From positions 868,001-932,000 of the forward strand of contig NZ_FXUE01000001.1 of assembly GCF_900182935.1 (NCBI RefSeq): 64,000 bases of DNA. Direction: 5' to 3'. This document shows, one piece after another, positions 1-64,000 of the stretch (within the stretch, counting starts at the first letter, position 1; each line of letters begins with the position of its first letter). The notes under the pieces are model-generated. The model saw only the letters and a program-made list of their open reading frames with translations. It ran no database searches and had not been told where the DNA came from. The stretch is from Fibrobacter sp. UWB10 (lineage in GTDB: Bacteria > Fibrobacterota > Fibrobacteria > Fibrobacterales > Fibrobacteraceae). A program made the translations under genes and the position numbers.

Positions 1-675
1 CATCATGAGGGCGGCATCGGCGGGGGTGGCAACACCACCGGCAGCGAAGTTCACCACGGGGAGTTTCTTGTTGTCGTGAACGAAGCGCACTAGGTCGTAC
101 GACACCTGAAGTTCTTTGGCGCGATTGAAGAGTTCATCTTCGCGCATGCTCGAAATGCGTGCGATTTCCTGGTTCATCAGGCGCATGTGTCGTACGGCCT
201 GGACGATGTCGCCCGTACCCGGCTCGCCCTTGGTACGGATCATCGACGCGCCTTCTTCGATACGGCGCAGCGCTTCGCCCAAATCCTTCGCTCCGCAGAC
301 AAACGGTACGTCGAAATCGCGCTTGTTGATGTGGAAAATGTCGTCGGCAGGAGAAAGCACTTCGCTTTCGTCGATGTAGTCTATTTCAATCGCCTGCAAA
401 ATCTGCGCTTCGGCAAAGTGGCCGATGCGGCATTTTGCCATCACCGGAATAGAGACGGCATCCTGAATGCCCTTGATCATCTTGGGGTCGCTCATGCGCG
501 ATACACCGCCCGCGGCACGGATGTCGGCAGGAATGCGTTCCAAGGCCATCACGGCGGCGGCACCTGCGGCTTCGGCGATTTTGGCCTGTTCGGGGGTTGT
601 CACATCCATAATGACGCCGCCCTTGAGCATTTGGGCTAGATTTTTATTGAGTTCGTAACGATTCTGGTCAGACAT
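1..675 (-). CDS. pdxS: Pyridoxal 5'-phosphate synthase lyase subunit PdxS (3' end cut by window)
   Basis: Synthase subunit of the DXP-independent vitamin B6 pathway: makes PLP from ribose 5-phosphate, glyceraldehyde 3-phosphate and ammonia supplied by the glutaminase PdxT, in the cytoplasm. Reading the minus strand from ATG at 675, the protein begins [20 protein letters not shown] and continues with [41 protein letters not shown] and [11 protein letters not shown], all hallmark PdxS blocks. GGAG lies 7 nt before the start codon. The gene runs off the left edge, so roughly the last quarter is missing; pdxT, if adjacent, would be further left. It is divergent from pdxR, with which it shares an operator region. 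Confidence 0.95.
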
Positions 676-733
676 GTAAATCTCCTTGGTTGTGGAATGG
701 TTTAATTTCAGGCTGTAATTTAAAACATTCGCT

Positions 734-810
734 TGACCTGCACAATATTCAGTTTTTTACTATTTTTATAAGGTCAGTTAAATATCAGATTAGCAATACT
801 AATAAGGTCA
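734..810. promoter_or_regulatory. Putative PdxR operator: three AGGTCA boxes
   Basis: The pdxS-pdxR intergenic region has two identical 12-bp direct repeats, ATAAGGTCAGTT, at 768-779 and 802-813, offset by 34 bp. A third AGGTCA is in inverted orientation at 734-739. Two direct repeats plus one inverted copy is the arrangement described for MocR-family PdxR regulators, and GabR also uses direct repeats about three helical turns apart. The last box sits just before the pdxR start, which suggests autoregulation. Function is inferred from position and pattern only. Confidence 0.6.
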
Positions 811-815
811 GTTTC

Positions 816-2240
816 ATGTTCACTTACGATATGTCCAAGGCGGGAGCAAATAGCCTCTACCATTACCTTTACCAATGCATCAAAAAAGATATCGTAAGCG
901 GAAACGTCCTTGCCGAAGAGCAACTCCCTTCCAAACGCAACCTCGCGCAGAATCTCGGCATTAGCGTCGTGACCGTTGAAAACGCTTACGCCCAGCTTTT
1001 GGCCGAAGGCTACATTTACTCGCTCCCTAAAAAAGGCTTCTTTGTTGCAGACATCAACGCAACAGCGGAACCTTGTGTTCAACGCAAACGCAAGATGCCG
1101 CGTACCCGCAGGCTCCGCGCAGAACTCACCGACGAGTCAGAACATATCAACCCGAAATACATTGCCGACTTTGCAAGTAACGGTTCCGATATCGAGGCGT
1201 TCCCCTTTACCACTTGGGCAAAAATCACTCGCGAGGTCCTTTGCGAAAGGCAAAATGATTTGCTGCAAGTTTCTCCGGGAATGGGCTCGCTAGAACTTCG
1301 CCGAGCCATTGCCCGCATGCTCCGCGAATTCAGAAATATCCAGGTATCGCCCGAACAGATTGTCATTGGCGCCGGAACTGATTACCTTTATGGCTTGCTA
1401 GTACAATTGCTCGGATTTGACAAGTGCTATGGCGTAGAAGACCCGGGATGGAGTAAAATATCAAAACTGTACAGCCAATACGGCGTCAAGGTGTGTCATA
1501 TTCCCATTGCGGCAGAAAGTTTCGTAGACTCCGTCAAGAAATCCGACGTCGATGTCGTACATATTTCGCCAGCGCACCATTTTCCGACCGGGATGGTGAT
1601 GCCTGTCGGCGAACGCTATCGCCTGCTCAGTTGGGCTGCCGAATCTCCCAATCGCTACATCGTCGAAGATGACTATGACAGCGAATTCCGCATGACCGGA
1701 AAGCCCATCCCCGCATTACAGAACATTGATGTTACCGAAAAAGTGATTTACCTGAACACCTTTTCCAAAACGATGACTTCTGCGATTCGCCTCAGTTATA
1801 TGGTGCTCCCGCCGCATCTTGCCGAGAAATTCCATAACAAACTTTCGTTCTATTCGTGTACGGTTTCGAATCTGGACCAGTATGTGATGGCAAAATTCAT
1901 CGATCTCGGTTACTACGAGACGCACATCAACCGCATGCGCAACCTGTACCGTGCCAAGCGCGATATGCTTCTGTCGACTATCCACAAGAGCAAACTTTCA
2001 AATGTCGCCCGAATTTACGAAGAAGATGCCGGGCTCCACTTTATCTTGGAAGTGGACACGAAATGTTCCGATATTGAATTCTGCAACCATGCCCGATTTC
2101 GCGGGGTAAACATCCGCGCCCTTTCGGAGTATTATTTTGAGGCGAAGCCATCGCAGCACAAGTTTGTCGTGAACTACTCGTCGGTAGATAAAGCGAGCAT
2201 GCAAAAAGCAGTGCAGATACTCGCGAGCCTGTGCAACTAA
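816..2240 (+). CDS. pdxR: MocR/GntR-family PLP-dependent regulator, probable PdxR
   Basis: Transcription regulator combining an N-terminal GntR winged helix (about residues 10-75, with LPSKRNLAQNLGISVVTVEN) and a C-terminal fold-type I aminotransferase-like domain that senses PLP. Aminotransferase landmarks are VEDDYDSEF and the PLP lysine in NTFSKTMTSAIR. Divergence from pdxS makes PdxR the most likely identity, controlling PLP synthesis. ATG at 816 (MFTYDMSKAG) is chosen because an upstream in-frame start would run through the operator boxes; ATG at 831 (MSKAG) is an alternative. It ends 6 bp from the convergent MoeB-like gene. Confidence 0.85.
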   Translation: MFTYDMSKAGANSLYHYLYQCIKKDIVSGNVLAEEQLPSKRNLAQNLGISVVTVENAYAQLLAEGYIYSLPKKGFFVADINATAEPCVQRKRKMPRTRRLRAELTDESEHINPKYIADFASNGSDIEAFPFTTWAKITREVLCERQNDLLQVSPGMGSLELRRAIARMLREFRNIQVSPEQIVIGAGTDYLYGLLVQLLGFDKCYGVEDPGWSKISKLYSQYGVKVCHIPIAAESFVDSVKKSDVDVVHISPAHHFPTGMVMPVGERYRLLSWAAESPNRYIVEDDYDSEFRMTGKPIPALQNIDVTEKVIYLNTFSKTMTSAIRLSYMVLPPHLAEKFHNKLSFYSCTVSNLDQYVMAKFIDLGYYETHINRMRNLYRAKRDMLLSTIHKSKLSNVARIYEEDAGLHFILEVDTKCSDIEFCNHARFRGVNIRALSEYYFEAKPSQHKFVVNYSSVDKASMQKAVQILASLCN

Positions 2241-2246
2241 AAAGTT

Positions 2247-3056
2247 TTAATGTTTCAAATCGCAAGCAGCCTGTTCGTAGTCAAAGAGCTGCGTAATGGT
2301 CGGGTGTGTTCCGCAAACGGCGCAGTCGTCGTTATGACTCGGGAGCTTCACCTTGCGGAATTCCGCCGTGAGTGCGTTGTAGGTGAGTAGGTAGCCTGTC
2401 AATAAATTGCCTACGCCAAGAATATACTTGATTGCTTCCATTGCCTGCAAACTTCCGATTACGCCTGCGATTGCCCCAATCACGCCTGCCTCTTTGCAAG
2501 TCGGCACAGAACCTTTCGGGGGCGGTTCCTCGAAAATGCAGCGGTAGCAAGGCCCTTGCTCCGGCACGTATGTCATCAGCTGCCCTTGAAATCCGACAAT
2601 GCCTGCATGAGAAAAAGGCTTCTTCGCCATGACGCAGGCATCATTAATCAAGAACTTCGTCGGAAAATTGTCGGTGCCGTCAACGATAAAATCGTAATCC
2701 TTAATGAGGTCGAGAATGTTTTCACTCGTTACGAAAGTATGGTAAGCGATTACATTCACGTCAGGATTCATCGCTTCCATGGTTTCTTTGGCAGATTGCA
2801 CCTTGGGCTTACCCACATCTTGCGAGGCGTGTATTATCTGACGTTGTAAATTTGAAAGGTCAACCACATCGGCATCGGCAATGCCGATCGTGCCCACGCC
2901 GGCGGCGGCAAGATACATAGCCACAGGAGCGCCAAGGCCACCCGCACCAATGACGAGTACTTTCGCGTTCAAGAGCTTCTTTTGGCCCTTTACGCCGACA
3001 TCTTTAAGAATAATGTGGCGCGAATACCGTTCCAGTTGTTCGTTGGTAAAAGCCAT
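2247..3056 (-). CDS. MoeB/ThiF/HesA-type sulfur-carrier adenylyltransferase
   Basis: E1-like enzyme that adenylates the C-terminal Gly-Gly of a ubiquitin-like sulfur carrier before thiocarboxylate formation. Visible features: nucleotide loop VIGAGGLGAPVA (about residues 35-46), NLQRQI, GTDNFPTKFLIND, and two zinc CxxC pairs (CYRC near residue 170, CAVC near 245). At 269 aa it is full length for MoeB and lacks a rhodanese domain. It is last in a three-gene operon (methyltransferase, cupin, this gene) under a sulfur-regulon promoter. That context suggests a sulfur-transfer role such as HcyF in protein-thiocarboxylate methionine synthesis, rather than molybdopterin. No ThiS/HcyS-like carrier gene is visible nearby. 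Confidence 0.85.
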   Translation of the reverse strand: MAFTNEQLERYSRHIILKDVGVKGQKKLLNAKVLVIGAGGLGAPVAMYLAAAGVGTIGIADADVVDLSNLQRQIIHASQDVGKPKVQSAKETMEAMNPDVNVIAYHTFVTSENILDLIKDYDFIVDGTDNFPTKFLINDACVMAKKPFSHAGIVGFQGQLMTYVPEQGPCYRCIFEEPPPKGSVPTCKEAGVIGAIAGVIGSLQAMEAIKYILGVGNLLTGYLLTYNALTAEFRKVKLPSHNDDCAVCGTHPTITQLFDYEQAACDLKH

Positions 3057-3080
3057 TTTTCTATTGGATTTTCGGCCTCA

Positions 3081-3683
3081 TCACACGTACTTCGAGAGCG
3101 TCACGACATCTTCGCCGCTCCATGTGTAAAGCGCAAGCAACGGCTCGTCTTTTGTTTGCATGGAATGGACGTGGTTCGATGGGTGCAGAATAAATTCTCC
3201 GGGACCGCGAACTTTTGAAACGCCGTCTAATGTCCAAACGGCAAGGCCCGAAAGCACCACATAAAGTTCCGTGGCAGGGTGATAATGCGCCGGGTACAAG
3301 GTATTCTTTCCGAGAAGCGTAAACCCGAAACAAAAATGTTCGTCGTGATACGGCGCTTCGGGCCCGAGGATTTCTCCCCAGCCCATACGGTTTCCCAAAT
3401 CAGGCATATCGGCGCGCGGCTCGTAATTATACTTCCACGGCAAAAAAGGGAGTGCGGGCTTTAGCGCTTTCAGCAAATTTGCAGTCTCTGAACTTCCATG
3501 TTTTGCGGAGTCTTCAATCCAGCGAATCAACGGAGAATCGCTTTTTTCGAAAGTCCCACTCGGGGCAGGGATTTCACGCGCTACAAACTTGGCTGCCTCT
3601 TGACCGATATCATCGTCAATTTGGGCGCGTTCATTCAGAATTCGCTTCGATTCTTCAATTAAACGGGCGATAAAATCTTGCAT
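3081..3683 (-). CDS. Cupin of the dimethylsulfoniopropionate (DMSP) lyase family (DddQ/DddL-like)
   Basis: A 200-aa protein with one C-terminal cupin domain. The metal-binding set is visible as LYPAHYHPATELYVVLSG (two His, one Glu) near residues 130-145 and HPSNHVHSM near residue 165, preceded by a helical N-terminal segment. The whole layout matches cupin DMSP lyases, which cleave DMSP to dimethyl sulfide and acrylate using a divalent metal. Here it is operonic with a methyltransferase and a MoeB-like enzyme and lies behind a sulfur-regulon promoter, so an organosulfur substrate is plausible. True DMSP activity in a gut-type Fibrobacter is unproven; a related C-S lyase or isomerase is possible. 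Start: ATG at 3683 (MQDFIARL), 15 bp after the methyltransferase stop. Confidence 0.7.
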   Translation of the reverse strand: MQDFIARLIEESKRILNERAQIDDDIGQEAAKFVAREIPAPSGTFEKSDSPLIRWIEDSAKHGSSETANLLKALKPALPFLPWKYNYEPRADMPDLGNRMGWGEILGPEAPYHDEHFCFGFTLLGKNTLYPAHYHPATELYVVLSGLAVWTLDGVSKVRGPGEFILHPSNHVHSMQTKDEPLLALYTWSGEDVVTLSKYV

Positions 3684-3698
3684 CAAAATACACTCGTT

Positions 3699-4658
3699 TT
3701 ACTTCAAGCTTGATTTCAGTACGGCAACCGTGTGGCCAATCACTTCGCCCTTTAGGAATGCTTCGTAAGCTTCTTTAGCAGTAAGCTTCGAAGATTCCAG
3801 CGACTTTTCGATTTCGAAAGCGTTCTTGCCGGATTCCTTCACCGAAATATCGGCGAATGCTTTTTGCAAGTCGCTTGCGCGGTAGAATCGGAACGGCCCG
3901 AGCCCCGCCTTTTCTTGTGCGGCATAACCCGAAATCACGTCTTCGGGTTCCGCCTGCACCTTCCAGGAATACGTGAAGATTTCAGAAGAAAGGCCCGCCA
4001 ATTCGCCGAGCTTGATAAACGCACTGAGCGGCACGCGGCCTCCGAGTGTCGAATAGACCGCACCCTTGTCGGCCAGGTAATCGCGGGCCTGCTTAAGCGC
4101 CAGATAATGCAAATCCAGCATCTGTTCGTGCACAAATTCCGGAATCACTTCGGCGCGCTTTTCCAGGTAATGACCGCTATTTCGTTTGTCTTCAATCTTG
4201 GTATTGTCTGTCAGCGGAACGTTGGGCAGGTTTTCATAAATCACATCGTAACGGCGTTCGCCATTTTCAAGAGGTTGCAGAAGGTCGCCCGCACCATATT
4301 CAAGTTTCACCGAATCGGCATCCTTCAAATTCTTCTTGATGTTTTCGGCAGCGGCATCTACCACACTTTTCTGCAAATCGGTAAAGCCCACGCGCTTCGC
4401 GCCCAAGAGTTCAACACCCGTCAAGACATCGATACCGGAACCTGTACCAATCGAAGCGAATGCATCCACATCGTGCCCTAGGTTTTCACGAATCAGCTTG
4501 AATGCAGGGGCGGCAATATAGGCTACCCAGTCGCTAGTAATATCTTCGGTTTTTGGCAAATAGGCGTGATCCGTTACCGCCACAGAAAGATAATCTTGAA
4601 CACGCTTCGGCGCACTATTTAAAGACAGATACTTTTTAACATCGACTAAAATACTCAT
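3699..4658 (-). CDS. SAM-dependent class I methyltransferase
   Basis: A 319-aa methyltransferase. SAM-binding motif I is FASIGTGSGIDVL (about residues 86-98), followed by GFTDLQKSVVDAA and a motif IV-like VIYENLPNVPL, where N-LP replaces the NPPY of HemK/PrmC-type N-methyltransferases. The substrate is unknown. It is the first gene of the operon with the cupin and MoeB-like genes, starts at ATG 4658 behind a GAGGT ribosome site, and is transcribed from a sulfur-regulon promoter. Divergence from metK, the producer of its cosubstrate, is suggestive. Methyl transfer to sulfur (for example making a sulfonium compound) is an inference from context only. Confidence 0.75.
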   Translation of the reverse strand: MSILVDVKKYLSLNSAPKRVQDYLSVAVTDHAYLPKTEDITSDWVAYIAAPAFKLIRENLGHDVDAFASIGTGSGIDVLTGVELLGAKRVGFTDLQKSVVDAAAENIKKNLKDADSVKLEYGAGDLLQPLENGERRYDVIYENLPNVPLTDNTKIEDKRNSGHYLEKRAEVIPEFVHEQMLDLHYLALKQARDYLADKGAVYSTLGGRVPLSAFIKLGELAGLSSEIFTYSWKVQAEPEDVISGYAAQEKAGLGPFRFYRASDLQKAFADISVKESGKNAFEIEKSLESSKLTAKEAYEAFLKGEVIGHTVAVLKSSLK

Positions 4659-4687
4659 TATAGTTTACCTCACTTTTTTTGAGTGCA

Positions 4688-4757
4688 AATATAGATGTGG
4701 ACTATAGCCGCGTCCAATACAAAATTTCTAGCGCTCGCTATCAATTTTTTGTATAAG
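4688..4757 (-). promoter_or_regulatory. Sulfur-regulon promoter and operator A (methyltransferase-cupin-MoeB operon)
   Basis: Minus-strand promoter: -35 TTGGAC (4712-4717), 18-bp spacer, -10 TATATT (4688-4693). Upstream is a 21-bp inverted repeat at 4737-4757 (read on the minus strand: CTTATA-N9-GATAGC), exactly 19 bp from the -35. The same arrangement recurs at seven other sulfur operons in the window. Confidence 0.75.
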
Positions 4758-4775
4758 TAAAAGGCCGTTTTTCGC

Positions 4776-4804
4776 TTGACAAAGTTTATGCATTTATGTA
4801 GATT
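4776..4804 (+). promoter_or_regulatory. metK promoter
   Basis: -35 TTGACA (4776-4781), 17-bp spacer, -10 TAGATT (4799-4804). It lies about 20 bp from operator A of the divergent operon, so a regulator bound there could also affect metK. The roughly 90-nt leader contains a mini-ORF at 4857-4883 (MRRSFRCC), ending 18 nt before the metK start. I see no SAM riboswitch motif. Confidence 0.6.
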
Positions 4805-4901
4805 TATGCATAAGAAATTTAAACCACGTTTTTTCAGCGCTTGGGAATGCTCAAAAATGCGACGTTCTTTTCGGTGCTGTTAACAAAAGGAGCCTTATAC
4901 A

Positions 4902-6092
4902 ATGGCACATTATCTCTTTACTTCTGAATCGGTGTCCAAGGGACACCCCGACAAAGTTTGCGACCAGATCTCGGATGCAATTCTCGACGCCTGCCTCGCC
5001 CAGGACCCGAACAGCCGCGTGGCTTGCGAAACGCTCGCCAACACCGGTCTCGTCGTGATTTCTGGCGAAATTACCACTAAAGCAGTTATCGATTACCAAC
5101 AAATTGCCCGCAAGACTATTAAGAGCATTGGCTATGTGAACCCGGAACTCGCTTTTGATTATAAGGGTTGCTCCGTACTCGTTGCAGTCGATAAGCAGTC
5201 TCCCGATATCGCTCAGGGTGTTGACGCCAAGGCTGCCGAAGGCAAAGAAGATGACAAGCAGGGCGCAGGAGATCAGGGCATGATGTTCGGTTACGCCGTG
5301 AACGAAACCAAGGAATTGATGCCGCTTCCGATTAGCCTCGCCCACAAGCTCATGGAAGAAATCCAGAACCTCCGCGAATCCGGCAAAATCAAGTGGCTCC
5401 GCCCCGATGCAAAATCTCAGGTGACTGTCGAATACGACGAAAACGACAAGCCCGTGCGCGTCGATACCGTGGTGGTCAGCACCCAGCACGATGAATTCGT
5501 GAACGGCAAGGAACTCAAGCATTCTACCATCGAAAAGGAAATCATCGAAAAGCTCATCAAGAAGGTGATTCCGGCAAAGCTTTTGGACAAGAAGACTCGA
5601 TTCCTCATCAATCCGACGGGTAAATTCGTGATTGGTGGCCCGCATGGTGACTGCGGCCTGACCGGTCGTAAAATTATCGTAGACACCTACGGTGGCATGG
5701 GCCGTCACGGTGGTGGCGCTTTCAGCGGCAAGGACCCTTCCAAGGTGGACCGCAGCGCTGCTTACGCAGCACGCTATGTAGCAAAGAATATTGTCGCCGC
5801 GGGCCTTGCAGACCGTTGCGAAGTGCAACTCGCTTACGCCATCGGTTATTCCAAGCCGGTGTCCGTGCTGGTGAATACGTTCAAGACGGGCAAGATTGAT
5901 GACCGCAAGATTGAAGAAATCGTGAAGAAGACCTTCGACCTTTCTCCGGCAGGCATCGTGAAGATGCTCGATTTGAAGAAGCCCGGCTACCAGGCAACTG
6001 CCGCGCTCGGCCACTTCGGCCGCACCGGCGCTCGCTTCACTTGGGAAAAGACGGACAAGGCTGCAACTTTGAAGAAACTCGCCAAAGCATAA
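4902..6092 (+). CDS. metK: S-adenosylmethionine synthetase
   Basis: Makes S-adenosylmethionine from methionine and ATP. Family motifs are complete: [13 protein letters not shown] at the N-terminus, [12 protein letters not shown] (about residue 120), [17 protein letters not shown], and the glycine-rich phosphate loop [19 protein letters not shown] near residue 270. Length (396 aa) is normal. AAAAGGAGCC precedes ATG 4902. It stands alone between the divergent methyltransferase operon and a strong terminator (6119-6147). Its place inside the sulfur region links methionine synthesis by the MetY paralogues to SAM production. Confidence 0.97.
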
Positions 6093-6118
6093 GCGAATTC
6101 TCTCTAGCAAAAAGATTA

Positions 6119-6147
6119 AGGCTCGTCAAACGACGAGCCTTTTTTTG
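6119..6147 (+). terminator. Rho-independent terminator of metK
   Basis: A 9-bp perfect stem (AGGCTCGTC/GACGAGCCT) with a 4-nt AAAC loop, followed by eight T. Confidence 0.9.
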
Positions 6148-6222
6148 TACACAAAATAAAAATGCCCTAGATTCTTCCACATAGTGGATAACTCCACTTT
6201 GCCACTAAAGTGTCTAGTGTCG

Positions 6223-6264
6223 TATATCGACTTCGGCGTTTCACGCCTTCGCTCAGAATGACAC
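6223..6264. repeat. Copy of a dispersed GACTTCG...CTCAGGATGACAC-type repeat
   Basis: TATATCGACTTCGG followed by CGCTCAGAATGACAC. Related stretches occur at 7428-7455 (ATCCTTC...GTTCAGGATGACAC) and 50923-50956 (TATATCGACTCG...GCTCAGGATGACAC), with a partial copy at 62897-62912. All are intergenic, so this is probably a genome-wide interspersed element. The 6093-6371 gap otherwise holds only terminators. Confidence 0.5.
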
Positions 6265-6291
6265 TTTCGCTTCGAATGATGTCCGCTCTAT

Positions 6292-6325
6292 AAAAAACAC
6301 CCTCGGCAACTAATGCTGCCGAGGG
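6292..6325 (-). terminator. Terminator of the MetY-like/binding-protein operon
   Basis: Read on the minus strand: a 9-bp stem CCCTCGGCA/TGCCGAGGG with an 8-nt loop, then TGTTTTTT. It lies downstream of the binding-lipoprotein gene ending at 6372. Confidence 0.85.
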
Positions 6326-6371
6326 GTCCCTGCGCGGAGAGTAGTGCACAGGAATTTAGGGGTACAAATTA

Positions 6372-7400
6372 TTACTTATGCCAGTCGACTTCGCGATAGA
6401 TTTTTTCGGTGAATTCGTCGGCATTCAGCTGCAAGTATCCGACTTTATGCAGTAGGTCTGCAAAGTAGTGCAAGTCGGCTTTCAGGTTGCGGCCACTCTT
6501 TGCCTTTTGTTCAGGGGACTGGTATTCATACGACTTGATGAGTGCGGTTGCGAATTCCTTGTCTTCGATAGCGGAGTGCTTGCCTGCCTGCATGAGTTCC
6601 ACGGTTTCTTCCGGGTGTTCGCTGATCCAGGTGTGAGCCTGTTCAAGAGCGCGGAGGAGAGCCTTGATCTTTTCCGGTTCCTTTTCCAGAAGGATGCCCG
6701 AAACATAATAGAAACAGCAATAGCGGCCTGCAAAAACAGGGTCCGTTGCCAAATCCATCAGCACATCGGCACGGCCATCAACAGCGGCGAGGCTTCCCAG
6801 CGGGTCCCAAAGTGAAACCGCTTCGACCTGTCCGCGTTCCAAGGCTTCGAGCGCCAAGTTGCCATCGGCATAGGGCAAGAATTGAACATCGTTTATGGCA
6901 GAGACTCCGTTTGCTTCAAGCCAAAGCGTGGCGGCCTGGTGCGGGGTTGCCCCAATGGCGTTCACGGCAATCTTTTTGCCCTTCAAATCCTGCGCGGAGC
7001 GAATCGGCGAGCCCTTCTTGACGAGCAAATGAATGCATCCGACGTGGAATCCTTCGACCACCTTGATGTTCACGCCATTTTCGACGGACTGGAAAAAGGC
7101 GAAGTCGGAGTTCGTAATCGGATAGGTTCCGTTGTTGAGCCCGATTTTGCGGGTTTCCGCATTCGCCGACACGAATTTCACATCGACACCTTCCTTGGCG
7201 AAGAAGCCTTTTTCTTTGGCGACAAAGAACGGCGCAATGCAAAGGGTTCCATCGGAAACGGGAATTTCGACAGAACCGTATTTAAAAGCGGGTTCATTGG
7301 TAGCGGCGTTTTTTTCAGTTTTTTCTTCTTCGCAGGCGATGAGTGCAAATCCCAAAGTAAATGCGGCTGCGAAAGACAGTAATGTTTGAATGAATTTCAT
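6372..7400 (-). CDS. TauA/SsuA-type ABC substrate-binding lipoprotein
   Basis: Periplasmic-binding-protein-like lipoprotein of the NitT/TauT class (342 aa). The signal peptide ends in a lipobox (FALIAC, Cys near residue 23). Mature domain landmarks: TLCIAPFFVAKEKGFFAKEG, VKKGSPI, GATPHQAATLWLEANG and CCFYYVSGI. It is a clear paralogue of the TauA-like protein at 16278-17324 (same GTLELPI/GSVEIPV entry and CCFIYVS/CCFYYVS block). No permease or ATPase accompanies it, so it probably docks on TauBC encoded at 14428-16214. It is cotranscribed with the upstream MetY-like gene (66-bp gap, AGGAG site). Likely ligand: a sulfonate or another organosulfur compound, by context. Confidence 0.85.
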   Translation of the reverse strand: MKFIQTLLSFAAAFTLGFALIACEEEKTEKNAATNEPAFKYGSVEIPVSDGTLCIAPFFVAKEKGFFAKEGVDVKFVSANAETRKIGLNNGTYPITNSDFAFFQSVENGVNIKVVEGFHVGCIHLLVKKGSPIRSAQDLKGKKIAVNAIGATPHQAATLWLEANGVSAINDVQFLPYADGNLALEALERGQVEAVSLWDPLGSLAAVDGRADVLMDLATDPVFAGRYCCFYYVSGILLEKEPEKIKALLRALEQAHTWISEHPEETVELMQAGKHSAIEDKEFATALIKSYEYQSPEQKAKSGRNLKADLHYFADLLHKVGYLQLNADEFTEKIYREVDWHK

Positions 7401-7466
7401 TTAAAATCTCCTATGATTAATTTTTTTAGATCCTTCACTGCGTTCAGGATGACACGATGAGGATGT

Positions 7467-8810
7467 TTAATGCTTTGTTGTACTTGCCTTAATTGCCTGT
7501 TCGAAATCGGCGATAATGTCGCGCGGATCTTCGATACCGACGGATACGCGAATCATGTCGTCAGGAATTCCTGCGGCAAGTCTATCCTTCGGTGAAAGCT
7601 GAGAATGTGTACTTGTTGCCGGGTGCAGCACGCTTGTGCGAGCATCGCCCACATGCACCACCAAGGCAGCAACTTTCAAAGCCTTCACGAACGAGCGAAT
7701 GGCAGCCTTGCCTCCCTTGAGGCCAAAGGTCAGCACGCCGCTTCCGCCCTGGTAATCGAAATACTTGCGAATGCGCTTGTTATTCGGGCTAGATTTGAGC
7801 GCCGGATAGTTGACCCAGTTTACCGCCGGATGCTTGGAGAGGTATTCCGCCAAGGCCAAGGCATTAGAACTGTGCTGCGGCATGCGCAAATGCAGAGTTT
7901 CAAGACCCAAGTTCAAAAGGAATGCGTTGAACGGGCTCTGGGCGGCACCGAAATCGCGCAAAAACTGGGCGCGGGCCTTGACAATGTAGGCGGCACGGCC
8001 GAATTTTTCGGTGTAAGAAGTGTTTGCGTACTGCGCATCGGGATTGACGAGATCCGGGAACTTTCCATTATTCCAGTTGTAATTGCCACCATCAATCACG
8101 ACACCGCCCAAGGCAATGGCGTGGCCGTCAATGTACTTGGTCGCAGAGTGAATGACGACATTCGCCCCATGCTTCAAAGGCTTCACCAAGAACGGCGTTG
8201 CAAGCGTGTTATCCACAAGGAACGGCACGTCGAATTCCTTGGCAAGCTTCGAGAACTTTTCGAAATCCAGAACGCCAAGCGCCGGGTTACCAATCGTTTC
8301 GCCAAAGACCAATTTTGTATTCGGGCGGAAAGCCTTGCGAAGTTCTGCAATAGGGGCTTCCGGGTCAATAAAAGTCGTTTCAACGCCGAGCTTAGAAAGT
8401 CGAACATCAAGCAGCGTGTAGGTTCCGCCATACACCGCCTTAGAGGCTACGATATGATCACCTGCCTTGACCAAATTCGAAATAGCGAGCAATACGGCCG
8501 ACTGTCCCGAAGCCGTTGCGACAGCGCCCACGCCGCCTTCCAACTCGGTAATTTTTGCTTCAAAAGCCGCTACCGTCGGGTTGCCCGTACGCGTATACTT
8601 ATTGCCCGACTGCTTGAGGGCGAAAAGACGTTCTACTTCGTCAACGTCTTCGTACTTGTAGGTGGTTGACTGAAAAATCGGCAAAACGCGGGGCTCGCCC
8701 ACTTTCGGCTTCCAGCCCGCCTGCAGACACTTGGTGCCGAAATTCCAATTTGCCGGATTCGTAACATCCGCTGAGATTTTACTTGACTTTTTCGATGTTT
8801 TAATTGACAT
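7467..8810 (-). CDS. O-acetylhomoserine sulfhydrylase family enzyme (MetY paralogue 1)
   Basis: PLP-dependent Cys/Met metabolism enzyme (447 aa, fold type I). Signatures: YTRTGNPTVAAFE, SGQSAVLLAI, VFGETIGNPALGVLD, FLVDNTLATPFL and the PLP lysine in VIHSATKYIDGHA. The MetY-specific insertion is present (GNYNWNNGKFPDL). The start is set at ATG 8810 (MSIKTSKKSSK) behind AAGGAGAGT. It carries a lysine/serine-rich N-terminal extension that the other two paralogues lack. Canonical chemistry: O-acetylhomoserine plus sulfide (or a thiol) gives homocysteine (or the thioether). Pairing with a binding lipoprotein suggests a role tied to an imported organosulfur source. It is driven by operator B. Confidence 0.85.
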   Translation of the reverse strand: MSIKTSKKSSKISADVTNPANWNFGTKCLQAGWKPKVGEPRVLPIFQSTTYKYEDVDEVERLFALKQSGNKYTRTGNPTVAAFEAKITELEGGVGAVATASGQSAVLLAISNLVKAGDHIVASKAVYGGTYTLLDVRLSKLGVETTFIDPEAPIAELRKAFRPNTKLVFGETIGNPALGVLDFEKFSKLAKEFDVPFLVDNTLATPFLVKPLKHGANVVIHSATKYIDGHAIALGGVVIDGGNYNWNNGKFPDLVNPDAQYANTSYTEKFGRAAYIVKARAQFLRDFGAAQSPFNAFLLNLGLETLHLRMPQHSSNALALAEYLSKHPAVNWVNYPALKSSPNNKRIRKYFDYQGGSGVLTFGLKGGKAAIRSFVKALKVAALVVHVGDARTSVLHPATSTHSQLSPKDRLAAGIPDDMIRVSVGIEDPRDIIADFEQAIKASTTKH

Positions 8811-8842
8811 GTGAATCACTCTCCTTATAAATTTCAATGCGA

Positions 8843-8912
8843 AAAATAGAAAGGGACTTACAGTTTTTCTAATACTTTGTTTTTATGCTGAATTATCAAA
8901 AATTTTTATAAC
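8843..8912 (-). promoter_or_regulatory. Sulfur-regulon promoter and operator B
   Basis: Inverted repeat at 8892-8912 (minus strand GTTATA-N9-GATAAT), 19 bp to -35 TTAGAA (8867-8872), 18-bp spacer, -10 TATTTT (8843-8848). The weaker -35 would fit an activator-dependent promoter. Confidence 0.7.
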
Positions 8913-8913
8913 G

Positions 8914-8939
8914 AAAATGCCCCCGACCGAGTCGAGGGC
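8914..8939 (-). terminator. Terminator of the DUF4418/FtsX/ATPase operon
   Basis: Minus-strand 9-bp stem GCCCUCGAC/GUCGGGGGC (one U-G pair) with a 3-nt loop, followed by ATTTTC. It abuts operator B of the next operon. Confidence 0.7.
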
Positions 8940-8962
8940 AACATCACTTAATATTGATTTAT

Positions 8963-9676
8963 TTATAATCCGCCGTAATCAGATTCACCGTTCGGCAAGA
9001 GTCTCCCCTTGTGCATGGTGTAAATGCGGTCGCCATACTTGAAGCCGCGAGGATCATGGGTAGCCACAAGAACCGACGTTCCCGACTGCGCAAGTTCCCC
9101 CAAAAGGTCAAAGACAATCTTGGCATTAGTTTCGTCAAGGTTGCTGGTCGGTTCGTCAGCAATCACGATATCGGGATTGTTGACAAGAGCGCGCACAATC
9201 GAGGCTCGCTTGAGTTCGCCACCCGAAAGTTCTGCCGGCATTTCGTTCACCAAATGGGCAATGCCGAGGGTTTCGAGTTTTGAATGAATATTGATATCGA
9301 CCAATTCCGAAATATCCCTCACCTCAATCTTATTGCCCTCGCGAATCGCCCGCGGCAAGAAGATATTTTCAAGCACGGTAAATTGCGGCAAGAAAACGGA
9401 TTCTTGCGGAATGTAGCCAATTTTATCGTTACGAATCGCGGAAAGTTCGGCATCTGTCAAACTTGCAAAATCAACACCATTAAAAATGATAGAACCCTGC
9501 GAGGGGCGATTGATTCCCGAAAGCAGCGACAAAAGCGTACTTTTTCCGCTTCCCGATTCGCCATAGATTACCGAGAAATCACCGGACCAGGCAAAAAATT
9601 CCACATTATCGACTGCGTTAAATTCTTCGCCGCGACGGATATAGGTTTTATATAAATTAGATACGTTTAAAATCAA
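8963..9676 (-). CDS. LolD/MacB-type ABC transporter ATPase
   Basis: Cytoplasmic ATPase (237 aa) of the MacB/LolCDE/FtsE class. Walker A YGESGSGKSTLLS (about residue 37), Q-loop GYIPQESVFLPQ, signature ELSGGELKRASI, Walker B IVIADEPTSNLD, H-loop VATHDPRG. It overlaps the permease stop by 4 nt (ATGA), so it forms one unit with the FtsX-like permease and the DUF4418 protein. Such ATPases power periplasmic or outer-membrane-directed extrusion rather than uptake. The substrate is unknown; expression from operator C points to a sulfur-related cargo. Confidence 0.9.
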   Translation of the reverse strand: MILNVSNLYKTYIRRGEEFNAVDNVEFFAWSGDFSVIYGESGSGKSTLLSLLSGINRPSQGSIIFNGVDFASLTDAELSAIRNDKIGYIPQESVFLPQFTVLENIFLPRAIREGNKIEVRDISELVDINIHSKLETLGIAHLVNEMPAELSGGELKRASIVRALVNNPDIVIADEPTSNLDETNAKIVFDLLGELAQSGTSVLVATHDPRGFKYGDRIYTMHKGRLLPNGESDYGGL

Positions 9677-10893
9677 TGTTCTACCTCCCTCAAAGCGGCG
9701 TAGGCATCAATCTTGCTCACCTTATTTGCCACACCATAAACAGCCAACGGCCCCACCGAATGCAAAAGCAAAACTACCACAGCGTAAACAGCCGCGATTT
9801 CGGCATTTCCCGGAACAATGAAGGGCACGTTCACATGTTCGCCAATCCAAATTTTAAAAGTGAAAAATGCCACGCTCGAAAGCAGCAAGCCAATGTACGT
9901 TCCTACCGCCGACACCAGCAGCGATTCGCCCAGCACAAGAGTCCTCAAACGCTTGCGGGCATAACCCACAATTCGCAAAAGCGCATATTCACGCCTGCGT
10001 TCGCGAGTCGAAAGTGAAAACGAAATCACAATCGCGGCAACCGCAATCACCAGGAAAAGAGACACAATCGACCACACCACAATCTGCAAGAAGTTCGCCG
10101 ACTTTTCAAGACCCGAGAACAAATCCTTGCGGGTGCGAATTTGCACGCCGTCAAAGCGGGTATGAATTTCTCGAGAGAGGCGCTCGATATCAGCCCCTGC
10201 GCGCAATTTAATTAAAACGCTGGAATAAATCGGCGAATCCGAACCTTCGGATTTGACATCCTGATGCAAGAAAATCACGCCCTTGGCCTTAGCTGCCTCG
10301 CGGATATCGGCAAGCGTCGCCACATCTACAAAAACGGCCTGGTCTAACTTGTTGCCGACCGGTTCAAGACTCGCTGCCACAGGGTATTCATGGTCAAAGA
10401 ACTTGACAGTCTTTTTCTCGCCCACGCTAATGTCACCGCCCACCACGATAGCACCCTTAGGGAGGTTATCCGTAAGGACTTCGTGAATCCAAGGCTGAAT
10501 CACAAAATCAGAAGCCGGCTCGAAACCGATAATCATGACCTTCTGATCGCAGCAGCTAGAACTCAACGTGGTCAAAAAATACTGCGGTGTCGCAATTTCT
10601 ACGCCGTCAAGGCCACGAATAAATTCCAGCGAGCCCTGCGGCAAATAGGTGTACTTGGAATCGCCCTGCAAAAGTACAGTCTGGTCATTGATTTCGCTCC
10701 CCTGGGGAATCACGATTACGTCGGCTCCCAAGCGAGACGAAAGGCGATTCAGACCCTTCGAAAGCGAAAACGACAAAAGTCCGCCCACCAAAAGTACCGA
10801 GGCGAGCAAAGCGATCAAAAGCGAAAGCCCAAAACTACGGAAAGGGTTTCGCAAGTAATTTTCAATAATCAAATTCAAATCAGTCTTGTTCAT
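9673..10893 (-). CDS. FtsX-like ABC transporter permease with periplasmic Cys pair
   Basis: Inner-membrane permease of 406 aa. Topology is one N-terminal helix (LSLLIALLASVLLVGGLLSF), a large periplasmic domain (about residues 45-270) and three C-terminal helices, as in MacB/LolC/FtsX proteins. The periplasmic domain contains SSSCCDQ, an adjacent cysteine pair that could bind metal or thiols. It overlaps the DUF4418 gene by 14 nt and the ATPase gene by 4 nt, so the three proteins are translationally coupled. Confidence 0.88.
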   Translation of the reverse strand: MNKTDLNLIIENYLRNPFRSFGLSLLIALLASVLLVGGLLSFSLSKGLNRLSSRLGADVIVIPQGSEINDQTVLLQGDSKYTYLPQGSLEFIRGLDGVEIATPQYFLTTLSSSCCDQKVMIIGFEPASDFVIQPWIHEVLTDNLPKGAIVVGGDISVGEKKTVKFFDHEYPVAASLEPVGNKLDQAVFVDVATLADIREAAKAKGVIFLHQDVKSEGSDSPIYSSVLIKLRAGADIERLSREIHTRFDGVQIRTRKDLFSGLEKSANFLQIVVWSIVSLFLVIAVAAIVISFSLSTRERRREYALLRIVGYARKRLRTLVLGESLLVSAVGTYIGLLLSSVAFFTFKIWIGEHVNVPFIVPGNAEIAAVYAVVVLLLHSVGPLAVYGVANKVSKIDAYAALREVEH

Positions 10894-11290
10894 TTCGTCT
10901 CCTCAATTTCAAATAAATCAAATTCAGCGCCGCAAAAAGCGCAATCAGCACACCAAAAACAGCAAGCACCGGGCCCGTAATCACGTGACATGCCATTTGA
11001 GCGTGTTGGCATGTTCCGACAATTACCGTCGGCACAAGCGAAACAAAAACACCGAGCACAAGCGTTACTACAGAAAGAATGACATGCGCGTTCTTTTTAA
11101 GGAGCCCCGCAGCAACGACGGCATTTGCAAGCAAAGCAAGTCCTAAAAAAGCATCTACCGTCGTCGAAATTTCACAGCTCATGGTTCCGCCATCAATCGG
11201 ATGACAAACAGGCAAAATCAACTTGGTAAGCACAATCAGCAATACGCCGAAAATAAGATTAGCAACAACAAATACTTTGTACTGTTTCAT
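10880..11290 (-). CDS. DUF4418-family membrane protein
   Basis: A small membrane protein of 136 aa with four predicted helices. Cys/His motifs lie in the loops: LPVCHPIDGGTMSCEIS near residue 30 and GTCQHAQMACHVITGP near residue 95. This pattern matches the DUF4418 family, whose function is not established. The paired CH...C and CxHxxxxCH motifs suggest metal or thiol handling on the outer face. It is first in the operon with the FtsX-like permease and ATPase, starts at ATG 11290 behind AAGGAGAGT, and is under operator C of the sulfur regulon. Confidence 0.75.
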   Translation of the reverse strand: MKQYKVFVVANLIFGVLLIVLTKLILPVCHPIDGGTMSCEISTTVDAFLGLALLANAVVAAGLLKKNAHVILSVVTLVLGVFVSLVPTVIVGTCQHAQMACHVITGPVLAVFGVLIALFAALNLIYLKLRRRNEQD

Positions 11291-11319
11291 GGCACTCTCC
11301 TTAAAAATTTTCGGTGCAT

Positions 11320-11389
11320 AAATTAAAAAGGTATACCGAAAATGTCCAATACTATATCACTATGATTTGTTATAGGTTTTTATTATAAC
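11320..11389 (-). promoter_or_regulatory. Sulfur-regulon promoter and operator C
   Basis: A perfect inverted repeat GTTATA-N9-TATAAC (11369-11389), 19 bp to -35 TTGGAC (11344-11349), 18-bp spacer, -10 TAATTT (11320-11325). It drives the DUF4418 operon and lies 24 bp from operator D, which faces the opposite way. Confidence 0.75.
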
Positions 11390-11413
11390 ACAGGCAAATT
11401 CAACAGCGCCGCG

Positions 11414-11483
11414 CTTATAGAAAAAATCAATAATTCAGCATAAGAATTAAGTATTGGACGCTATCAAAAACCACATCTATATT
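11414..11483 (+). promoter_or_regulatory. Sulfur-regulon promoter and operator D
   Basis: Inverted-repeat-like site CTTATA-N9-AATAAT (11414-11434), 19 bp to -35 TTGGAC (11454-11459), 18-bp spacer, -10 TATATT (11478-11483). It drives MetY paralogue 2. The downstream half-site is the least conserved of the eight. Confidence 0.7.
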
Positions 11484-11511
11484 TGCTTTCAAAAAAATTA
11501 AGGAGAGTATA

Positions 11512-12816
11512 ATGTCAAATCAATTTTCTTTTGATACGCTTAAGTTGCACGCAGGCTATAATCCTGCTGAACACAACCACGCCGTTTCGGTACCCATTTA
11601 CCAGACAACTGCTTTTACGCTCGACACCGTAAAGCGTAGCGACGATCTGTTTTATTTCGACAGCGCCGAAGCACTTTATACACGACTTTCTAATCCGACA
11701 ACGGATGTACTTGACGCGCGCCTTACGGCACTCCACCCGGGAGCAACCGGTGCTGTCACGCTTTCTTCGGGCATGGCAGCGGTTACGTATTCGCTTTTGA
11801 ACGCCACAGCAGGCAAGGGCAGAATCCTTGCAACAGCTCGTTCTTACGGCGGATCTTTCGATAGTTTCGAACAAATCTTCGGAGAGACGGGCGTCAAGTA
11901 TGACATTGTAGAAAACCCTGACGATCCGGCAAATTTCGAGGCACTCGTCAAAGAAGACACCAAGGTAATCTACATCGAATCGATCACCAACCCGAACGCC
12001 ACCATCCTTGACATCGAAGCGATTGCAAACATCGCCCACAAGCACGGAATTCCGCTGATTGTCGACAACACGGTGGCAACCCCCTACTTGTTGAATCCGT
12101 TTGATTTCGGCGCCGACGTAGTCGTTTATTCGGCCACCAAGGGCCTTACGGGTCACGGCAACGTGATTGCCGGTGCCATTGTAGAAAACGGCAAGTTCAA
12201 CTGGAAGAACGGAAAATTTCCGCAGTTCGATGGTCAGCCGCATTTCTTGGTGTCGCAACAGGGCGTTCCCCGCAGCTTTTACGATGTTTTCCCCGACACT
12301 CCCTTTACGGGCCGCATTCGCGCCATTCACCTGAATTATCTGGGCGGCGCAATTGCCCCGTTTAATTCTTACCTGGTGCTGCTTGGCATCGAAACTCTTT
12401 CGGAACGAATTTCGAAATCGGTGAAGTCCGCTGAAAAGATCGTGGAATTCCTGGAAAACCGCCCCGAAGTCGCTTGGGTCAACCACGCCCACGCCAAAAA
12501 CAGCAAGTACAGGGCTCTCGCCGCCAAGTACCTCCCCAAGGGCGCCGGCGCAATCCTCAGCTTTGGCCTTAAAAAGAAAGACCGCGCCAGCATCATCAAG
12601 TTCCTAGAAGCCGTAAAGGTATTCAGCTTCCAGGCAAACATCGGTGATGCCCGTTCGCTCATTATCAACCCGTCGACAACGACCCACATCGAGCTCCCGG
12701 AACATGCTCAGGAATTGGCCGATATCCATACCGAAACCATCCGACTTTCGATTGGTCTTGAAGATGTAAACGATTTGATTGCCGACCTGGAACAGGCCTT
12801 CGCCGCAATCCAATAG
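11512..12816 (+). CDS. O-acetylhomoserine sulfhydrylase family enzyme (MetY paralogue 2)
   Basis: PLP enzyme of the Cys/Met metabolism family (434 aa). Motifs: LHAGYNPAEHNHAVSVPIYQ, YTRLSNPTTDVLDARL, SSGMAAVTY, IYIESITNPNATILD, VDNTVATPYL and the PLP lysine in VVYSATKGLTGHGN. The usual Lys-(Y/F) after SAT is Lys-Gly here (SATKGLTGHGN against SATKYIDGHA and [10 protein letters not shown] in the paralogues), and the SYGG loop replaces VYGG. These changes near the cofactor hint at a different thiol donor or acceptor. Monocistronic, start ATG 11512 after AAGGAGAGTATA, followed by a terminator at 12858. Confidence 0.85.
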   Translation: MSNQFSFDTLKLHAGYNPAEHNHAVSVPIYQTTAFTLDTVKRSDDLFYFDSAEALYTRLSNPTTDVLDARLTALHPGATGAVTLSSGMAAVTYSLLNATAGKGRILATARSYGGSFDSFEQIFGETGVKYDIVENPDDPANFEALVKEDTKVIYIESITNPNATILDIEAIANIAHKHGIPLIVDNTVATPYLLNPFDFGADVVVYSATKGLTGHGNVIAGAIVENGKFNWKNGKFPQFDGQPHFLVSQQGVPRSFYDVFPDTPFTGRIRAIHLNYLGGAIAPFNSYLVLLGIETLSERISKSVKSAEKIVEFLENRPEVAWVNHAHAKNSKYRALAAKYLPKGAGAILSFGLKKKDRASIIKFLEAVKVFSFQANIGDARSLIINPSTTTHIELPEHAQELADIHTETIRLSIGLEDVNDLIADLEQAFAAIQ

Positions 12817-12857
12817 CGCGAAGGCGTTCCGCCTATTTTCGATCCATAGTAAAACCT

Positions 12858-12888
12858 AAAAGGTGGCTGCATTTAGCAGTCACCTTTA
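12858..12888 (+). terminator. Terminator of MetY paralogue 2
   Basis: Stem AAGGTGGCTGC/GCAGTCACCTT with an ATTTA loop and one internal wobble or mismatch, then TTACTTT; the T tract is weak. Confidence 0.65.
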
Positions 12889-12903
12889 CTTTATGGCACA
12901 AAG

Positions 12904-12936
12904 AAATTTAAATGGCGGACCCAATCGGGTCCGCCA
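12904..12936 (-). terminator. Terminator of the aminotransferase gene
   Basis: Minus-strand stem TGGCGGACCC/GGGTCCGCCA with a 4-nt loop, followed by TTTAAATTT. Strong GC stem, moderately T-rich tail. Confidence 0.75.
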
Positions 12937-12954
12937 TGATAGAATTGGAGATGA

Positions 12955-14319
12955 TTATTTTACTAAACCGTCGGCATATTCGGTTATCGCCTTGTCGAGA
13001 CGAGCAAAGATCTCTTCGATTTGGGCTTCGTTGATAATCAGCGGAGGAGCCACAATAATCGTGGAGCCGCCGCCCATCGTGAGAATGCCGTAATCGTTGC
13101 GGAGCTTCGTGATAAAGTTTCCGAGGAACGGTTCGCCAGCCGCATTCTTGCGGATAACATCCTTGTGATCCTTACTGTAACTGAATTCAATCGCGCCGAA
13201 CAAGCCTACAGAACGAACGTCGCCTACAGAGGGGTGCTTTGCCTTGAGTTCCGCAAGCTTTTTCTTCAAAATGGGTTCCTGTTTTTTCACATTGCCCTTG
13301 ACATCCAAGCGGAAATATTCTTCGATACAGGCAATCGCTGCCGCAACGCCCAGCGGATGCGCATTATAGGTAAGCCCTGCGGTAAAGGCATTTTCCTCAT
13401 AATAATTCGCAATCTTTTCGCTAATGAGCACGCCGCCGAGCGGAGCGTAAGCGCTGTTCACACCCTTTGCAAAAGTAATCAGGTCCGGTTCCACGCCATC
13501 GGCCTGGCAGGCGAACCATTCACCCGTGCGCAAGAAGCCACTCATGACTTCGTCGCACACCATCAAAATTCCGTACTTGTCGCAGATTTCGCGGACACCC
13601 TTCAGGTATCCCTTGGGGTAAAGATAAACGCCATTAGAACCGGTGACCGATTCAATGAACACAGCCGCCACCGATTCCGGGCATTCCTGCTGAATCTGAT
13701 ATTCCAGGCGAGAAAGGAAATGCTTGGTCGCTTCTTCTTCGGTCTTGAACTTGATATCGTAACCGTAAAGGTGCGGAGCCGGATACTTGATGAATCCGGG
13801 AATCGTCGGGAACAGCGAAGCGCGTTCGCTTTCGCCCGTCAAGCTCGACGCACCGTAAGTGCTTCCGTGGTAAGATTCATACTTCGAGAAAATCTTGTCG
13901 CGGCCCGTAAACGCCTTCACAAAACGGATGGCAAATTCATTCGCTTCGGAGCCACCCAGCGTAAATAGCACCTTCTTGAAATTCTTCGGGGCAATCTTTT
14001 CGATCAAGAGTTCGCTGAGTTCGCCCGCTTCGGCAAAGGCATGACGCGGAGCAATGTAGGCCAAGCGTTCCACCTGTTTTTGCACCGCTTCAATAATGTG
14101 GCGGTTATTAAAGCCGATATTCACGTTCACCAGTTCCGACGCGATATCGATGTATTCCTTGCCTGCACCATCGTAAACGTAGATACCGTCGGCATGGTCT
14201 ACAAAGAACGGCTTGTAATCTTTATGGGGGGCATTTGCGAAAGAAAACAGGTTATACTTTCGTGCCTTTTCATATGAGGCGGCATTTTCTCCCGCCACAT
14301 AACTAACGTTATTTGACAT
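12955..14319 (-). CDS. Class III aminotransferase, taurine/omega-amino-acid transaminase type
   Basis: PLP-dependent class III aminotransferase (454 aa). Visible blocks: YNLFSFANAPHKDYKPFFVD, YIDIASELVNVNIGFNNRHI, GGSEANEFAIRFVKAFTGRDKI, VCDEVMSGFLRTGEWFA, PDLITFAKGVNSAYAPLGGV (PLP lysine in FAKG) and GLTYNAHPLGVAA. The N-terminal YNLFSF and LVNVNIG blocks resemble taurine:2-oxoglutarate-type transaminases. Lying beside TauABC under its own sulfur-regulon promoter, taurine to sulfoacetaldehyde is the best guess; beta-alanine or another omega-amino acid remains possible. Start ATG 14319 (MSNNVSY) behind AAGGAGAGT. Confidence 0.8.
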   Translation of the reverse strand: MSNNVSYVAGENAASYEKARKYNLFSFANAPHKDYKPFFVDHADGIYVYDGAGKEYIDIASELVNVNIGFNNRHIIEAVQKQVERLAYIAPRHAFAEAGELSELLIEKIAPKNFKKVLFTLGGSEANEFAIRFVKAFTGRDKIFSKYESYHGSTYGASSLTGESERASLFPTIPGFIKYPAPHLYGYDIKFKTEEEATKHFLSRLEYQIQQECPESVAAVFIESVTGSNGVYLYPKGYLKGVREICDKYGILMVCDEVMSGFLRTGEWFACQADGVEPDLITFAKGVNSAYAPLGGVLISEKIANYYEENAFTAGLTYNAHPLGVAAAIACIEEYFRLDVKGNVKKQEPILKKKLAELKAKHPSVGDVRSVGLFGAIEFSYSKDHKDVIRKNAAGEPFLGNFITKLRNDYGILTMGGGSTIIVAPPLIINEAQIEEIFARLDKAITEYADGLVK

Positions 14320-14344
14320 AGTACTCTCCTTAATTTTGTGAACA

Positions 14345-14414
14345 AATATAGGTGCGATTTTAGTCGCTGTCCAATACATTGTTTTTAGCGCTCGTTATCA
14401 ATTTTTCCGATAAC
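14345..14414 (-). promoter_or_regulatory. Sulfur-regulon promoter and operator E
   Basis: A perfect inverted repeat GTTATC-N9-GATAAC (14394-14414), 19 bp to -35 TTGGAC (14369-14374), 18-bp spacer, -10 TATATT (14345-14350). It sits right after the tauB-like stop codon and gives the aminotransferase its own promoter. Confidence 0.75.
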
Positions 14415-14427
14415 AAATCCATCTAGA

Positions 14428-15225
14428 CTAAATGACGTATTCCGGCGCCGTATTGGAACGAGCAAGATTAAAGCGTTCCAAAATATTGCGGCGTTTTTCC
14501 AGGAACTGCGCCGAGCCTCTTTCACGCGGGAAGCTGTCGCGAATTTCAAGCACTTCGCTAATGCGCCCCGGACGCGGCGTCATGATGACGATACGGTCAG
14601 ACAAATAAAGCGCTTCGTCAATATCGTGGGTCACCAGAATCATGGTGGTGTTGCGTTCCTTGCGAAGCTCCAAAAGCAAGTTCTGAATGTCTGCACGGGT
14701 AAACGAATCCAGCGCCCCCATGGGTTCATCGAGCAACAAGATTTCAGGATCATTAATCAACGCACGCGCAATTGCCACGCGCTGCGCCATACCGCCACTA
14801 ATCTGGTGCGGGAAATTCTTTTCGAATCCGCCAAGACCGATTTTTTCGATAAAATCGTGAACCTTATCCTTATTTTGCTTATAAACGCCACGAATCTTGA
14901 GACCCATCGCGATGTTATCTTCTACCGTGAGCCACGGGAAAAGGCAACCCTGCTGGAACACATAACCGCGCTTGGAATCTGGCCCATGCACCGGTTCACC
15001 ATCAAGAATAATCTTGCCCTCTTGAACCGGGTCGAGCCCCGCAATCAAGCGCAAAAGCGTCGTCTTACCGCAACCCGATGCACCCAGAATCGAAATAAAT
15101 TCGCCCTCAAAAACAGAAAGATTGATATCTTTCAAAATCTGTCGCGGTTCGCCCGTGCGTTCATCGATAAAAGAGCGGTTTACATCGCGAATCTTCAAGA
15201 TTTTTTCTTTATCTAAAATATCCAT
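14428..15225 (-). CDS. tauB: TauB/SsuB-type ABC transporter ATPase
   Basis: ATPase of a nitrate/sulfonate/taurine importer (265 aa). Walker A LGASGCGKTTLLR, Q-loop VFQQGCLFPWLTV, signature ISGGMAQRVAIA, Walker B EILLLDEPMGALD, H-loop LVTHDIDEALYLSD. GCLFPWLT after the Q-loop is typical of TauB/SsuB. Two adjacent ATGs exist (15228 and 15225); 15225 has the better 7-nt spacing from GGAGG at 15233-15237, which overlaps the permease stop. Last gene of the AhpD-TauA-TauC-TauB operon. Substrate class (sulfonate) comes from family and regulon context. Confidence 0.9.
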   Translation of the reverse strand: MDILDKEKILKIRDVNRSFIDERTGEPRQILKDINLSVFEGEFISILGASGCGKTTLLRLIAGLDPVQEGKIILDGEPVHGPDSKRGYVFQQGCLFPWLTVEDNIAMGLKIRGVYKQNKDKVHDFIEKIGLGGFEKNFPHQISGGMAQRVAIARALINDPEILLLDEPMGALDSFTRADIQNLLLELRKERNTTMILVTHDIDEALYLSDRIVIMTPRPGRISEVLEIRDSFPRERGSAQFLEKRRNILERFNLARSNTAPEYVI

Positions 15226-15236
15226 CATCACGCCTC

Positions 15237-16214
15237 CTATCGCACAACGCCTTTCTGCCAGCGAAGCACATAACGCTGTACCACGCCAACCACCTTCAAA
15301 ATCGCCGAGAACAGCACAGCCATCACGACAATCGCCGCAAACACCTTGTAATAAGCGCTCCAGACTTTTGAAGTGTTAATGTAGTAGCCAAGACCGCCCG
15401 GCTGCCCCATCATTTCGGCCATCACGAGCGTAGTAAAGCCAAACGCAGCCGCCGTCATAATGCCCGTAAAAATCTGCGGCATTGCATGGGGAATCGCAAT
15501 ATGGAAAATCTGGTACAGCTGCCCCGCGCCAAAAGTGCGCGAAAGTTCAAACAACGACTTCGGCGTACCCTGCACCCCGTCGGCCGTCATGGTCGCCACC
15601 GGGAACCAGGAGCAAATCGCAATCAAGAAAGTCGCCGCCGCAAACGAAGTCGGAAAAAGCGTCAGCGCAAAAGGCATCCACGCCACCGCAGGAATCACAC
15701 CGCAAATGTTGAGCACCGGCAAAATCCAGTAACGAGCCCTCGGATACCAACCGATCAGTACCCCCGTCAACACGCCTGTCACTACACCCACCGAAAATCC
15801 GGCCACGAAAAGGCGCAACGAGTAAAGCGTATTCTGCCAAATGAATTTGGTATCGCCAATAAAGGCGTCCATAATAATCGCAGGCCCCGGAAAGAACGGC
15901 TGCGGCAAAAACAGCAACTTGGTTCCGAGAATATCCCATGCCGCAAGAGCCAAGCCAACCGCGAAACGGAACTTCGCGCCCGCGAAAAATTTTGCCACCT
16001 TATCTGCACTCGCCTTGCGGGCAAACAGCACCACCGTATAGACCGCGTAATAGGCAATAATGGCAAGCAAAACTAAGCGGTATGCCAAATTGTCGTCAAC
16101 TCTAAACCCGCCAAAAACATATTCCTTGATTCGCACATTTTCGGCCACCTGCGGAAAAAGCAAGTTTACCAAGAAGGCAATCAGGAAACCTGAAATCGTC
16201 AAAACAATGTTCAT
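15237..16214 (-). CDS. tauC: TauC/SsuC-type ABC transporter permease
   Basis: Inner-membrane permease of a sulfonate/taurine-type importer (325 aa). It has two extra N-terminal helices and then the BPD_transp_1 core; the EAA-like loop reads ELSRTFGAGQLYQIFHIAIP (about residue 230), ending ALPQIFTGI-like. QNTLYSLRLFVAGFSVGVVTGV matches the TauC/SsuC core. Start ATG 16214 behind ACGGAGAGT. Between tauA and this gene is a short GC hairpin with a T tract (16236-16258) that may lower expression relative to the binding protein. Confidence 0.88.
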   Translation of the reverse strand: MNIVLTISGFLIAFLVNLLFPQVAENVRIKEYVFGGFRVDDNLAYRLVLLAIIAYYAVYTVVLFARKASADKVAKFFAGAKFRFAVGLALAAWDILGTKLLFLPQPFFPGPAIIMDAFIGDTKFIWQNTLYSLRLFVAGFSVGVVTGVLTGVLIGWYPRARYWILPVLNICGVIPAVAWMPFALTLFPTSFAAATFLIAICSWFPVATMTADGVQGTPKSLFELSRTFGAGQLYQIFHIAIPHAMPQIFTGIMTAAAFGFTTLVMAEMMGQPGGLGYYINTSKVWSAYYKVFAAIVVMAVLFSAILKVVGVVQRYVLRWQKGVVR

Positions 16215-16235
16215 TCAACTCTCCGTAAAATTTTT

Positions 16236-16258
16236 AAAAATGCGCCCTTGCGGGCGCT
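16236..16258 (-). terminator. Intercistronic hairpin between binding protein and permease
   Basis: Minus-strand 6-bp stem GCGCCC/GGGCGC with a 4-nt loop, then ATTTTT. It is probably a leaky terminator or 3'-end stabiliser, a common way to make more binding protein than permease. Confidence 0.6.
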
Positions 16259-16277
16259 AAGCAACAAGGAATTTCGA

Positions 16278-17324
16278 TTACTTGTTCAAATCGACTTCTT
16301 CGTACAGGTTCGCGACAAACTGGTCGGGATCCTGCGTGAGGTAGCCAATCTTCTTGAGCTGTTCGCTAAAGTAACGCAAGTCGCCCTTCACGTCGCGGCC
16401 AAGAGTCTTGCGCTGTTCCAGCGAAGTGTACACATAGCTCTTGATCAGTTCAACAGCCAGCGGCTTGTCTTCGATTTCGGAATACTTGCCTTCGGCAATA
16501 ATGTCAACCGTTTCTTCGGGGTGTTCAGCAATCCAGGCTTCGGCCTTGTGAATCGCACGCAGGAGTGCTGCAATCTTTGCCGGTTCTTCCTTCAGAATCT
16601 TGGCAGACACATAAATGAAGCAGCAGTAGCGACCGTCAAACACCGGGTCCTTCGCCACATCCATAATCACGTCGGCCTTGCCCGACTTTTCGTAAGCAGA
16701 AGCGAGCGGATCCCAAATGGCAGCGGCATCAATCTGGCCCTGTTCCAAAGCTTCAAGCGCAAGGTTACCGTCGGCATAAGGCAAGAACTGCACCTGATTA
16801 TCTTCGGGTTTGGTCGAAACGCCACCCAGCGAGAGCCAAAGGCTTGCAGCCTGATGCGGCGTGCCACCGATTTCATCGACAGCAATCTTCTTGCCCTTCA
16901 AATCAGCAGCAGTCTTGTAGGGCGAACCCTTCTTTACAAGCACCTTGATGCAACCGATGTGAATACCATCGACAATCTTAATGTCTACGCCGTTTTCAAT
17001 TGCCTGGAAAAACTGGAAATCAGAATTCGTGAGCGCATAAGTGCCCTTGCTAAGGCCCAGCTTACGCGTTTCGCCATCAGCGGCAATCAACTTGGCATCA
17101 ATTCCTTCTTCGGCAAAGAATCCCTTTTCCTTAGCCACGTAGAAAGGCGCACCGCACAAGGAACCGTCCAAAATCGGGAGTTCCAAAGTACCGAACTTGA
17201 ACTGGGATTTTTCTGCCTGCGGAGCTTCCTGTTTTTCCGCTTTTTCGTTACCGCATGCTCCGGCCAACAGGGCAAAGCCAAATGCGAGCAGGGCGGTCAA
17301 ATAAACTTTGTAGTTGTTCTTCAT
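16278..17324 (-). CDS. tauA: TauA/SsuA-type ABC substrate-binding lipoprotein
   Basis: Substrate receptor for TauBC (348 aa). Start ATG 17324 (MKNNYKVYLT) behind AGAGG. The signal peptide ends LLAGAC, a slightly atypical lipobox. Mature part: LCGAPFYVAKEKGFFAEEG, VKKGSPYKTAADLKGKKIAV, GGTPHQAASLWLSLGG and CCFIYVSAK. It is paralogous along its whole length to the orphan receptor at 6372-7400. Hairpins with T tracts lie on both sides of the gene, implying that it is the most abundant message in the operon. Taurine or another sulfonate is the likely ligand. Confidence 0.87.
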   Translation of the reverse strand: MKNNYKVYLTALLAFGFALLAGACGNEKAEKQEAPQAEKSQFKFGTLELPILDGSLCGAPFYVAKEKGFFAEEGIDAKLIAADGETRKLGLSKGTYALTNSDFQFFQAIENGVDIKIVDGIHIGCIKVLVKKGSPYKTAADLKGKKIAVDEIGGTPHQAASLWLSLGGVSTKPEDNQVQFLPYADGNLALEALEQGQIDAAAIWDPLASAYEKSGKADVIMDVAKDPVFDGRYCCFIYVSAKILKEEPAKIAALLRAIHKAEAWIAEHPEETVDIIAEGKYSEIEDKPLAVELIKSYVYTSLEQRKTLGRDVKGDLRYFSEQLKKIGYLTQDPDQFVANLYEEVDLNK

Positions 17325-17339
17325 CGCAAATACCTCTTT

Positions 17340-17388
17340 CAAAAAAAAGCGCCCCTGAAAATGGACTTCGAATATTTCCAGGAGCGCC
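17340..17388 (-). terminator. Intercistronic hairpin between AhpD-like gene and tauA
   Basis: Minus-strand stem GCGCTCCTGG.AAA/TTTTCAGGGGCGC (imperfect) followed by eight T, just before the tauA ribosome site. It is likely a partial terminator inside the operon; no separate promoter for tauA is obvious. Confidence 0.6.
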
Positions 17389-17409
17389 GAGTTGTACGGA
17401 GAGTACAAA

Positions 17410-17964
17410 TTACTTGATATTTTCTCTCCAAGTTGCCGGCTTGAACAATTCCTTCAAGGGCAACAGACGCTTGTCAACGTCGACACCCAAGACAGAATTG
17501 AAGTTGTTCGTCGCCTGCATCTGAGCGCCAAAGCCCACGATAATGATGATCTGTTCGTCGGTATAGAACTTGCGGAGACCTTCGAAAAGTTCGTCCGGAA
17601 CCTTTGTCGGATCCTTCACAATCTGCTGACCCAGCTGCTGCAAAAGTTTCTCGTTTTCCGAAGTTTCGAAGTTGTTCGGATCGAGACCCAGAGCCTTCAA
17701 GTCGCTAATGAAGAACAGCGAGCAGAGAAGGCAGCCGTTCGTCGTAGAAACCGAGTGGGCAAAAATCGTTGCCGCACGCAGACCCACTGTCTTTTCGAGG
17801 CTTTCCCAAGCATCGTACCAGCCCATGAATGCCTTGTAGATGCCGTAATCCTGGAGCATCACCAACTTCATGTTGGTCACCTTGCCAGCAGCTTCCAACT
17901 TTTCGTAAGCGGCCTTTGCTTCGCCAGTCAACTCATTCGGTTGTTTTAAATGTACTCTAGCCAT
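17410..17964 (-). CDS. AhpD-like / carboxymuconolactone decarboxylase-family protein
   Basis: A small helical protein (184 aa) with the AhpD-type CxxC redox pair in TTNGCLLCSLFF (Cys78 and Cys81). The histidine that follows CxxC in classical AhpD (CxxCxxxH) is absent here, so peroxidase function is uncertain. It opens the operon with TauA, TauC and TauB behind operator F, starting at ATG 17964 after AAGGAGAGT. A role in thiol/disulfide or peroxide handling during sulfur starvation is an inference. Confidence 0.75.
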   Translation of the reverse strand: MARVHLKQPNELTGEAKAAYEKLEAAGKVTNMKLVMLQDYGIYKAFMGWYDAWESLEKTVGLRAATIFAHSVSTTNGCLLCSLFFISDLKALGLDPNNFETSENEKLLQQLGQQIVKDPTKVPDELFEGLRKFYTDEQIIIIVGFGAQMQATNNFNSVLGVDVDKRLLPLKELFKPATWRENIK

Positions 17965-18043
17965 TGTTTATACTCTCCTTGTGGTGCGTAAGCACCGATT
18001 TTTTGTTTTTGATTTTTGTTGAAATCTTTTTTTTGATGTGCTA

Positions 18044-18113
18044 AATATAGAAGCGTATTTGCGCGCTGTCCAATACTTAATTTTTATGCAGAGTTATCAA
18101 ATTTTTTGATAGC
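18044..18113 (-). promoter_or_regulatory. Sulfur-regulon promoter and operator F
   Basis: Inverted repeat at 18093-18113 (minus strand GCTATC-N9-GATAAC), 19 bp to -35 TTGGAC (18068-18073), 18-bp spacer, -10 TATATT (18044-18049). It drives the AhpD-TauACB operon. The ADH gene ends 12 bp upstream with no clear terminator between. Confidence 0.75.
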
Positions 18114-18124
18114 TCACAGGCTTT

Positions 18125-19285
18125 CTACAAAGCGATTTTCAAGATATCCTTGATCGCCGCAGCATCAAGCGGAACATAGTGTCCAACCTTGCCGTTACGC
18201 GTTGCGCGTGCAGCCATCGCGTCAAAGTCCTTGTTGTCAATCTTGAGTTCTGCCAGGCTCGTTGCGAGGTGCAGCTTCTTGAAGAATGCTGCCAACTTTT
18301 CAGACAAAATGTAAGCGCGTTCCGTTTCGCTATAGTTAAACGAATCCACGCCGAAGACTCTGCTCGCAAGGAGCGCAAGCCTCCAAGGCTTTTTCTCGGC
18401 CATGTACTTGGTCCAGGCAACAGTCACCACAGCCATGCCTTCGCCGTGAGTGATGTTGTACTGTGCCGAAAGTTCATGTTCGATTCGGTGCGATCCCCAG
18501 TCCGCGCGACGACCCGCATCCAGGAATCCACCGTGGGCTACACTGGCGAGCCACTGGATTTCACCACGGGCATTGACATCCTTCTGATCTTTCAAGAGTT
18601 TGTCCGCATTCACGAGCAAAGCACGAATCGCGCCTTCAATCAGGTAATCAGTCGTGTCGGAATATTTTTCGTCCGAGAAATAGCGTTCCAGCAAGTGCGA
18701 AAGAACATCTGCAATTCCCACGAAAGTCTGGTACGCCGGCAGGCCTACCGTGTATTTCGGGTTCATAATGGCGAATTTCGGAATGATTCGGTCATCTTCA
18801 AAACCAAGTTTCCATTCACCGCTCGAAAGGATTGCCGCGTTCGAAGTCTCGGAACCGCTCGAAGCTGTCGTTGCAATCACGCCAATCGGCAAAACCTGCT
18901 TGGGCGAGATGCCTTTTTCAAAGAAATCCCACACGTCGCCATCGTACGGAATGCCAAGCGCCACCGCCTTCGCCGTATCAATGGAGCTTCCGCCACCCAC
19001 GGCGAGCACAAAGTCCACCTGATTTTCCTTGCCCTGTTTCACAAGTTCGCGTACCAGGTCAATCGAAGGATTCGGCACCACGTTCCCGTTTTCGGAAAAA
19101 CGAATCCCGAGTTCCTTGACAGCGTCCTTGATCACGTCATAAATGCCGAGCGCCTTGATAAAGTCTCCGCTGTAAACAAGCTGGAGCGACTTCACGCCGT
19201 ACGCAGCCAAAAGCGACTTTAACTTCTGTTCACTATGTTCGCCAAAAACAATCTTTGCTGGATTATAATATTCGAAGTCAATCAT
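18125..19285 (-). CDS. Iron-containing alcohol dehydrogenase (BdhA/YqhD-like)
   Basis: NAD(P)-dependent group III alcohol dehydrogenase (386 aa). Coenzyme loop VLAVGGGSSIDTAKAVALG (about residues 92-110), ATTASSGSETSNAA, and metal ligands in GIADVLSHLLERYF (Asp, His), GSHRIEHELS and NITHGEGMAV (His). It follows the canonical MetY gene under operator H. Beside a taurine-type aminotransferase and transporter, sulfoacetaldehyde reductase (to isethionate, as SarD does in Bilophila) is an attractive hypothesis. Homoserine-pathway or general aldehyde reduction is equally open. Start ATG 19285 behind ACGGAGAGT; a CCGCCT/AGGCGG hairpin (19302-19317) precedes it. Confidence 0.82.
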   Translation of the reverse strand: MIDFEYYNPAKIVFGEHSEQKLKSLLAAYGVKSLQLVYSGDFIKALGIYDVIKDAVKELGIRFSENGNVVPNPSIDLVRELVKQGKENQVDFVLAVGGGSSIDTAKAVALGIPYDGDVWDFFEKGISPKQVLPIGVIATTASSGSETSNAAILSSGEWKLGFEDDRIIPKFAIMNPKYTVGLPAYQTFVGIADVLSHLLERYFSDEKYSDTTDYLIEGAIRALLVNADKLLKDQKDVNARGEIQWLASVAHGGFLDAGRRADWGSHRIEHELSAQYNITHGEGMAVVTVAWTKYMAEKKPWRLALLASRVFGVDSFNYSETERAYILSEKLAAFFKKLHLATSLAELKIDNKDFDAMAARATRNGKVGHYVPLDAAAIKDILKIAL

Positions 19286-19397
19286 GTAATACTCTCCGTT
19301 ACCGCCTTAGGAGGCGGCCTTCAAAAAAAGAATCCAGTCCGACGAACGTTTCCTAATGGTGAAAACGCGCTCGGAACTGGAAACTCAATGCAAACTA

Positions 19398-20681
19398 TTA
19401 GATAGCTGCGAAACCGTTTTCGAGGTCAGCGATAATGTCTTCGTAATGTTCCGTACCGATAGACACGCGGATCGTTGCCGGGGTAATTTCGGCGGCAGCC
19501 AGTTCTTCCGGAGAAAGTTCGGCGTGCGTGGTGGTGTACGGGTGAATCACGAGGCTCTTCACGTCGGCAACGTTTGCAAGCAGACTGAAGATCTTCAGGC
19601 TATCGATGAACTTGAAGGCTTCTTCCTGACCGCCCTTGATGTCGAAGGTGAAAATGGAACCGCCACCATTCGGGAAGTACTTCTGATAAAGCTTGTGGTC
19701 CGGATGATTCGGGAGGCTCGGGTGGCTCACGCGGGTAACCTTCGGATGCTTGGTGAGGAACTCGATAACCTTCTTGGTATTTTCCACATGGCGATCCAGG
19801 CGGAGAGAAAGCGTTTCGACACCCTGCAACAGGAGGAATGCGTTGAACGGAGAAATTGCAGCGCCTTCGTCGCGGAGGAGAATCGTGCGAACGTAGATCA
19901 CGTAAGCAGCGGCGCCCGTTGCGGTGAAAGGAATACCGTAGCTCGGGTTCACTTCGGTGAACTGCGGGAACTTGCCGGATGCAGCCCAATCGAACTTGCC
20001 GCCGTCCACGATGATACCGCCGAGAGTCGTGCCGTGGCCACCGATAAACTTAGTAGCGGAATGCACCACAATGTCGGCACCGTGTTCAAGCGGGCGAATC
20101 AGGTACGGAGTACCGAAGGTGTTGTCGATGACCAGAGGAATCTTGTTCTTGTGGGCGATTTCGGAAATGGCTTCGATATCCGGGATGTCGGAATGCGGGT
20201 TGCCGAGCGTTTCGATAAAGATAAGCTTCGTGTTGTCCTTCACGGCAGCTTCGACAGCCTTCAGGTCGTGCGTATCAACGAAAGTCGTTTCGATACCGAA
20301 GTCGCGGAGCGTGTGCTGCAGCAGGTTGAAGGTACCGCCGTAAACCGTACGCTGTGCAACCACGTGGTCACCCTTGCGGGCGAGAGCCGTGATGGCGTAG
20401 GTAATGGCAGCTGCACCGGAAGCGACGGCGAGAGCGGCAACACCACCTTCGAGGGCAGCGATACGTTCTTCGAGCACGCCCTGCGTAGAGTTGTTGATAC
20501 GGCCATAGACGTTACCGGCGTCCTTCAGGGCGAAACGGTCAGCGGCATGCTGAGCGCTATGGAACACGTAGGAAGTGGTCTGGTAGATGGGAACTGCGCG
20601 AGAATCGGTTGTGGGATCTGCATGTTCCTGGCCAACGTGAACCTGGAGAGTTTCAAAATGGAGCTTATTCTGTGTTGTCAT
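19398..20681 (-). CDS. metY: O-acetylhomoserine sulfhydrylase (MetY paralogue 3, most canonical)
   Basis: PLP enzyme (427 aa) making homocysteine from O-acetylhomoserine and sulfide. Motifs: [71 protein letters not shown] and the PLP lysine in [13 protein letters not shown]. Among the three paralogues it is closest to textbook MetY and has the longest leader (about 240 nt, with a mini-ORF and three hairpins), so it is probably the housekeeping homocysteine synthase. AAAGGAA precedes ATG 20681. Confidence 0.93.
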
Positions 20682-20921
20682 GGTAAAAATTCCTTTTAGG
20701 TTGCAGCAAGCAACGGGGTTTTTCGCTGACCCTTGCTTACTAAAATTTTTTCTGGGGTGTCCTTTAGGCTTGTTTTTCTAACCTGCAAAGCCTTAAGGAC
20801 GTAAGACTTTCGGCTAGTTCGTTTTCAGAATGCCTCTCGGCATTCGACAGTCACTTATCATAGGCGCTCCTTCGAATGCTTAGGGTTCACAAACCATTTT
20901 GTTTTCCCTATCAATCTTGTA
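20682..20921 (-). ncRNA. Structured 5' leader of metY (candidate cis-regulatory RNA)
   Basis: Between the predicted start of transcription (about 20921) and metY lie about 240 nt with three clear stems on the minus strand. They are GAATGCC-GAGA-GGCATTC (20828-20845), CCTTAAGGCTT pairing with AAGCCTAAAGG around one A-A mismatch (20761-20798), and AAGCAAGGGT pairing with ACCCCGTTGCTT (20708-20738). A 15-codon mini-ORF lies in the first. No core of SAM-I, SAM-II, SAM/SAH, SAH, T-box or cobalamin RNAs was recognised. Regulation by SAM, cysteine or peptide translation is possible. Confidence 0.5.
20814..20861 (-). CDS. Leader mini-ORF upstream of metY
   Basis: ATG at 20861 follows a near-ideal AAGGAG (20867-20872) with 5-nt spacing and encodes MISDCRMPRGILKTN, then TAG. 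Its codons span the GAATGCC/GGCATTC hairpin, so ribosome movement would melt this stem. It contains one Cys and an internal Met, but no run of one amino acid, so the sensed signal is not obvious. A shorter ATG further upstream (encoding MVCEP) has no good ribosome site. Confidence 0.45.
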   Translation of the reverse strand: MISDCRMPRGILKTN

Positions 20922-20927
20922 GGCAAT

Positions 20928-21008
20928 AAGATAGAATAAGATTTTCCCCCTGTCAAGCCATAAACGCATACTATTTAACTATTGTTTGCTATAGAATTTG
21001 ACTATAAC
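20928..21008 (-). promoter_or_regulatory. Sulfur-regulon promoter and operator H (metY-ADH operon)
   Basis: Inverted repeat at 20988-21008 (minus strand GTTATA-N9-TATAGC). Nineteen bp later comes the conserved GTA-ending segment, but the recognisable promoter is 12 bp further on: -35 TTGACA (20951-20956), 17-bp spacer, -10 TATCTT (20928-20933). The shifted, near-consensus -35 implies a different activation geometry from operators A-F. Confidence 0.65.
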
Positions 21009-21053
21009 TCAATAAATACAGGCTTTTAAGCCTCTTTACTGATTATGTAGGGA

Positions 21054-21596
21054 TTAAAATACCTCTAACCGCAAGGCCTGTTCAATCATAGCGGCCTTGG
21101 GGTATTCCTGAATATAGTCTTGAATGGTTTGCAAGTCAAGGCTTTGAACTTTCCGTCGAAAGTTCAGCAAAATTTCTTTGTAGTAGTCAAACGGCAAGCT
21201 GTTTTTATTTCGCAGAAGTTCCAGCAACATGCGTTCCTGATTGTACATCACGACCTTGACACCACCGTAATCCACTTCGATTGCACCGAGATGCAAAATA
21301 TTGCTGTTTTCGAATCTTTGGACTACACGACAATCAGTGATTTTCTTTGCGCCCCGCCCAGTCACCAAATAACACTTGTCCGGAATGACATCAGTCAACC
21401 CGTAATGATAAAACGCAGAATTCATCGTGAATACGGCTTGGGGATACTTGGCCGCAACAATCGCGATGTCGGAGACATTCTTCTTGTCCGAATAAACGCC
21501 TTTTTCAATCTTATACAACGCGCCCTCGGCCACTGCCTTGGACAACAGATAATTCGACCCGAACCTTTCTACGCCTTGTCTATGCGTTAATACCAT
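21054..21596 (-). CDS. AbiEi-type antitoxin, orphan
   Basis: A 180-aa protein resembling the AbiEi/COG5340 antitoxin of type IV AbiE systems. It has an N-terminal winged helix (residues about 1-45, LLSKAVAEGALYKIEKGVYSD), then the AbiEi core with FTMNSAFYHYGLTDVIPDKCYLVTGRG and a C-terminal region including NQERMLLELLRNK. No AbiEii nucleotidyltransferase follows; the next sequence is the metY promoter. So it is either an orphan or has lost its toxin. It marks the left edge of the AT-rich island and is transcribed toward metY. Confidence 0.75.
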   Translation of the reverse strand: MVLTHRQGVERFGSNYLLSKAVAEGALYKIEKGVYSDKKNVSDIAIVAAKYPQAVFTMNSAFYHYGLTDVIPDKCYLVTGRGAKKITDCRVVQRFENSNILHLGAIEVDYGGVKVVMYNQERMLLELLRNKNSLPFDYYKEILLNFRRKVQSLDLQTIQDYIQEYPKAAMIEQALRLEVF

Positions 21597-21700
21597 ATTT
21601 CACTAATTGCATGTAATTTTGTGCTTTTTACATACTTTTAGTCAAATATAAACACTTATATCCGAAATGTCAAGTTTTACGAATCACCCCTTGTGGAAAT

Positions 21701-21836
21701 GGGCGTTTCCCGCGCCACTGCGCGGGCCGGGCTATATTGCAAGGCCCCGCGTGCGCACAATCAGCACGTCCGCGTGGCTCTTGCAACGGCGCCTTGCAAG
21801 CAAGTCGCCGCCCCAAGGGGTCATTATCCCTAACGC
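21701..21836. repeat. GC-rich structured element at island boundary
   Basis: A GC-rich block in AT-rich surroundings, bounded by GGGCGTT (21701-21707) and TAACGC (21831-21836), which are complementary at their tips. It contains a perfect CCCGCGC-CACT-GCGCGGG hairpin (21709-21726) and a CTTGCAA/TTGCAAG stem (21779-21800). Its right end supplies the last codon and stop of the neighbouring HEPN-motif gene. It looks like an inserted interspersed element; no ORF or recombinase is associated. Confidence 0.45.
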
Positions 21837-22414
21837 AAATGACTTCGATCACCCCATTGTTTCTGAAAAGAATGCAATGTATTTTGCATCATTTCATAAT
21901 CTTCATTAAAAAACGCAAGCGCATTTTTGATGATTACGCATTTGGTCTTCAAATCTGCATAAGCCTTTTTGCACAATTCTTCGTTAGTCAAGTCACAATC
22001 TCTTGCGAAATAATGGACAAGATAATTACGAGCATCAATAAATTTTTTGAATTTAGTCTTTGCTCGACGATATCGACCTTTCCACTCAATTTTATAATCT
22101 AGTTTAAAAACAAAAAGATGCTTCCTTTCCGCAGCCTCTATATCTTTGTCACTCCGAGGAGTATAAATCGCTTCTAGCATTTCTTGACCTATCGGGCCTA
22201 AAGACACCTTATTTCCTTTCTGCTGTTGTTCTACAACCCTCTTCAATTTACCTAGGAGTTCTTCAAGAGTTTTACCCGTCCAAATACCACCAATATGCTT
22301 ATGCATCCAGCGAAGTCTAAGTTCAATAAAGTTGCACACATACAGCGCTCTACCCAACAATTCGAAAATCTGGGATTGGGTGGGGGCATTTGTTTTCGAA
22401 GTCTTTTTTGGCAT
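21830..22414 (-). CDS. HEPN-motif protein attached to the Wadjet operon
   Basis: An unrecognised 194-aa, helix-rich, basic protein. Near residue 130 it has DARNYLVHYFARD, an Rx4H motif with the N-Y/R-L-V-H form seen in HEPN ribonucleases, and an early LRLRWMHKHIG segment. It begins 15 bp after the jetD stop on the same strand, so it is probably the fifth gene of the Wadjet operon. HEPN RNase or toxin function is inferred from one motif. The 3' end lies in the GC-rich element, so the C-terminus may be altered. Confidence 0.55.
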   Translation of the reverse strand: MPKKTSKTNAPTQSQIFELLGRALYVCNFIELRLRWMHKHIGGIWTGKTLEELLGKLKRVVEQQQKGNKVSLGPIGQEMLEAIYTPRSDKDIEAAERKHLFVFKLDYKIEWKGRYRRAKTKFKKFIDARNYLVHYFARDCDLTNEELCKKAYADLKTKCVIIKNALAFFNEDYEMMQNTLHSFQKQWGDRSHLR

Positions 22415-22429
22415 TTTACAAACGGTTAA

Positions 22430-23668
22430 TTAAATAGATATTTCAGGATTCATCCAACTGATAATTTCCTGTTCTAGCTTGACCTTATTATTTAGCATAT
22501 ATGTTGCAATATCAACATATTTTTCAAGTGCAATTAAAGACTCCGCCTTTTTGAAGTCATTTGATTCAAAAGGCTTGGCGTAATTCCGATATTTTTCCAA
22601 ATTTTCAACATCCATACAATAGGGCTTAAAATCTATTCCCGTCTTTTTCCTAAGATTTTCAAGAATATAAAACCCGTCGGGATCAATGTCTCCAAAATGA
22701 TAATACGAAACATTTTTATGTTGATTTTGGTCGAATATTTTCTTCAGCAATATCTGTTTGACACTGTTATGATAACCACTCAAATACAAGAAGAATACAT
22801 TTGTTCCACGAACCCGATTAAAAGAGGTCAAGTTTTCGACTGTCATCACAGATTTGTTGAGAATGTCAATTTCATCAATGGCGCTAACTTCTGTTGAGGG
22901 CAAGGCCAATGCCTTATTTTGCGCAACGTTTATTATTCTACCATCTGCAAACTTTATTTTCGCATTTCCTTTGAAATAGATATAAGAGGGATTTTTATAA
23001 ACGTTCAAATTTTCCAAAATCGTGTCATAAATTTCTTTGGTTTCCTCCAAACCATCTATGATTTCATGAAAACTCCCGCTTTCTTGAAGAATTTTGCAAA
23101 CTTTCGTACGATAGATTTTTTCCCATTTCTTGGAATCATGGAGAACTTCGATAGAAAGTTCTCGCTCTAGTATTTCAGGATGATCAGAAAGGATGTAATC
23201 AAGCAAATTTATGATATTAGCCGATTCTTCCAAAGGGTATGCGGCCTTTTTATCCGCCTCGATACGACTGATTTGCGTTTTGCAGAAATCGACAATCACA
23301 GAATTCTTTGAGAGAAAACTTCTGAAAAAATCAAGCTCTTCTTGTTGTTGAAGTTTTCTTTCTTTTACACCCAGAATATTGCGCACTTTTGGCCAATAAT
23401 CATCGGTCGAATTGGCTATAATTTTTACAATATGCCGGTCCCTGCTTTCTGTAGAAATCAGGTTTTCAGATTCAAGATTCTTTAACTCTTTTTCAAAATC
23501 CTCTATTAAATTTACATCTTCAAAATCATCGTTATATTTGGGATAAACATCTGTCGGCAATATGGAAAACGTCTGACGAACAGAATTTTCGCCTTTATAG
23601 GTTTTGCTAGACTCATACTTATGCAAAAGCTTTTCAAGAATCAGTTTTTGGCGACTATTTAAATTCAT
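22430..23668 (-). CDS. jetD: Wadjet nuclease subunit JetD (Toprim/DUF2220)
   Basis: A 412-aa protein with an N-terminal helical part and a C-terminal topoisomerase VI-like Toprim domain. The Toprim glutamate is in MTVENLTSF (about residue 275) and the DxD pair in YYHFGDIDPDGFYIL (about residue 330). In Wadjet systems JetD is the metal-dependent nuclease that cuts circular plasmid DNA after loop extrusion by JetABC. It overlaps jetC by 4 nt, indicating translational coupling, and all catalytic residues are present. Confidence 0.9.
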   Translation of the reverse strand: MNLNSRQKLILEKLLHKYESSKTYKGENSVRQTFSILPTDVYPKYNDDFEDVNLIEDFEKELKNLESENLISTESRDRHIVKIIANSTDDYWPKVRNILGVKERKLQQQEELDFFRSFLSKNSVIVDFCKTQISRIEADKKAAYPLEESANIINLLDYILSDHPEILERELSIEVLHDSKKWEKIYRTKVCKILQESGSFHEIIDGLEETKEIYDTILENLNVYKNPSYIYFKGNAKIKFADGRIINVAQNKALALPSTEVSAIDEIDILNKSVMTVENLTSFNRVRGTNVFFLYLSGYHNSVKQILLKKIFDQNQHKNVSYYHFGDIDPDGFYILENLRKKTGIDFKPYCMDVENLEKYRNYAKPFESNDFKKAESLIALEKYVDIATYMLNNKVKLEQEIISWMNPEISI

Positions 23669-26600
23669 ACTACAGCCTTTTTCAGCCCTTCTTCAGCAAT
23701 GGTATATTTTCCATCAGAATACAGAGCAACCGTATTATCAATATGGCTGCCAATGCTATCTATTTTTTCAGGTGGAGCGGCATAGAATACCTGGAAGTGA
23801 TTTTCCTCTAGGAATCGGACCATTTGTTCAATACGTTCCTTAGACAATGCGGAGAACGCTTCGTCTATAAAAGCCAATCGAGCGCAATTTTTATCCTTTG
23901 GATAGAATTGCATCAAACTGGCGGCAAGAATGATGAAATAAGGAGTTTGCTTTTCACCTCCACTTGCAGAGCCCTGTTTTTGGGAAAGATTCATTTCTTC
24001 ACCAGTTTTACGACGAATACTCATATCGTAAACAAAATAATTTCTATAGTCAGAATATTCCATTTCGTCGGAACCCTGTTGCAGAATATCATCTAGAAAT
24101 TTCTGCACATCCGCATGGAACTTTTCTTGAGAAACCTTTTGTGGGTTGAAAATATCAATGTTGATATAGCTTTCAAGATTGTTGCAAATATCAAAGAAAA
24201 TCTTTCGATCAGGCCGTTCTTCCATTTTGAATTGGTAATAGTCAATACCAAAAGGAATTTTTTTCAATTCCCTATTGATGATATCGATTTCTTCTTTGGC
24301 TTTTTCAATATTTTCTTTTAATTCTGCGATAAAATCGTGGAGAAAAGCAATGCGAAGCTTTTTAGACGCTTCGTCCAGTTTATTCTTTGCCTCATCAAGT
24401 TTTGCATTAGCAATGTCAAGATATTCTTCTCGATAAAACGAGATAAAGGCAACACCACGTTCATTCAGATCCTTTCCAACTAACTTATTGTATTCAAGCT
24501 GGATATTCTCTAAAAACTTTTCTTTATCATTCAATTCAAAACCGGCATTTTTTACCGTCTTTTCTGCAATAACGAGTGCATTATTTTGCTGTTTCGTTAA
24601 CTGATTATACAAATCAAGCATTTCCTGCTCAAGTTCAAAATTCGCATGCACTAATCCGTTATACTCATCCGTTCGACTTTCTATGCTTTGATTCAGATTT
24701 TGAATCGACGAATTATTTGTTTCTTGAGCGGTTTCGTTCTTTCCCAATTCTCTGTCAATCCGAGAAAAAGTTTGTTCGAGGGTTTTGACTTTTTCCTCCG
24801 CCATTTCAATTTCTTGAATGGCACGAAGCATTTCAGGGCTATTCTTCAAAATATCAATTTCATTGGTTATCTTTCCGAGTAATTCCTTTTGTTGTTGTAT
24901 TTTTTCAATAGCTTCAAAATCGTATTCTTCGGGGGCCCATTCAATGTTGTCACACAATTGTAGCAAATCTCCCAACACATTTATGTGATCGATAAATTTT
25001 TGCAGTTCTTTTTCAGTTTGTTTCCAATTTTGCTGTTTCAACGCAAGCTGCATTTCAATTGCATTTTTACCCAAGTAAGGCACAACATCACTAACTTTCA
25101 TCATTGTCGCCGCATAGCTTTTGGCCAACATGCCATCCACCATCAAACCGCCTTTAGGATGCTCATGAAGTTCCTCGATACTATTACAAAGATATATCCC
25201 ATTCAGCAAATAATTCGCATATTTTCGTGCAGCCTTATTTTTTATTTCGAGAATTTCAGCTGCAGAATTTTTTTCAATCTCACTTTCTGGGATTTTATCC
25301 GACAAAACAACGTTAGCATTGATAAGATTCTTTTCTTTCAAAATCCTTAAGGCCAATCCGCAATATTTATCGTCAACAATTAAATAAAAACGTTTACGCC
25401 CAAGGAAAGTTTCTATGGCCTTACGCCAACTTTCGTCCTTGATTTCTTCCACTAGTTCTGCAAAAAAACGAACATCAGCGTTTATGGAGCGATTTTCAAA
25501 CTCCGCCTGAATGATGTGTTTGGCATTTTCTGCATCATGTGGAAATATGATTTTCTTTGCTGATAATTTCTTAATATCACTTTCGATATCCGCAAGATTT
25601 TCTCTGCATTTGTCTCGTTTGTCTTCTAAACGAACTTTATCTGCGGCATATCGCGTGCGAACTATTTCGATTTGATTTCCGAATTCAATAAAACGGCTCT
25701 GCTTTTCAGAAGGAGCTACGCCCTTTTCGGCTAGATTTTTAAGCACTTTTTGAGACTCGTTTGAAATCTGAATCTCGTCTTCTGTTTGAAGAATTAATTG
25801 CGTTATGGCAATCTGAAGTTCTTTTAATTTTCCAATAGAAGTTTCGCATTTTTTGATTTCATCGTTACACTTATTCAATTCTTCATTTTTATCTTTTAGC
25901 GAATCACTAAGCGTCCTGTTGGATTCCTTAACTTTTGTAAAATTGTCACGAGCCGTTTCTAATTCTGGTTTGACCTTTTCTTGTTTTTTTTCTAAGTTTC
26001 TCTTTTCAAGTTTAAGCGTTTCGGAACGAATCATACGTTGTTCCAAATCCTGCTTGTCTTTTTGAAGGAACTGATAGGAATACATCATCTTACGAATTTC
26101 CATGTATTTCAGTTGTTTTTCGTAGGCAGATGTTGCTGCTTCAATTCTTTCCAAAAGTTCCTTACGCTTTTGGTTATTTTCAAGCATCAGAAGAGCTTCG
26201 TTATAATGATTTTTTTGTTCTCTCAAAGATTGCAAAGAATTTACATCATTCTGTACAAGTACGGAATCCTTCACAAATTTTTCCACATTCTTTTCAGGCT
26301 TAAAGGCCATCATCTTTAAAATCTTTTCGACGTATTTTTTCAAGTCGCCATCACTAACTCGAAGCCCTAATGCTCTTGCAATTGCCGGTTTTGCCTTTTC
26401 GCGAGGCATCATTTCCGAAGATTTTACTGGCGCACCCTTTCTAGTGAGGTTTTTCCCACTGACAATACTTAGTTTCCCATTCTCAATAGACCTAAAATTA
26501 AAATCCTCAATTTTTGCATTCTGAAAAATAAACCATTTAGGTTCTGGAGGATCTTGTACAGACCGAGATTCGATATTCACGCCAACAACAAAATCACCTT

Positions 26601-26904
26601 CTGTCGGGGAATTAAATTCCATTACAATATAACAGACAACAGCATCTTTTCGGAGGTATCGGTCGGTTCCATTTGACTTTCTGTCACCATGAATATAGGC
26701 ATTTACCGTTCGTTCCTTATCGTCGGCAGCACGATTAAACTGCGTATTGGCGAATAGCAAATACGACATTGCGTCAAGTATTGTAGTTTTTCCAGTACCA
26801 TTAACGCCTGTAAACAAGGTGGAACTACCCAACTCAATGCAAACGTTCTGAAAGCAAGACCAGTTTACCAGCAGAAGTTTCTTTGCTGTTTTGCGGAATT
26901 CCAT
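23665..26904 (-). CDS. jetC: Wadjet SMC-like ATPase JetC
   Basis: An SMC/MukB-like ATPase of 1079 aa. Walker A TGVNGTGKTTILDAMSYLLF lies near residues 32-51. Two long coiled-coil stretches (about 230-440 and 620-860) flank a hinge-like region, and the signature SASGGEKQTPYFIILAASL and Walker B CARLAFIDEAFSALS come near the C-terminus. Together with JetA (kleisin-like) and JetB it forms a loop-extruding condensin that senses small circular DNA and delivers it to JetD. The domain set looks intact, so the system is probably active. Confidence 0.93.
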   Translation of the reverse strand: MEFRKTAKKLLLVNWSCFQNVCIELGSSTLFTGVNGTGKTTILDAMSYLLFANTQFNRAADDKERTVNAYIHGDRKSNGTDRYLRKDAVVCYIVMEFNSPTEGDFVVGVNIESRSVQDPPEPKWFIFQNAKIEDFNFRSIENGKLSIVSGKNLTRKGAPVKSSEMMPREKAKPAIARALGLRVSDGDLKKYVEKILKMMAFKPEKNVEKFVKDSVLVQNDVNSLQSLREQKNHYNEALLMLENNQKRKELLERIEAATSAYEKQLKYMEIRKMMYSYQFLQKDKQDLEQRMIRSETLKLEKRNLEKKQEKVKPELETARDNFTKVKESNRTLSDSLKDKNEELNKCNDEIKKCETSIGKLKELQIAITQLILQTEDEIQISNESQKVLKNLAEKGVAPSEKQSRFIEFGNQIEIVRTRYAADKVRLEDKRDKCRENLADIESDIKKLSAKKIIFPHDAENAKHIIQAEFENRSINADVRFFAELVEEIKDESWRKAIETFLGRKRFYLIVDDKYCGLALRILKEKNLINANVVLSDKIPESEIEKNSAAEILEIKNKAARKYANYLLNGIYLCNSIEELHEHPKGGLMVDGMLAKSYAATMMKVSDVVPYLGKNAIEMQLALKQQNWKQTEKELQKFIDHINVLGDLLQLCDNIEWAPEEYDFEAIEKIQQQKELLGKITNEIDILKNSPEMLRAIQEIEMAEEKVKTLEQTFSRIDRELGKNETAQETNNSSIQNLNQSIESRTDEYNGLVHANFELEQEMLDLYNQLTKQQNNALVIAEKTVKNAGFELNDKEKFLENIQLEYNKLVGKDLNERGVAFISFYREEYLDIANAKLDEAKNKLDEASKKLRIAFLHDFIAELKENIEKAKEEIDIINRELKKIPFGIDYYQFKMEERPDRKIFFDICNNLESYINIDIFNPQKVSQEKFHADVQKFLDDILQQGSDEMEYSDYRNYFVYDMSIRRKTGEEMNLSQKQGSASGGEKQTPYFIILAASLMQFYPKDKNCARLAFIDEAFSALSKERIEQMVRFLEENHFQVFYAAPPEKIDSIGSHIDNTVALYSDGKYTIAEEGLKKAVV

Positions 26905-26906
26905 TA

Positions 26907-27560
26907 TTATTCCTCCTCGCCTTCTGCATCAAAGCGTTCATCGACAACATCCTCGTTTTGAGAATCTGCATTTGACATTCTTTCTCTCACAACCGTAACA
27001 AATGCAGCGAATTCAGACTCATCTAAGGCAAATTGAATAGATGGATAAAGAACTATTACACGTTCATTGTCTGGCGCATTCCAGTTGACAAATATTAAAT
27101 TGTACCTAGCAAAAAGTTGCAACGCTGTCTTTATATCTCTTTTAATATCAAATGCACCCTTGAATTCAAATTTTTCAAGTTCTGCATTCAATTCTGGGAA
27201 CGATACCGTTATTTGTTTTGATAAAGATCCTGATTGAACCTTGTCCATGTACAACGTCCATAAACAGCAAAGAATGATACTTTGAAATTTACTGAATTTC
27301 TGCTTAGAAATAACAACATTGGAATCATTATTTTGAAGCATTACAATCCCATTGTCCTTCACCACAAGCTCAAAGCCCATTAAGTTCAAGTAATCCGAAA
27401 AAAGTGCTTCATTTGCTTTGATAAAGAAAAATAGTTTACGATTATCATCATCTTTATCACGGACAATGAAGGTTTCTTTCAAAAGTCGGCGACAACTTTT
27501 TTTAAACACTAACTGTTCAGAAGAAGTAAGGTCATCCCACATTTCATTAATTGTTGACAT
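26907..27560 (-). CDS. jetB: Wadjet subunit JetB (DUF4194)
   Basis: A 217-aa protein, the KITE/MukE-like partner of the JetABC condensin, with a winged-helix-rich DUF4194-type sequence (LTSSEQLVFKKSCRRLLKET, IILCCLWTLYMDKV, LQLFARYNLI). The C-terminus is acidic. Start ATG 27560 (MSTINEMWDD) overlaps the end of jetA by 14 nt; the longer open frame upstream is inside jetA. It ends 2 bp before jetC. Confidence 0.85.
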   Translation of the reverse strand: MSTINEMWDDLTSSEQLVFKKSCRRLLKETFIVRDKDDDNRKLFFFIKANEALFSDYLNLMGFELVVKDNGIVMLQNNDSNVVISKQKFSKFQSIILCCLWTLYMDKVQSGSLSKQITVSFPELNAELEKFEFKGAFDIKRDIKTALQLFARYNLIFVNWNAPDNERVIVLYPSIQFALDESEFAAFVTVVRERMSNADSQNEDVVDERFDAEGEEE

Positions 27561-28950
27561 TTTTCTTCGCCCTCCAATGTCGAATCTTAAATTCGTCTGA
27601 TTCGACAAAGTCTTCATCAATTTCTATCAAGTACCCATTTTCACGAGCATATGTCACTGCAGCCATAGATGCAAGAACATCTTTTTTCTCGTTCAGGCTA
27701 AGATTAGAACTATCAATTTTACCATTGATTTCTTGACTATCCAAGAATTTTCTCATCAGTTCTTTGGAATATGGATTATACGATTCCCTCTGCAATTGCC
27801 GTTTCTGGCGTTCTCGTTCTTCAGCGCTCATCTCGACAACCTCAGCCTCGATATTCGATTGAATACTCTGGTTCTTATGCGGATATTGCAGAGAAGTTTT
27901 GTCCACAAATTCGTAATCATGAATATGGAAAAGATACTGGATTTCTTCGTCTATCTTATTCAACCCATCTTCATCAAAATTTTGAACTAAATATCGTATA
28001 GTTTCTTCTACATTTCCACGATTATCCTTACCCTTATTTCGAAGAATACGTTCTCGCGCAACAGCAATTTTGATATACGCATTAATCTGGTCCTTAATAC
28101 GTTTCATAATCTTATTGTAATCATCATGGATAAAACGCCTTGTACTATCTAGCATCCTTATAACCTTATCTTCCGCGTCAGCTCTGGCACAGCCATCTTC
28201 ATCCATTACACTTTGCGTAAGAGCTCCAAAATATCCAATTCCCTTAAAGTCCTCTAACCGCCTAGATATTTTTTCTCTATACAAATGAATGTTTTGCTGC
28301 TGAACAAGGCGCGAATACTCCTTAATAAAGTCACCATCGCAATATTTGATGATGTTTTCTGTCAAGCTAACCAAGGAGCCTTCTCGAAGCATACCCTCAA
28401 TTATTTTTTTGATAGAAGTGGCAAGTTTCTTTAGAGCTGAGGAAAGTTTGCGAGCTTCGTCATACACAGGCGTCAAAATTAACTTATAAGGATTTTGTTC
28501 CCCTTGAGCCCAATGTTCTATAGTATTAAAAATAGTATAGATGGAAACAGAAAATTCCAACCGAGTTGGACGCTTCAGTTTTTCAATAAATTGGGCCAAA
28601 GCAATGCCATTATCGGGCATAACAATCATCTTTTCAAGTGTTGTATCATCCGTATCTTCTTCTAACCATCCAGCTTGAACAAAACGCCTAATAACAAAAT
28701 TTGCCTTTATATTCCAGTCAGACTCTAAACCCAATTCCGTGGCATCTTCGCCTTGAATTTCAATATGATTTTCCAACAGATATGCGGCAATCGTATCACG
28801 AACAATATCTCGAAGAATTCTATATGAAATTTCATTATCAAATAGGTTATAAATCTTTAGTAGCAATTCTGAATATACGGCTTGATTTCGGTTCTTGCTA
28901 CCAAGAATCGTAAAAAAGTCGCTAGGAACAACATCAAAAACGCTAAGCAT
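27547..28950 (-). CDS. jetA: Wadjet kleisin-like subunit JetA
   Basis: A 467-aa JetA-family protein, the MukF/kleisin-like bridge of the Wadjet condensin. N-terminal LSVFDVVPSDFFTILGSKNR and the following winged-helix region are family-like, and long helices fill the rest. Start ATG 28950 is chosen because the family begins at MLSVFDVVP and upstream codons look non-coding. First gene of jetABCD plus the HEPN-motif gene. A partial palindrome (TTGWCACT-N2-AGTGWCAA type) at 28978-28995 lies in the promoter region and may be an operator. The Wadjet subtype cannot be assigned safely by eye. Confidence 0.87.
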   Translation of the reverse strand: MLSVFDVVPSDFFTILGSKNRNQAVYSELLLKIYNLFDNEISYRILRDIVRDTIAAYLLENHIEIQGEDATELGLESDWNIKANFVIRRFVQAGWLEEDTDDTTLEKMIVMPDNGIALAQFIEKLKRPTRLEFSVSIYTIFNTIEHWAQGEQNPYKLILTPVYDEARKLSSALKKLATSIKKIIEGMLREGSLVSLTENIIKYCDGDFIKEYSRLVQQQNIHLYREKISRRLEDFKGIGYFGALTQSVMDEDGCARADAEDKVIRMLDSTRRFIHDDYNKIMKRIKDQINAYIKIAVARERILRNKGKDNRGNVEETIRYLVQNFDEDGLNKIDEEIQYLFHIHDYEFVDKTSLQYPHKNQSIQSNIEAEVVEMSAEERERQKRQLQRESYNPYSKELMRKFLDSQEINGKIDSSNLSLNEKKDVLASMAAVTYARENGYLIEIDEDFVESDEFKIRHWRAKKNVNN

Positions 28951-29055
28951 ATTCACAAGAAAATATATGCAAAATTTTTGACACTTTAGTGACAAAAACC
29001 TTTTTTTTGACCGAATCCCCGTATTTTCACCTCCAAGCGCCGCATTTTTTTGCAT

Positions 29056-29117
29056 AAATCGACCCGCAGTTCAAACGCTTGACGCCCAAAAACAGCGAGT
29101 ATAGATTTAGGGCATGA
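29056..29117 (+). repeat. Promoter-carrying duplication, copy 1
   Basis: A 62-bp segment matching 30328-30389 at 57 of 62 positions. It contains -35 TTGACG (29079-29084), 17-bp spacer, -10 TAGATT (29102-29107) and, 6 bp later, the ATG of the phosphoesterase gene, so the transcript should be leaderless. Confidence 0.85.
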
Positions 29118-30076
29118 CTTACTATTTTATCAGTGATCTACATCTCGATTTCTATGTGTCGCCGGTATTCCGTACCATCGACATGCTGCGCATGGAATTT
29201 GAAGTATTCTTTGAACGAAATTTCTTGCCTGCGGATGCATGCTGCATCGCGGGCGATATCGCAAATGACTACTTCAATTACATGGAATTCCTGAAGTTCA
29301 TTGCCGAGAAATACAAAACCGTTTATGTATGCCTGGGAAATCACGACATCATCACCGAACGCATTGGGGAATTCGGCTCCGATAGGGATTTTCTCACCTC
29401 CGAGAGCAAGATAAAATACTTTCTTGCCGAAACCAGAAAAATCCCGAATCTTCAACTGCTTGAAAACCGTATCGCAGATGGTATTGCAGGTTGCATGGGC
29501 ATGTGCGACTTCAAGTATAAACATGTGCCTTCTGCATCCGAGATGGTGAACAAAATCCTTTGGGCTACGCGCTGGTTCGATGGTCGGCATTGGAACTACA
29601 AGTTGAATAATGCCGACAAACTCTGGCGACACTATGATAGGGTGTTCCGCAAGCTCACCGCGCTCCGTCCGAAAATCATGATGTCGCATTTTCTGCCGCT
29701 AGAATTTGGCATGGCCGAACGCTATAAACAAGACCCGTGCTCAAACTTTTTCTACTTCCACGGAGCTAAATACCTCAAAAACATGGATGATGGAAGTATT
29801 TGGCAAGCAGGGCACACGCACACCGCCATCAAGCGCGAATACACCGACAAACTCGGCAAAAAACACCTGTTGCTTTGCAATCCCGTTGGTTACCCCGACG
29901 AAAACCCCTATGCAGAACATGGACTAAAGCGAGAAGACTTTTTGATAGATCTCGACTCCCCCAACGACGAGGCCGTCGCCGCCATGACCGAAGCAAACAA
30001 AATCGCCAGCGGCAAGCGTAAGACCCGATCCTACAAGAATGCAAAGGCAATGATTAAAGACATTCTAAGCGAATGA
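29114..30076 (+). CDS. Calcineurin-like metallophosphoesterase
   Basis: Metal-dependent phosphoesterase (320 aa) with the full motif set: SDLHLD (residues 7-12), AGDIAND, CLGNHD, MSHFLPLE and AGHTHT. Two metal ions should be bound; the substrate (nucleotide, nucleic acid or phosphoprotein) is unknown. It starts with a predicted leaderless ATG at 29114 and is translationally coupled to a 77-aa ORF by an ATGA overlap. It sits between Wadjet and AbiE in the island, so a defence or toxin-antitoxin-like role is possible. Confidence 0.87.
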   Translation: MTYYFISDLHLDFYVSPVFRTIDMLRMEFEVFFERNFLPADACCIAGDIANDYFNYMEFLKFIAEKYKTVYVCLGNHDIITERIGEFGSDRDFLTSESKIKYFLAETRKIPNLQLLENRIADGIAGCMGMCDFKYKHVPSASEMVNKILWATRWFDGRHWNYKLNNADKLWRHYDRVFRKLTALRPKIMMSHFLPLEFGMAERYKQDPCSNFFYFHGAKYLKNMDDGSIWQAGHTHTAIKREYTDKLGKKHLLLCNPVGYPDENPYAEHGLKREDFLIDLDSPNDEAVAAMTEANKIASGKRKTRSYKNAKAMIKDILSE

Positions 30077-30306
30077 TAGAACCCCCCGAAATTAGCAACC
30101 GCTTTGATGCAGAAGATATTCGCAAACTGCGCGAATACAATTCCCTAAAGCATTCCAAGATGTCCCACAAAGAAATTCTGGAAGATATCCGACAGGGTGC
30201 TGAATCCTTTATGTCAGAATTCAGTAGTTGCGTTGCTGAAAAATTTATCGCCGACAAAATTCAAAATCGGCGACAAAGTGGCGATAAATTTGAAAAACGG
30301 CGATAA
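30073..30306 (+). CDS. Small protein coupled to the phosphoesterase
   Basis: An unrecognised 77-aa acidic/basic protein (MIEPPEISNRFDAEDIRKL...). ATG overlaps the preceding stop as ATGA, which strongly supports translation. The sequence is predicted mostly helical, with DAEDIRKLREYNSLKHSKM resembling small antitoxin-like partners, but no family can be named. Its 3' end lies in an imperfect 30-bp-period tandem duplication (30268-30319), so the C-terminus may have been shortened by that event. Confidence 0.6.
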   Translation: MIEPPEISNRFDAEDIRKLREYNSLKHSKMSHKEILEDIRQGAESFMSEFSSCVAEKFIADKIQNRRQSGDKFEKRR

Positions 30307-30319
30307 AAGTGGCGATAAA
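30268..30319 (+). repeat. Imperfect tandem duplication, GGCGATAAA-rich
   Basis: CGGCGACAAAGTGGCGATAAA (30268-30288) recurs at 30298-30319 as CGGCGATAAAAGTGGCGATAAA-type sequence with one substitution and one insertion, period 30 bp. It covers the stop codon of the 77-aa ORF. Confidence 0.6.
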
Positions 30320-30327
30320 CATCCCCA

Positions 30328-30389
30328 AAATCGACTCGCAGTTCAAACGCTTGACGCCCAAAATACGCGAGTATAGATTTGGGGCATGA
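30328..30389 (+). repeat. Promoter-carrying duplication, copy 2 (upstream of AbiE)
   Basis: Second copy of the 29056-29117 segment, 1272 bp downstream, with 5 substitutions. It retains TTGACG (30351-30356), a 17-bp spacer, TAGATT (30374-30379) and an ATG at 30386. That ATG is in frame with abiEi and would add 33 residues. Confidence 0.85.
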
Positions 30390-30438
30390 ATAATACAATC
30401 CAACAGCCACTAAACAGCATAAATAACGCAATCAACAT

Positions 30439-30482
30439 GTACGAACCTACTACAATTATATATATTTGTAGTAGGTTCGTAC
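30439..30482. promoter_or_regulatory. 44-bp perfect palindrome before abiEi (probable AbiEi operator)
   Basis: Two 17-bp arms, GTACGAACCTACTACAA (30439-30455) and its exact complement (30466-30482), surround a TTATATATAT centre that can serve as a -10. It ends 2 bp before ATG 30485. AbiEi antitoxins are known to bind inverted repeats at their own promoter. In RNA starting upstream it would form a hairpin hiding the AGTAGG ribosome site. Confidence 0.8.
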
Positions 30483-30484
30483 AG

Positions 30485-31045
30485 ATGCGCAAGAAGAATT
30501 TCATAACCGCAGACACAGTCTGCAAGCAAGGGCGAGCACAATACTACGCCACTCTACAAAAAGCGAAACAGGGTCAACTGGTTCGTGTTAAGCGCGGCGT
30601 GTACGCCAAAGAAATCGCGCTAGCCGACACCATGGTAGATATCGAAGCCCTGATTCCAGGAGGAATTCTCTGCATGTTCTCTGCTTGGGAGTACTACGGC
30701 CTCACAACGCAGGTTCCGCAGCAGTACGACATTGCTATAAAAAGGGGGCGCAAGATTGTTGTACCCCAATACCCAAATTTCAAGCTCCATAACCTCTCTG
30801 ACAACGCCCTGAATCTTGGCGTTACAACAGAAACTATTTCTGGCTACAAGGTCAAAATTTTTGATCTTGAAAAATGCGTCTGCGATGCCGTAAAATTCCG
30901 CAACAAGATAGGCATCGACGTTTGCACAGAAATAATCAAAAACTACCTTAAACGCCCCGACCGCAATATCGCGAAACTCATGAAGTACGCGAAATTTCTG
31001 CGAGTTGCCAAGATACTAGAAATGTACCTGGCCATGGGGGTGTAA
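30485..31045 (+). CDS. abiEi: AbiEi antitoxin of type IV toxin-antitoxin system AbiE
   Basis: A 186-aa antitoxin and autorepressor: N-terminal winged helix (MRKKNFITADTVCKQGRAQYY, then LVRVKRGVYAKEIA) and AbiEi C-terminal domain (GGILCMFSAWEYYGLTTQVP, YKVKIFDLEKCVCDAVKFRN). It protects against AbiEii, encoded 1 bp downstream. ATG 30485 is preferred because family members begin near the winged helix. A longer start at 30386, following a copied promoter, would translate through the palindrome. Confidence 0.87.
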   Translation: MRKKNFITADTVCKQGRAQYYATLQKAKQGQLVRVKRGVYAKEIALADTMVDIEALIPGGILCMFSAWEYYGLTTQVPQQYDIAIKRGRKIVVPQYPNFKLHNLSDNALNLGVTTETISGYKVKIFDLEKCVCDAVKFRNKIGIDVCTEIIKNYLKRPDRNIAKLMKYAKFLRVAKILEMYLAMGV

Positions 31046-31046
31046 T

Positions 31047-31907
31047 ATGGCAAAAAACATTGCCCATTCCGTCCGGGAACGGCTGCTTAACACAGCCAAG
31101 AAACTCGGCGTGGATTATCAAGTGATTCTCACGCGTTATTTTCACGAGAGATTCCTATACAGACTTTCCCAAAGCCCTTACAAGGAAAACTTTTGCCTAA
31201 AAGGCGGCACGCTACTGTTCGCCTACGAAAAATTCTTGGCCAGACCCACTTTGGACATGGATTTCAGCGCAAACAAGATTTCCAATAACATGCAAAACAT
31301 TCGTAATGCCGTTGCAGAAATATGTCAAATAGAATGCTCCGAAGACGGAGTCATTTTCGACACAGATTCTGTTTCTGCAGAATCAATTACAGAATTCAAA
31401 GAATACCACGGCGTACGCGTCCATTTTAAAGGATTCCTTGGTTCTATTCGTCAGCAAATTTCCATAGATTTTGGATTTGGCGATTCCATTTTTCCAGCAC
31501 CACAGGAGCTGCCGTTTCCTAACATTCTGGCAGACACTCCAACCGCGACCCTCATCGCATATCCGCTAGAAACTGTTATCGCCGAAAAGTTTCAAAGCAT
31601 GATAGAGCTTGCAGATCAAAATTCAAGGATGAAAGATTTTTTCGATATCTACAACATTCTGATAAATTACACTTTTGACCAAGACATCTTGGCCAGTGCA
31701 ATTCAAAAGACATTCCAAAACAGGAATACCGTCGTGACCTCAGATAGTATTCTTTTTGATTCTGATTTTGGAAACAGCGAGAAAATGAACCGTCTGTGGA
31801 AAGCTTTCTTGGAAAAAATTCACTCTAAAGACAATCTTGAATTCAACGATGTTTGGAATTTTATCAAAGGACACCTATCCCGCTTTGTTGAAACAACTAC
31901 ACGATAG
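31047..31907 (+). CDS. abiEii: AbiEii nucleotidyltransferase toxin
   Basis: A 286-aa toxin of the DUF1814/AbiEii nucleotidyltransferase family. The catalytic region shows FCLKGGTLLFAYEKF (about residues 50-64) and TLDMDFSANK (GS/GG-x10-DxD type). A downstream ETVIAEKFQSMIELADQNSRMKDFFDIY block is typical of the family. Members modify tRNA 3' ends or other targets and give abortive phage exclusion. Complete and tightly linked to abiEi. It ends at the terminator separating the island from mccA. Confidence 0.9.
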   Translation: MAKNIAHSVRERLLNTAKKLGVDYQVILTRYFHERFLYRLSQSPYKENFCLKGGTLLFAYEKFLARPTLDMDFSANKISNNMQNIRNAVAEICQIECSEDGVIFDTDSVSAESITEFKEYHGVRVHFKGFLGSIRQQISIDFGFGDSIFPAPQELPFPNILADTPTATLIAYPLETVIAEKFQSMIELADQNSRMKDFFDIYNILINYTFDQDILASAIQKTFQNRNTVVTSDSILFDSDFGNSEKMNRLWKAFLEKIHSKDNLEFNDVWNFIKGHLSRFVETTTR

Positions 31908-31916
31908 CTAGCTACT

Positions 31917-31945
31917 AAAAAAACTCCCCCAGCTGGAGGAGTTTT
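31917..31945. terminator. Bidirectional terminator between abiEii and the mccBA operon
   Basis: Symmetric AACTCC...GGAGTT stem around CCCAGCTGGA, with an A tract on one side and TTTT on the other, serving both converging genes. Confidence 0.8.
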
Positions 31946-31975
31946 GAAGACAGAGGTAATATCAACTAGTGACTT

Positions 31976-32887
31976 TTACTCGTACAATCCTTTGCTAAAG
32001 TAGCGGTCGCCGCGGTCGGGGGCTACGAACACGATGTTTCCGCGGGCACCCGAGGCGATGAGCTTTTTGGCTGCGGTGAATGCTGCGCCCGAAGAGGAGC
32101 CTGCAATGAGTCCTTCTTTCTTGGCGAGTTCGCGAGCGCCGCCAAAAGCGTCGTCATCGTTAATCTTGATGACCTGATCCACAAGCGACATATCCATGGT
32201 GTCGGCGATAAAGTCATTGCCGATTCCTTCGATGTTGTAGTCGCCATGTTCGCCGCCGCCCATAGTAGAACCTACGGGGTCTGCGAGCACACCCTTGATG
32301 TTCGGATTGCGTTCCTTGAGCGCCTTGAGAATGCCGCTGAAGGTACCGCCACTTCCTGCGCCTGCCACCACGTAGTCGATTTGTCCGTCCAAATCTTCGT
32401 AGATTTCGGGGCCGGTGGTTTCGTAATGGGCCAGCGGGTTGGACATGTTGCGGAACTGCCTGAGCGAAACAGAGCCGGGAATTTGAGTCAAGAGTTCTTC
32501 GGCTTTCTTTTCGGCACCGAGCATGCCGTCTTCACGCGGGGTGTTGATGAGTTCTGCTCCGAGAGCGCGCATGAGCGTCTGCTTTTCTTGCGAGAACTTG
32601 GTGGGCACCACGAATATCACGCGGATGCCGCGGTTGAGGGCAGCGAAGGCGATGCCGAGGCCGGTGTTGCCTGCGGTTGCTTCGACAATGGTTCCACCCG
32701 GTTTCAGGAGACCCTTTTCAATCGCGTCGTTCACCATGTAAAGGCCGGTGCGGTCCTTCACGCTACCCGAGGGATTCCAGAGCTCGAGTTTGGCAAACAG
32801 GTTTACACCTTCGGGGAGTCCCACGTGCGTAAGCTTTACAAGCGGAGTCTTCCCGATTAAAGATTGCATTGATTCATAGTAATGCAT
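31976..32887 (-). CDS. Cysteine synthase / O-acetylserine-dependent cystathionine beta-synthase (MccA-like)
   Basis: PLP fold-type II enzyme (303 aa). IGKTPLVKL at the N-terminus, PLP lysine in WNPSGSVKDRTG (about residue 42), EATAGNTGLGIA, GAGSGGTFSG and a C-terminal GSSSGAAF. It resembles both CysK and MccA. Immediate coupling (1-nt gap) to a MccB-like gene favours MccA, which condenses homocysteine with O-acetylserine to cystathionine in reverse transsulfuration. CysK-type sulfhydrylation remains possible. GAAGGAAG precedes ATG 32887. Under operator G and the cysteine attenuator. Confidence 0.85.
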   Translation of the reverse strand: MHYYESMQSLIGKTPLVKLTHVGLPEGVNLFAKLELWNPSGSVKDRTGLYMVNDAIEKGLLKPGGTIVEATAGNTGLGIAFAALNRGIRVIFVVPTKFSQEKQTLMRALGAELINTPREDGMLGAEKKAEELLTQIPGSVSLRQFRNMSNPLAHYETTGPEIYEDLDGQIDYVVAGAGSGGTFSGILKALKERNPNIKGVLADPVGSTMGGGEHGDYNIEGIGNDFIADTMDMSLVDQVIKINDDDAFGGARELAKKEGLIAGSSSGAAFTAAKKLIASGARGNIVFVAPDRGDRYFSKGLYE

Positions 32888-32888
32888 A

Positions 32889-34049
32889 TTATGCTTCCTT
32901 CGCGGCGTTAATACCGGCGTTCAAATCCAAGATAATGTCATCGACTTTTTCGATACCTACAGACAAACGAATCAGTCCGTCGGTAATGCCCACCTTTTCA
33001 CGAATTTCCTTCGGAATAGAGGCATGGGTCATGGTAGCCGGATGGCAAACAAGGCTTTCGACGCCGCCCAAACTTTCGGCGAGAGAAATCAGCTGCAGGG
33101 CCTTGAAGAATTTCTTGATGTCGTAACCTTCGTACAGTTCGAACGAAATCATGGCGCCACCGTTCTTGGCCTGTTTCTTGTTGATTTCGTAACCCTGAGC
33201 GGTCGGAAGGCCCGGATAATAAACATGTTTCACGGCTTCGTGCTGTTCCAGGTAGCGGGCAATGCGTTCTGCGTTTTCGGTATGGCGATCGAGGCGCACA
33301 CCAAGAGTCTTGATACCGCGAATCAAGAGGAACGAATCGAAGGGGCCGAGCACTGCACCCACGGCATTCTGGTTGAATGCGAGACGATCGGCAATTTCCT
33401 TGTTGTTGGTCACTGCAAGGCCAGCCACCACGTCGCTATGGCCGCCCAGATACTTAGTCGCAGAATGCACCACGATGTCGGCGCCAAGTTCCAGCGGACG
33501 CTGCAAATAAGGAGTCATAAAGGTGTTATCAACAATGGTCAGAATTCCATGCTTCTTGGCGATGGCAGCAACACCTGCCAAATCCGTCACGGTCAGGAGC
33601 GGGTTTGCCGGGCTTTCGATAAAGAAGGCCTTCACATCAGGCGTCACCTTGGTATCGAGCGCTGCCAAATCGGTCGTATCTTCAATAGAATAGGTAATGC
33701 CGAGGTTCTTGAAAACTTTGTCCAGAACGCGGAAGGTACCGCCATAAACATTGCTAGAGATAATAATGCGGTCACCCTGCTTAAAAAGCGAAAGCACCGT
33801 AGAGGTTGCAGCCATGCCGCTACCGAAAGCAAAGCCTGCTACACCGCCTTCGAGGTCAGCAATCAGCGCTTCGAGCGCTGCACGCGTGGGGTTCCCCGTG
33901 CGGGAATATTCCCAACCGGTATTTTCGCCGAGACCCGCCTGCTTGTAGGTAGAAGTCTGGTAAATAGGAACGTTGACAGCACCCGTAACGCTATCGCCAT
34001 CGATACCACCGTGGATGAGTTTCGTTTCAATGTATTTTGAATTCGACAT
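32889..34049 (-). CDS. Cystathionine gamma-lyase/synthase (MccB-like)
   Basis: PLP enzyme of the Cys/Met family (386 aa). ETKLIHGGIDGDSVTGAVNV, YSRTGNPTRAALEALIADLE, YGGTFRVLDKV, VDNTFMTPYLQRP and PLP lysine in VVHSATKYLGGHSDVVAG. The short form without the MetY insertion and its ESLGGVESL motif fit cystathionine gamma-lyase or gamma-synthase. Paired with MccA it would split cystathionine into cysteine, 2-oxobutyrate and ammonia, moving sulfur from methionine to cysteine. Start ATG 34049 behind AAAGGA. Preceded by a Cys-rich leader peptide and terminator, so it is apparently attenuated by cysteine. Confidence 0.88.
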   Translation of the reverse strand: MSNSKYIETKLIHGGIDGDSVTGAVNVPIYQTSTYKQAGLGENTGWEYSRTGNPTRAALEALIADLEGGVAGFAFGSGMAATSTVLSLFKQGDRIIISSNVYGGTFRVLDKVFKNLGITYSIEDTTDLAALDTKVTPDVKAFFIESPANPLLTVTDLAGVAAIAKKHGILTIVDNTFMTPYLQRPLELGADIVVHSATKYLGGHSDVVAGLAVTNNKEIADRLAFNQNAVGAVLGPFDSFLLIRGIKTLGVRLDRHTENAERIARYLEQHEAVKHVYYPGLPTAQGYEINKKQAKNGGAMISFELYEGYDIKKFFKALQLISLAESLGGVESLVCHPATMTHASIPKEIREKVGITDGLIRLSVGIEKVDDIILDLNAGINAAKEA

Positions 34050-34097
34050 TTTTGAAGTCCTTTAGCGCCTTGCGCCTTTTAATGTTTAAATTCGAAT

Positions 34098-34132
34098 AAA
34101 AAATCCCGCTCCGGAGACAAAACCGAGCGGGA
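34098..34132 (-). terminator. Attenuator terminator in the mccBA leader
   Basis: Minus-strand stem TCCCGCTC/GAGCGGGA extended by two G-C pairs past a bulge, then ATTTTTTA (34098-34104). It lies 26 nt after the leader peptide stop and about 50 nt before mccB. Its 5' arm (CGCTCG, 34124-34129) can instead pair with CGGGCG in the last leader codons (34164-34169), giving an antiterminator. Confidence 0.8.
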
Positions 34133-34158
34133 ATCTGTTTTAGATAAAAGCCTAAAAA

Positions 34159-34221
34159 CTAGTCGCCCGTTCGACATCGACCCCAACAGCAACAACACAT
34201 GTTCATCAAGTTTTGAGTCAT
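34159..34221 (-). CDS. Cysteine leader peptide of the mccBA operon
   Basis: A 20-residue ORF, too short for usual gene calls: MTQNLMNM, then four consecutive Cys codons (TGT TGT TGC TGT, 34197-34186), then WGRC, RTGD, TAG. It lies about 25 nt into the predicted transcript, with AGGAAA upstream of its ATG (34221). Stalling of a ribosome at the Cys run would leave CGGGCG (34164-34169) free to pair with the terminator arm and permit read-through. With cysteine present, translation to the stop would mask it and let the terminator form. This is the logic of amino-acid attenuation. Confidence 0.8.
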   Translation of the reverse strand: MTQNLMNMCCCCWGRCRTGD

Positions 34222-34251
34222 TTCTTATTTTCCTATAATTTACGTAGGGAT

Positions 34252-34342
34252 AATATAGACAAAAACAATAACGCTGTCAACCAAAAATGGGTTATTTGGT
34301 TATACTATTTTTCTTTGGTTCGTTATAGGTTTTAGCTATAAG
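34252..34342 (-). promoter_or_regulatory. Sulfur-regulon promoter and operator G (mccBA operon)
   Basis: Inverted repeat at 34322-34342 (minus strand CTTATA-N9-TATAAC). The conserved GTA segment is 19 bp on, as at other sites, but the promoter lies further downstream: -35 TTGACA (34275-34280), 17-bp spacer, -10 TATATT (34252-34257). The displacement relative to operators A-F is 22 bp, two helical turns. Confidence 0.7.
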
Positions 34343-34343
34343 T

Positions 34344-35015
34344 CTAAAATTCGAGCCAGCCGGTGTCAAGGCCAGTCACAGGCACAATACGCTTCACATT
34401 CTTCTGCGCATCAGTAACCACGGCCATTCCCGTCAGGTAATTCATCCAGCGCTGAGGCGTAAAGGTCATCTTGCAAAAGTGCGTGAGGCACGGAACCACC
34501 CAGGCATCATGCGTTGCAAAAATGTTGAAACGACAATTTCCCTTTTCAAGCATCATCGAAAGCATCTCTTCGGAACGGGCAGGCAGCGGAGCAAAAGCTT
34601 CTTTATCGCCACGCGGGTTACCCTCAGCCTCATTCTTTAGCCATTCGCAAATGCCTTCGTAAAATCCGGCGCGCAACACCTTGGTATATTCATCGTAATC
34701 TTGAACAAAGTATTCCGCCAAGCAATCGAGCTTTTCGATATGCGGATTTTCAACGCCACGGCCCTTGCCTATGAATTCAGCCGTTTCGACACAGCGACCT
34801 ACCGGGCTTGAATAAAAGCAGATATCGCCTTCGGCAGGAATGCACTTACCCAGCGACAAAGCCTGCTCGCGTCCGCGCTCCGTAAGGCCAACATGCGCAC
34901 CGAAGTCAGGATCGTTGGGTGTAATATGGTTTCGTTCACCGTGACGCACCAACAGGAACACACGTTCGTCAGACGCAAGCGAAGCAAAGAAATCTACAGC
35001 GGGAGTAAAATCCAT
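34344..35015 (-). CDS. Histidine phosphatase (phosphoglycerate-mutase-like) family protein
   Basis: A 223-aa protein with the RHG motif VRHGERNHI near residue 23, GLTERGREQALSLGK, SSPVGRCVETAEF and the second catalytic His in FATHDAWVVP. The substrate is unknown; members include phosphatases for sugar phosphates and phospho-proteins. ATG 35015 (MDFTPAV) overlaps the PAP2 stop by 22 nt, suggesting coupled expression and perhaps action on lipid-linked or undecaprenyl phosphates. Confidence 0.85.
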   Translation of the reverse strand: MDFTPAVDFFASLASDERVFLLVRHGERNHITPNDPDFGAHVGLTERGREQALSLGKCIPAEGDICFYSSPVGRCVETAEFIGKGRGVENPHIEKLDCLAEYFVQDYDEYTKVLRAGFYEGICEWLKNEAEGNPRGDKEAFAPLPARSEEMLSMMLEKGNCRFNIFATHDAWVVPCLTHFCKMTFTPQRWMNYLTGMAVVTDAQKNVKRIVPVTGLDTGWLEF

Positions 35016-35527
35016 ACCGCATGTCCGATGACAAAACTCAAGATGCCAAGCAGGAATCCGCAAATAATATCAGTCAGCCAGTGCACGCCAAAGTACACGC
35101 GCAAAAGTCCCCATGTGAGCGGCAAGAGCATCATGATCCAGCCGTACTGCGGAACCGCATAAAACACCGCCGAGGCCACCGCCAAGTTGTTCATGGTATG
35201 GCCAGACGGAAAACTGTACTTGTCGAGAGGCGGAACTTCCGCCTTGATTTGCGGATTCGCCGCAAATGGCCTCGGCCGCTTGGTCGAAAGCTTAACGCCC
35301 TCGTACAAGGCGAGCGCCACCACCAAGGCAGCAAGCGCCTGCGCCAAAATCGGCCAAAAATTGGTCCAGCCCAAATGCAAAAAGAGCACCATCGCAAACG
35401 CACCCCAAATGTATCCGTCGCCCAGGCGCACGTAAAACTTGAGGAACTTATTCACCTTCGGCGAAAAATGCCGATTCGTCCAATAGACCGAAACCCGGTT
35501 GTCAAACTCTGCAATTTTCTTGAACAT
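34994..35527 (-). CDS. PAP2-family membrane phosphatase
   Basis: A membrane phosphatase of 177 aa with five predicted helices and the three PAP2 motifs: KLSTKRPRP, YSFPSGHTMNN and RVYFGVHWLTDI. Such enzymes dephosphorylate undecaprenyl pyrophosphate, phosphatidylglycerol phosphate or phosphatidic acid. The start is placed at ATG 35527 (MFKKIAEFDN); the open frame beyond it is antisense to ackA and has no family similarity. -10 TACATT ends 7 nt before the ATG, so the mRNA may be leaderless. Confidence 0.88.
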   Translation of the reverse strand: MFKKIAEFDNRVSVYWTNRHFSPKVNKFLKFYVRLGDGYIWGAFAMVLFLHLGWTNFWPILAQALAALVVALALYEGVKLSTKRPRPFAANPQIKAEVPPLDKYSFPSGHTMNNLAVASAVFYAVPQYGWIMMLLPLTWGLLRVYFGVHWLTDIICGFLLGILSFVIGHAVWILLPL

Positions 35528-35591
35528 CGGCGTAAATGTAGTTAATAAAATTCCTATTTTATTAGCCGTTAAAACTAAAAAGGAAACTACA

Positions 35592-36764
35592 ATGCGCGTA
35601 CTCGTTCTTAATTGCGGCAGCTCCTCGGTCAAGTTCGCCGTTATCGACACCCAGACCAAAGAATCCATCTCCAGCGGCCTCGTCGAAAATATCGGCGTGA
35701 ATGGCCATGTGAAGGCCAAGGGCCCGGAAGGCAATATCGATTTCAATTTCGATTGCCCGACCCACGCCGAAGCAGTTGCCGAAGTGCAGAAGTTCCTCGC
35801 CGAACAGAAGCTCACCGACACCATCGAAGCCATCGGCCACCGTGTGGTGCTCGGCGGCAAGTACGTCAAGAGCGAAAAGGTGACGCAAGAAGTCATCGAC
35901 TATATCCGCAGCATCACGCTGTTCGCCCCGCTGCACGAACCCGCACACGCCACCGGCATGGAATGCGCCACCAAGTTCTTCCCGGGCCTCCCGCAGGTCG
36001 CCGTGTTCGACACCGCCTTCCACCAGACCATGCCGCGCAAGGCCTACCTCTACGGCATCCCCTACAAGTTCTACGAAGAAGACAAAATCCGCCGCTACGG
36101 CGCCCATGGCACAAGCCACCGCTTCGTGACCGGCGAAGCCGCCAAGATTCTCGGCAAAAAGCCGGAAGACTGCTGTTTTATTACTGCTCACCTCGGTAAC
36201 GGTTCCAGCTGCTCCGCCATTTTGAACGGCCAGTGCGTTGACACCACCATGGGCTTCACCCCGCTCGAGGGCCTCATCATGGGCACCCGCTCCGGAAGCA
36301 TCGACCCGGCAGTGCTCTTCTTCATCAGCAAGAAGTACGGTTACGATATCGACCGCCTCGACAAGCTCGTGAACAAGGAATCGGGCCTGCTCGGTCTCTC
36401 CGGACTCAGCAACGACATGCGCACCCTGACGCAGGCCGCAAGCGAAGGCCACGTCGGCGCACAGATTGCCCTCGAAACGTTCGCCTACAGGCTCACCCGC
36501 GAAATCGGCGGCATCGCCATGGCACTCCCGCGCATCGACGCCCTGGTGTTCACCGGCGGTATCGGCGAGAACAGCAAGCTTGTCCGCAAGATGGCCATGG
36601 ACAACCTCAAAATTCTCGGCTACCAGATCGACGACGCCCGCAATGAAGACAACGGCAAGAACTCTGGCCACATTATTTCGAAGGACGGCACGCCGACCGC
36701 CATGGTCGTCGCCACCAACGAAGAACTCCTCATCGCCCTCGACACCGAAGCACTGGTGAAGTAA
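35592..36764 (+). CDS. ackA: Acetate kinase
   Basis: Interconverts acetyl phosphate and ADP with acetate and ATP, the final ATP-yielding step of acetate fermentation, an established product of Fibrobacter. Full length (390 aa): MRVLVLNCGSSSVKF, HRVVLGGKYV, FDTAFHQTMP, RRYGAHGTSHRF, HLGNGSSCSAI, TPLEGLIMGTRSGSIDP, FTGGIGENS. Start ATG 35592 behind AAGGAAAC. Highly biased codon use suggests strong expression. No pta gene is adjacent; a terminator follows at 36831. Confidence 0.97.
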   Translation: MRVLVLNCGSSSVKFAVIDTQTKESISSGLVENIGVNGHVKAKGPEGNIDFNFDCPTHAEAVAEVQKFLAEQKLTDTIEAIGHRVVLGGKYVKSEKVTQEVIDYIRSITLFAPLHEPAHATGMECATKFFPGLPQVAVFDTAFHQTMPRKAYLYGIPYKFYEEDKIRRYGAHGTSHRFVTGEAAKILGKKPEDCCFITAHLGNGSSCSAILNGQCVDTTMGFTPLEGLIMGTRSGSIDPAVLFFISKKYGYDIDRLDKLVNKESGLLGLSGLSNDMRTLTQAASEGHVGAQIALETFAYRLTREIGGIAMALPRIDALVFTGGIGENSKLVRKMAMDNLKILGYQIDDARNEDNGKNSGHIISKDGTPTAMVVATNEELLIALDTEALVK

Positions 36765-36830
36765 GCTAGGAATTCGGAGTTCGGAATTCAGATTTGATTT
36801 CCGAACTGAATTTTCAATATTTATAAATTA

Positions 36831-36861
36831 AATGCTCCGCTTTAGCGGAGCATTCTTTGTT
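36831..36861 (+). terminator. Terminator of ackA
   Basis: A 10-bp stem AATGCTCCGC/GCGGAGCATT with a TTTA loop and CTTTGTT tail. The flanking 36765-36905 gap also has GAATTC-rich inverted stretches (GGAATTC/GAATTCC types) of unknown role. Confidence 0.8.
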
Positions 36862-36905
36862 AATCCTGAATTTTTAATTCCGAATTCTGACTTCTGAAAT
36901 CTGAA

Positions 36906-39611
36906 CTATTTAATCGTCCATGTCTGCTTGTTCACCTGCAGGATCTTTCTGCCCTGCACCTGAGCGGCAGCGTTACGCACGTCAGCTTCGCTTACCGGGA
37001 GCTTGGCCTTCCACATCACGCGGCCCTGCATATCGAACAGTGCCACAGCACCGCGGTTTGCAAGGATTGCGCTCTGCCAGCTGGCCTTCGGAGCAGCGGC
37101 AATCGTCGGCCTGATAGAGGTCTTCGGATCAGCACTCAAGATCAAGCGGATAACGCTAGAGCTGGAATCCGTGCCATCTTTTCCGATAAGAGTGAACTGG
37201 AACACCGAGCCAACATCGTGTGTTTGACCGGATTTCGACTTCACAATCATGAGGCTGTCCTTAATTTCCCATTCAAGCACCTTTTCGGCAGCCTTCGACA
37301 ACATCGAGAATTCCAGAGTATCGCCATCGGGGTCGTACATATACTTCTTCAAGTTGATCGTATCGAGCACGACTTCCTTGGCGCCAACATACACCGTATC
37401 GATACTCTTGTTGGCCCTGGGCTTATCGTTAACGCATTCAATGCTTGCCGGAATCACAAGTTCAGTCGTAGCACCCTTGGTATCCGTCGCAACCAAAATC
37501 AGTTCGGCTTCACCGCAAGCATCTGCAACAGAATTCACCATCAAGTTTCCGCTGTTGAACGTCGGAGCAAGCAGGCTATCGTCGCTTCTTGCCGTAAACG
37601 TCAGCGCAGTCACCTTGTCGGTATCATCGGTAAACCAGCTCTGAATTTCAGCCTTGGTATACTTCTTGGCAATCAGGAAGTCTTCCTTGAGGGCAGCAAG
37701 GCGCGTGCCCACCGTATCAGCTACACCCTTTACAATAGACGGAGCCTTGTTCTTGTACACAATGGTCAAGTTCACAATCACCGGTTCAGAGGTATCGCCT
37801 TCGGCATTCACCACCACATAGACAAACATGTCTTCGCCTTCTTCTTCGGGAGCGGCGTAAGTGAAGGAGCCATCTTCAGCAAGTTCAACCTTACCGTATG
37901 TGGCATCTTCAACCAGAACTGCAGTGAGCAAGGACTTTGCGTTGTCGGGGTTCTTATCGTTTGCAAGCACGCCCTTCTTCGCGGTAATTGCATTCACGGT
38001 ATCCTGCATGACTTCGTAAGCGTCAGCCACAGCAATCGGCGGGTCTGCCACCGGAGTTACCTTCACATAGAAGAACACACTTGCAGTATCCTTACCGTCT
38101 ACAGCAAACATCGTCACCTTGGCAACACCGTTTGCATTTTCAATCGGTTCCAAATCAACCACATGGTCCGTACCAAATTCGGCATACGTCACTTTGATAA
38201 TGCCGCTAGACTTCACCTTAACAGGCACGGTTTCGCCTGCAGCGACATCCGGATCAGCGAACTGAAGGTTTGCAAGCGGAATCATGACCGACACCGGATC
38301 GAAATCTTCGGCCACCACAAGGGTATCACCAAGCTTATACGAATCTTCGCCGAGAGTCAAGGTAGAATCAGCAATCACCACGGTGAGCGGGTCATCTACA
38401 TTGGTCACCTTAATGGTAACCGTTCCAATGTTACCCGTTTTCGGGTCATCTTCCTTGGATTCCACAAGCTGGTAGGTAAACACATCTTCGCCAAAGAAAT
38501 CCTTTTCCGGCGTATAAGTGAATCCACCCGTCTTTCCGTCAAACGTCAAGGTTCCGTGAGCCGTCGGTTCAACAAGTTCAGCCGTAAAGGCATCACCATC
38601 CGGGTCGTAGTCGTTAGCCATCACGCCTGTGATAACAGTAGCCTTGGTAAGCTTGGTTTCTTCCTTAACCGTATAGGCATCGTCCACAGCAACAGGGGCG
38701 TTTTCACGGTCCACCGTTTCAATGGAGAATTCATAAGCAACCGACTTTTTCGTGGGATCGGTAGCCGTAATGGTGACAGCCGTAGAACCTTCCGGATTCG
38801 ACTTCGTAATCAAATTGAGAATCTTGGTCTTTTTGTAGAGCGTATCGGCAAACAAGACGAGCTTTGCGTTTTCAATTTCTACCGCATAGGTGAGCTCTTC
38901 TTCGTCGGCATCGACAAACACCTTGGTAAGGTCGAGTTTCAAGGTGTCGCCTTCGTTCAGAATCACTTCGTCACCAGCAGCATAACCGGTACCAAGTTCC
39001 GGAGCATGCTGTTCGCAATTAGAGCCCAGCCATACTGCAGAAACCGAAATGGTATTCGTTGTTCCGTAGTCAGCTACAAAGGCCTGCTTGTAACCGAACT
39101 GGAGAGCCTGTTGCTTGGTAAGGTCCAAGGCCTTTGCTGTACCCCAGCCTTCCTGTTCCAAATCTGCGAACGCGATAAAGGTCGTCGTCATTTTTGTCGC
39201 AGCCGGAACCATTGCTCCGTAAAAATCGTAATCCTTAATGGTCGACTGTTTGAATTCCAGTCTGAACGGGACTTCCGCGGTATAGGTCAAGCACACGCCC
39301 GCATAATCTTCGAGCGAAATCACCCCGTTGCTTTTTGCCCAGGCAAAGCCCATGCCGGCAGCGCTGCTTTCATTAGTCTTGCTCACAGACAAAGTAAGCA
39401 CTTTGCTCTTGTCTGTCGCCGTTGTAAGCGTAGCCTTTGCGCCAGCCGCTTCAGTTGCGGTAGCCTTTGCATCGGGGTAAGAATACCATCCGTTCACCGG
39501 AGGCACCATACCGTTTCCATCAGCTGCACTCCACACCGTTGCAGAAGCAGCGTAGGCAGAACCTGCCAAGGCGCACAATGCACCCATCCACGAAATCATC
39601 TTTTTCACCAT
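36906..39611 (-). CDS. Large secreted protein with CBM-like N-terminus, cadherin-like repeats and T9SS-like tail
   Basis: A 901-aa exported protein. Signal peptide residues 1-21 (ending SAYA-ASA). A beta-rich N-terminal module (about 25-190) looks like the carbohydrate-binding modules of Fibrobacter enzymes. Then come several Ig/cadherin-like (Big_9, VCBS-type) repeats with VTGVMANDYDPDGDAFTAEL, KGVLANDKNPDNAK and DTVYVGAKEV landmarks. A C-terminal tail (VALFDMQGRVMWKAKL...ILQVNKQTWTIK) resembles type IX secretion sorting domains. It is probably cell-surface or secreted and adhesive. Start ATG 39611 (MVKKMISW) fits AGAGG; ATG 39626 is an alternative. Confidence 0.8.
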   Translation of the reverse strand: MVKKMISWMGALCALAGSAYAASATVWSAADGNGMVPPVNGWYSYPDAKATATEAAGAKATLTTATDKSKVLTLSVSKTNESSAAGMGFAWAKSNGVISLEDYAGVCLTYTAEVPFRLEFKQSTIKDYDFYGAMVPAATKMTTTFIAFADLEQEGWGTAKALDLTKQQALQFGYKQAFVADYGTTNTISVSAVWLGSNCEQHAPELGTGYAAGDEVILNEGDTLKLDLTKVFVDADEEELTYAVEIENAKLVLFADTLYKKTKILNLITKSNPEGSTAVTITATDPTKKSVAYEFSIETVDRENAPVAVDDAYTVKEETKLTKATVITGVMANDYDPDGDAFTAELVEPTAHGTLTFDGKTGGFTYTPEKDFFGEDVFTYQLVESKEDDPKTGNIGTVTIKVTNVDDPLTVVIADSTLTLGEDSYKLGDTLVVAEDFDPVSVMIPLANLQFADPDVAAGETVPVKVKSSGIIKVTYAEFGTDHVVDLEPIENANGVAKVTMFAVDGKDTASVFFYVKVTPVADPPIAVADAYEVMQDTVNAITAKKGVLANDKNPDNAKSLLTAVLVEDATYGKVELAEDGSFTYAAPEEEGEDMFVYVVVNAEGDTSEPVIVNLTIVYKNKAPSIVKGVADTVGTRLAALKEDFLIAKKYTKAEIQSWFTDDTDKVTALTFTARSDDSLLAPTFNSGNLMVNSVADACGEAELILVATDTKGATTELVIPASIECVNDKPRANKSIDTVYVGAKEVVLDTINLKKYMYDPDGDTLEFSMLSKAAEKVLEWEIKDSLMIVKSKSGQTHDVGSVFQFTLIGKDGTDSSSSVIRLILSADPKTSIRPTIAAAPKASWQSAILANRGAVALFDMQGRVMWKAKLPVSEADVRNAAAQVQGRKILQVNKQTWTIK

Positions 39612-39768
39612 AATCGACCTCTTCATGATTCCCAATTCAATCCATCATTCCAAATCTATATTCTGTTAGTTAATAATGCAACTTGGAATAATATGATTTT
39701 AAGGCTTTTTTATCCACGAATGTAAACTTTCCGAAACAGACTAGAACCGCTAGTCCGCCCCAAAAACG

Positions 39769-41565
39769 TTAACCTAACGCGTCGAGTTCTTCGTAGCGTT
39801 CGTAGGCTTTTTCGAGTTCGGCTTCGCGGTCCGAAATTTCCTTTTGGAGTTCCACAATTCGGGCTGCATTGGTGAACACTTCGGGCTTGGAAAGTTCCGT
39901 CTGGCGTTCGGCGATTTCGGCTTCAAGCTTTTCGATTTTTTCAGGGAGGGCAGCGTATTCACGTTCTTCGTTGTAGCTGCGCTTTTTCTTTTTGGCAGGG
40001 GCCGCAGCGCTTGCAGGCGCAGAGGCTACAGTCTCTTTTTCAGCTGCAATACGGGCTGCGTTTGCGGCTTCTTTATCGCGGACTTTCTTTTTGGCTTCGT
40101 AGTCGCTATAACCGCCTACCGATTCAAACACGTTTCCGCCGTCTTCAATCGCCAAAATGCTTGTCGCGACAGAATCTAGGAAGGCACGGTCGTGGCTTAC
40201 GGTAAGCACGGTTCCCTTGTAGTCGGCCAAGAGTTCTGCGAGCAGGTCAAGCGTTTCCATGTCCAAGTCATTGGTGGGTTCGTCAAGCACGAGCACGTTA
40301 CTCGGGTGGCTAAAAAGGCACGCGAGCAGCAGGCGGTTGCGTTCTCCACCGCTCAAAGCACTAATCGGGCCACGGGCGCGATCTGCCGAGAAAAGGAAGT
40401 CTTGCAAATAACTTAACACATGGCGCTTGACACCGTTCAGCACCACGTACTGCTGTCCATCGGCAATGTTTTCAACAAGCGACTTGTCTTCGCGAAGGCG
40501 GGTACGCATCTGGTCAAAGTAGGCGATTTGCAGGTTCGTTCCAAGTCGCACATCACCTGTATCGGGCGTGAGTTCGCCCAAAATCAGGCGCAAGAGCGTC
40601 GTCTTTCCCGAGCCATTCGGGCCCACAATACCAATGCGGTCTCCGCGGGAAACTTCGGTCGTAAGCCCGCTAATCAGCGGCGTTCCATCGTAAGAATAGC
40701 TCACATCGCTGAGTCTTGCCACCAGGCGCCCCGAACGGTCCGCCTCGGTAATCTGCATATTCACATTGCCCGTTCGGGTGCGGCGCGCTGCACGTTCTTC
40801 GCGCATTTTAATGAGCGCGCGCACGCGGCCCTCGTTACGGGTCCGCCGCGCCTGGATTCCTTTGCGAATCCAGACTTCTTCTTCGGCCAAGCGCTTGTCG
40901 AAAAGCGCATTCGCCTTGTCCTCTTCGGCCAAGGCCTGATCGCGGAACTGCACAAACTTGTCGTACGGAAAATCCCAACTGCGAACACGACCGCGGTCCA
41001 AGTCAAAAATACGGGTAGCCACGCGGCGCACAAAGGTGCGGTCATGGCTCACAAAAAGCAAGGCACAATTCAGGCGGGTCACGATTCCTTCGAGCCACTG
41101 GATTGCCGGAATGTCCAAATGGTTCGTGGGTTCGTCCAGCAGCAACAAGTCCGGGTCTTGGGCCAAAGCCTGCGCAAAAAGAGTGCGGCGTTTCTGGCCA
41201 CCGCTCAAACTGTCATAAAGAGCCTCAGGATCAATCCCCGTTTTGCCCAAAATCGCCTCGGCATGAGTATCGTGGGTGCCGTCTTGCATGACCCCCGCCA
41301 TGACCACGTCGCGGACCGTGCCCTCGATATGGGCCGGAATTTCCTGAATCATGCGCGAAATCTTAAGGCCAGACTTCTTAACAATATCGCCCGACTGGGC
41401 CTCGGCCTCGCCCGAGAGCACTTTCAGCAAAGTGCTCTTGCCGCAACCATTGCGGCCGACCAGACAAATCCGGTCGCCGGCCTCGATGTCAAAGCTCACA
41501 TTGTCGAGCAAAGGGGCGTTCGCCCCGATGCGTAAAAGAAGGTTCTGGGCAGAAAGAATCGGCAT
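39769..41565 (-). CDS. ABC-F family ATPase (Uup-like)
   Basis: A soluble ABC-F protein of 598 aa with two ATPase cassettes. First: GRNGCGKSTLLK and SLSGGQKRR, LLLLDEPTNHLD. Linker about 220-300. Second: GPNGSGKTTLLR, LSGGERNRLLLA, VLVLDEPTNDLD. A C-terminal alanine-rich hinge and coiled coil (about 505-598) mark the Uup type. These proteins act on ribosomes or on branched DNA. -10 TACATT ends 6 nt before the ATG at 41565, predicting a leaderless mRNA. Confidence 0.92.
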   Translation of the reverse strand: MPILSAQNLLLRIGANAPLLDNVSFDIEAGDRICLVGRNGCGKSTLLKVLSGEAEAQSGDIVKKSGLKISRMIQEIPAHIEGTVRDVVMAGVMQDGTHDTHAEAILGKTGIDPEALYDSLSGGQKRRTLFAQALAQDPDLLLLDEPTNHLDIPAIQWLEGIVTRLNCALLFVSHDRTFVRRVATRIFDLDRGRVRSWDFPYDKFVQFRDQALAEEDKANALFDKRLAEEEVWIRKGIQARRTRNEGRVRALIKMREERAARRTRTGNVNMQITEADRSGRLVARLSDVSYSYDGTPLISGLTTEVSRGDRIGIVGPNGSGKTTLLRLILGELTPDTGDVRLGTNLQIAYFDQMRTRLREDKSLVENIADGQQYVVLNGVKRHVLSYLQDFLFSADRARGPISALSGGERNRLLLACLFSHPSNVLVLDEPTNDLDMETLDLLAELLADYKGTVLTVSHDRAFLDSVATSILAIEDGGNVFESVGGYSDYEAKKKVRDKEAANAARIAAEKETVASAPASAAAPAKKKKRSYNEEREYAALPEKIEKLEAEIAERQTELSKPEVFTNAARIVELQKEISDREAELEKAYERYEELDALG

Positions 41566-41626
41566 AACCCAAATGTAGAATTATATTTATCTACCTTTTT
41601 ACTGATTTTTTATTATAATTAAAAGT

Positions 41627-42655
41627 ATGAAAACATTTTCGTTATCGAATCGTTTCGCAATCGCACTTATCGCAGGTAGCCTCGCCGCCTCTACCGCACT
41701 TGCACAAGGTGAATTTGAAGGTTCAGGCGAAATTGCCGACCCGAACTGCGTTGGCGACGGTTGTGGCTATATCTCAGCAGACCAAGTCTCAGAAGACCAA
41801 GCAGCCGTTCCTAATGACGAAAACGCCGAAAGCTTCTCTTACAGCGAAAACGGCGCCACCTCCGAAGAAGCCTGGCCAGACACCACGGAACAAGCCGCTG
41901 CAGAACCCGCAGACGAAAGCGAACCTGCCGCAGAGACTGCCGAAGTCGCGACCACGAACATCGACGAAGAAGACGAAGAATCCCAGCACTACGTTGCCGA
42001 AAACGCCGCCGAATACCGCGCCCGCAAAGAAGGTTTTTCAAAGGGCGTTCAATTCGGTATTCGCGCTACTTTGGGCGTAAACAAGAACTTGGGTAAAGGC
42101 GCCAGCGACTGGAACATCGGCCCTGAAATTGGCGGCGGCCTCATGGCCAAGCTCCCCCTCGGCAGAACCTTTGCCATTTCAACCGAACTCAACTTCAGCT
42201 ACCGCCTGTACAGCTACGAAGGCAAGTCCGAATACGGTCAGAAAGACACTGACAGCAAGGACAAGGCCTACAGCAATAACGAAGCTAGCATCAACGAAGC
42301 GCTTTTTGAAATTCCGGTCATCGGTCAGTTCATCTTTGACGAAGACGGATTCTTTATTGGCTTGGGGGTAAACCTCGGGCTAAAGATGAGCGGAGATTCC
42401 GAATACAAGCAGAGCATCGAATACGAAGGCGAAGTCACCGACGACAAGCGTTCGAACACCGTTCCTACTGTAGGAGTGGAAGTTGGCGGCCTCTTCGACT
42501 TGGGCTATTCCGTGAACCGCTGGCTCGTTGTGGACCTTCGAATCATCCAAAACTTCACAAATTTGCTTGATTTAGACCTGATTGCAGAATCTACCTTGAT
42601 GAATTCCAAGCTCTATACGATGCACATCGGTGTCGGAGCCACACTCCTGCTTTAA
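41627..42655 (+). CDS. Outer-membrane beta-barrel protein, acidic N-terminal linker
   Basis: A 342-aa exported protein. Signal peptide to about residue 26 (TALAQG), then a Glu/Asp/Ala-rich, probably disordered linker (about 30-130), then a beta-barrel domain starting at FSKGVQFGIRATLGV and ending MHIGVGATLLL with a terminal hydrophobic residue as in outer-membrane barrels. It is paralogous to the next gene (shared GGGLLxK..., YSYE, FEIPVIGQF/FEIPIIFRY, GLGVNLGLKMSG/GLGVNMGLKLNG). Role unknown. TATAAT ends 7 nt before ATG. Confidence 0.75.
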   Translation: MKTFSLSNRFAIALIAGSLAASTALAQGEFEGSGEIADPNCVGDGCGYISADQVSEDQAAVPNDENAESFSYSENGATSEEAWPDTTEQAAAEPADESEPAAETAEVATTNIDEEDEESQHYVAENAAEYRARKEGFSKGVQFGIRATLGVNKNLGKGASDWNIGPEIGGGLMAKLPLGRTFAISTELNFSYRLYSYEGKSEYGQKDTDSKDKAYSNNEASINEALFEIPVIGQFIFDEDGFFIGLGVNLGLKMSGDSEYKQSIEYEGEVTDDKRSNTVPTVGVEVGGLFDLGYSVNRWLVVDLRIIQNFTNLLDLDLIAESTLMNSKLYTMHIGVGATLLL

Positions 42656-42770
42656 AATCGGGGCGTTTCGTTACACCCCAACGTAAGTAAAAAAAATTTT
42701 CTGCACTATTTTTACACGTTGAATTTATTTTATAGCCGGTGTTCACATGCTCATTTATTATAATTAGGCT

Positions 42771-43571
42771 ATGGATTTAAAGAGATTGAGTGTAATTTTC
42801 GCCATGGCGCTGGCATTTTCTGTGCCTGCCATGGCTCAAGATAATTCCGATGACGACGGTTGGGTTAGTTCTTCTAATGAGAATTCGACTTACGAAGGCT
42901 CTGCGGATAGCGAATTTGCTAACGACGAAGAATACGCAAGTGCCTACGCCCGTTATAAAGCGGAAACTACTAAAAAATCCGAAATCAACCGCCTAAGAAA
43001 CGAAGGATTCCAGCGTGCCGTGTTGCTCGGCATTCGCGTTCAGGGTGGTATCAACACCTTCTTGGGCGAAAATTCCGACGGTTGGAAGATTGGTTACCAG
43101 GGCGGTGGCGGCCTCTTGCTCAAGATGAACTTCATGATCAAGAACTTGAGCCTTGTTCCCGAACTCACCTTCAACTACAGACATTACTCTTACGAACAGG
43201 ACATGGATGCCTACACCAACGAAGCCAGCATCGATATCTTCATGTTCGAAATCCCGATTATTTTCCGCTACACCTTTGAAGACTACGGCTTTTATGTGGG
43301 CCTCGGCGTGAACATGGGCCTTAAGTTGAACGGTTCGTCTGAATTCAATACTAGCGGTGGCAAACGCGAAAATACGGTCGCAACCTCCGGTATGGAAGTG
43401 GGCGGCGCTTTAGACATCGGCTATATGCTTACTCGTTGGGTCAGCGTGAACATCCGCGTGGTGCAGTGCTTTACGAGCCTCTTGAACAAGACGCTTGTTG
43501 CAGAAGAAGCCTTCTATGATTCTTCGCTCAACACGTTCTATACCACTCTCGGTATCAACTTCATGTTCTAA
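42771..43571 (+). CDS. Outer-membrane beta-barrel protein (paralogue)
   Basis: A 266-aa exported protein. Signal peptide ends PAMAQ (about residue 22); a short acidic linker is followed by RAVLLGIRVQGGINTFLG and eight or more amphipathic strands, ending TTLGINFMF with a terminal Phe typical of outer-membrane assembly. It is a shorter sister of the preceding barrel and probably arose by tandem duplication. It has its own promoter: TATAAT (42759-42764) ends 6 nt before ATG 42771, again leaderless. Strong terminator downstream. Confidence 0.75.
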   Translation: MDLKRLSVIFAMALAFSVPAMAQDNSDDDGWVSSSNENSTYEGSADSEFANDEEYASAYARYKAETTKKSEINRLRNEGFQRAVLLGIRVQGGINTFLGENSDGWKIGYQGGGGLLLKMNFMIKNLSLVPELTFNYRHYSYEQDMDAYTNEASIDIFMFEIPIIFRYTFEDYGFYVGLGVNMGLKLNGSSEFNTSGGKRENTVATSGMEVGGALDIGYMLTRWVSVNIRVVQCFTSLLNKTLVAEEAFYDSSLNTFYTTLGINFMF

Positions 43572-43593
43572 AAAAAGCTTAATAAAAAAAGCA

Positions 43594-43627
43594 GCCCTGA
43601 ACTTTAAAGTTCAGGGCGTTTTTGTTT
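43594..43627 (+). terminator. Terminator of the second beta-barrel gene
   Basis: A 12-bp perfect palindromic stem GCCCTGAACTTT/AAAGTTCAGGGC followed by GTTTTTGTTT. Confidence 0.9.
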
Positions 43628-43652
43628 AGGGCATTTGCATGCCCAAGATTCT

Positions 43653-46646
43653 CTACTTCTTTTGCTTGATGCCGCGTGCGCGCTGGATTTCGCGTTCAAT
43701 CAGGCGCTTTTCAACCGCGAAGAAGTCTTCGTTCTTCTGGATTGCATTCTTGTAGATGACATCGGCAAGTTCCGGTTCGCCAGCAAGGAGCGAAATCACG
43801 ATGCAGTTGCGCAGGAATATGTCACCCATTTCGTTGATTTCGTAATGGTCAAAGAAGTCCGCTATCAGTAGTGCAGCCTGCTTGTAGATCCCCTCGCGGG
43901 CAGCTTCTAGAATATTGAACTCATCGGCAAAGCTACGCGGGAAAGCATTCTTAGCAACAAGCTCGCCTACCCTGTTATAAACTTCGTCAGAGTCGCGGGC
44001 TTCCATCGGAATGGCACGAATCCATTCGACATAGTTTTCGCGGAACTTCTGGTAACCGATAGAGGTTTCAAGCGCGGCCAGGCGCGGATTTTCAGACACG
44101 ACGCTATCCAAGATAATGCTGTCGCCCTGGACAATCGTATCGACCTTGACAAGCACGCGAGAGAACGAATCCTTGGCCGCAGCCGCTTCAAGTTCTTGCA
44201 TGTAAGAGAGCAACGACGTTTTCTTGAAATCGTCCTTCGGTTCAGCAAGCATCGCCTTCACGCGGGCGGGGCGGCGAAGCGCATAGTCTTCGGGATCCAA
44301 GTACTGTTGCCAGCAGACTTCGCAACTGTCGAACACATTCACAATGTGCGCTTCGGAATGAACGAAGCGGGCTTCTTCGGCCTTGTTGTCAACCATCGGA
44401 ATGAACAGGCTATTCGGCTTCACGCCTTCGAGCAGCGACTTCAGCATCTTGTTCGTGAACAGGAAGTTCCTTTCGCCAAAGAATTCCGGATCGCGGTGAA
44501 TGCGGTTGAATTCAGCCACAAGTGCTGTATCAGTCGAGAAACGCCCAATGCCTTTCTGGAATACCGGCTGGTCACTTGCAATCATGATGATATCAGGTTC
44601 ATCGGTCGACTTGTACAAGCTCACGTACGGGAACACCGTATCGAGCGCCTTCAGAATATTCAGGAACATCAGGTCGTTGAATTCATAAGTCTGAATCCAC
44701 TGCACCCAGAGGGCACCCGGTTTCATGTAGCGGCGCATCTTGGCATAGAACTCATGAGCGAAGAGTCCTGCCACGCCACTCACCCACGGGTTGCTGGGCA
44801 CGCTGATAATCATATCGTACTGACGGCGGTTCGTATGGAAGAACGTGGTCGCGTCGTCAATATAGATATGGATGCGCGGGTCGTCATAGCCGCGGTAGTT
44901 CCACGGATAAAAGCCCTTCGCCAAATCCATCATGGCTTGCTCGATTTCTACGCAGTCAAAGTCCTTGAGCAACGGGTCAGCGAGCAAGTAATGCGCGCCC
45001 ATGCCGCTACCGAAGCCCACCATGGCGGCGTCGTACGGTTCCGTCTTCACAGCCATCGGCATGAAGGCGGTTGCGGCCTGCGTCAGTTCATCGCTTGAAA
45101 TCGGAGATTCGCGGTCCTTGCTCATGCTCGCATCGGCCTTACCGTTCGTCTTCACGTAGTAATGCACCGGCGATTCGTGGAAGCTAATCGTTGCCGTCTT
45201 TCCATCAATCACTTGAATTTTTTCATTCGGGTGCATGTTCTTGTAACTGCGGAACACGCCAGACGTAATGAGCGACGGATCGAACTTCACAAAGATAGCC
45301 GGCATAATCATCACGCACACCATGATGTAGAACATCACGCTGTAGCGGAAACGCTTGCGGTAAATCACCAGCAGCAAGAAACCAATTGCAAAGTCAAGCA
45401 ATGCAGCCGTCACAAGTGCGCCCTTGAGCTGCAGAACCGGCAACAGCACAAGTCCACCGCCTGCAGAACCAATGATAGAGCCCAGCGTATTCCAACCGTA
45501 GACCTTACCAATCGGGGCTTCGCTCTTGAAGGCGCGAGTCAGAATCAAGGTAATCAGCGGGAGCGTCATGCCTGCAAAGAAACTCGTGGGAATCATCCAC
45601 AACATCGAAAGCGCATACTTGAACAGGCTCCAGCAAACGTAACCGTCAGAGGTCGGATTGAAAATCTGGTTTGCCTCATTCATCATGCCCCAGAAGGGCT
45701 GATGGAAGTACAGCGTGCAAAGTGCAAAGAAAGCCATGAAAATCTGCGCCATCGAAAGCACAATCAAGCTGTCTTTCTTAAGCAGCTTGCCGCTTACCGC
45801 AGAACCAAGCGCAAGGCCCAAGATGAAGGCCGAAAGCATCTGGTCAAAGCTATGGCTCGAAGAACCCAACAACAGCGACAGCAAACGAATCCAGACAATT
45901 TCATAGACAAACGAAGTAAGGCCAGTAATCGCCGCAATCCAGAACCAAGTGTTCTTCGGCGGCATGGCAAGCTTGTGTTCGGCCACGTAGTCTTCGTCAT
46001 GAACTTCGGGCGCATCGTCATCTTTAGGCGGCACAGGCGAAGTCGCAATGCCGATAAAGCTAAACACCGCAGCCAGCAAGAAGTTGATAGAGGCGGCCAC
46101 GCACAAGGTAGCGTGGTTACCGATTTCAGGAATCAACAGGTAGCTTGTCGCCAGAATACCGATGGCAGAGCCCAAGCTGTTGGTAAAGTAAAGCATCGGG
46201 AGCGAAACTTCGGCGCCACTCTTGCGCATAAGTCCCGCTGCAATAAAGGGAAATGTCATACCGACCGCAATCGCAATCGGGAGCGTCGAACCCGTGGCAA
46301 GCACGACCTTCGCAATTTCTGCACCGCGCGGCGTCAGCGAAGCCGTCCATGCAGAATCGTAGAATATTCCCGTAAGCCAAATGTACAGCGGGTGGTACGC
46401 AACACCGCCAATACCGATAGCCAATTCCACCAAGCCGTATCCCAAGAGCGGGCGCTTGGTTTTCTCGACCATCTTGCCTGCAATAAAGCTACCTATGGCA
46501 AGGCCGCCCATGTAAATGCAGAGCGTGAGCACTTGGCCGTAGCTAGAATGCCCCAAGAAGAGTTTAAGGTAACGAGCCCACGAGCCTTCGTAAATCAGGC
46601 CCGCAAACCCGGACAGGGCAAACAGGAAATAGACTAGGATATTCAT
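43653..46646 (-). CDS. Fused membrane transporter-like / spermidine-synthase-like protein
   Basis: A 997-aa protein of the fused MFS/spermidine synthase type. The N-terminal half (about 1-470) has two blocks of predicted helices, each opening with a similar FAGLIYEGSWARYLKLFLG/TSFVYEIVWIRLLSLLLG segment. The middle (about 530-730) is a class I aminopropyl/methyltransferase-like domain: GFGSGMGAHYLL, DCVEIEQAMMDLAKG, HIYIDDATTFFHT, SVPSNPWVSGVAGLFA. The C-terminal 250 residues are helical. Substrate unknown. TATAAT ends 6 nt before ATG 46646, predicting a leaderless mRNA. Confidence 0.8.
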   Translation of the reverse strand: MNILVYFLFALSGFAGLIYEGSWARYLKLFLGHSSYGQVLTLCIYMGGLAIGSFIAGKMVEKTKRPLLGYGLVELAIGIGGVAYHPLYIWLTGIFYDSAWTASLTPRGAEIAKVVLATGSTLPIAIAVGMTFPFIAAGLMRKSGAEVSLPMLYFTNSLGSAIGILATSYLLIPEIGNHATLCVAASINFLLAAVFSFIGIATSPVPPKDDDAPEVHDEDYVAEHKLAMPPKNTWFWIAAITGLTSFVYEIVWIRLLSLLLGSSSHSFDQMLSAFILGLALGSAVSGKLLKKDSLIVLSMAQIFMAFFALCTLYFHQPFWGMMNEANQIFNPTSDGYVCWSLFKYALSMLWMIPTSFFAGMTLPLITLILTRAFKSEAPIGKVYGWNTLGSIIGSAGGGLVLLPVLQLKGALVTAALLDFAIGFLLLVIYRKRFRYSVMFYIMVCVMIMPAIFVKFDPSLITSGVFRSYKNMHPNEKIQVIDGKTATISFHESPVHYYVKTNGKADASMSKDRESPISSDELTQAATAFMPMAVKTEPYDAAMVGFGSGMGAHYLLADPLLKDFDCVEIEQAMMDLAKGFYPWNYRGYDDPRIHIYIDDATTFFHTNRRQYDMIISVPSNPWVSGVAGLFAHEFYAKMRRYMKPGALWVQWIQTYEFNDLMFLNILKALDTVFPYVSLYKSTDEPDIIMIASDQPVFQKGIGRFSTDTALVAEFNRIHRDPEFFGERNFLFTNKMLKSLLEGVKPNSLFIPMVDNKAEEARFVHSEAHIVNVFDSCEVCWQQYLDPEDYALRRPARVKAMLAEPKDDFKKTSLLSYMQELEAAAAKDSFSRVLVKVDTIVQGDSIILDSVVSENPRLAALETSIGYQKFRENYVEWIRAIPMEARDSDEVYNRVGELVAKNAFPRSFADEFNILEAAREGIYKQAALLIADFFDHYEINEMGDIFLRNCIVISLLAGEPELADVIYKNAIQKNEDFFAVEKRLIEREIQRARGIKQKK

Positions 46647-46662
46647 ATCCTAATTATAGTAA

Positions 46663-46693
46663 GAAGTAGACAGTAGGAAGTAGGAAGTATTTA
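46663..46693. repeat. Short tandem AGTAGGAAGT repeats
   Basis: About three imperfect AGTAGACAGT/AGTAGGA units upstream of the fused spermidine-synthase-like gene, next to its predicted -10. Role unknown. Confidence 0.4.
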
Positions 46694-46725
46694 GTTTGGT
46701 CGTATAACTTGAACAAACGCGTTTT

Positions 46726-47127
46726 TTACTTCTTTTCAGCTTTTTCGACGGCGACTTCGGCTTTTTCTGCCGCTTTTTCGGCTGCAGCCTCGGCAGCCTT
46801 GATTTCGGCCTTCCACGGGGTAAGGCCTACCACATTATCGACCGGGAGCGAAAATGCGATTCCCTGGCCCATGGTGTCAAGCCCCGCCTTCTGGTAAAGG
46901 GCGTGTAAAACGGCATCCTTGATCTTGGCATCCACCAAAATCATCACGATTTCCTTTTCAGGCTGAATCGCGATATGGAAAAACGACTCGGCTTCCTTGT
47001 TCGCCGTACCGCGGGCATTCAGAATCGTACCGCCGCGGGCACCGGCATCTTTCGCCGCTTCCATCACGGTTTCAGAGAATCCGGTATTCACAATGCAAAA
47101 GATGACTTCGTGATTGAATCCGCTCAT
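46726..47127 (-). CDS. PII-like protein 2 (DUF1538 operon)
   Basis: A 133-aa protein with a PII fold: VIFCIVNTGFSETVMEAAKDAGARGGTILNARGT, EAESFF in the T-loop place, and EKEIVMILV. The C-terminus is an Ala/Glu/Lys-rich helical tail (last 25 residues) not found in GlnB. It overlaps the upstream PII-like gene by 4 nt. It presumably binds a nucleotide and controls the DUF1538 membrane protein encoded by the same operon. Confidence 0.75.
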   Translation of the reverse strand: MSGFNHEVIFCIVNTGFSETVMEAAKDAGARGGTILNARGTANKEAESFFHIAIQPEKEIVMILVDAKIKDAVLHALYQKAGLDTMGQGIAFSLPVDNVVGLTPWKAEIKAAEAAAEKAAEKAEVAVEKAEKK

Positions 47128-47540
47128 TTTTCGTTTCTCCGTACCGCATCGCGGTTGTCGCTTAAAAAGTTAAAAATGGACTTGCCAATAATGCTTGCCA
47201 TCGGAATCGTATAGGCAATACCCTTGCCGCCCACAATCGTATTGAACTTCTCGGCAAGGCTGTCAAGAGCTGCGCGCAGATTGTTCTCGCCAATAATGCT
47301 GATAATCACGGCGCGGTCCGAATCGGCAAGGCCCATGGCTGTTGCAATTTCACGCGGAGCAGTACCTTGGCCAAACAGCACCATCTGCATGTTCACGCCA
47401 AAAGACTGGATGTGGTCCATGTAAAAGTCCGCCTTGGCACGGCTCACCACCGTAATCAAAATCTTGAGGCGGTTCATGGAAACCTTGGCACGCGTGCTCC
47501 CGCGCAACACCCTGTTTCTTATTTTCTTTTCTACATCCAT
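47124..47540 (-). CDS. PII-like protein 1 (DUF1538 operon)
   Basis: A 138-aa PII-superfamily protein: LKILITVVSRAKADFYMDHIQSFGVNMQMVLFGQGTA, then VIISIIGENNLRAALDSLAEKF and GKGIAYTIPMASI. It has a basic N-terminal extension and no GlnB uridylylation tyrosine block. It starts 8 bp after the DUF1538 stop and overlaps the second PII-like gene. Two different PII-like proteins for one transporter-like protein suggests heteromeric or dual-signal control. Confidence 0.75.
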   Translation of the reverse strand: MDVEKKIRNRVLRGSTRAKVSMNRLKILITVVSRAKADFYMDHIQSFGVNMQMVLFGQGTAPREIATAMGLADSDRAVIISIIGENNLRAALDSLAEKFNTIVGGKGIAYTIPMASIIGKSIFNFLSDNRDAVRRNEK

Positions 47541-47548
47541 GGCGCCCC

Positions 47549-49081
47549 CTACATAAAGTCGATAATCTGTTCGTCGTCGGCATCCTGAATGCGACGCATC
47601 ATCATGCGGTTACGGAGCGCCGTCGAAACGGTAGCCCTGAAACCGAGCACCTGTATAGTAATCAAGGGCGTCATCGCGACCATCGCGACAATACCGAAAG
47701 CATAATTCAAAATGGAATCGCCTCCGTCACGCAGGCCCGCGCATGCACCAATCGCCAAGGGCAGAATAAAGCTAGAAGTCAACGGACCGCTCGCCACGCC
47801 ACCCGAGTCAAACGCAATCGCGGTATAAAGCTTAGGCACAAAGAACGAAAGTCCAAGCGAAATAAAGTAACCCGGAATCAGGTAATAAATAATCGGGAAC
47901 CCGACAATAATGCGAATCATCGAAAGGCCAATCGAAATTCCCACACCCACTGAAAGTGCAATCAGCATCGAGCGCTTGGTCACCAAGCCACCCGTTACCT
48001 CTTCGACCTGCTTGTTCAACACATGCACCGCAGGTTCTGCAAGCACCACCACCAGGCCAAGCACAAAACCAGCCACCACAAGCGCACGTGGCATGGCACC
48101 CAGTTGCTTGCCCAATTCAAAACCAATCGGCATGAATCCGACCGCTACCGCCGTCAAGAAAACTACCAGGCCCACAAACGTGTACACAATGCCGAACGCC
48201 ATCGGGATAATTTTGGCCCAAGAAAGGCGAAGCACTGTAATCTGGAGCAGCATAAAGAACACCACAATCAAGCCAAGCGCCACAAGCACTTCTTTTGCAA
48301 CGCCTAAAATGACCGGCAAAAAGTTCATACCGAGACTTGCGTCAATCGAATACGCCGACTCCGAAAGCTGGTACGTCAAATCGCCCTTCGAAAAAATCAC
48401 GAGCCCCATGAGCGCAATAATCGGGCCCACCGAGCAAAGCGCAATCAGGCCGAAGCTGTTTTCATTCGCGCTTTTACCGCCAATAGCCCCAGCCACACCC
48501 ACACCGAGTGCCATAATGAAGGGAACCGTAATCGGGCCCGTGGTCACGCCACCCGAATCAAAAGCCAACGGCACGAACATGTCCTTCCCGAAGGAAAGCA
48601 TGAGCATGCCAAACATGAAAAGCATCAAGTAAAAGAAGATAATAATCGTCGAAAGATCGCGTTTAAATACAATCTTGATAATCGAAAGCGCCAAAAAGCA
48701 ACCCACGCCAACGCCAATTGTCGTAATCAAGAGTGTCGGTTCCACCGCCGCACGCACCTGTTCGGCAAGCACTGACAAATCGGGTTCTGCAACCGTAATG
48801 AGCACACCCATCACAAAGCACACCGAAACAAGCAGCTGCAGGCGCCTGGATTTGGTAAGACCCGACCCCACATGTTCGCCCATCGGGGTCATGGCAAGGT
48901 CGGCACCCAGGTTAAAAAGCCCAATGCCCACAATCAAGAAAATCGCACAAATCGAAAAAACAGCAAGTTGCTTAAAGGACAGCGTCACCAGCGGTGTGCA
49001 TGACACCGCAAGTACAATCAGCGTAACCGGCAAGACCGAGCCAAACGCCTCTTTCAACTTGTCCAGCAAAATCTTAAACAT
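47549..49081 (-). CDS. DUF1538 membrane protein with two fused domains
   Basis: A polytopic membrane protein of 510 aa with two similar halves. Each carries an FDSGGV(T/A)(T/S)GP motif (AFDSGGVTTGPITVPF near residue 180, AFDSGGVASGPLTSSF near residue 430) and a VAEP motif (ITVAEPDLSVL, VVLAEPAVHVL). This is DUF1538 duplicated in one chain. Related two-protein UmpAB systems have been reported as sodium/proton-type antiporters, so cation transport is possible. First gene of the operon with two PII-like regulators. TATATT ends 8 nt before the ATG. Confidence 0.82.
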   Translation of the reverse strand: MFKILLDKLKEAFGSVLPVTLIVLAVSCTPLVTLSFKQLAVFSICAIFLIVGIGLFNLGADLAMTPMGEHVGSGLTKSRRLQLLVSVCFVMGVLITVAEPDLSVLAEQVRAAVEPTLLITTIGVGVGCFLALSIIKIVFKRDLSTIIIFFYLMLFMFGMLMLSFGKDMFVPLAFDSGGVTTGPITVPFIMALGVGVAGAIGGKSANENSFGLIALCSVGPIIALMGLVIFSKGDLTYQLSESAYSIDASLGMNFLPVILGVAKEVLVALGLIVVFFMLLQITVLRLSWAKIIPMAFGIVYTFVGLVVFLTAVAVGFMPIGFELGKQLGAMPRALVVAGFVLGLVVVLAEPAVHVLNKQVEEVTGGLVTKRSMLIALSVGVGISIGLSMIRIIVGFPIIYYLIPGYFISLGLSFFVPKLYTAIAFDSGGVASGPLTSSFILPLAIGACAGLRDGGDSILNYAFGIVAMVAMTPLITIQVLGFRATVSTALRNRMMMRRIQDADDEQIIDFM

Positions 49082-49182
49082 TTGCGGGAAATATAGAAAA
49101 ACGCAAGAAAACGCAGATTTTTATAATTATTTTTCTAAAAAACATGCAACCAATGCAACTTTCGGGGCATCTAAAGGGTACA

Positions 49183-49743
49183 ATGGACGAAAAAGTGATT
49201 CTTCAACACCTTAAGAGCGGCAGCCGCGAAGCGTTAAGCCTACTTTGGCAGGCGCAAAGCGCGAATGTGCTGAATTTGGCATTCCGAATGCTGAAAGACC
49301 GCGACGAGGCCGAAGACATTATGATGGACATTTTTGTGCAGATTCCAAAGAAAATTCAGGGTTTTCAGGGGCAATCGGCACTGGCAACGTGGCTTTACAG
49401 GCTCACCGTCAACGAATGTCTTATGAAGCTCAGGGCACAAAAGCGCCACCGCGAACTCGAAGAAGAACACATAGACGTCATCGTAGAAGACGCTCTCGGC
49501 AAAATCGAGGGCTTTGACACGAGCGATTTCGATCCGGAACTTTTAGAAATGGGCCTGAACGCGCTCAACGCCGAAACGCGAAGCATGCTCTGGCTCAAAG
49601 ATGCCGAAGACTTAGACGTGAAAGACCTGGCGGAAATTTACAAGAAGCCCGAAGGTACCATCAAGGCACGCCTCAGTCGCGCAAGAGCTTTTGTTCGCAA
49701 CTACTTGAACGAACGCAAAGAAAACGCAAAAAAAGGAGCTTAA
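49183..49743 (+). CDS. ECF-type RNA polymerase sigma factor
   Basis: Sigma-70 family factor of 186 aa with region 2 (NVLNLAFRMLKDRDEAEDIMMDIFVQIPKKI, ATWLYRLTVNECLMKLR) and region 4 (LNAETRSMLWLKDAEDLDVKDLAEIYKKPEGTIKARLSRAR). Start ATG 49183 (MDEKVILQHL) after AAAGGG. Followed within 2 bp by a single-span membrane protein that is the likely anti-sigma factor, and then by a Cys-rich envelope protein: a compact envelope-sensing operon. Confidence 0.92.
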   Translation: MDEKVILQHLKSGSREALSLLWQAQSANVLNLAFRMLKDRDEAEDIMMDIFVQIPKKIQGFQGQSALATWLYRLTVNECLMKLRAQKRHRELEEEHIDVIVEDALGKIEGFDTSDFDPELLEMGLNALNAETRSMLWLKDAEDLDVKDLAEIYKKPEGTIKARLSRARAFVRNYLNERKENAKKGA

Positions 49744-49745
49744 CC

Positions 49746-50102
49746 ATGTCTACTAAAATTGACTTTTCGAAAATGGAGCGGCTCACTCCTCGGGCAGACT
49801 CGTGGGACAAAGTTTGCGCCCGCCTCGACGCCGAAAACGCAAAGAGCAAGATTATCTCTATCAAGAGCTGGTACAGCGCTATTCCACTGGCTGCAAGTTT
49901 TGTGCTTGTGAGCCTGACTGCGGTTTTGCCGTCTTTCACCAGCGATATCGAACAAGAAAATTCTTCCGCCGAATATGTTTCGATCAACAATTCCGCACCG
50001 TCCGAAGTTTTGAGCTGGTATGAAAGCCTCGGCAATTCGGCAAGCGACGAATTCGAAACTTTGGAAGAAACTGTTGGCTTTAGCTATTTAATAAAGGAGT
50101 AA
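49746..50102 (+). CDS. Probable anti-sigma factor, single transmembrane segment
   Basis: A 118-aa protein with a cytoplasmic N-terminal part (MERLTPRADSWDKVCARLDAE), one transmembrane helix (about 43-62, SAIPLAASFVLVSLTAVLP) and an acidic periplasmic tail. No ZAS zinc motif (HxxxCxxC) is seen, so the call rests on position directly behind the ECF gene and on topology. Confidence 0.65.
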   Translation: MSTKIDFSKMERLTPRADSWDKVCARLDAENAKSKIISIKSWYSAIPLAASFVLVSLTAVLPSFTSDIEQENSSAEYVSINNSAPSEVLSWYESLGNSASDEFETLEETVGFSYLIKE

Positions 50103-50106
50103 CTCT

Positions 50107-50799
50107 ATGAACGGAAACAAGCTCTTCGCGGCAAGCATTGCGATTCTTGCCCTCGCCCTGGGATTTTTCCTAGGAAACCTCCATATTGGAGGCTGTTGCT
50201 GTAGCGGCATGGGTATGTCTTGTTGTAAAAAAGGCGCCCCTTGCGAACACAGCGCCATGAACGCCCCCTGCGACTGCACCAAGGGTCTGCCCTGCTCTTG
50301 CGAAAAGAACGGACAGCCCTGCCATTGCCCGAACTGCGCCAAGCACGGCCATAAAGGTCCGCATGAAGGCCCGCACGGTGACTTTGACAAGGGTCCCGGC
50401 CCGAAATTCAAAGGCCCGAACTTTGAAGCAATTGATTCTCTGCTGCAGGTAACGCCGGAACAGAAGGCCGCCATCGAAGCTAACCGTGTGAAGGGTGATT
50501 CCATTTTCAAGGAACTCCGCAAGAACAAGCACGAAGCCGAAAAGGCTCTGGGCGCCGCCCTTGAAAGCAAAGATGCCGCAAACATCGATGCCGCCAAGGC
50601 AAAGGTGCTTGACGCCGACAAGGCTTTGCTCGAACACCGCATTAATGGAATGGCTGCCCTCGGCAAAATCTTGACAGCCGAACAGTTCGAAAAGTTCACT
50701 GCCTTCCATAAGGAACAGATGAAGAACTTCCGTGGGCATAGGAAAGGACCGCACCACGGCCCGCACGGCAACCCGCCTCCTCCGCCTCCGGCTAACTAA
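50107..50799 (+). CDS. Cys/His-rich exported protein with Spy/CpxP-like domain
   Basis: A 230-aa protein anchored or exported by an N-terminal hydrophobic segment (residues 6-26). It is followed by a region with 13 cysteines in about 60 residues (GGCCCSGMGMSCCKKGAPCEH, APCDC, LPCSC, PCHCPNC) and then His/Gly/Pro repeats. Residues about 110-205 form a helical LTxxQ-like domain (LLQVTPEQKAAIEANR, KILTAEQFEKFTAFHKEQ) as in Spy/CpxP/ZraP. The tail is His/Pro-rich. It is probably a periplasmic metal-binding chaperone or sensor for the upstream ECF/anti-sigma pair. Confidence 0.75.
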   Translation: MNGNKLFAASIAILALALGFFLGNLHIGGCCCSGMGMSCCKKGAPCEHSAMNAPCDCTKGLPCSCEKNGQPCHCPNCAKHGHKGPHEGPHGDFDKGPGPKFKGPNFEAIDSLLQVTPEQKAAIEANRVKGDSIFKELRKNKHEAEKALGAALESKDAANIDAAKAKVLDADKALLEHRINGMAALGKILTAEQFEKFTAFHKEQMKNFRGHRKGPHHGPHGNPPPPPPAN

Positions 50800-50821
50800 A
50801 ATTTGACTCCCTCAAAAAGCA

Positions 50822-50858
50822 AAAAGTCCTCGGCATCGCTGTCGAGGACTTTTCTTTA
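50822..50858 (+). terminator. Terminator of the ECF operon
   Basis: An 11-bp stem AAAAGTCCTCG/CGAGGACTTTT with a 10-nt loop, then CTTTATTT. Confidence 0.85.
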
Positions 50859-50922
50859 TTTCAGCTAGAGATCCTGCTCCTACGAACCTAATTCAACTAT
50901 GGCTCTAAAGAGCCAAGTTTCA

Positions 50923-50956
50923 TATATCGACTCGTTACACTCGCTCAGGATGACAC
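50923..50956. repeat. Copy of the dispersed GCTCAGGATGACAC repeat
   Basis: TATATCGACTCGTTACAC followed by TCGCTCAGGATGACAC, related to the copies at 6223-6264 and 7428-7455. It lies between the ECF operon terminator and the end of the alarmone-synthetase gene. Confidence 0.5.
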
Positions 50957-50963
50957 GTTCGTG

Positions 50964-52070
50964 TCATTTCTTCATAAACGAGAGATTCTGCGCGACTCGG
51001 AAAATGCCTTCGGCGCGGTGCTTGTTACTGGCCGACACGCCGTTGAATGTTTCCAGGAACCTAGTCAGTTCAAACACGCCACCACCCTGCTTAAGCACAT
51101 GGACCGCGCAAAGCGAAATAACGCCGAGCGAAGAGTTAATGATATCGAGGTCCGTATTTGCCAACTGGAATACCGCAAGCTGGTAGGCATCTTCGGTATT
51201 TCTCTTGATAAGCCTGTCGATATCACCCAGCGTCTTGAATCCAAACGAAGCGAATACGCTCAAAAATCGCGTCAGCGATGTCTCGTGGATTTCGGCCTGA
51301 TTGATGGAGGCGATACGCTTGTTTAACATATCGAACGGACGCAATTCCAGATAGTTTCCGAAGGAATCACCGTTGAGTTCGACTTCGTCAAAACAACCCG
51401 AACTCACCAGGGATTGCACATGGCGGCGGTAATCGTTGATGCCTGAACGAATCAAGCAGAATTGTTCGTCAATCAATTCCAGCATTCCCGCCAAGCGGTT
51501 CAAGTTGCGCAGGTATTCCTTGGGAACTTCGAAGCCGGACTTGTAACCCGTATCGTGATCCAGCACCGCCCACACATGCTGTAAGGCCGTACGCATCTGC
51601 ACTTCAAAACGGACCTCGTTCATTTGCGGATAGTCGGGATCAAAATATTTTTCTTTGGGCAAGCGGCAAATGTAATGCAGCGAATTATAGCCGAAACTGT
51701 CAATCTCGTGCATCTTGCGCTTATCGATACTATTTTCCCAATCGATTTCGAAAAGGCGGCCCACAAGGGCGGCTACTTTATCGACTTCATCGCTGTAGAA
51801 CGTAATGACGCGAACGCCTAGAATATCCGTCAAGTCTGAAAGAGAATTGTACTTGCCCGACTTGCGTTCGAGTTTGCCCGCAAGGCTGTCTTCGGCCTTA
51901 ACGCGACCTTCGATGGCGTTGATGTAGATTTTATTTTCTTCGATACTTTCGCGAAGAATGCGCTTGACTACCCGCAAAAGCTTTTCAAAAACGATATGCT
52001 GTTCGTGATATTCTTCTAGAATCAAGGTTTCTTTAGGCGGTAGACGATAGTCCTTCTTTTCTGCGTCCAT
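50964..52070 (-). CDS. RelA/SpoT-type (p)ppGpp synthetase-domain protein
   Basis: A 368-aa protein with a complete RelA/SpoT nucleotidyltransferase domain (about 20-220): GRVKAEDSLAGKLERK, LTDILGVRVITFYSDEV, DSFGYNSLHYICRL, VRFEVQMRTALQHVWAVLDHD. No HD, TGS or ACT domain; the C-terminal 150 residues are of unknown fold. It starts 8 bp after a separate HD hydrolase gene, so synthesis and hydrolysis of alarmone are split over two proteins. It could be a housekeeping pair or a toxSAS-like toxin with its hydrolase antitoxin. Confidence 0.85.
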   Translation of the reverse strand: MDAEKKDYRLPPKETLILEEYHEQHIVFEKLLRVVKRILRESIEENKIYINAIEGRVKAEDSLAGKLERKSGKYNSLSDLTDILGVRVITFYSDEVDKVAALVGRLFEIDWENSIDKRKMHEIDSFGYNSLHYICRLPKEKYFDPDYPQMNEVRFEVQMRTALQHVWAVLDHDTGYKSGFEVPKEYLRNLNRLAGMLELIDEQFCLIRSGINDYRRHVQSLVSSGCFDEVELNGDSFGNYLELRPFDMLNKRIASINQAEIHETSLTRFLSVFASFGFKTLGDIDRLIKRNTEDAYQLAVFQLANTDLDIINSSLGVISLCAVHVLKQGGGVFELTRFLETFNGVSASNKHRAEGIFRVAQNLSFMKK

Positions 52071-52078
52071 GACTCACC

Positions 52079-52642
52079 TTACTTCTTGAAAACCTTGTCG
52101 ATGGTTTCAGTGAACTCATCGTAAGCGAATGTTCCCTTGAGGCTAGCAAGAGCACGTGCAAGCCCGCGGAAATGCCATTCGTGCGAAGCCTTGTCTTTGA
52201 CGCAGAACAAGTCCCACACCTTGTCGCCAATCGCTTGGTAGTCGCGATAGATAGCACGGATATTGCTTAATTTATCTGCAAGCGCTACAATTTTGACATC
52301 GTTCGTTGCCGTCGAGAGGCGTTCAATCGCTTCTTCTTTACGCAGGCGCCAACTTTCCTGACGGCTCTTGCCTTCAAATTCAATGTCGGATTCTGCCTCC
52401 ACAAGTTCTGCAATGCGCTTGCCGAATTCGCGTTCGACATCCTTGAGCGTCACGTTGGTATCTTCTACCGTATCGTGCAACACTGCAGCGGCCAAAAGTT
52501 CCTGGTCGTTGGTCATGGTGGCAGCAATCGAGACCGCTTCCATCGGGTGAACAATGTAGGGGAACGCCTTCCCCTTGCGTTCCGCCCCCTGGTGAGCCTT
52601 GACTGCAAAAACAATCGCTTTGTCGAGAATTGAAGTATCCAT
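52079..52642 (-). CDS. HD-domain alarmone hydrolase (SpoT/SAH-like)
   Basis: A 187-aa metal-dependent phosphohydrolase: AIVFAVKAHQGAERKGKAFPYIVHPMEAV, the HD motif with ED in AAAVLHDTVEDTNVTLKDV, and VKIVALADKLSNIRAI. These are the RelA/SpoT hydrolase-domain motifs without the synthetase. Start ATG 52642 (MDTSILDKAI). The much longer open frame upstream is antisense to pgi and is rejected. It is cotranscribed with the RelA/SpoT synthetase-domain gene and is likely to degrade the nucleotide that gene makes. Confidence 0.87.
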   Translation of the reverse strand: MDTSILDKAIVFAVKAHQGAERKGKAFPYIVHPMEAVSIAATMTNDQELLAAAVLHDTVEDTNVTLKDVEREFGKRIAELVEAESDIEFEGKSRQESWRLRKEEAIERLSTATNDVKIVALADKLSNIRAIYRDYQAIGDKVWDLFCVKDKASHEWHFRGLARALASLKGTFAYDEFTETIDKVFKK

Positions 52643-52717
52643 GACACTAAATGTATATAAAAATTTTTCTAAATTTACCCTCGCAACAAATACCCGCGCA
52701 GCGGAAAGGATTAATCT

Positions 52718-54382
52718 ATGTCGAAACTGACTGATTCTACGGAATGGAAGGCACTTGAAGCCCACGCCGAAGTCGCCAAGACCTGGCACATGAAGGAACT
52801 CTTCGCAAAGGACCCGGCTCGTGCCGACAAGTTCAGCGCCGAAGCCTGCGGCCTTTTCCTGGACTACTCCAAGAACATCATCACTGACGAAACCATGGCC
52901 AAGCTCCAGGACCTCCTGAAGTCTGCCGGTTTCGAAGACATGCGCAAGAAGTACTTTGCTGGCGAAAAGATTAACACCACCGAAAAGCGCGCCGTGCTCC
53001 ATACCGCTCTGCGCTACAAGGGTAACGATCCGATCTGCGTCGACGGCAAGGACGTGATGCCCGAAGTTCGCGCCGTGCTCAAGCACATGGAAGAATTCAC
53101 CAAGCTCGTACGTACCGGCAAGTGGAAGGGCCACACCGGCAAGTCCATCAAGTACGTGGTGAACATCGGTATCGGCGGTTCCGACCTCGGTCCGGTGATG
53201 GTGACTGAAGCCCTCAAGCCGTATGCTGAAAAGCCGGCTGCTGGCGAATACTCTCCGGAAGTCTACTTCGTTTCTAACATCGACGGCACTCACATGGCCG
53301 AAACCCTCAAGAAGGTGAACATCGAAGAAACGCTCTTCATCGTTGCTTCCAAGACCTTCACCACTCTTGAAACCATGACCAACGCCGAAACTGCTAAGGC
53401 TGCAGTTCTCAAGGCTTTCAATGGCGACGAAAAGTCCATCGCCAAGCACTTCGTGGCTCTGTCCACCAACACCGAAGCCGTGTCTGCCTTCGGTATCGAC
53501 ACCGCCAACATGTTCGAATTCTGGAACTGGGTGGGTGGCCGTTACTCCCTGTGGTCTGCAATCGGTCTTTCCATTGCTCTCCGCATCGGTTTCGACAACT
53601 ACATGAAGCTCCACCAGGGCGCCTACGAAATGGATCAGCATTTCAAGACTGCTCCGGTCGACAAGAACCTCCCGGTTATCCTCGCCCTCATCGGCGTGTG
53701 GTACAACAACTTCTTTGGCGCTTCTAGCTACGCCATGCTCCCGTACGACCAGTACCTGCACCGCCTCGCAGCCTACTTCCAGCAGGCCGACATGGAATCC
53801 AACGGTAAGACCGTTGATCGCGATTCCAAGCGCGTGAACTACCAGACTGGTCCGATCCTTTGGGGCGAACCGGGTACGAACGGCCAGCACGCCTTCTACC
53901 AGCTGATCCACCAGGGCACCAAGATGATTCCTTGCGACTTCATCGCCCCGGCAAACAGCCACAACAAGGTCGGCGACCATCACCAGAAACTCCTCTCTAA
54001 CTTCTTTGCACAGCCCGAAGCCTTGATGAACGGCAAGACCCTCGCCCAGGCTCAGGAAGAACTCCGCAAGGACGGTAAGTCCGAAGAAGAAATCGCATTC
54101 CTCGCCCCGCACAAGGTGTTCGAAGGCAACAAGCCGACCAACTCCATCATGATGGATTACGTTTCTCCGGAAACGCTCGGCGCCCTCATCGCCATGTACG
54201 AACACAAGATCTTCACGCAGGGCGTGATCTGGAACATCAACAGCTACGACCAGTGGGGTGTTGAACTCGGTAAGCAGCTCGCCAAGAAGATCCTCCCGGA
54301 ACTTGCCAAGGCCGATGCCGAACTCAACCACGACAGCTCCACCAACGGTCTTATCCGCTGGTTCAAGGCTCACCAGAAGTAA
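52718..54382 (+). CDS. pgi: Glucose-6-phosphate isomerase
   Basis: Interconverts glucose 6-phosphate and fructose 6-phosphate in glycolysis and storage-polysaccharide metabolism. A 554-aa eukaryote/proteobacterial-type Pgi: [88 protein letters not shown] and [27 protein letters not shown] precedes the ATG. Strong codon bias implies high expression. Divergent from the alarmone gene pair. Confidence 0.97.
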
Positions 54383-54496
54383 GCTGAAGCAAAGCACTAG
54401 CCGTGACCCGAGACGACAAGTATTAACGAGTCGTTGAGGGGAGAGTGAGCGAGAGTCCAAAGGATCATCCTTGGACATCGAGCGAACGGTATGTAA

Positions 54497-54526
54497 GGCC
54501 GCGACATAAAAGTCGCGGTCTTTTTT
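54497..54526 (+). terminator. Terminator of pgi
   Basis: Stem GGCCGCGAC/GTCGCGGTC around an ATAAAA-type loop, then TTTTTT. The 54383-54496 stretch before it has a GTCCAAAGGAT/ATCCTTGGAC hairpin but no ORF. Confidence 0.85.
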
Positions 54527-54604
54527 ATGTATTCGCCCCTAGCATTTTTCTTGTAATTTGTTATAATTTTTACATTGGGTTATCAAGAAAGGAGATTGCT
54601 TGCC

Positions 54605-55966
54605 ATGTTTGCATGCAAAACATTTACCCCGCGAATTATTTCTGTATTAGCTGCTTTTTCGATGGCAGGTTTTTTCCTATGTTCCTGCGGCGACGACGAG
54701 ACCAAAACCATTACCTCGACCGAGCCAATCAAAGAAGAACCTGCTCCCGACACAACAACAGCTTCTAAGGCTGATTCTACAGACAAAGCTTCTGCCGATT
54801 CCACCACAAGCACGCCTGATTCAGCAGCTACAGTCGAAACAACGCACACCATTTTCGGTTACGCCAACCGAGGCCAATACTTTATCGGGAGCGAAATCGT
54901 GCTGCGCGAATTAGACAGCACCCTTGCGCAAACCGGTATCGTCCACCGTTCAGTCATCGCAGACACTTTAGGCGCATTTATCTTTCCTGATGTCAAGCTG
55001 ACTCAACCTTACGTCCATATCGAAGTCTTAGGCAAGTTCAATTCCGTTTGCTACGAATCTTCCTATAACGGAAGCAATTTCTTAGGATCAATCGAAACCT
55101 ACGCAGACGTTCGCAAAGGCGACACGATCAACCTGAACGTTTTAACGCAAATGCAAGCCAAGCGCCTCCCTCGCTATATGGACAAAGGCTATTCATTCGA
55201 TTCCGCCATGTCTACGCTTCAATCCGAAATTTCTGCGCTCTTAATGCTTGATACGTTGCATACAGAATTCAACAAACTGAACTTGGTAACAGAGCAAAGC
55301 GAAAGCTATTACCTGTTAGGCGCCACCATTCTTGCCGAAGCTTATATCCATGAAGACAAATACTTTGACCAAATGCTTGACCATGAGGTTCTAAACGATT
55401 CCGTTACGTCAGGATTATGGAAACAGGCATACAGCGCCGCCAACGACAAAGACTGTTGGAAAATTACGGAGAATTCTAGAAAATACGGCTACCACTTTAT
55501 CATCACTGACGCCAAGAAATACCTCAACCAAGTTTGGGTTGCAAAATACGCTCTTGGTGAATGCACCGCCGAAAACCAAAACGAAATCAAATCCCCCGCA
55601 TTCAGCAGCCACGCATACAGCTTAATGTATTGTGACTCTACCAAGTGGGAACAAAGCTCCGGAAATTGCGGCACACTCGATAAAATTGCCTTAAGGACTT
55701 TTGAAGGTGATACGATTGCCGGGCACCTGAACCCAGCTCCTTACTGTGAAGATGTTTATTACTACTGGGGTACTTTCCAGGGTGAATACATGTGGAGAAA
55801 AGCCGACAACATCGAAACAGGCCTTAATCTCGCCTGCGTCGATGGCACCCGCGGTCTTTACGGCAAGAGTGGCAAAAAGTGTTACTACTGCGACGGAAAC
55901 TACTGGCGAGATAAAGAAATGACCGAATGCGATGAACACATTGTTTCTGTCGGGCATACAAATTAA
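54605..55966 (+). CDS. Fibrobacter-type lipoprotein, Ser/Thr/Asp-rich linker
   Basis: A 453-aa lipoprotein: signal peptide with a late lipobox (GFFLCSC, lipid Cys near residue 25), a Thr/Ser/Asp/Ala linker (about 30-85), then a domain with YFIGSEIVLRELDSTLAQTG and LTQMQAKRLPRYMDKGYSFDSA. The C-terminal half has about 14 Cys in CYYCDG/CED/CDS-type contexts. The arrangement parallels the next gene, of which it is probably a diverged relative lacking a clear FISUMP end. AAAGGAG precedes ATG 54605. Function unknown; expected at the outer membrane. Confidence 0.7.
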   Translation: MFACKTFTPRIISVLAAFSMAGFFLCSCGDDETKTITSTEPIKEEPAPDTTTASKADSTDKASADSTTSTPDSAATVETTHTIFGYANRGQYFIGSEIVLRELDSTLAQTGIVHRSVIADTLGAFIFPDVKLTQPYVHIEVLGKFNSVCYESSYNGSNFLGSIETYADVRKGDTINLNVLTQMQAKRLPRYMDKGYSFDSAMSTLQSEISALLMLDTLHTEFNKLNLVTEQSESYYLLGATILAEAYIHEDKYFDQMLDHEVLNDSVTSGLWKQAYSAANDKDCWKITENSRKYGYHFIITDAKKYLNQVWVAKYALGECTAENQNEIKSPAFSSHAYSLMYCDSTKWEQSSGNCGTLDKIALRTFEGDTIAGHLNPAPYCEDVYYYWGTFQGEYMWRKADNIETGLNLACVDGTRGLYGKSGKKCYYCDGNYWRDKEMTECDEHIVSVGHTN

Positions 55967-55978
55967 TTGGGGGACACG

Positions 55979-58126
55979 ATGAAAAGATTGATCACAGGTA
56001 TTCTTTTGGTAGGCGGCCTCCTGGCGGGCTGTGGCGAAGATTCTTCAAGTGAACCGCAAAACGAACCCACAAACGAACCTACACAGAACGATGAAAAGGG
56101 CAAAGACGAAAAGGATTCTAAATCTGATTCCTTGGCAACCTCCGATTCGCTTCCAACCGCAGATTCAATAACGCTGTTTAAAAAGGACAAGTTCACACTA
56201 ATCACCGCACACTCAAAATGGACCGAAGCATCCATACTCGAATTGAATTCGGCGCTGGATCTTACAGGTCGCGAATTCATGGTCAAGGCAGAATGCGACT
56301 CTTGCGACTTTTTATTCAAGAACTTAAAATTGCAATCGCCATACGCTCTCTTGAAAGTCGAAAAAAGAACTTCCAACACCGTTCCCGAAATGAGTTTTAT
56401 AGACCTGAGCAGAATAGATACAGCCTACGTCAATTTGCTCACCTTGTTCGAAAGCAAAAGAATCCTGAAGCTCATGAAGGACGGGCTCCCAGCAGATTCT
56501 GCAGAAAGAAAAGCCCAGCAAGAAGTCTTGAGTGATCTTCTCGGCGAGACATTCGATATCAAACTTTCAAATCAAATTTCTCGTAACGATAAAGATTCCC
56601 TAACCCAGAATATCGTAAAGGCATTCTCTATCGGCAACATCTATTACCATACCGGCCTTGAAAGCCTATTCGAAGAGACCGGCAAATGGGAAAAAGACAG
56701 CCTTAAACTCATATTCGCCGACTATGCAGCCCGATTCTTCGGATACCTGTACAATAATGAAGAACCCAAGCCCGAACGGAAAATCGGGTCGCGTATTTAC
56801 GGCCTAATCTACGGCTTTGGAATATGCGACAGCAAAAACATCGATTCCGTAAAAGTCAATGCGGATTCCAGCAGCGAAAACTTCAAAGAAGCGTTCTTGT
56901 GCAGCGAAGAATATGGTTGGCATATACCTAGCATTTATTTCTCTAACACCTACGGCTGGGAACCTGGCTACGATGGAGAAATAAGACCCGGAAACGCAGA
57001 TGACTTTTTTAGTTACGCCTACGATTCTATTCAAGGCAAATGGATTTCGCCCAGCATACAAAACGGCATAGCCTGCGTTACCTCAATCCTAGGAAAAGTC
57101 ATAATAACAAGTGATTCATTAGTTGGTTTCTATTCTATGCCCTACAGAATATGCGAGGATTTAGGCTATCAGTTATTCTGGAACACGGCAACCAAAGAAC
57201 AATATTACTCGCAGGGAATCGATTGCGACTCCGCCTACACAAGACGCCCGAGCCTCATCGATTCTACCGTACAGGTTCTTTGCTACGAAGGCAAATACAC
57301 CGTAATCATGCCGACAGAACCTGATGAGCCGAAAGAAGAAACCTTGCTTGATAAAGAAGCAAAACTGATTTCCTGTGGCGAAGACGAAGAATCGTTCCAT
57401 AAAGGCCAAATCGACACGACCATCTATTACTACTGTTACAAAGGCGACGTGGCCGTAGCAAACGAATTCGACATGATTATGGGGCACGGTTGCCACGCAG
57501 AACACAAGGGCTATTACACATACCAGAATTCTATTTATAACTGCAACGGCTTCTCTTGGAGATTCGCAAGCGATTCCTTGGTCACCGGCACTGTAGAAGA
57601 CGAACGCGACGGAACCGTTTACGGGACCATCGGCATTGGCGACCAGATTTGGCTTTCGGAAAACATGAACCTGGCGATTGATTCTAGCTGGTGCCCCGAA
57701 GACAGTCTCGCAAACTGCAACAACTTCGGACGCCTGTACCGCTGGGATGTAATCCTCGGCGAAAACGCGCAGGTAGATAACATTTGCCCTGAAGGATTCC
57801 GCATTCCCACTAACGAAGAATTCGAAAAGCTCGAAAAATTTGGAAAGACTTGGTTCAAGAACAAGAGGGACACCCAGATTTTCCAGACCAATAATTTCAG
57901 GCCCGGCGAAGACTTGCTCGGATTCTCGCTTTATTTTGCCGGAAGCCGTAATCTTAATGGCAACTATAACGGATGGCGTTCTAGCACCAACTTGTGCAGC
58001 CAAAACCATTCCGATGCAGACTCAACCGCTTACGTTTACAGGCTTAGTAGCGACAACAGCGGAGATTTTATCCTCACCAAGCAAAAGCAGTACCTCAGCT
58101 GCAGCGTAAGGTGCATTAAAGACTAA
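55979..58126 (+). CDS. Lipoprotein with C-terminal FISUMP (Fib_succ_major) domain
   Basis: A 715-aa lipoprotein. Lipobox LLAGC (Cys near residue 18), Glu/Asp/Ser/Asn-rich linker to about residue 60, a middle region with LLTLFESKRILKLMKDGLPADSA shared in pattern with the preceding protein, and a C-terminal FISUMP domain (about 535-715): YGTIGIGDQIWLSENMNLA, GRLYRWD, CPEGFRIPTNEEFEKL, YFAGSRNLNGNYNGWRSST, CSVRCIKD. This domain is characteristic of surface proteins of Fibrobacter. Ligand or role not known. GGGGGA before ATG 55979. Confidence 0.85.
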   Translation: MKRLITGILLVGGLLAGCGEDSSSEPQNEPTNEPTQNDEKGKDEKDSKSDSLATSDSLPTADSITLFKKDKFTLITAHSKWTEASILELNSALDLTGREFMVKAECDSCDFLFKNLKLQSPYALLKVEKRTSNTVPEMSFIDLSRIDTAYVNLLTLFESKRILKLMKDGLPADSAERKAQQEVLSDLLGETFDIKLSNQISRNDKDSLTQNIVKAFSIGNIYYHTGLESLFEETGKWEKDSLKLIFADYAARFFGYLYNNEEPKPERKIGSRIYGLIYGFGICDSKNIDSVKVNADSSSENFKEAFLCSEEYGWHIPSIYFSNTYGWEPGYDGEIRPGNADDFFSYAYDSIQGKWISPSIQNGIACVTSILGKVIITSDSLVGFYSMPYRICEDLGYQLFWNTATKEQYYSQGIDCDSAYTRRPSLIDSTVQVLCYEGKYTVIMPTEPDEPKEETLLDKEAKLISCGEDEESFHKGQIDTTIYYYCYKGDVAVANEFDMIMGHGCHAEHKGYYTYQNSIYNCNGFSWRFASDSLVTGTVEDERDGTVYGTIGIGDQIWLSENMNLAIDSSWCPEDSLANCNNFGRLYRWDVILGENAQVDNICPEGFRIPTNEEFEKLEKFGKTWFKNKRDTQIFQTNNFRPGEDLLGFSLYFAGSRNLNGNYNGWRSSTNLCSQNHSDADSTAYVYRLSSDNSGDFILTKQKQYLSCSVRCIKD

Positions 58127-58148
58127 GAGATTGAAATCACACAAAAGG

Positions 58149-58176
58149 AGCGCAGTTTTCTCAACTGCGCTTTTTT
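58149..58176 (+). terminator. Terminator of the FISUMP lipoprotein gene
   Basis: A 9-bp stem AGCGCAGTT/AACTGCGCT with a 5-nt loop, then TTTTTT. Confidence 0.9.
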
Positions 58177-58218
58177 ATATATATTTGCAAAGGGGAGTTT
58201 GAACATTCTGGAGATGTT

Positions 58219-59793
58219 ATGAAGCTATCAAAGATTTTACCCCTTTGCATTGCCGGAGCATTCAGCAGTTCCTTTGCAGTGCTAGATCTCCCCAACGCAC
58301 AACCGAAGGTTGACGAATCGTACTGGAAGGCAGCCCTCGACAGCACCTGGCAAGGACTTGTGCGCAGGAACATCAATCCCTATTCCGCAGGCAAAGGGCT
58401 CATTCACCGCCCCAAGAGTGAAACGCCGGGCGATGCCGTGAGCGAAGCCGTCGGATACGGCATGTTGGTCGCCTTGTATGCCAACGACCAGGAGCATTTC
58501 AACAGCATTTGGGACGCCGCCAACGAAAAGATGTGGGACGGTTGCTATTACAACTGGCAAATGGGACCCGACGGAAACATTAGCGGCGAAGGCGCCGCCA
58601 CCGACGCTGAAGAAGACGTTGCGCTCGCCCTGATTTTTGCGGACAAGCTCGTTTCCGCCGGCAAATGGCAACCTTACACATCGACAAAGTTTAATTACGG
58701 CTACGCCGACCACGCCAAGAAAATTCTTGATTGCATGTGGAGTTCCCAGCAGATTACCAGCAGCGGAATTTTGGCACCGGGCGCAGGCTGGGGCGGCGAC
58801 AATTTTGTGAACCCCGGCTATTTCTCACCCGCATGGTACAAGATTTTCGCCAAGTTTGACAGCAATGGCGATCGCTGGAACATGGTTGTCGACAAGACTT
58901 ATGAGATTTTGTCAAAAAGCCCCGGCTACAGCATGGGCTTGATTCCTGACTGGATGCGCCCCGATGGCAATTGGGCCGGAAGCCTCGGCTACAATGCCTA
59001 CTTTAACAGCCGCGCCTTCTTCAAAGACGCTATCCGTATCTTGTGGCGAGTGGCAATTGACGCCGTATGGTTCGATGAATCGCGCGCCAAGGACTTCCTC
59101 AAGAATTCGCTCGCCTTCATTAACAGCAAAGGCGGAGCCGCAGCTTCGAACTTCTACCAGATTGAAAAAGCGGGCGAACTTTTGCCAGCTGACGACATTT
59201 GGACCGATTTTAATGACAGCAAGAACGAAAGCACTTGGCGTTACCGCCGCGAACACAGCCACTTGACCGTTGGTATGTGGTCAACCGCAGCGCTTGCCGT
59301 AGGCGAATCTGCAGACCGTATCGCCTTCAGTGAAGAACTCGGTAAATTCTACGAAGGCGGAGATTTCTTTGGAAATGCCGTAGACCCCACCGGTGGAATC
59401 GAAGACACACTCCACAACGAAATGTACTTTGACCAGTTCCTCGCTTGGTTTGGTGCCTCTATGATGAGCGGAACTTTCATGAACGTGATTGACGCCATCG
59501 ACAATCCCAAGGCAGCAACTGCGGGCGATTCGTCTTCATTGACCAAACCCGTAATCGGAATTGCTCACAGCCGAATCAAAGCAAGCGCAGACATCCGTTT
59601 AACCCATATGGGGAACGCCATTCTGTTCACGCTTCCCGAAGTCGCTGAATGGAGCCTTTACGACATGAACGGACACAAAATTGCAGAAGCCCGCGGCTCC
59701 AATTTCTTGTGGCAAAAGGGCAACCAAGGCGTCTATATTATAAAAGCCCGTTCCAAGGGAACGAGCTACATGCGAAAAGTCGCAGTCCGTTAA
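58219..59793 (+). CDS. Secreted glycoside hydrolase family 8 endoglucanase
   Basis: GH8 inverting endo-beta-glucanase type enzyme (524 aa) acting on cellulose/beta-glucan or related xylans outside the cell. Signal peptide (about 1-20, ending SSFA). Catalytic (alpha/alpha)6 barrel with SEAVGYGMLVAL, the GH8 signature GAATDAEEDVALALIFADKL (catalytic acidic residues), WGGDNFVNPGYFSPAWYKIF, IPDWMRPDG. The C-terminal 80 residues (WSLYDMNGHKIAEARGSNF...GVYIIKARS) form a T9SS-type sorting tail. GGAGATGTT precedes ATG. Confidence 0.92.
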   Translation: MKLSKILPLCIAGAFSSSFAVLDLPNAQPKVDESYWKAALDSTWQGLVRRNINPYSAGKGLIHRPKSETPGDAVSEAVGYGMLVALYANDQEHFNSIWDAANEKMWDGCYYNWQMGPDGNISGEGAATDAEEDVALALIFADKLVSAGKWQPYTSTKFNYGYADHAKKILDCMWSSQQITSSGILAPGAGWGGDNFVNPGYFSPAWYKIFAKFDSNGDRWNMVVDKTYEILSKSPGYSMGLIPDWMRPDGNWAGSLGYNAYFNSRAFFKDAIRILWRVAIDAVWFDESRAKDFLKNSLAFINSKGGAAASNFYQIEKAGELLPADDIWTDFNDSKNESTWRYRREHSHLTVGMWSTAALAVGESADRIAFSEELGKFYEGGDFFGNAVDPTGGIEDTLHNEMYFDQFLAWFGASMMSGTFMNVIDAIDNPKAATAGDSSSLTKPVIGIAHSRIKASADIRLTHMGNAILFTLPEVAEWSLYDMNGHKIAEARGSNFLWQKGNQGVYIIKARSKGTSYMRKVAVR

Positions 59794-59818
59794 AAGGTTT
59801 TTCAGAAATCTCTCTTTG

Positions 59819-59853
59819 AATAGAACCGTGGTTTTGCCACGGTTCTATTTTTC
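59819..59853. terminator. Bidirectional terminator between GH8 and BASS genes
   Basis: A 13-bp perfect stem AATAGAACCGTGG/CCACGGTTCTATT with a TTTTG loop, T tract on one side. It overlaps the stop codon of the convergent transporter gene. Confidence 0.85.
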
Positions 59854-60840
59854 CTTTTTCTTGTCGCGCCAAGCGAAGATATTCGCGAGTACCGTTCCGC
59901 TGATGGAATGGTAAGCGCAGCTCAAGGCGCAGGGCACCATGCAAAGAACGGCAGCTGGGTTCCTCGCCACATTTTCAGGGTTCGCAAAGAATGCCATGGC
60001 AAGCACCGTTGCCATGCCTGCATTCTGCACACCGACTTCGATAGCGATGGTCCGCTTCTTGGCGGTATTGAACTTGAAGAGTTTACCCACGCTGTAGCCA
60101 AGCACATAGCCCAGCGCATTGTGGCAGAACACCACTGCAAGCACCAAGAAAATCAGGCCGAGGCCATTTGCAAACAATTGCGGACGCACCGTCACAACGA
60201 CACCGCCCACAATCATCATCAGGCCAATCACGCTCACTGCAGGCATATTCGACTGGATTTCTTTAAATACGGCGCGCTTGCCCAAGAAGTAGTTGCAAAG
60301 GAACCCGATGGTAATCGGCGCAATCGTCACATAAAGAATATTCAGGAACATCCCTTTCGCATTCACGTCAATGCTTGTGTCGGCAAGCCACAGCACAAGC
60401 AGCGGCGTCATGATAGGAGCAAGGAGCGTGCTGACCATGGTCATGCTCACCGAATAAGTCACATCGCCGCGGGCCAAGAAACTCATGACGTTACTCGAAA
60501 CACCGCCCGGGCAGCATCCTACCAAAATAATACCCACAGCCAGATACGGATCCAGCCCGAACACCTTCGAAAGCCCGAAAGCGACAAACGGCATAATCGT
60601 GTACTGCGCAACCGCACCAAGCAAAATATGGAGCGGCTGTTTCATCAGGTTGCGGACATCGTCTGTCGAAATCGTGAGACCCATGCTCAACATGATGACA
60701 CCGAGAATGATGGAAGATACATTCCCGTGAACCCAGCCGAAAGCGACCGGAACGAAGAATGCGACTACTGCGCTTGCGATAACAAAGGGGGAAGCGTAGT
60801 TAGAAAGCAGACAGCAAAAAGCCTTAATTACCTTAAACAT
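59845..60840 (-). CDS. Bile acid:sodium symporter (BASS/SBF) family transporter
   Basis: Inner-membrane secondary transporter of 331 aa with nine to ten helices. Family landmarks: IILGVIMLSMGLTISTDDVRNLM, LVGCCPGGVSSNVMSFLARGDVTYSVSMT (sodium-site region) and EVGVQNAGMATVLAMAFF. Substrates in bacteria include pantoate, 2-keto acids and bile acids; none can be assigned. TATATT ends 6 nt before the ATG, so the mRNA is predicted leaderless. Confidence 0.88.
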   Translation of the reverse strand: MFKVIKAFCCLLSNYASPFVIASAVVAFFVPVAFGWVHGNVSSIILGVIMLSMGLTISTDDVRNLMKQPLHILLGAVAQYTIMPFVAFGLSKVFGLDPYLAVGIILVGCCPGGVSSNVMSFLARGDVTYSVSMTMVSTLLAPIMTPLLVLWLADTSIDVNAKGMFLNILYVTIAPITIGFLCNYFLGKRAVFKEIQSNMPAVSVIGLMMIVGGVVVTVRPQLFANGLGLIFLVLAVVFCHNALGYVLGYSVGKLFKFNTAKKRTIAIEVGVQNAGMATVLAMAFFANPENVARNPAAVLCMVPCALSCAYHSISGTVLANIFAWRDKKKEK

Positions 60841-60930
60841 GCTTTAAATATAAAAATACCCGTTCAAACGGGCAATTATGTAAGAAATTCAAATCCTTGC
60901 TAAAAATGGGTATTTTGCTAGATTTTTCAC

Positions 60931-61512
60931 ATGAACTTTCTTGAGCAGAAAATCCTTGCCGATGGTGTTGTCAAACCCGGCAACGTTCTTAAGGTTGACA
61001 GTTTCTTAAACCACCAGATTGACATTCGCCTGATGCAAAAGATTGGCGAAGAATTCAAACGTCGCTTTGCTGACGTGGAATTCAACAAGGTGCTCACCAT
61101 CGAAGCAAGCGGAATCGCCATCGCGGCATTCATTGCATACCTAAACGATGTTCCGGTGGTATTCGCCAAGAAAGGCCAAACCGTCAACAGCACCGACGAC
61201 AAATACGTCGCCAAGGCATATTCTTTCACGCACAAAAAGTTCAACGATATTTTCGTATCGCGCCCATACCTCAAGCCGACCGATAAAATCTTGATTGTCG
61301 ACGACTTCTTGGCAGACGGCGAAGCAAGTAAGGCGCTCATTGACCTTGTAAAGCAAGCAGGCGCCGAACTCGTCGGCGTTGGCATCGCTATTGAAAAGGG
61401 CATGCAACCCGGTGGCGCAAAACTCCGCGCCGCAGGCATACGCCTGGAATCCATTGCCATCGTCGACAGCATGGACGCTGAAACCGGATTCATCAAGTTC
61501 CGCGAACAGTAA
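60931..61512 (+). CDS. xpt: Xanthine phosphoribosyltransferase
   Basis: Purine salvage: xanthine plus PRPP to XMP. 193 aa, normal length. LEQKILADGVVKPGNVLKVDSFLNHQIDI at the N-terminus, FAKKGQTVN, and the PRPP-binding loop ILIVDDFLADGEASKALIDLV. Operon with a xanthine permease 12 bp downstream. TAGATT (60919-60924) ends 6 nt before ATG 60931, so no room remains for a purine riboswitch and the mRNA should be leaderless. Confidence 0.95.
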   Translation: MNFLEQKILADGVVKPGNVLKVDSFLNHQIDIRLMQKIGEEFKRRFADVEFNKVLTIEASGIAIAAFIAYLNDVPVVFAKKGQTVNSTDDKYVAKAYSFTHKKFNDIFVSRPYLKPTDKILIVDDFLADGEASKALIDLVKQAGAELVGVGIAIEKGMQPGGAKLRAAGIRLESIAIVDSMDAETGFIKFREQ

Positions 61513-61524
61513 TCGAGGCCCGCC

Positions 61525-62829
61525 ATGAAAACTTCGAACAACATTTATCAGCTTGACGGACGCGTTCCCCTTTTGCAGGCAATTCCCTTCGGTTTGCAAC
61601 ACGTTCTCGCCATGTTCGTGAGCAACATTACGCCGATTATCATTCTCGCAAATGTCGTCGGAATCGAGAAGGGCCTTACTGCCTCGCTAATCCAGAATTG
61701 CATGATTATTGCAAGTATCGGCACCCTCGTGCAACTTTACCCCATCTGGAAAATCGGCTCTAGGCTCCCCATCGTCATGGGCATCAGCTTTACGTTCCTC
61801 TCCGTTTCCATTTCTATCGGCACGTCGCAAGGCATGGGCACCCTCATGGGCGCCGTTATCGTCGGCGGCATTGTCGAAGGGTTACTCGGTCTCTGCGCAA
61901 AATACTGGCTTAAGTTGATTCCGCACATTGTTGCCGCCACCGTCGTGACCTCCATCGGATTTTCACTCTTGCCCATCGGTGCAAACTCATTTGCCGGCGG
62001 CCAGGGTGCAGCAGACTTCGGCTCTGCACAGAACTGGATTGTCGGTAGCGTCACGCTCCTCACCTGCTTACTCACGCAAGTTTTCGCCAAGGGATTCCTC
62101 CGTTCGCTCTCTGTGCTGGTAGGCCTTATTGTTGGCTACATTCTCGCGCTCTGCATGGGAATGGTTGATTTCTCTGGGCTCACGAGCAACGGCATTGTCG
62201 CGCTCCCCCAATTTCTCCCATTCACTCCGGAATTTAATTTAGGCGCAATCCTGTCCGTTATCGCTATCTATCTTGTGTCCGCCACAGAAACCGTCGGCGA
62301 TTCTAGCGCCCTTTGCAGCGGCGCCCTCAAGCGTCAAATTCACAAAGTTGAAATGGGTGGCGCCATCAGCTGCGACGGCTTTGTTAGCACCATCTCCGGA
62401 CTTTTCGGCTGCACTCCGATTACATCGTTTAGTCAGAACGTAGGCCTCGCCTCACTCTCTGGCGTAGTGAACCGTTTCGCCATCGCCACAAGCGCAGGCA
62501 TCATGCTTCTTGGCGGTCTCTTTCCGCCCATAGGCACGCTCCTCACAACCATTCCGCAAGCAGTTCTCGGTGGTTGCACCATTATGATGTTCGGTTCCAT
62601 TCTCTTCGCCGGATTCGGCATGATTGCTAAAAGCGGATTCTCGCAGCGCAACATGATTATCGTCAGTTTGTCCTTAAGCACCGGCCTCGGATTCACTTCG
62701 GCATCTAAGATGTTCCAAATTTTCCCGCAGATTATTCAGACCATCTTCGCCGAAAACTGCGTCGCCGTGGTATTCATTCTCGCCGTCGTCTTGAACTTGG
62801 TATTGCCCAAAGAGAAAGAAGAGAAGTAA
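61525..62829 (+). CDS. pbuX: Xanthine/uracil permease family transporter (NCS2)
   Basis: Nucleobase:cation symporter-2 member (434 aa, about 14 helices). Motifs: GLQHVLAMFVSNITPIIIL, PIVMGISFTFLSVS, VSATETVGDSSALCSG (substrate-binding glutamate) and SGLFGCTPITSFSQNVGLASLSG. The genetic link to xpt supports xanthine as substrate. The terminator at 62859 follows. Confidence 0.92.
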   Translation: MKTSNNIYQLDGRVPLLQAIPFGLQHVLAMFVSNITPIIILANVVGIEKGLTASLIQNCMIIASIGTLVQLYPIWKIGSRLPIVMGISFTFLSVSISIGTSQGMGTLMGAVIVGGIVEGLLGLCAKYWLKLIPHIVAATVVTSIGFSLLPIGANSFAGGQGAADFGSAQNWIVGSVTLLTCLLTQVFAKGFLRSLSVLVGLIVGYILALCMGMVDFSGLTSNGIVALPQFLPFTPEFNLGAILSVIAIYLVSATETVGDSSALCSGALKRQIHKVEMGGAISCDGFVSTISGLFGCTPITSFSQNVGLASLSGVVNRFAIATSAGIMLLGGLFPPIGTLLTTIPQAVLGGCTIMMFGSILFAGFGMIAKSGFSQRNMIIVSLSLSTGLGFTSASKMFQIFPQIIQTIFAENCVAVVFILAVVLNLVLPKEKEEK

Positions 62830-62858
62830 GCTTAAGAAGCAATCTTCCCATTTAAACA

Positions 62859-62897
62859 AAAAATCCTGTCTCTTTTTAAGGAGACAGGATTTTTTTA
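62859..62897. terminator. Bidirectional terminator between xanthine permease and leuS
   Basis: An 11-bp stem AATCCTGTCTC/GAGACAGGATT with an 8-nt loop, A tract before and TTTTTTT after. It is immediately followed by a partial ATCCTTCGACTTCG repeat (62897-62912). Confidence 0.88.
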
Positions 62898-62928
62898 GAT
62901 CCTTCGACTTCGGCGCAGTAGCTTGCGG

Positions 62929-64000
62929 CTACTTCACCACGATGTTCACGAGCTTGCCCGGAACGACGATGGACTTCACGACAGTCTTGCCGTTCATGAA
63001 TTCCTTCATACGATCATTTTCCATGGCGAGTTTTTCCAGGGCGGCCTTGTCCATGTCCTTGGCGACACTTGCCTTGGCGCGGACCTTGCCGTTCACCTGG
63101 AACACGACTTCGACGGTGTTTTCCACGGCCTTGGAGTGGTCGGCTTCGGGCCAGGCGACGTTCGTGAGCGATTCGTTGTGTCCGAGGATGCTCCACATTT
63201 CTTCGGCGATATGCGGGGCAAACGGGTGCAAGAGCTTGACGAACGTTTCGCACGGTTCGCGGTAGCGCTTGTCCATCTTCATCATTTCGTTGTTGAAGAT
63301 CATCAGCTGGCTAATCGCGGTGTTGAAGCTCATGTTCTCGATGTCGCTCGTGACCTTGATGACGGTCTGGTGCATCACCTTTTCGATAGCTTCCGGAGCG
63401 GTTTCGTCAACGTAAACCGGAGCAGCATCGTCATCGCCCACCACGGAGCGCCAAGCGCGGCCGAGGAAGCGGTTCATACCTTCGATGCCCTTGGTCTGCC
63501 ACGGCTTCACGGCGTCCAGCGGGCCCATGAACATTTCGTACAAACGAAGACTGTCAGCACCATAGTCGCGCACGACGTCATCGGGGTTCACCACGTTCTT
63601 GAGGGACTTACTCATCTTCGCCACGATCTGCTTGAGCTCGATGTCGGTACCCTTCTTGAAGAACTTGCCGTTCTTTTCTTCGACTTCGTCGGTCGGGACC
63701 TTGGAGCCAGCGGCGTCTTCGTAAGCGAAGGCGAGAATCATGCCCTGGTTGAAGAGTTTCTGGAACGGTTCGTCGGTAGAGACGAGGCCGAGGTCAAACA
63801 AGACCTTGTGCCAGAAACGGCTGTAGAGCAAGTGAAGCACGGCGTGTTCGGCACCACCCACATAGAGGTCAACCGGCATCCAGTACTTTTCAAGTTCCTT
63901 TGCCACAAATGCATCGCCGTTGCAAGCGTCGATGTAGCGGAGGTAATACCAGCAAGAACCAGCCCACTGCGGCATGGTGTTCGTTTCGCGGATACCCTTG
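62929..64000 (-). CDS. leuS: Leucyl-tRNA synthetase, C-terminal part (5' end off window)
   Basis: Charges tRNA-Leu. The visible 357 residues hold the second catalytic signature [20 protein letters not shown] and the preceding [20 protein letters not shown] and [20 protein letters not shown] blocks. The anticodon-binding domain and the C-terminal [14 protein letters not shown]...[15 protein letters not shown] follow. The frame stays open to the window edge, so translation begins beyond 64000. Confidence 0.97.

Follow-up and report, generated by a model that had tools for sequence, protein, structure and literature searches.

A tandem-cysteine leader ahead of an mccB-mccA-like operon in Fibrobacter is very probably a cysteine-responsive transcription attenuator

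Our study examined a 64 000 nt window from the genome of the rumen bacterium Fibrobacter (G000:C1:868001-932000), in which the minus strand carries, in order, a histidine-phosphatase-like gene (ending at 34344), an intergenic stretch and a two-gene operon resembling mccB-mccA. Near-identical mccB loci were found in named records, namely Fibrobacter sp. and F. succinogenes MAGs. The genes of the operon are:

32889..34049, minus strand: mccB-like gene, a Cys/Met PLP enzyme (PF01053), closest by sequence to cystathionine gamma-lyase/synthase
31976..32887, minus strand: mccA-like gene, PALP family, of the cysteine synthase/cystathionine beta-synthase type, directly behind mccB

The designation mccBA-like and the predicted enzyme activities follow from sequence similarity. 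The genome additionally encodes a distinct cysK-like paralog (46 % identity) along with a serine acetyltransferase, and TIGR01704, the model for MTA/SAH nucleosidase, gave no match in this genome.

The intergenic stretch was found to hold a promoter and a short open reading frame, with the following parts:

34275..34280, minus strand: -35 hexamer TTGACA of the leader promoter, present in nearly all orthologs (TTGCCA in one clade)
34252..34257, minus strand: -10 hexamer TATATT of the same promoter
34231..34234, minus strand: Shine-Dalgarno-like AGGA of the leader, 9 nt 5' of the ATG, TAGGA-like in most orthologs
34159..34221, minus strand: leader peptide ORF of 20 codons, MTQNLMNMCCCCWGRCRTGD, stop codon TAG; orthologs keep a leader
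34186..34197, minus strand: Cys codons 9-12 (TGT TGT TGC TGT), the proposed stall site; each of the 51 orthologous leaders has two or more Cys codons in tandem

The promoter hexamers match the consensus at 11 of 12 positions, with a spacer of 17 nt. A fifth Cys codon lies at 34176-34174 on the minus strand, so that both the 20-codon ORF and the four Cys codons plus a fifth described by the sequence-only reading were confirmed. The Cys run is unremarkable by itself, as 0.12 runs of four tandem Cys codons are expected per window and Cys-run 12-mers number 34 in the genome versus 25 for the reversed pattern; it was therefore rejected as proof of an attenuator on its own.

Folding of the RNA between the leader and mccB defined a terminator and two structures that compete for its upstream sequence:

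34098..34132, minus strand: intrinsic terminator, arms 34132-34123 and 34114-34104, U run 34103-34098, supported by folding and found in all 51 orthologs
34166..34175, minus strand: antiterminator 5' strand GUCGAACGGG, inside the last leader codons
34122..34131, minus strand: antiterminator 3' strand CCCGCUCGGU, also the terminator 5' arm, pairing with 34175-34166
34152..34159, minus strand: upper antiterminator stem, 5' strand GUUUUUAG, from the minimum free energy fold of the antiterminator segment
34137..34143, minus strand: upper antiterminator stem, 3' strand CUAAAAC, from the same type of fold, pairing with GUUUUUAG
34178..34182, minus strand: protector hairpin, 5' half GGUCG, from the minimum free energy fold of 34182-34098, pairing with 34165-34161
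34161..34165, minus strand: protector hairpin, 3' half CGACU, from a minimum free energy fold

A free energy of -17.6 kcal/mol was obtained for the terminator fold (z -4.5), a value reached by 0 of 200 shuffles, which bears out the strong hairpin that had been placed at 34132-34098; a simple terminator scan missed it and RNA folding recovered it. Folding of the whole leader was uninformative (z -0.33). The conserved antiterminator register joins GUCGRRCGGG (34175-34166) to CCCGCUCGGY (34131-34122), with one A.C mismatch in this genome and its clade. CGGGCG (34169-34164) can pair with CGCUCG (34129-34124), as proposed from sequence alone, and in L032 and L039 this alternative is the better one; the register that folds and has the wider conservation is shifted from it by 2-3 nt. 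With no ribosome on the RNA, the folds predict that the GGUCG/CGACU protector masks the antiterminator strand and that the terminator forms; in a clade with CAUC on the 3' side of the protector, GAUG is usable instead, as judged by inspection. The fifth Cys codon adjoins and enters the antiterminator strand, so its retention is more likely due to the RNA structure than to a role in stalling.

In this genome alone the antiterminator was no better than chance (z +0.5), and its core-arm duplex was matched by 45 % of shuffles. As neither this pairing nor the Cys run exceeds chance on its own, the case for an attenuator rests on comparison. Our comparison within the genus covered 80 genomes, about 52 of which have a close mccB ortholog, and 51 upstream regions had enough sequence to be analysed. 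Every one of the 51 has an in-frame tandem-Cys leader, a conserved core and an intrinsic terminator. Loss of the Cys codons or the terminator in close relatives had been named beforehand as the observation that would speak against attenuation, and it was found in none of these regions. Across 34 distinct sequences, 89.6 % of cells were paired in the antiterminator register, compared to 23-54 % in slid controls. Covariation in the fixed antiterminator register did not exceed column shuffles in the same 34 sequences, and swapping core and arm between types revealed at most a slight advantage of native partners. Both results count against the pairing, and near-invariance of the core is their probable cause. 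For the terminator, 92.8 % of cells were paired, compared to 24-64 % when slid, and cells with both sides changed lay above all shuffles.

The strong U-run terminator that separates leader from gene in 51 of 51 regions also bears on the possibility that a stalled ribosome frees the mccB ribosome-binding site and termination plays no part. Such translation attenuation is reported for the cysteine-responsive polycysteine uORFs of mycobacteria, and is the mode of control described in M. smegmatis (Canestrari 2020, as cited in PMC13236596); the Fibrobacter leader ends some 110 nt upstream of mccB. However, translation attenuation needs no terminator, and the spacer that follows the terminator varies between clades; we consider it very unlikely here.

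The leaders range from 14 to 23 codons across the 51 orthologs, their N-terminal halves are unrelated between clades, and their Cys patterns comprise CCCC, CCFC, CCSC, CCVC, CCWC, CCWCCC and CCC. The core has a consensus like CGAUGUYGRnCGGGC. The first CC codon and the antiterminator are 10, 13, 16, 19 or 25 nt apart, and these shifts by whole codons imply that the reading frame is locked to the core. In all orthologs, the end of the leader stop codon and the start of the core are separated by 3, 9 or 21 nt. Where the ORF stops before or inside the core, as with TAA in L002 and TGA in the L009 group, the core is still kept, which is expected if the antiterminator strand needs to be covered by a ribosome at the stop codon. 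Conservation of the core as RNA even past the ORF stop would also suit a ligand- or protein-binding RNA, similar to a riboswitch, beside which a Cys-rich ORF is incidental. This would leave unexplained why the Cys codons hold their frame, with spacing altered in whole-codon steps, in a peptide that otherwise diverges. The T-box covariance model gave no match, no Rfam family reached the gathering level in the window, and relaxing the search to E values up to 1 added solely a sub-threshold match to an unrelated sRNA model. Leaders in Treponema and Parasporobacterium, considered below, share the Cys run, the complementary strand and the terminator without the core sequence, and a binding RNA is less likely again than translation attenuation.

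The variation in Cys number and context (CCCC, CCFC, CCVC, CCWCCC) is what codon counting predicts and not what a fixed metal motif would show. Copper-responsive Cys-rich leader peptides exist elsewhere, and a leader that senses metal or oxidative stress through its nascent peptide or thiol chemistry, and not Cys-tRNA, was weighed on that precedent. The target genes instead fit sulfur amino-acid metabolism and the geometry fits the position of a ribosome, making this the least likely of the three alternatives.

Some relatives lack the leader. One close ortholog, in G066, has none; the gene starts 198 nt from a contig end, where other sequence is found, and this may reflect rearrangement or mis-assembly. 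Distant mccB homologs (45-64 % identity) have no leader and lie in other contexts. The same is true of mccB orthologs in the sister genus g6 (86-90 % identity), which counts against the attenuator.

Taken together, we consider it very probable that the leader is a cysteine-responsive, ribosome-mediated transcription attenuator of the mccB-mccA-like operon. We infer that Cys-tRNA is the signal, that the ribosome stalls and that termination takes place in vivo. Under attenuation, RNA polymerase would initiate at the promoter (34280-34252) and a ribosome would translate the leader of 20 codons. If Cys-tRNA is plentiful, this ribosome would reach the stop codon and cover the antiterminator 5' strand (34175-34166), leaving the arm at 34131-34122 free, so that the terminator would form and transcription would end near 34098. 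With scarce Cys-tRNA, the ribosome would stall at the first Cys codons (34197-34186), and 34175-34166 would pair with 34131-34122 before the terminator 3' arm is made. The terminator would thus be prevented and the polymerase would proceed into mccB-mccA, the predicted products of which would make cysteine from homocysteine.

Simulation of ribosome positions was consistent with this scheme. For RNA made no further than the terminator loop and a ribosome stalled on the first Cys codon, antiterminator probability was above 0.5 in 49 of the 51 orthologs. When the ribosome was placed on the stop codon, the terminator formed, with a median of 0.91 across orthologs. When folding was taken to equilibrium with a stalled ribosome, the terminator still won in this genome (0.91) and in many others, which means that the switch must be kinetic and co-transcriptional, as in other attenuators.

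The element is not restricted to mccB. A covariance model of the element (R1), combined with patterns, revealed that the genome holds a second attenuator of related type 48 kb away and outside the window (G000:C1:854345-854260, minus strand), with leader MLPLIVEFCCKNGRC, core CGAUGUUGACGGGCG and a complementary CGCCCG arm. It precedes a gene for a SAM-dependent methyltransferase (TIGR00027, PF04072), which is followed by a serine-hydrolase gene. The attenuation of an mccBA-like operon proposed by the sequence-only reading is thus supported by conservation, but is not confined to mccBA. The U run of this second copy is poor in the clade of the window (GUUUCUUAU) and good in others. A further model, R2, detected the second-copy type in 21 genomes, which belong to a single genus. 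As a separate observation, its leader starts right after the stop codon of the upstream gene, as also seen in L092 and L123.

In one Fibrobacter clade, the methyltransferase gene and its attenuator lie directly upstream of the mccB attenuator. In L153, one intact Cys attenuator heads a methyltransferase-mccB-mccA cluster; a remnant of core and terminator before mccB (L153:1395-1483) has no Cys leader, which counts against attenuation there and appears to be a loss in progress. The element precedes genes for a methyltransferase, cysK and a PatB C-S lyase in G062, and G141, from another genus of the family, has leader MIRLCVCNCCIRCRTSD before a methyltransferase gene. Weak covariance model matches in G070:C5, G057:C14, G008:C18, G033, G107, G080 and G138 were inspected and set aside, as they resemble ordinary terminators and have no tandem-Cys leader.

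Our survey of 80 mccB relatives in public genomes allowed 63 non-Fibrobacter upstream regions to be scored by a fixed criterion, and Cys-leader/terminator pairs were present in 3 of them compared to 0 in 40 shuffled sets. The leader of a Ruminococcus MAG (L165) ends in SEKICCTCCCRC and a stop codon, and is accompanied by the same core and a terminator with other letters. By inspection, the core and the 5' arm of this terminator form 13 consecutive pairs (GUUGAACAGGCGG with CCGCUUGUUUAAC); this core-arm duplex reaches -23.0 kcal/mol, a value equalled by 0.03 % of shuffles. An Oscillospiraceae MAG (L208) has a core-like stretch, CGAUGUUGA, and a strong core-arm duplex, and in MAGs of Treponema (L163) and Parasporobacterium (L178) a Cys-rich leader is accompanied by a terminator and a complementary strand but no core. 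L224, with five Cys codons and a terminator, was rejected since no convincing antiterminator was found. These sequences are mostly MAG contigs, so binning errors are possible for the non-Fibrobacter cases. We put at about even the chance that cysteine attenuation of mccB recurs across three or more phyla of bacteria from rumen and gut (Fibrobacterota, Bacillota and Spirochaetota), having partly moved with the gene (Ruminococcus, Oscillospiraceae) and partly arisen independently (Treponema, Parasporobacterium), and that Fibrobacter has a small RNA-controlled cysteine regulon that includes the methyltransferase and, in one relative, cysK.

The trp, his and leu attenuators of enterobacteria have end-product codons in the leader, mutually exclusive antiterminator and terminator structures, and an antiterminator strand that coincides with the last part of the leader ORF. 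All three features are also found in the Fibrobacter leader, which differs in its Cys codons, its Fibrobacterota host and its reverse-transsulfuration-type genes. A leader ORF with a ribosome-binding site and clustered end-product codons is present in 51 of 51 regions, a terminator separates it from the first gene, and a ribosome that has reached the leader stop would cover the antiterminator 5' strand. An exclusive antiterminator just 3' of the stall codons was also found, and is weak when the clade of the window is taken alone.

Cys-leader attenuators are already known, and the Fibrobacterota mccBA case adds to them. The uORFC-8-2 element before cysS in Rhodobacterales combines a tandem-Cys uORF with predicted ribosome-mediated attenuation and an intrinsic terminator (PMC8632094). 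Compared by description, tandem Cys codons, predicted attenuation and a U-run terminator are shared with Fibrobacter, whereas uORFC-8-2 precedes a cysteinyl-tRNA synthetase gene in another phylum and has two stems, the first holding the Cys codons. The element described here lies in Fibrobacter before mccB-mccA-like and methyltransferase genes and has no Rfam match at the gathering level, which places it outside uORFC-8-2. Cys-rich leaders were predicted by Seliverstov et al. for mycobacterial cys operons, without terminators (PMC1262725), and are also given for P. acnes and the cbs gene of B. longum (PMC1262725; PMC13236596). These resemble the Fibrobacter leader in being short ORFs with a Cys run before cysteine-synthesis genes, but they lack a conserved terminator (PMC1262725). 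The Bacillus yrrT-mtnN-mccA-mccB operon, which is under CymR, leads from methionine to cysteine (PMC3519770). The same pathway is at issue in Fibrobacter, where a shared cysteine signal is likewise proposed to control mccAB together with a SAM-dependent methyltransferase, the methyltransferases being likened as SAM-dependent enzymes and not as one family; a protein repressor acts in Bacillus, in contrast to the RNA attenuator proposed for Fibrobacter. A literature search, thin on subscription journals, returned no report of leader-peptide attenuation in Fibrobacterota or for mccBA.

For Fibrobacterota, our study thus describes a cysteine attenuator with good support. The MccB/MccA-like enzymes and the linked methyltransferase are predicted to contribute to cysteine supply, and covariance models are provided together with an element of ~85 nt that is open to experiment. 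Recurrence in other rumen phyla would open the origin and spread of leader-peptide attenuators to direct study.

Further sequences were observed around the leader promoter. AAAAATAGTATAAC at 34299-34312 (minus strand) is present in most orthologous promoters, ~20 nt upstream of the -35 box, and is a possible activator site; the 13-mer AAAATAGTATAAC is unique within the genome to the leader promoter region. An inverted repeat CCTA/TAGG, CCTACGTAAATTATAGGA at 34231-34248 (minus strand), lies near the expected transcription start and overlaps the leader Shine-Dalgarno sequence. It is found in nearly all orthologs and also before the leaderless distant homologs L053, L054 and L056, and may be a 5'-end hairpin or an operator. 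Finally, a TATAG-N-CTATAA-like box, TATAGCTAAAACCTATAA at 34323-34340 (minus strand), recurs at 11370-11387, 11416-11433 and 20989-21006. The box at 34323-34340 is poorly kept at the same position among relatives. Such boxes are probably what the sequence-only reading called an operator and, with three mismatches allowed, they number 14 in the window compared to 1.4 in shuffled sequence.
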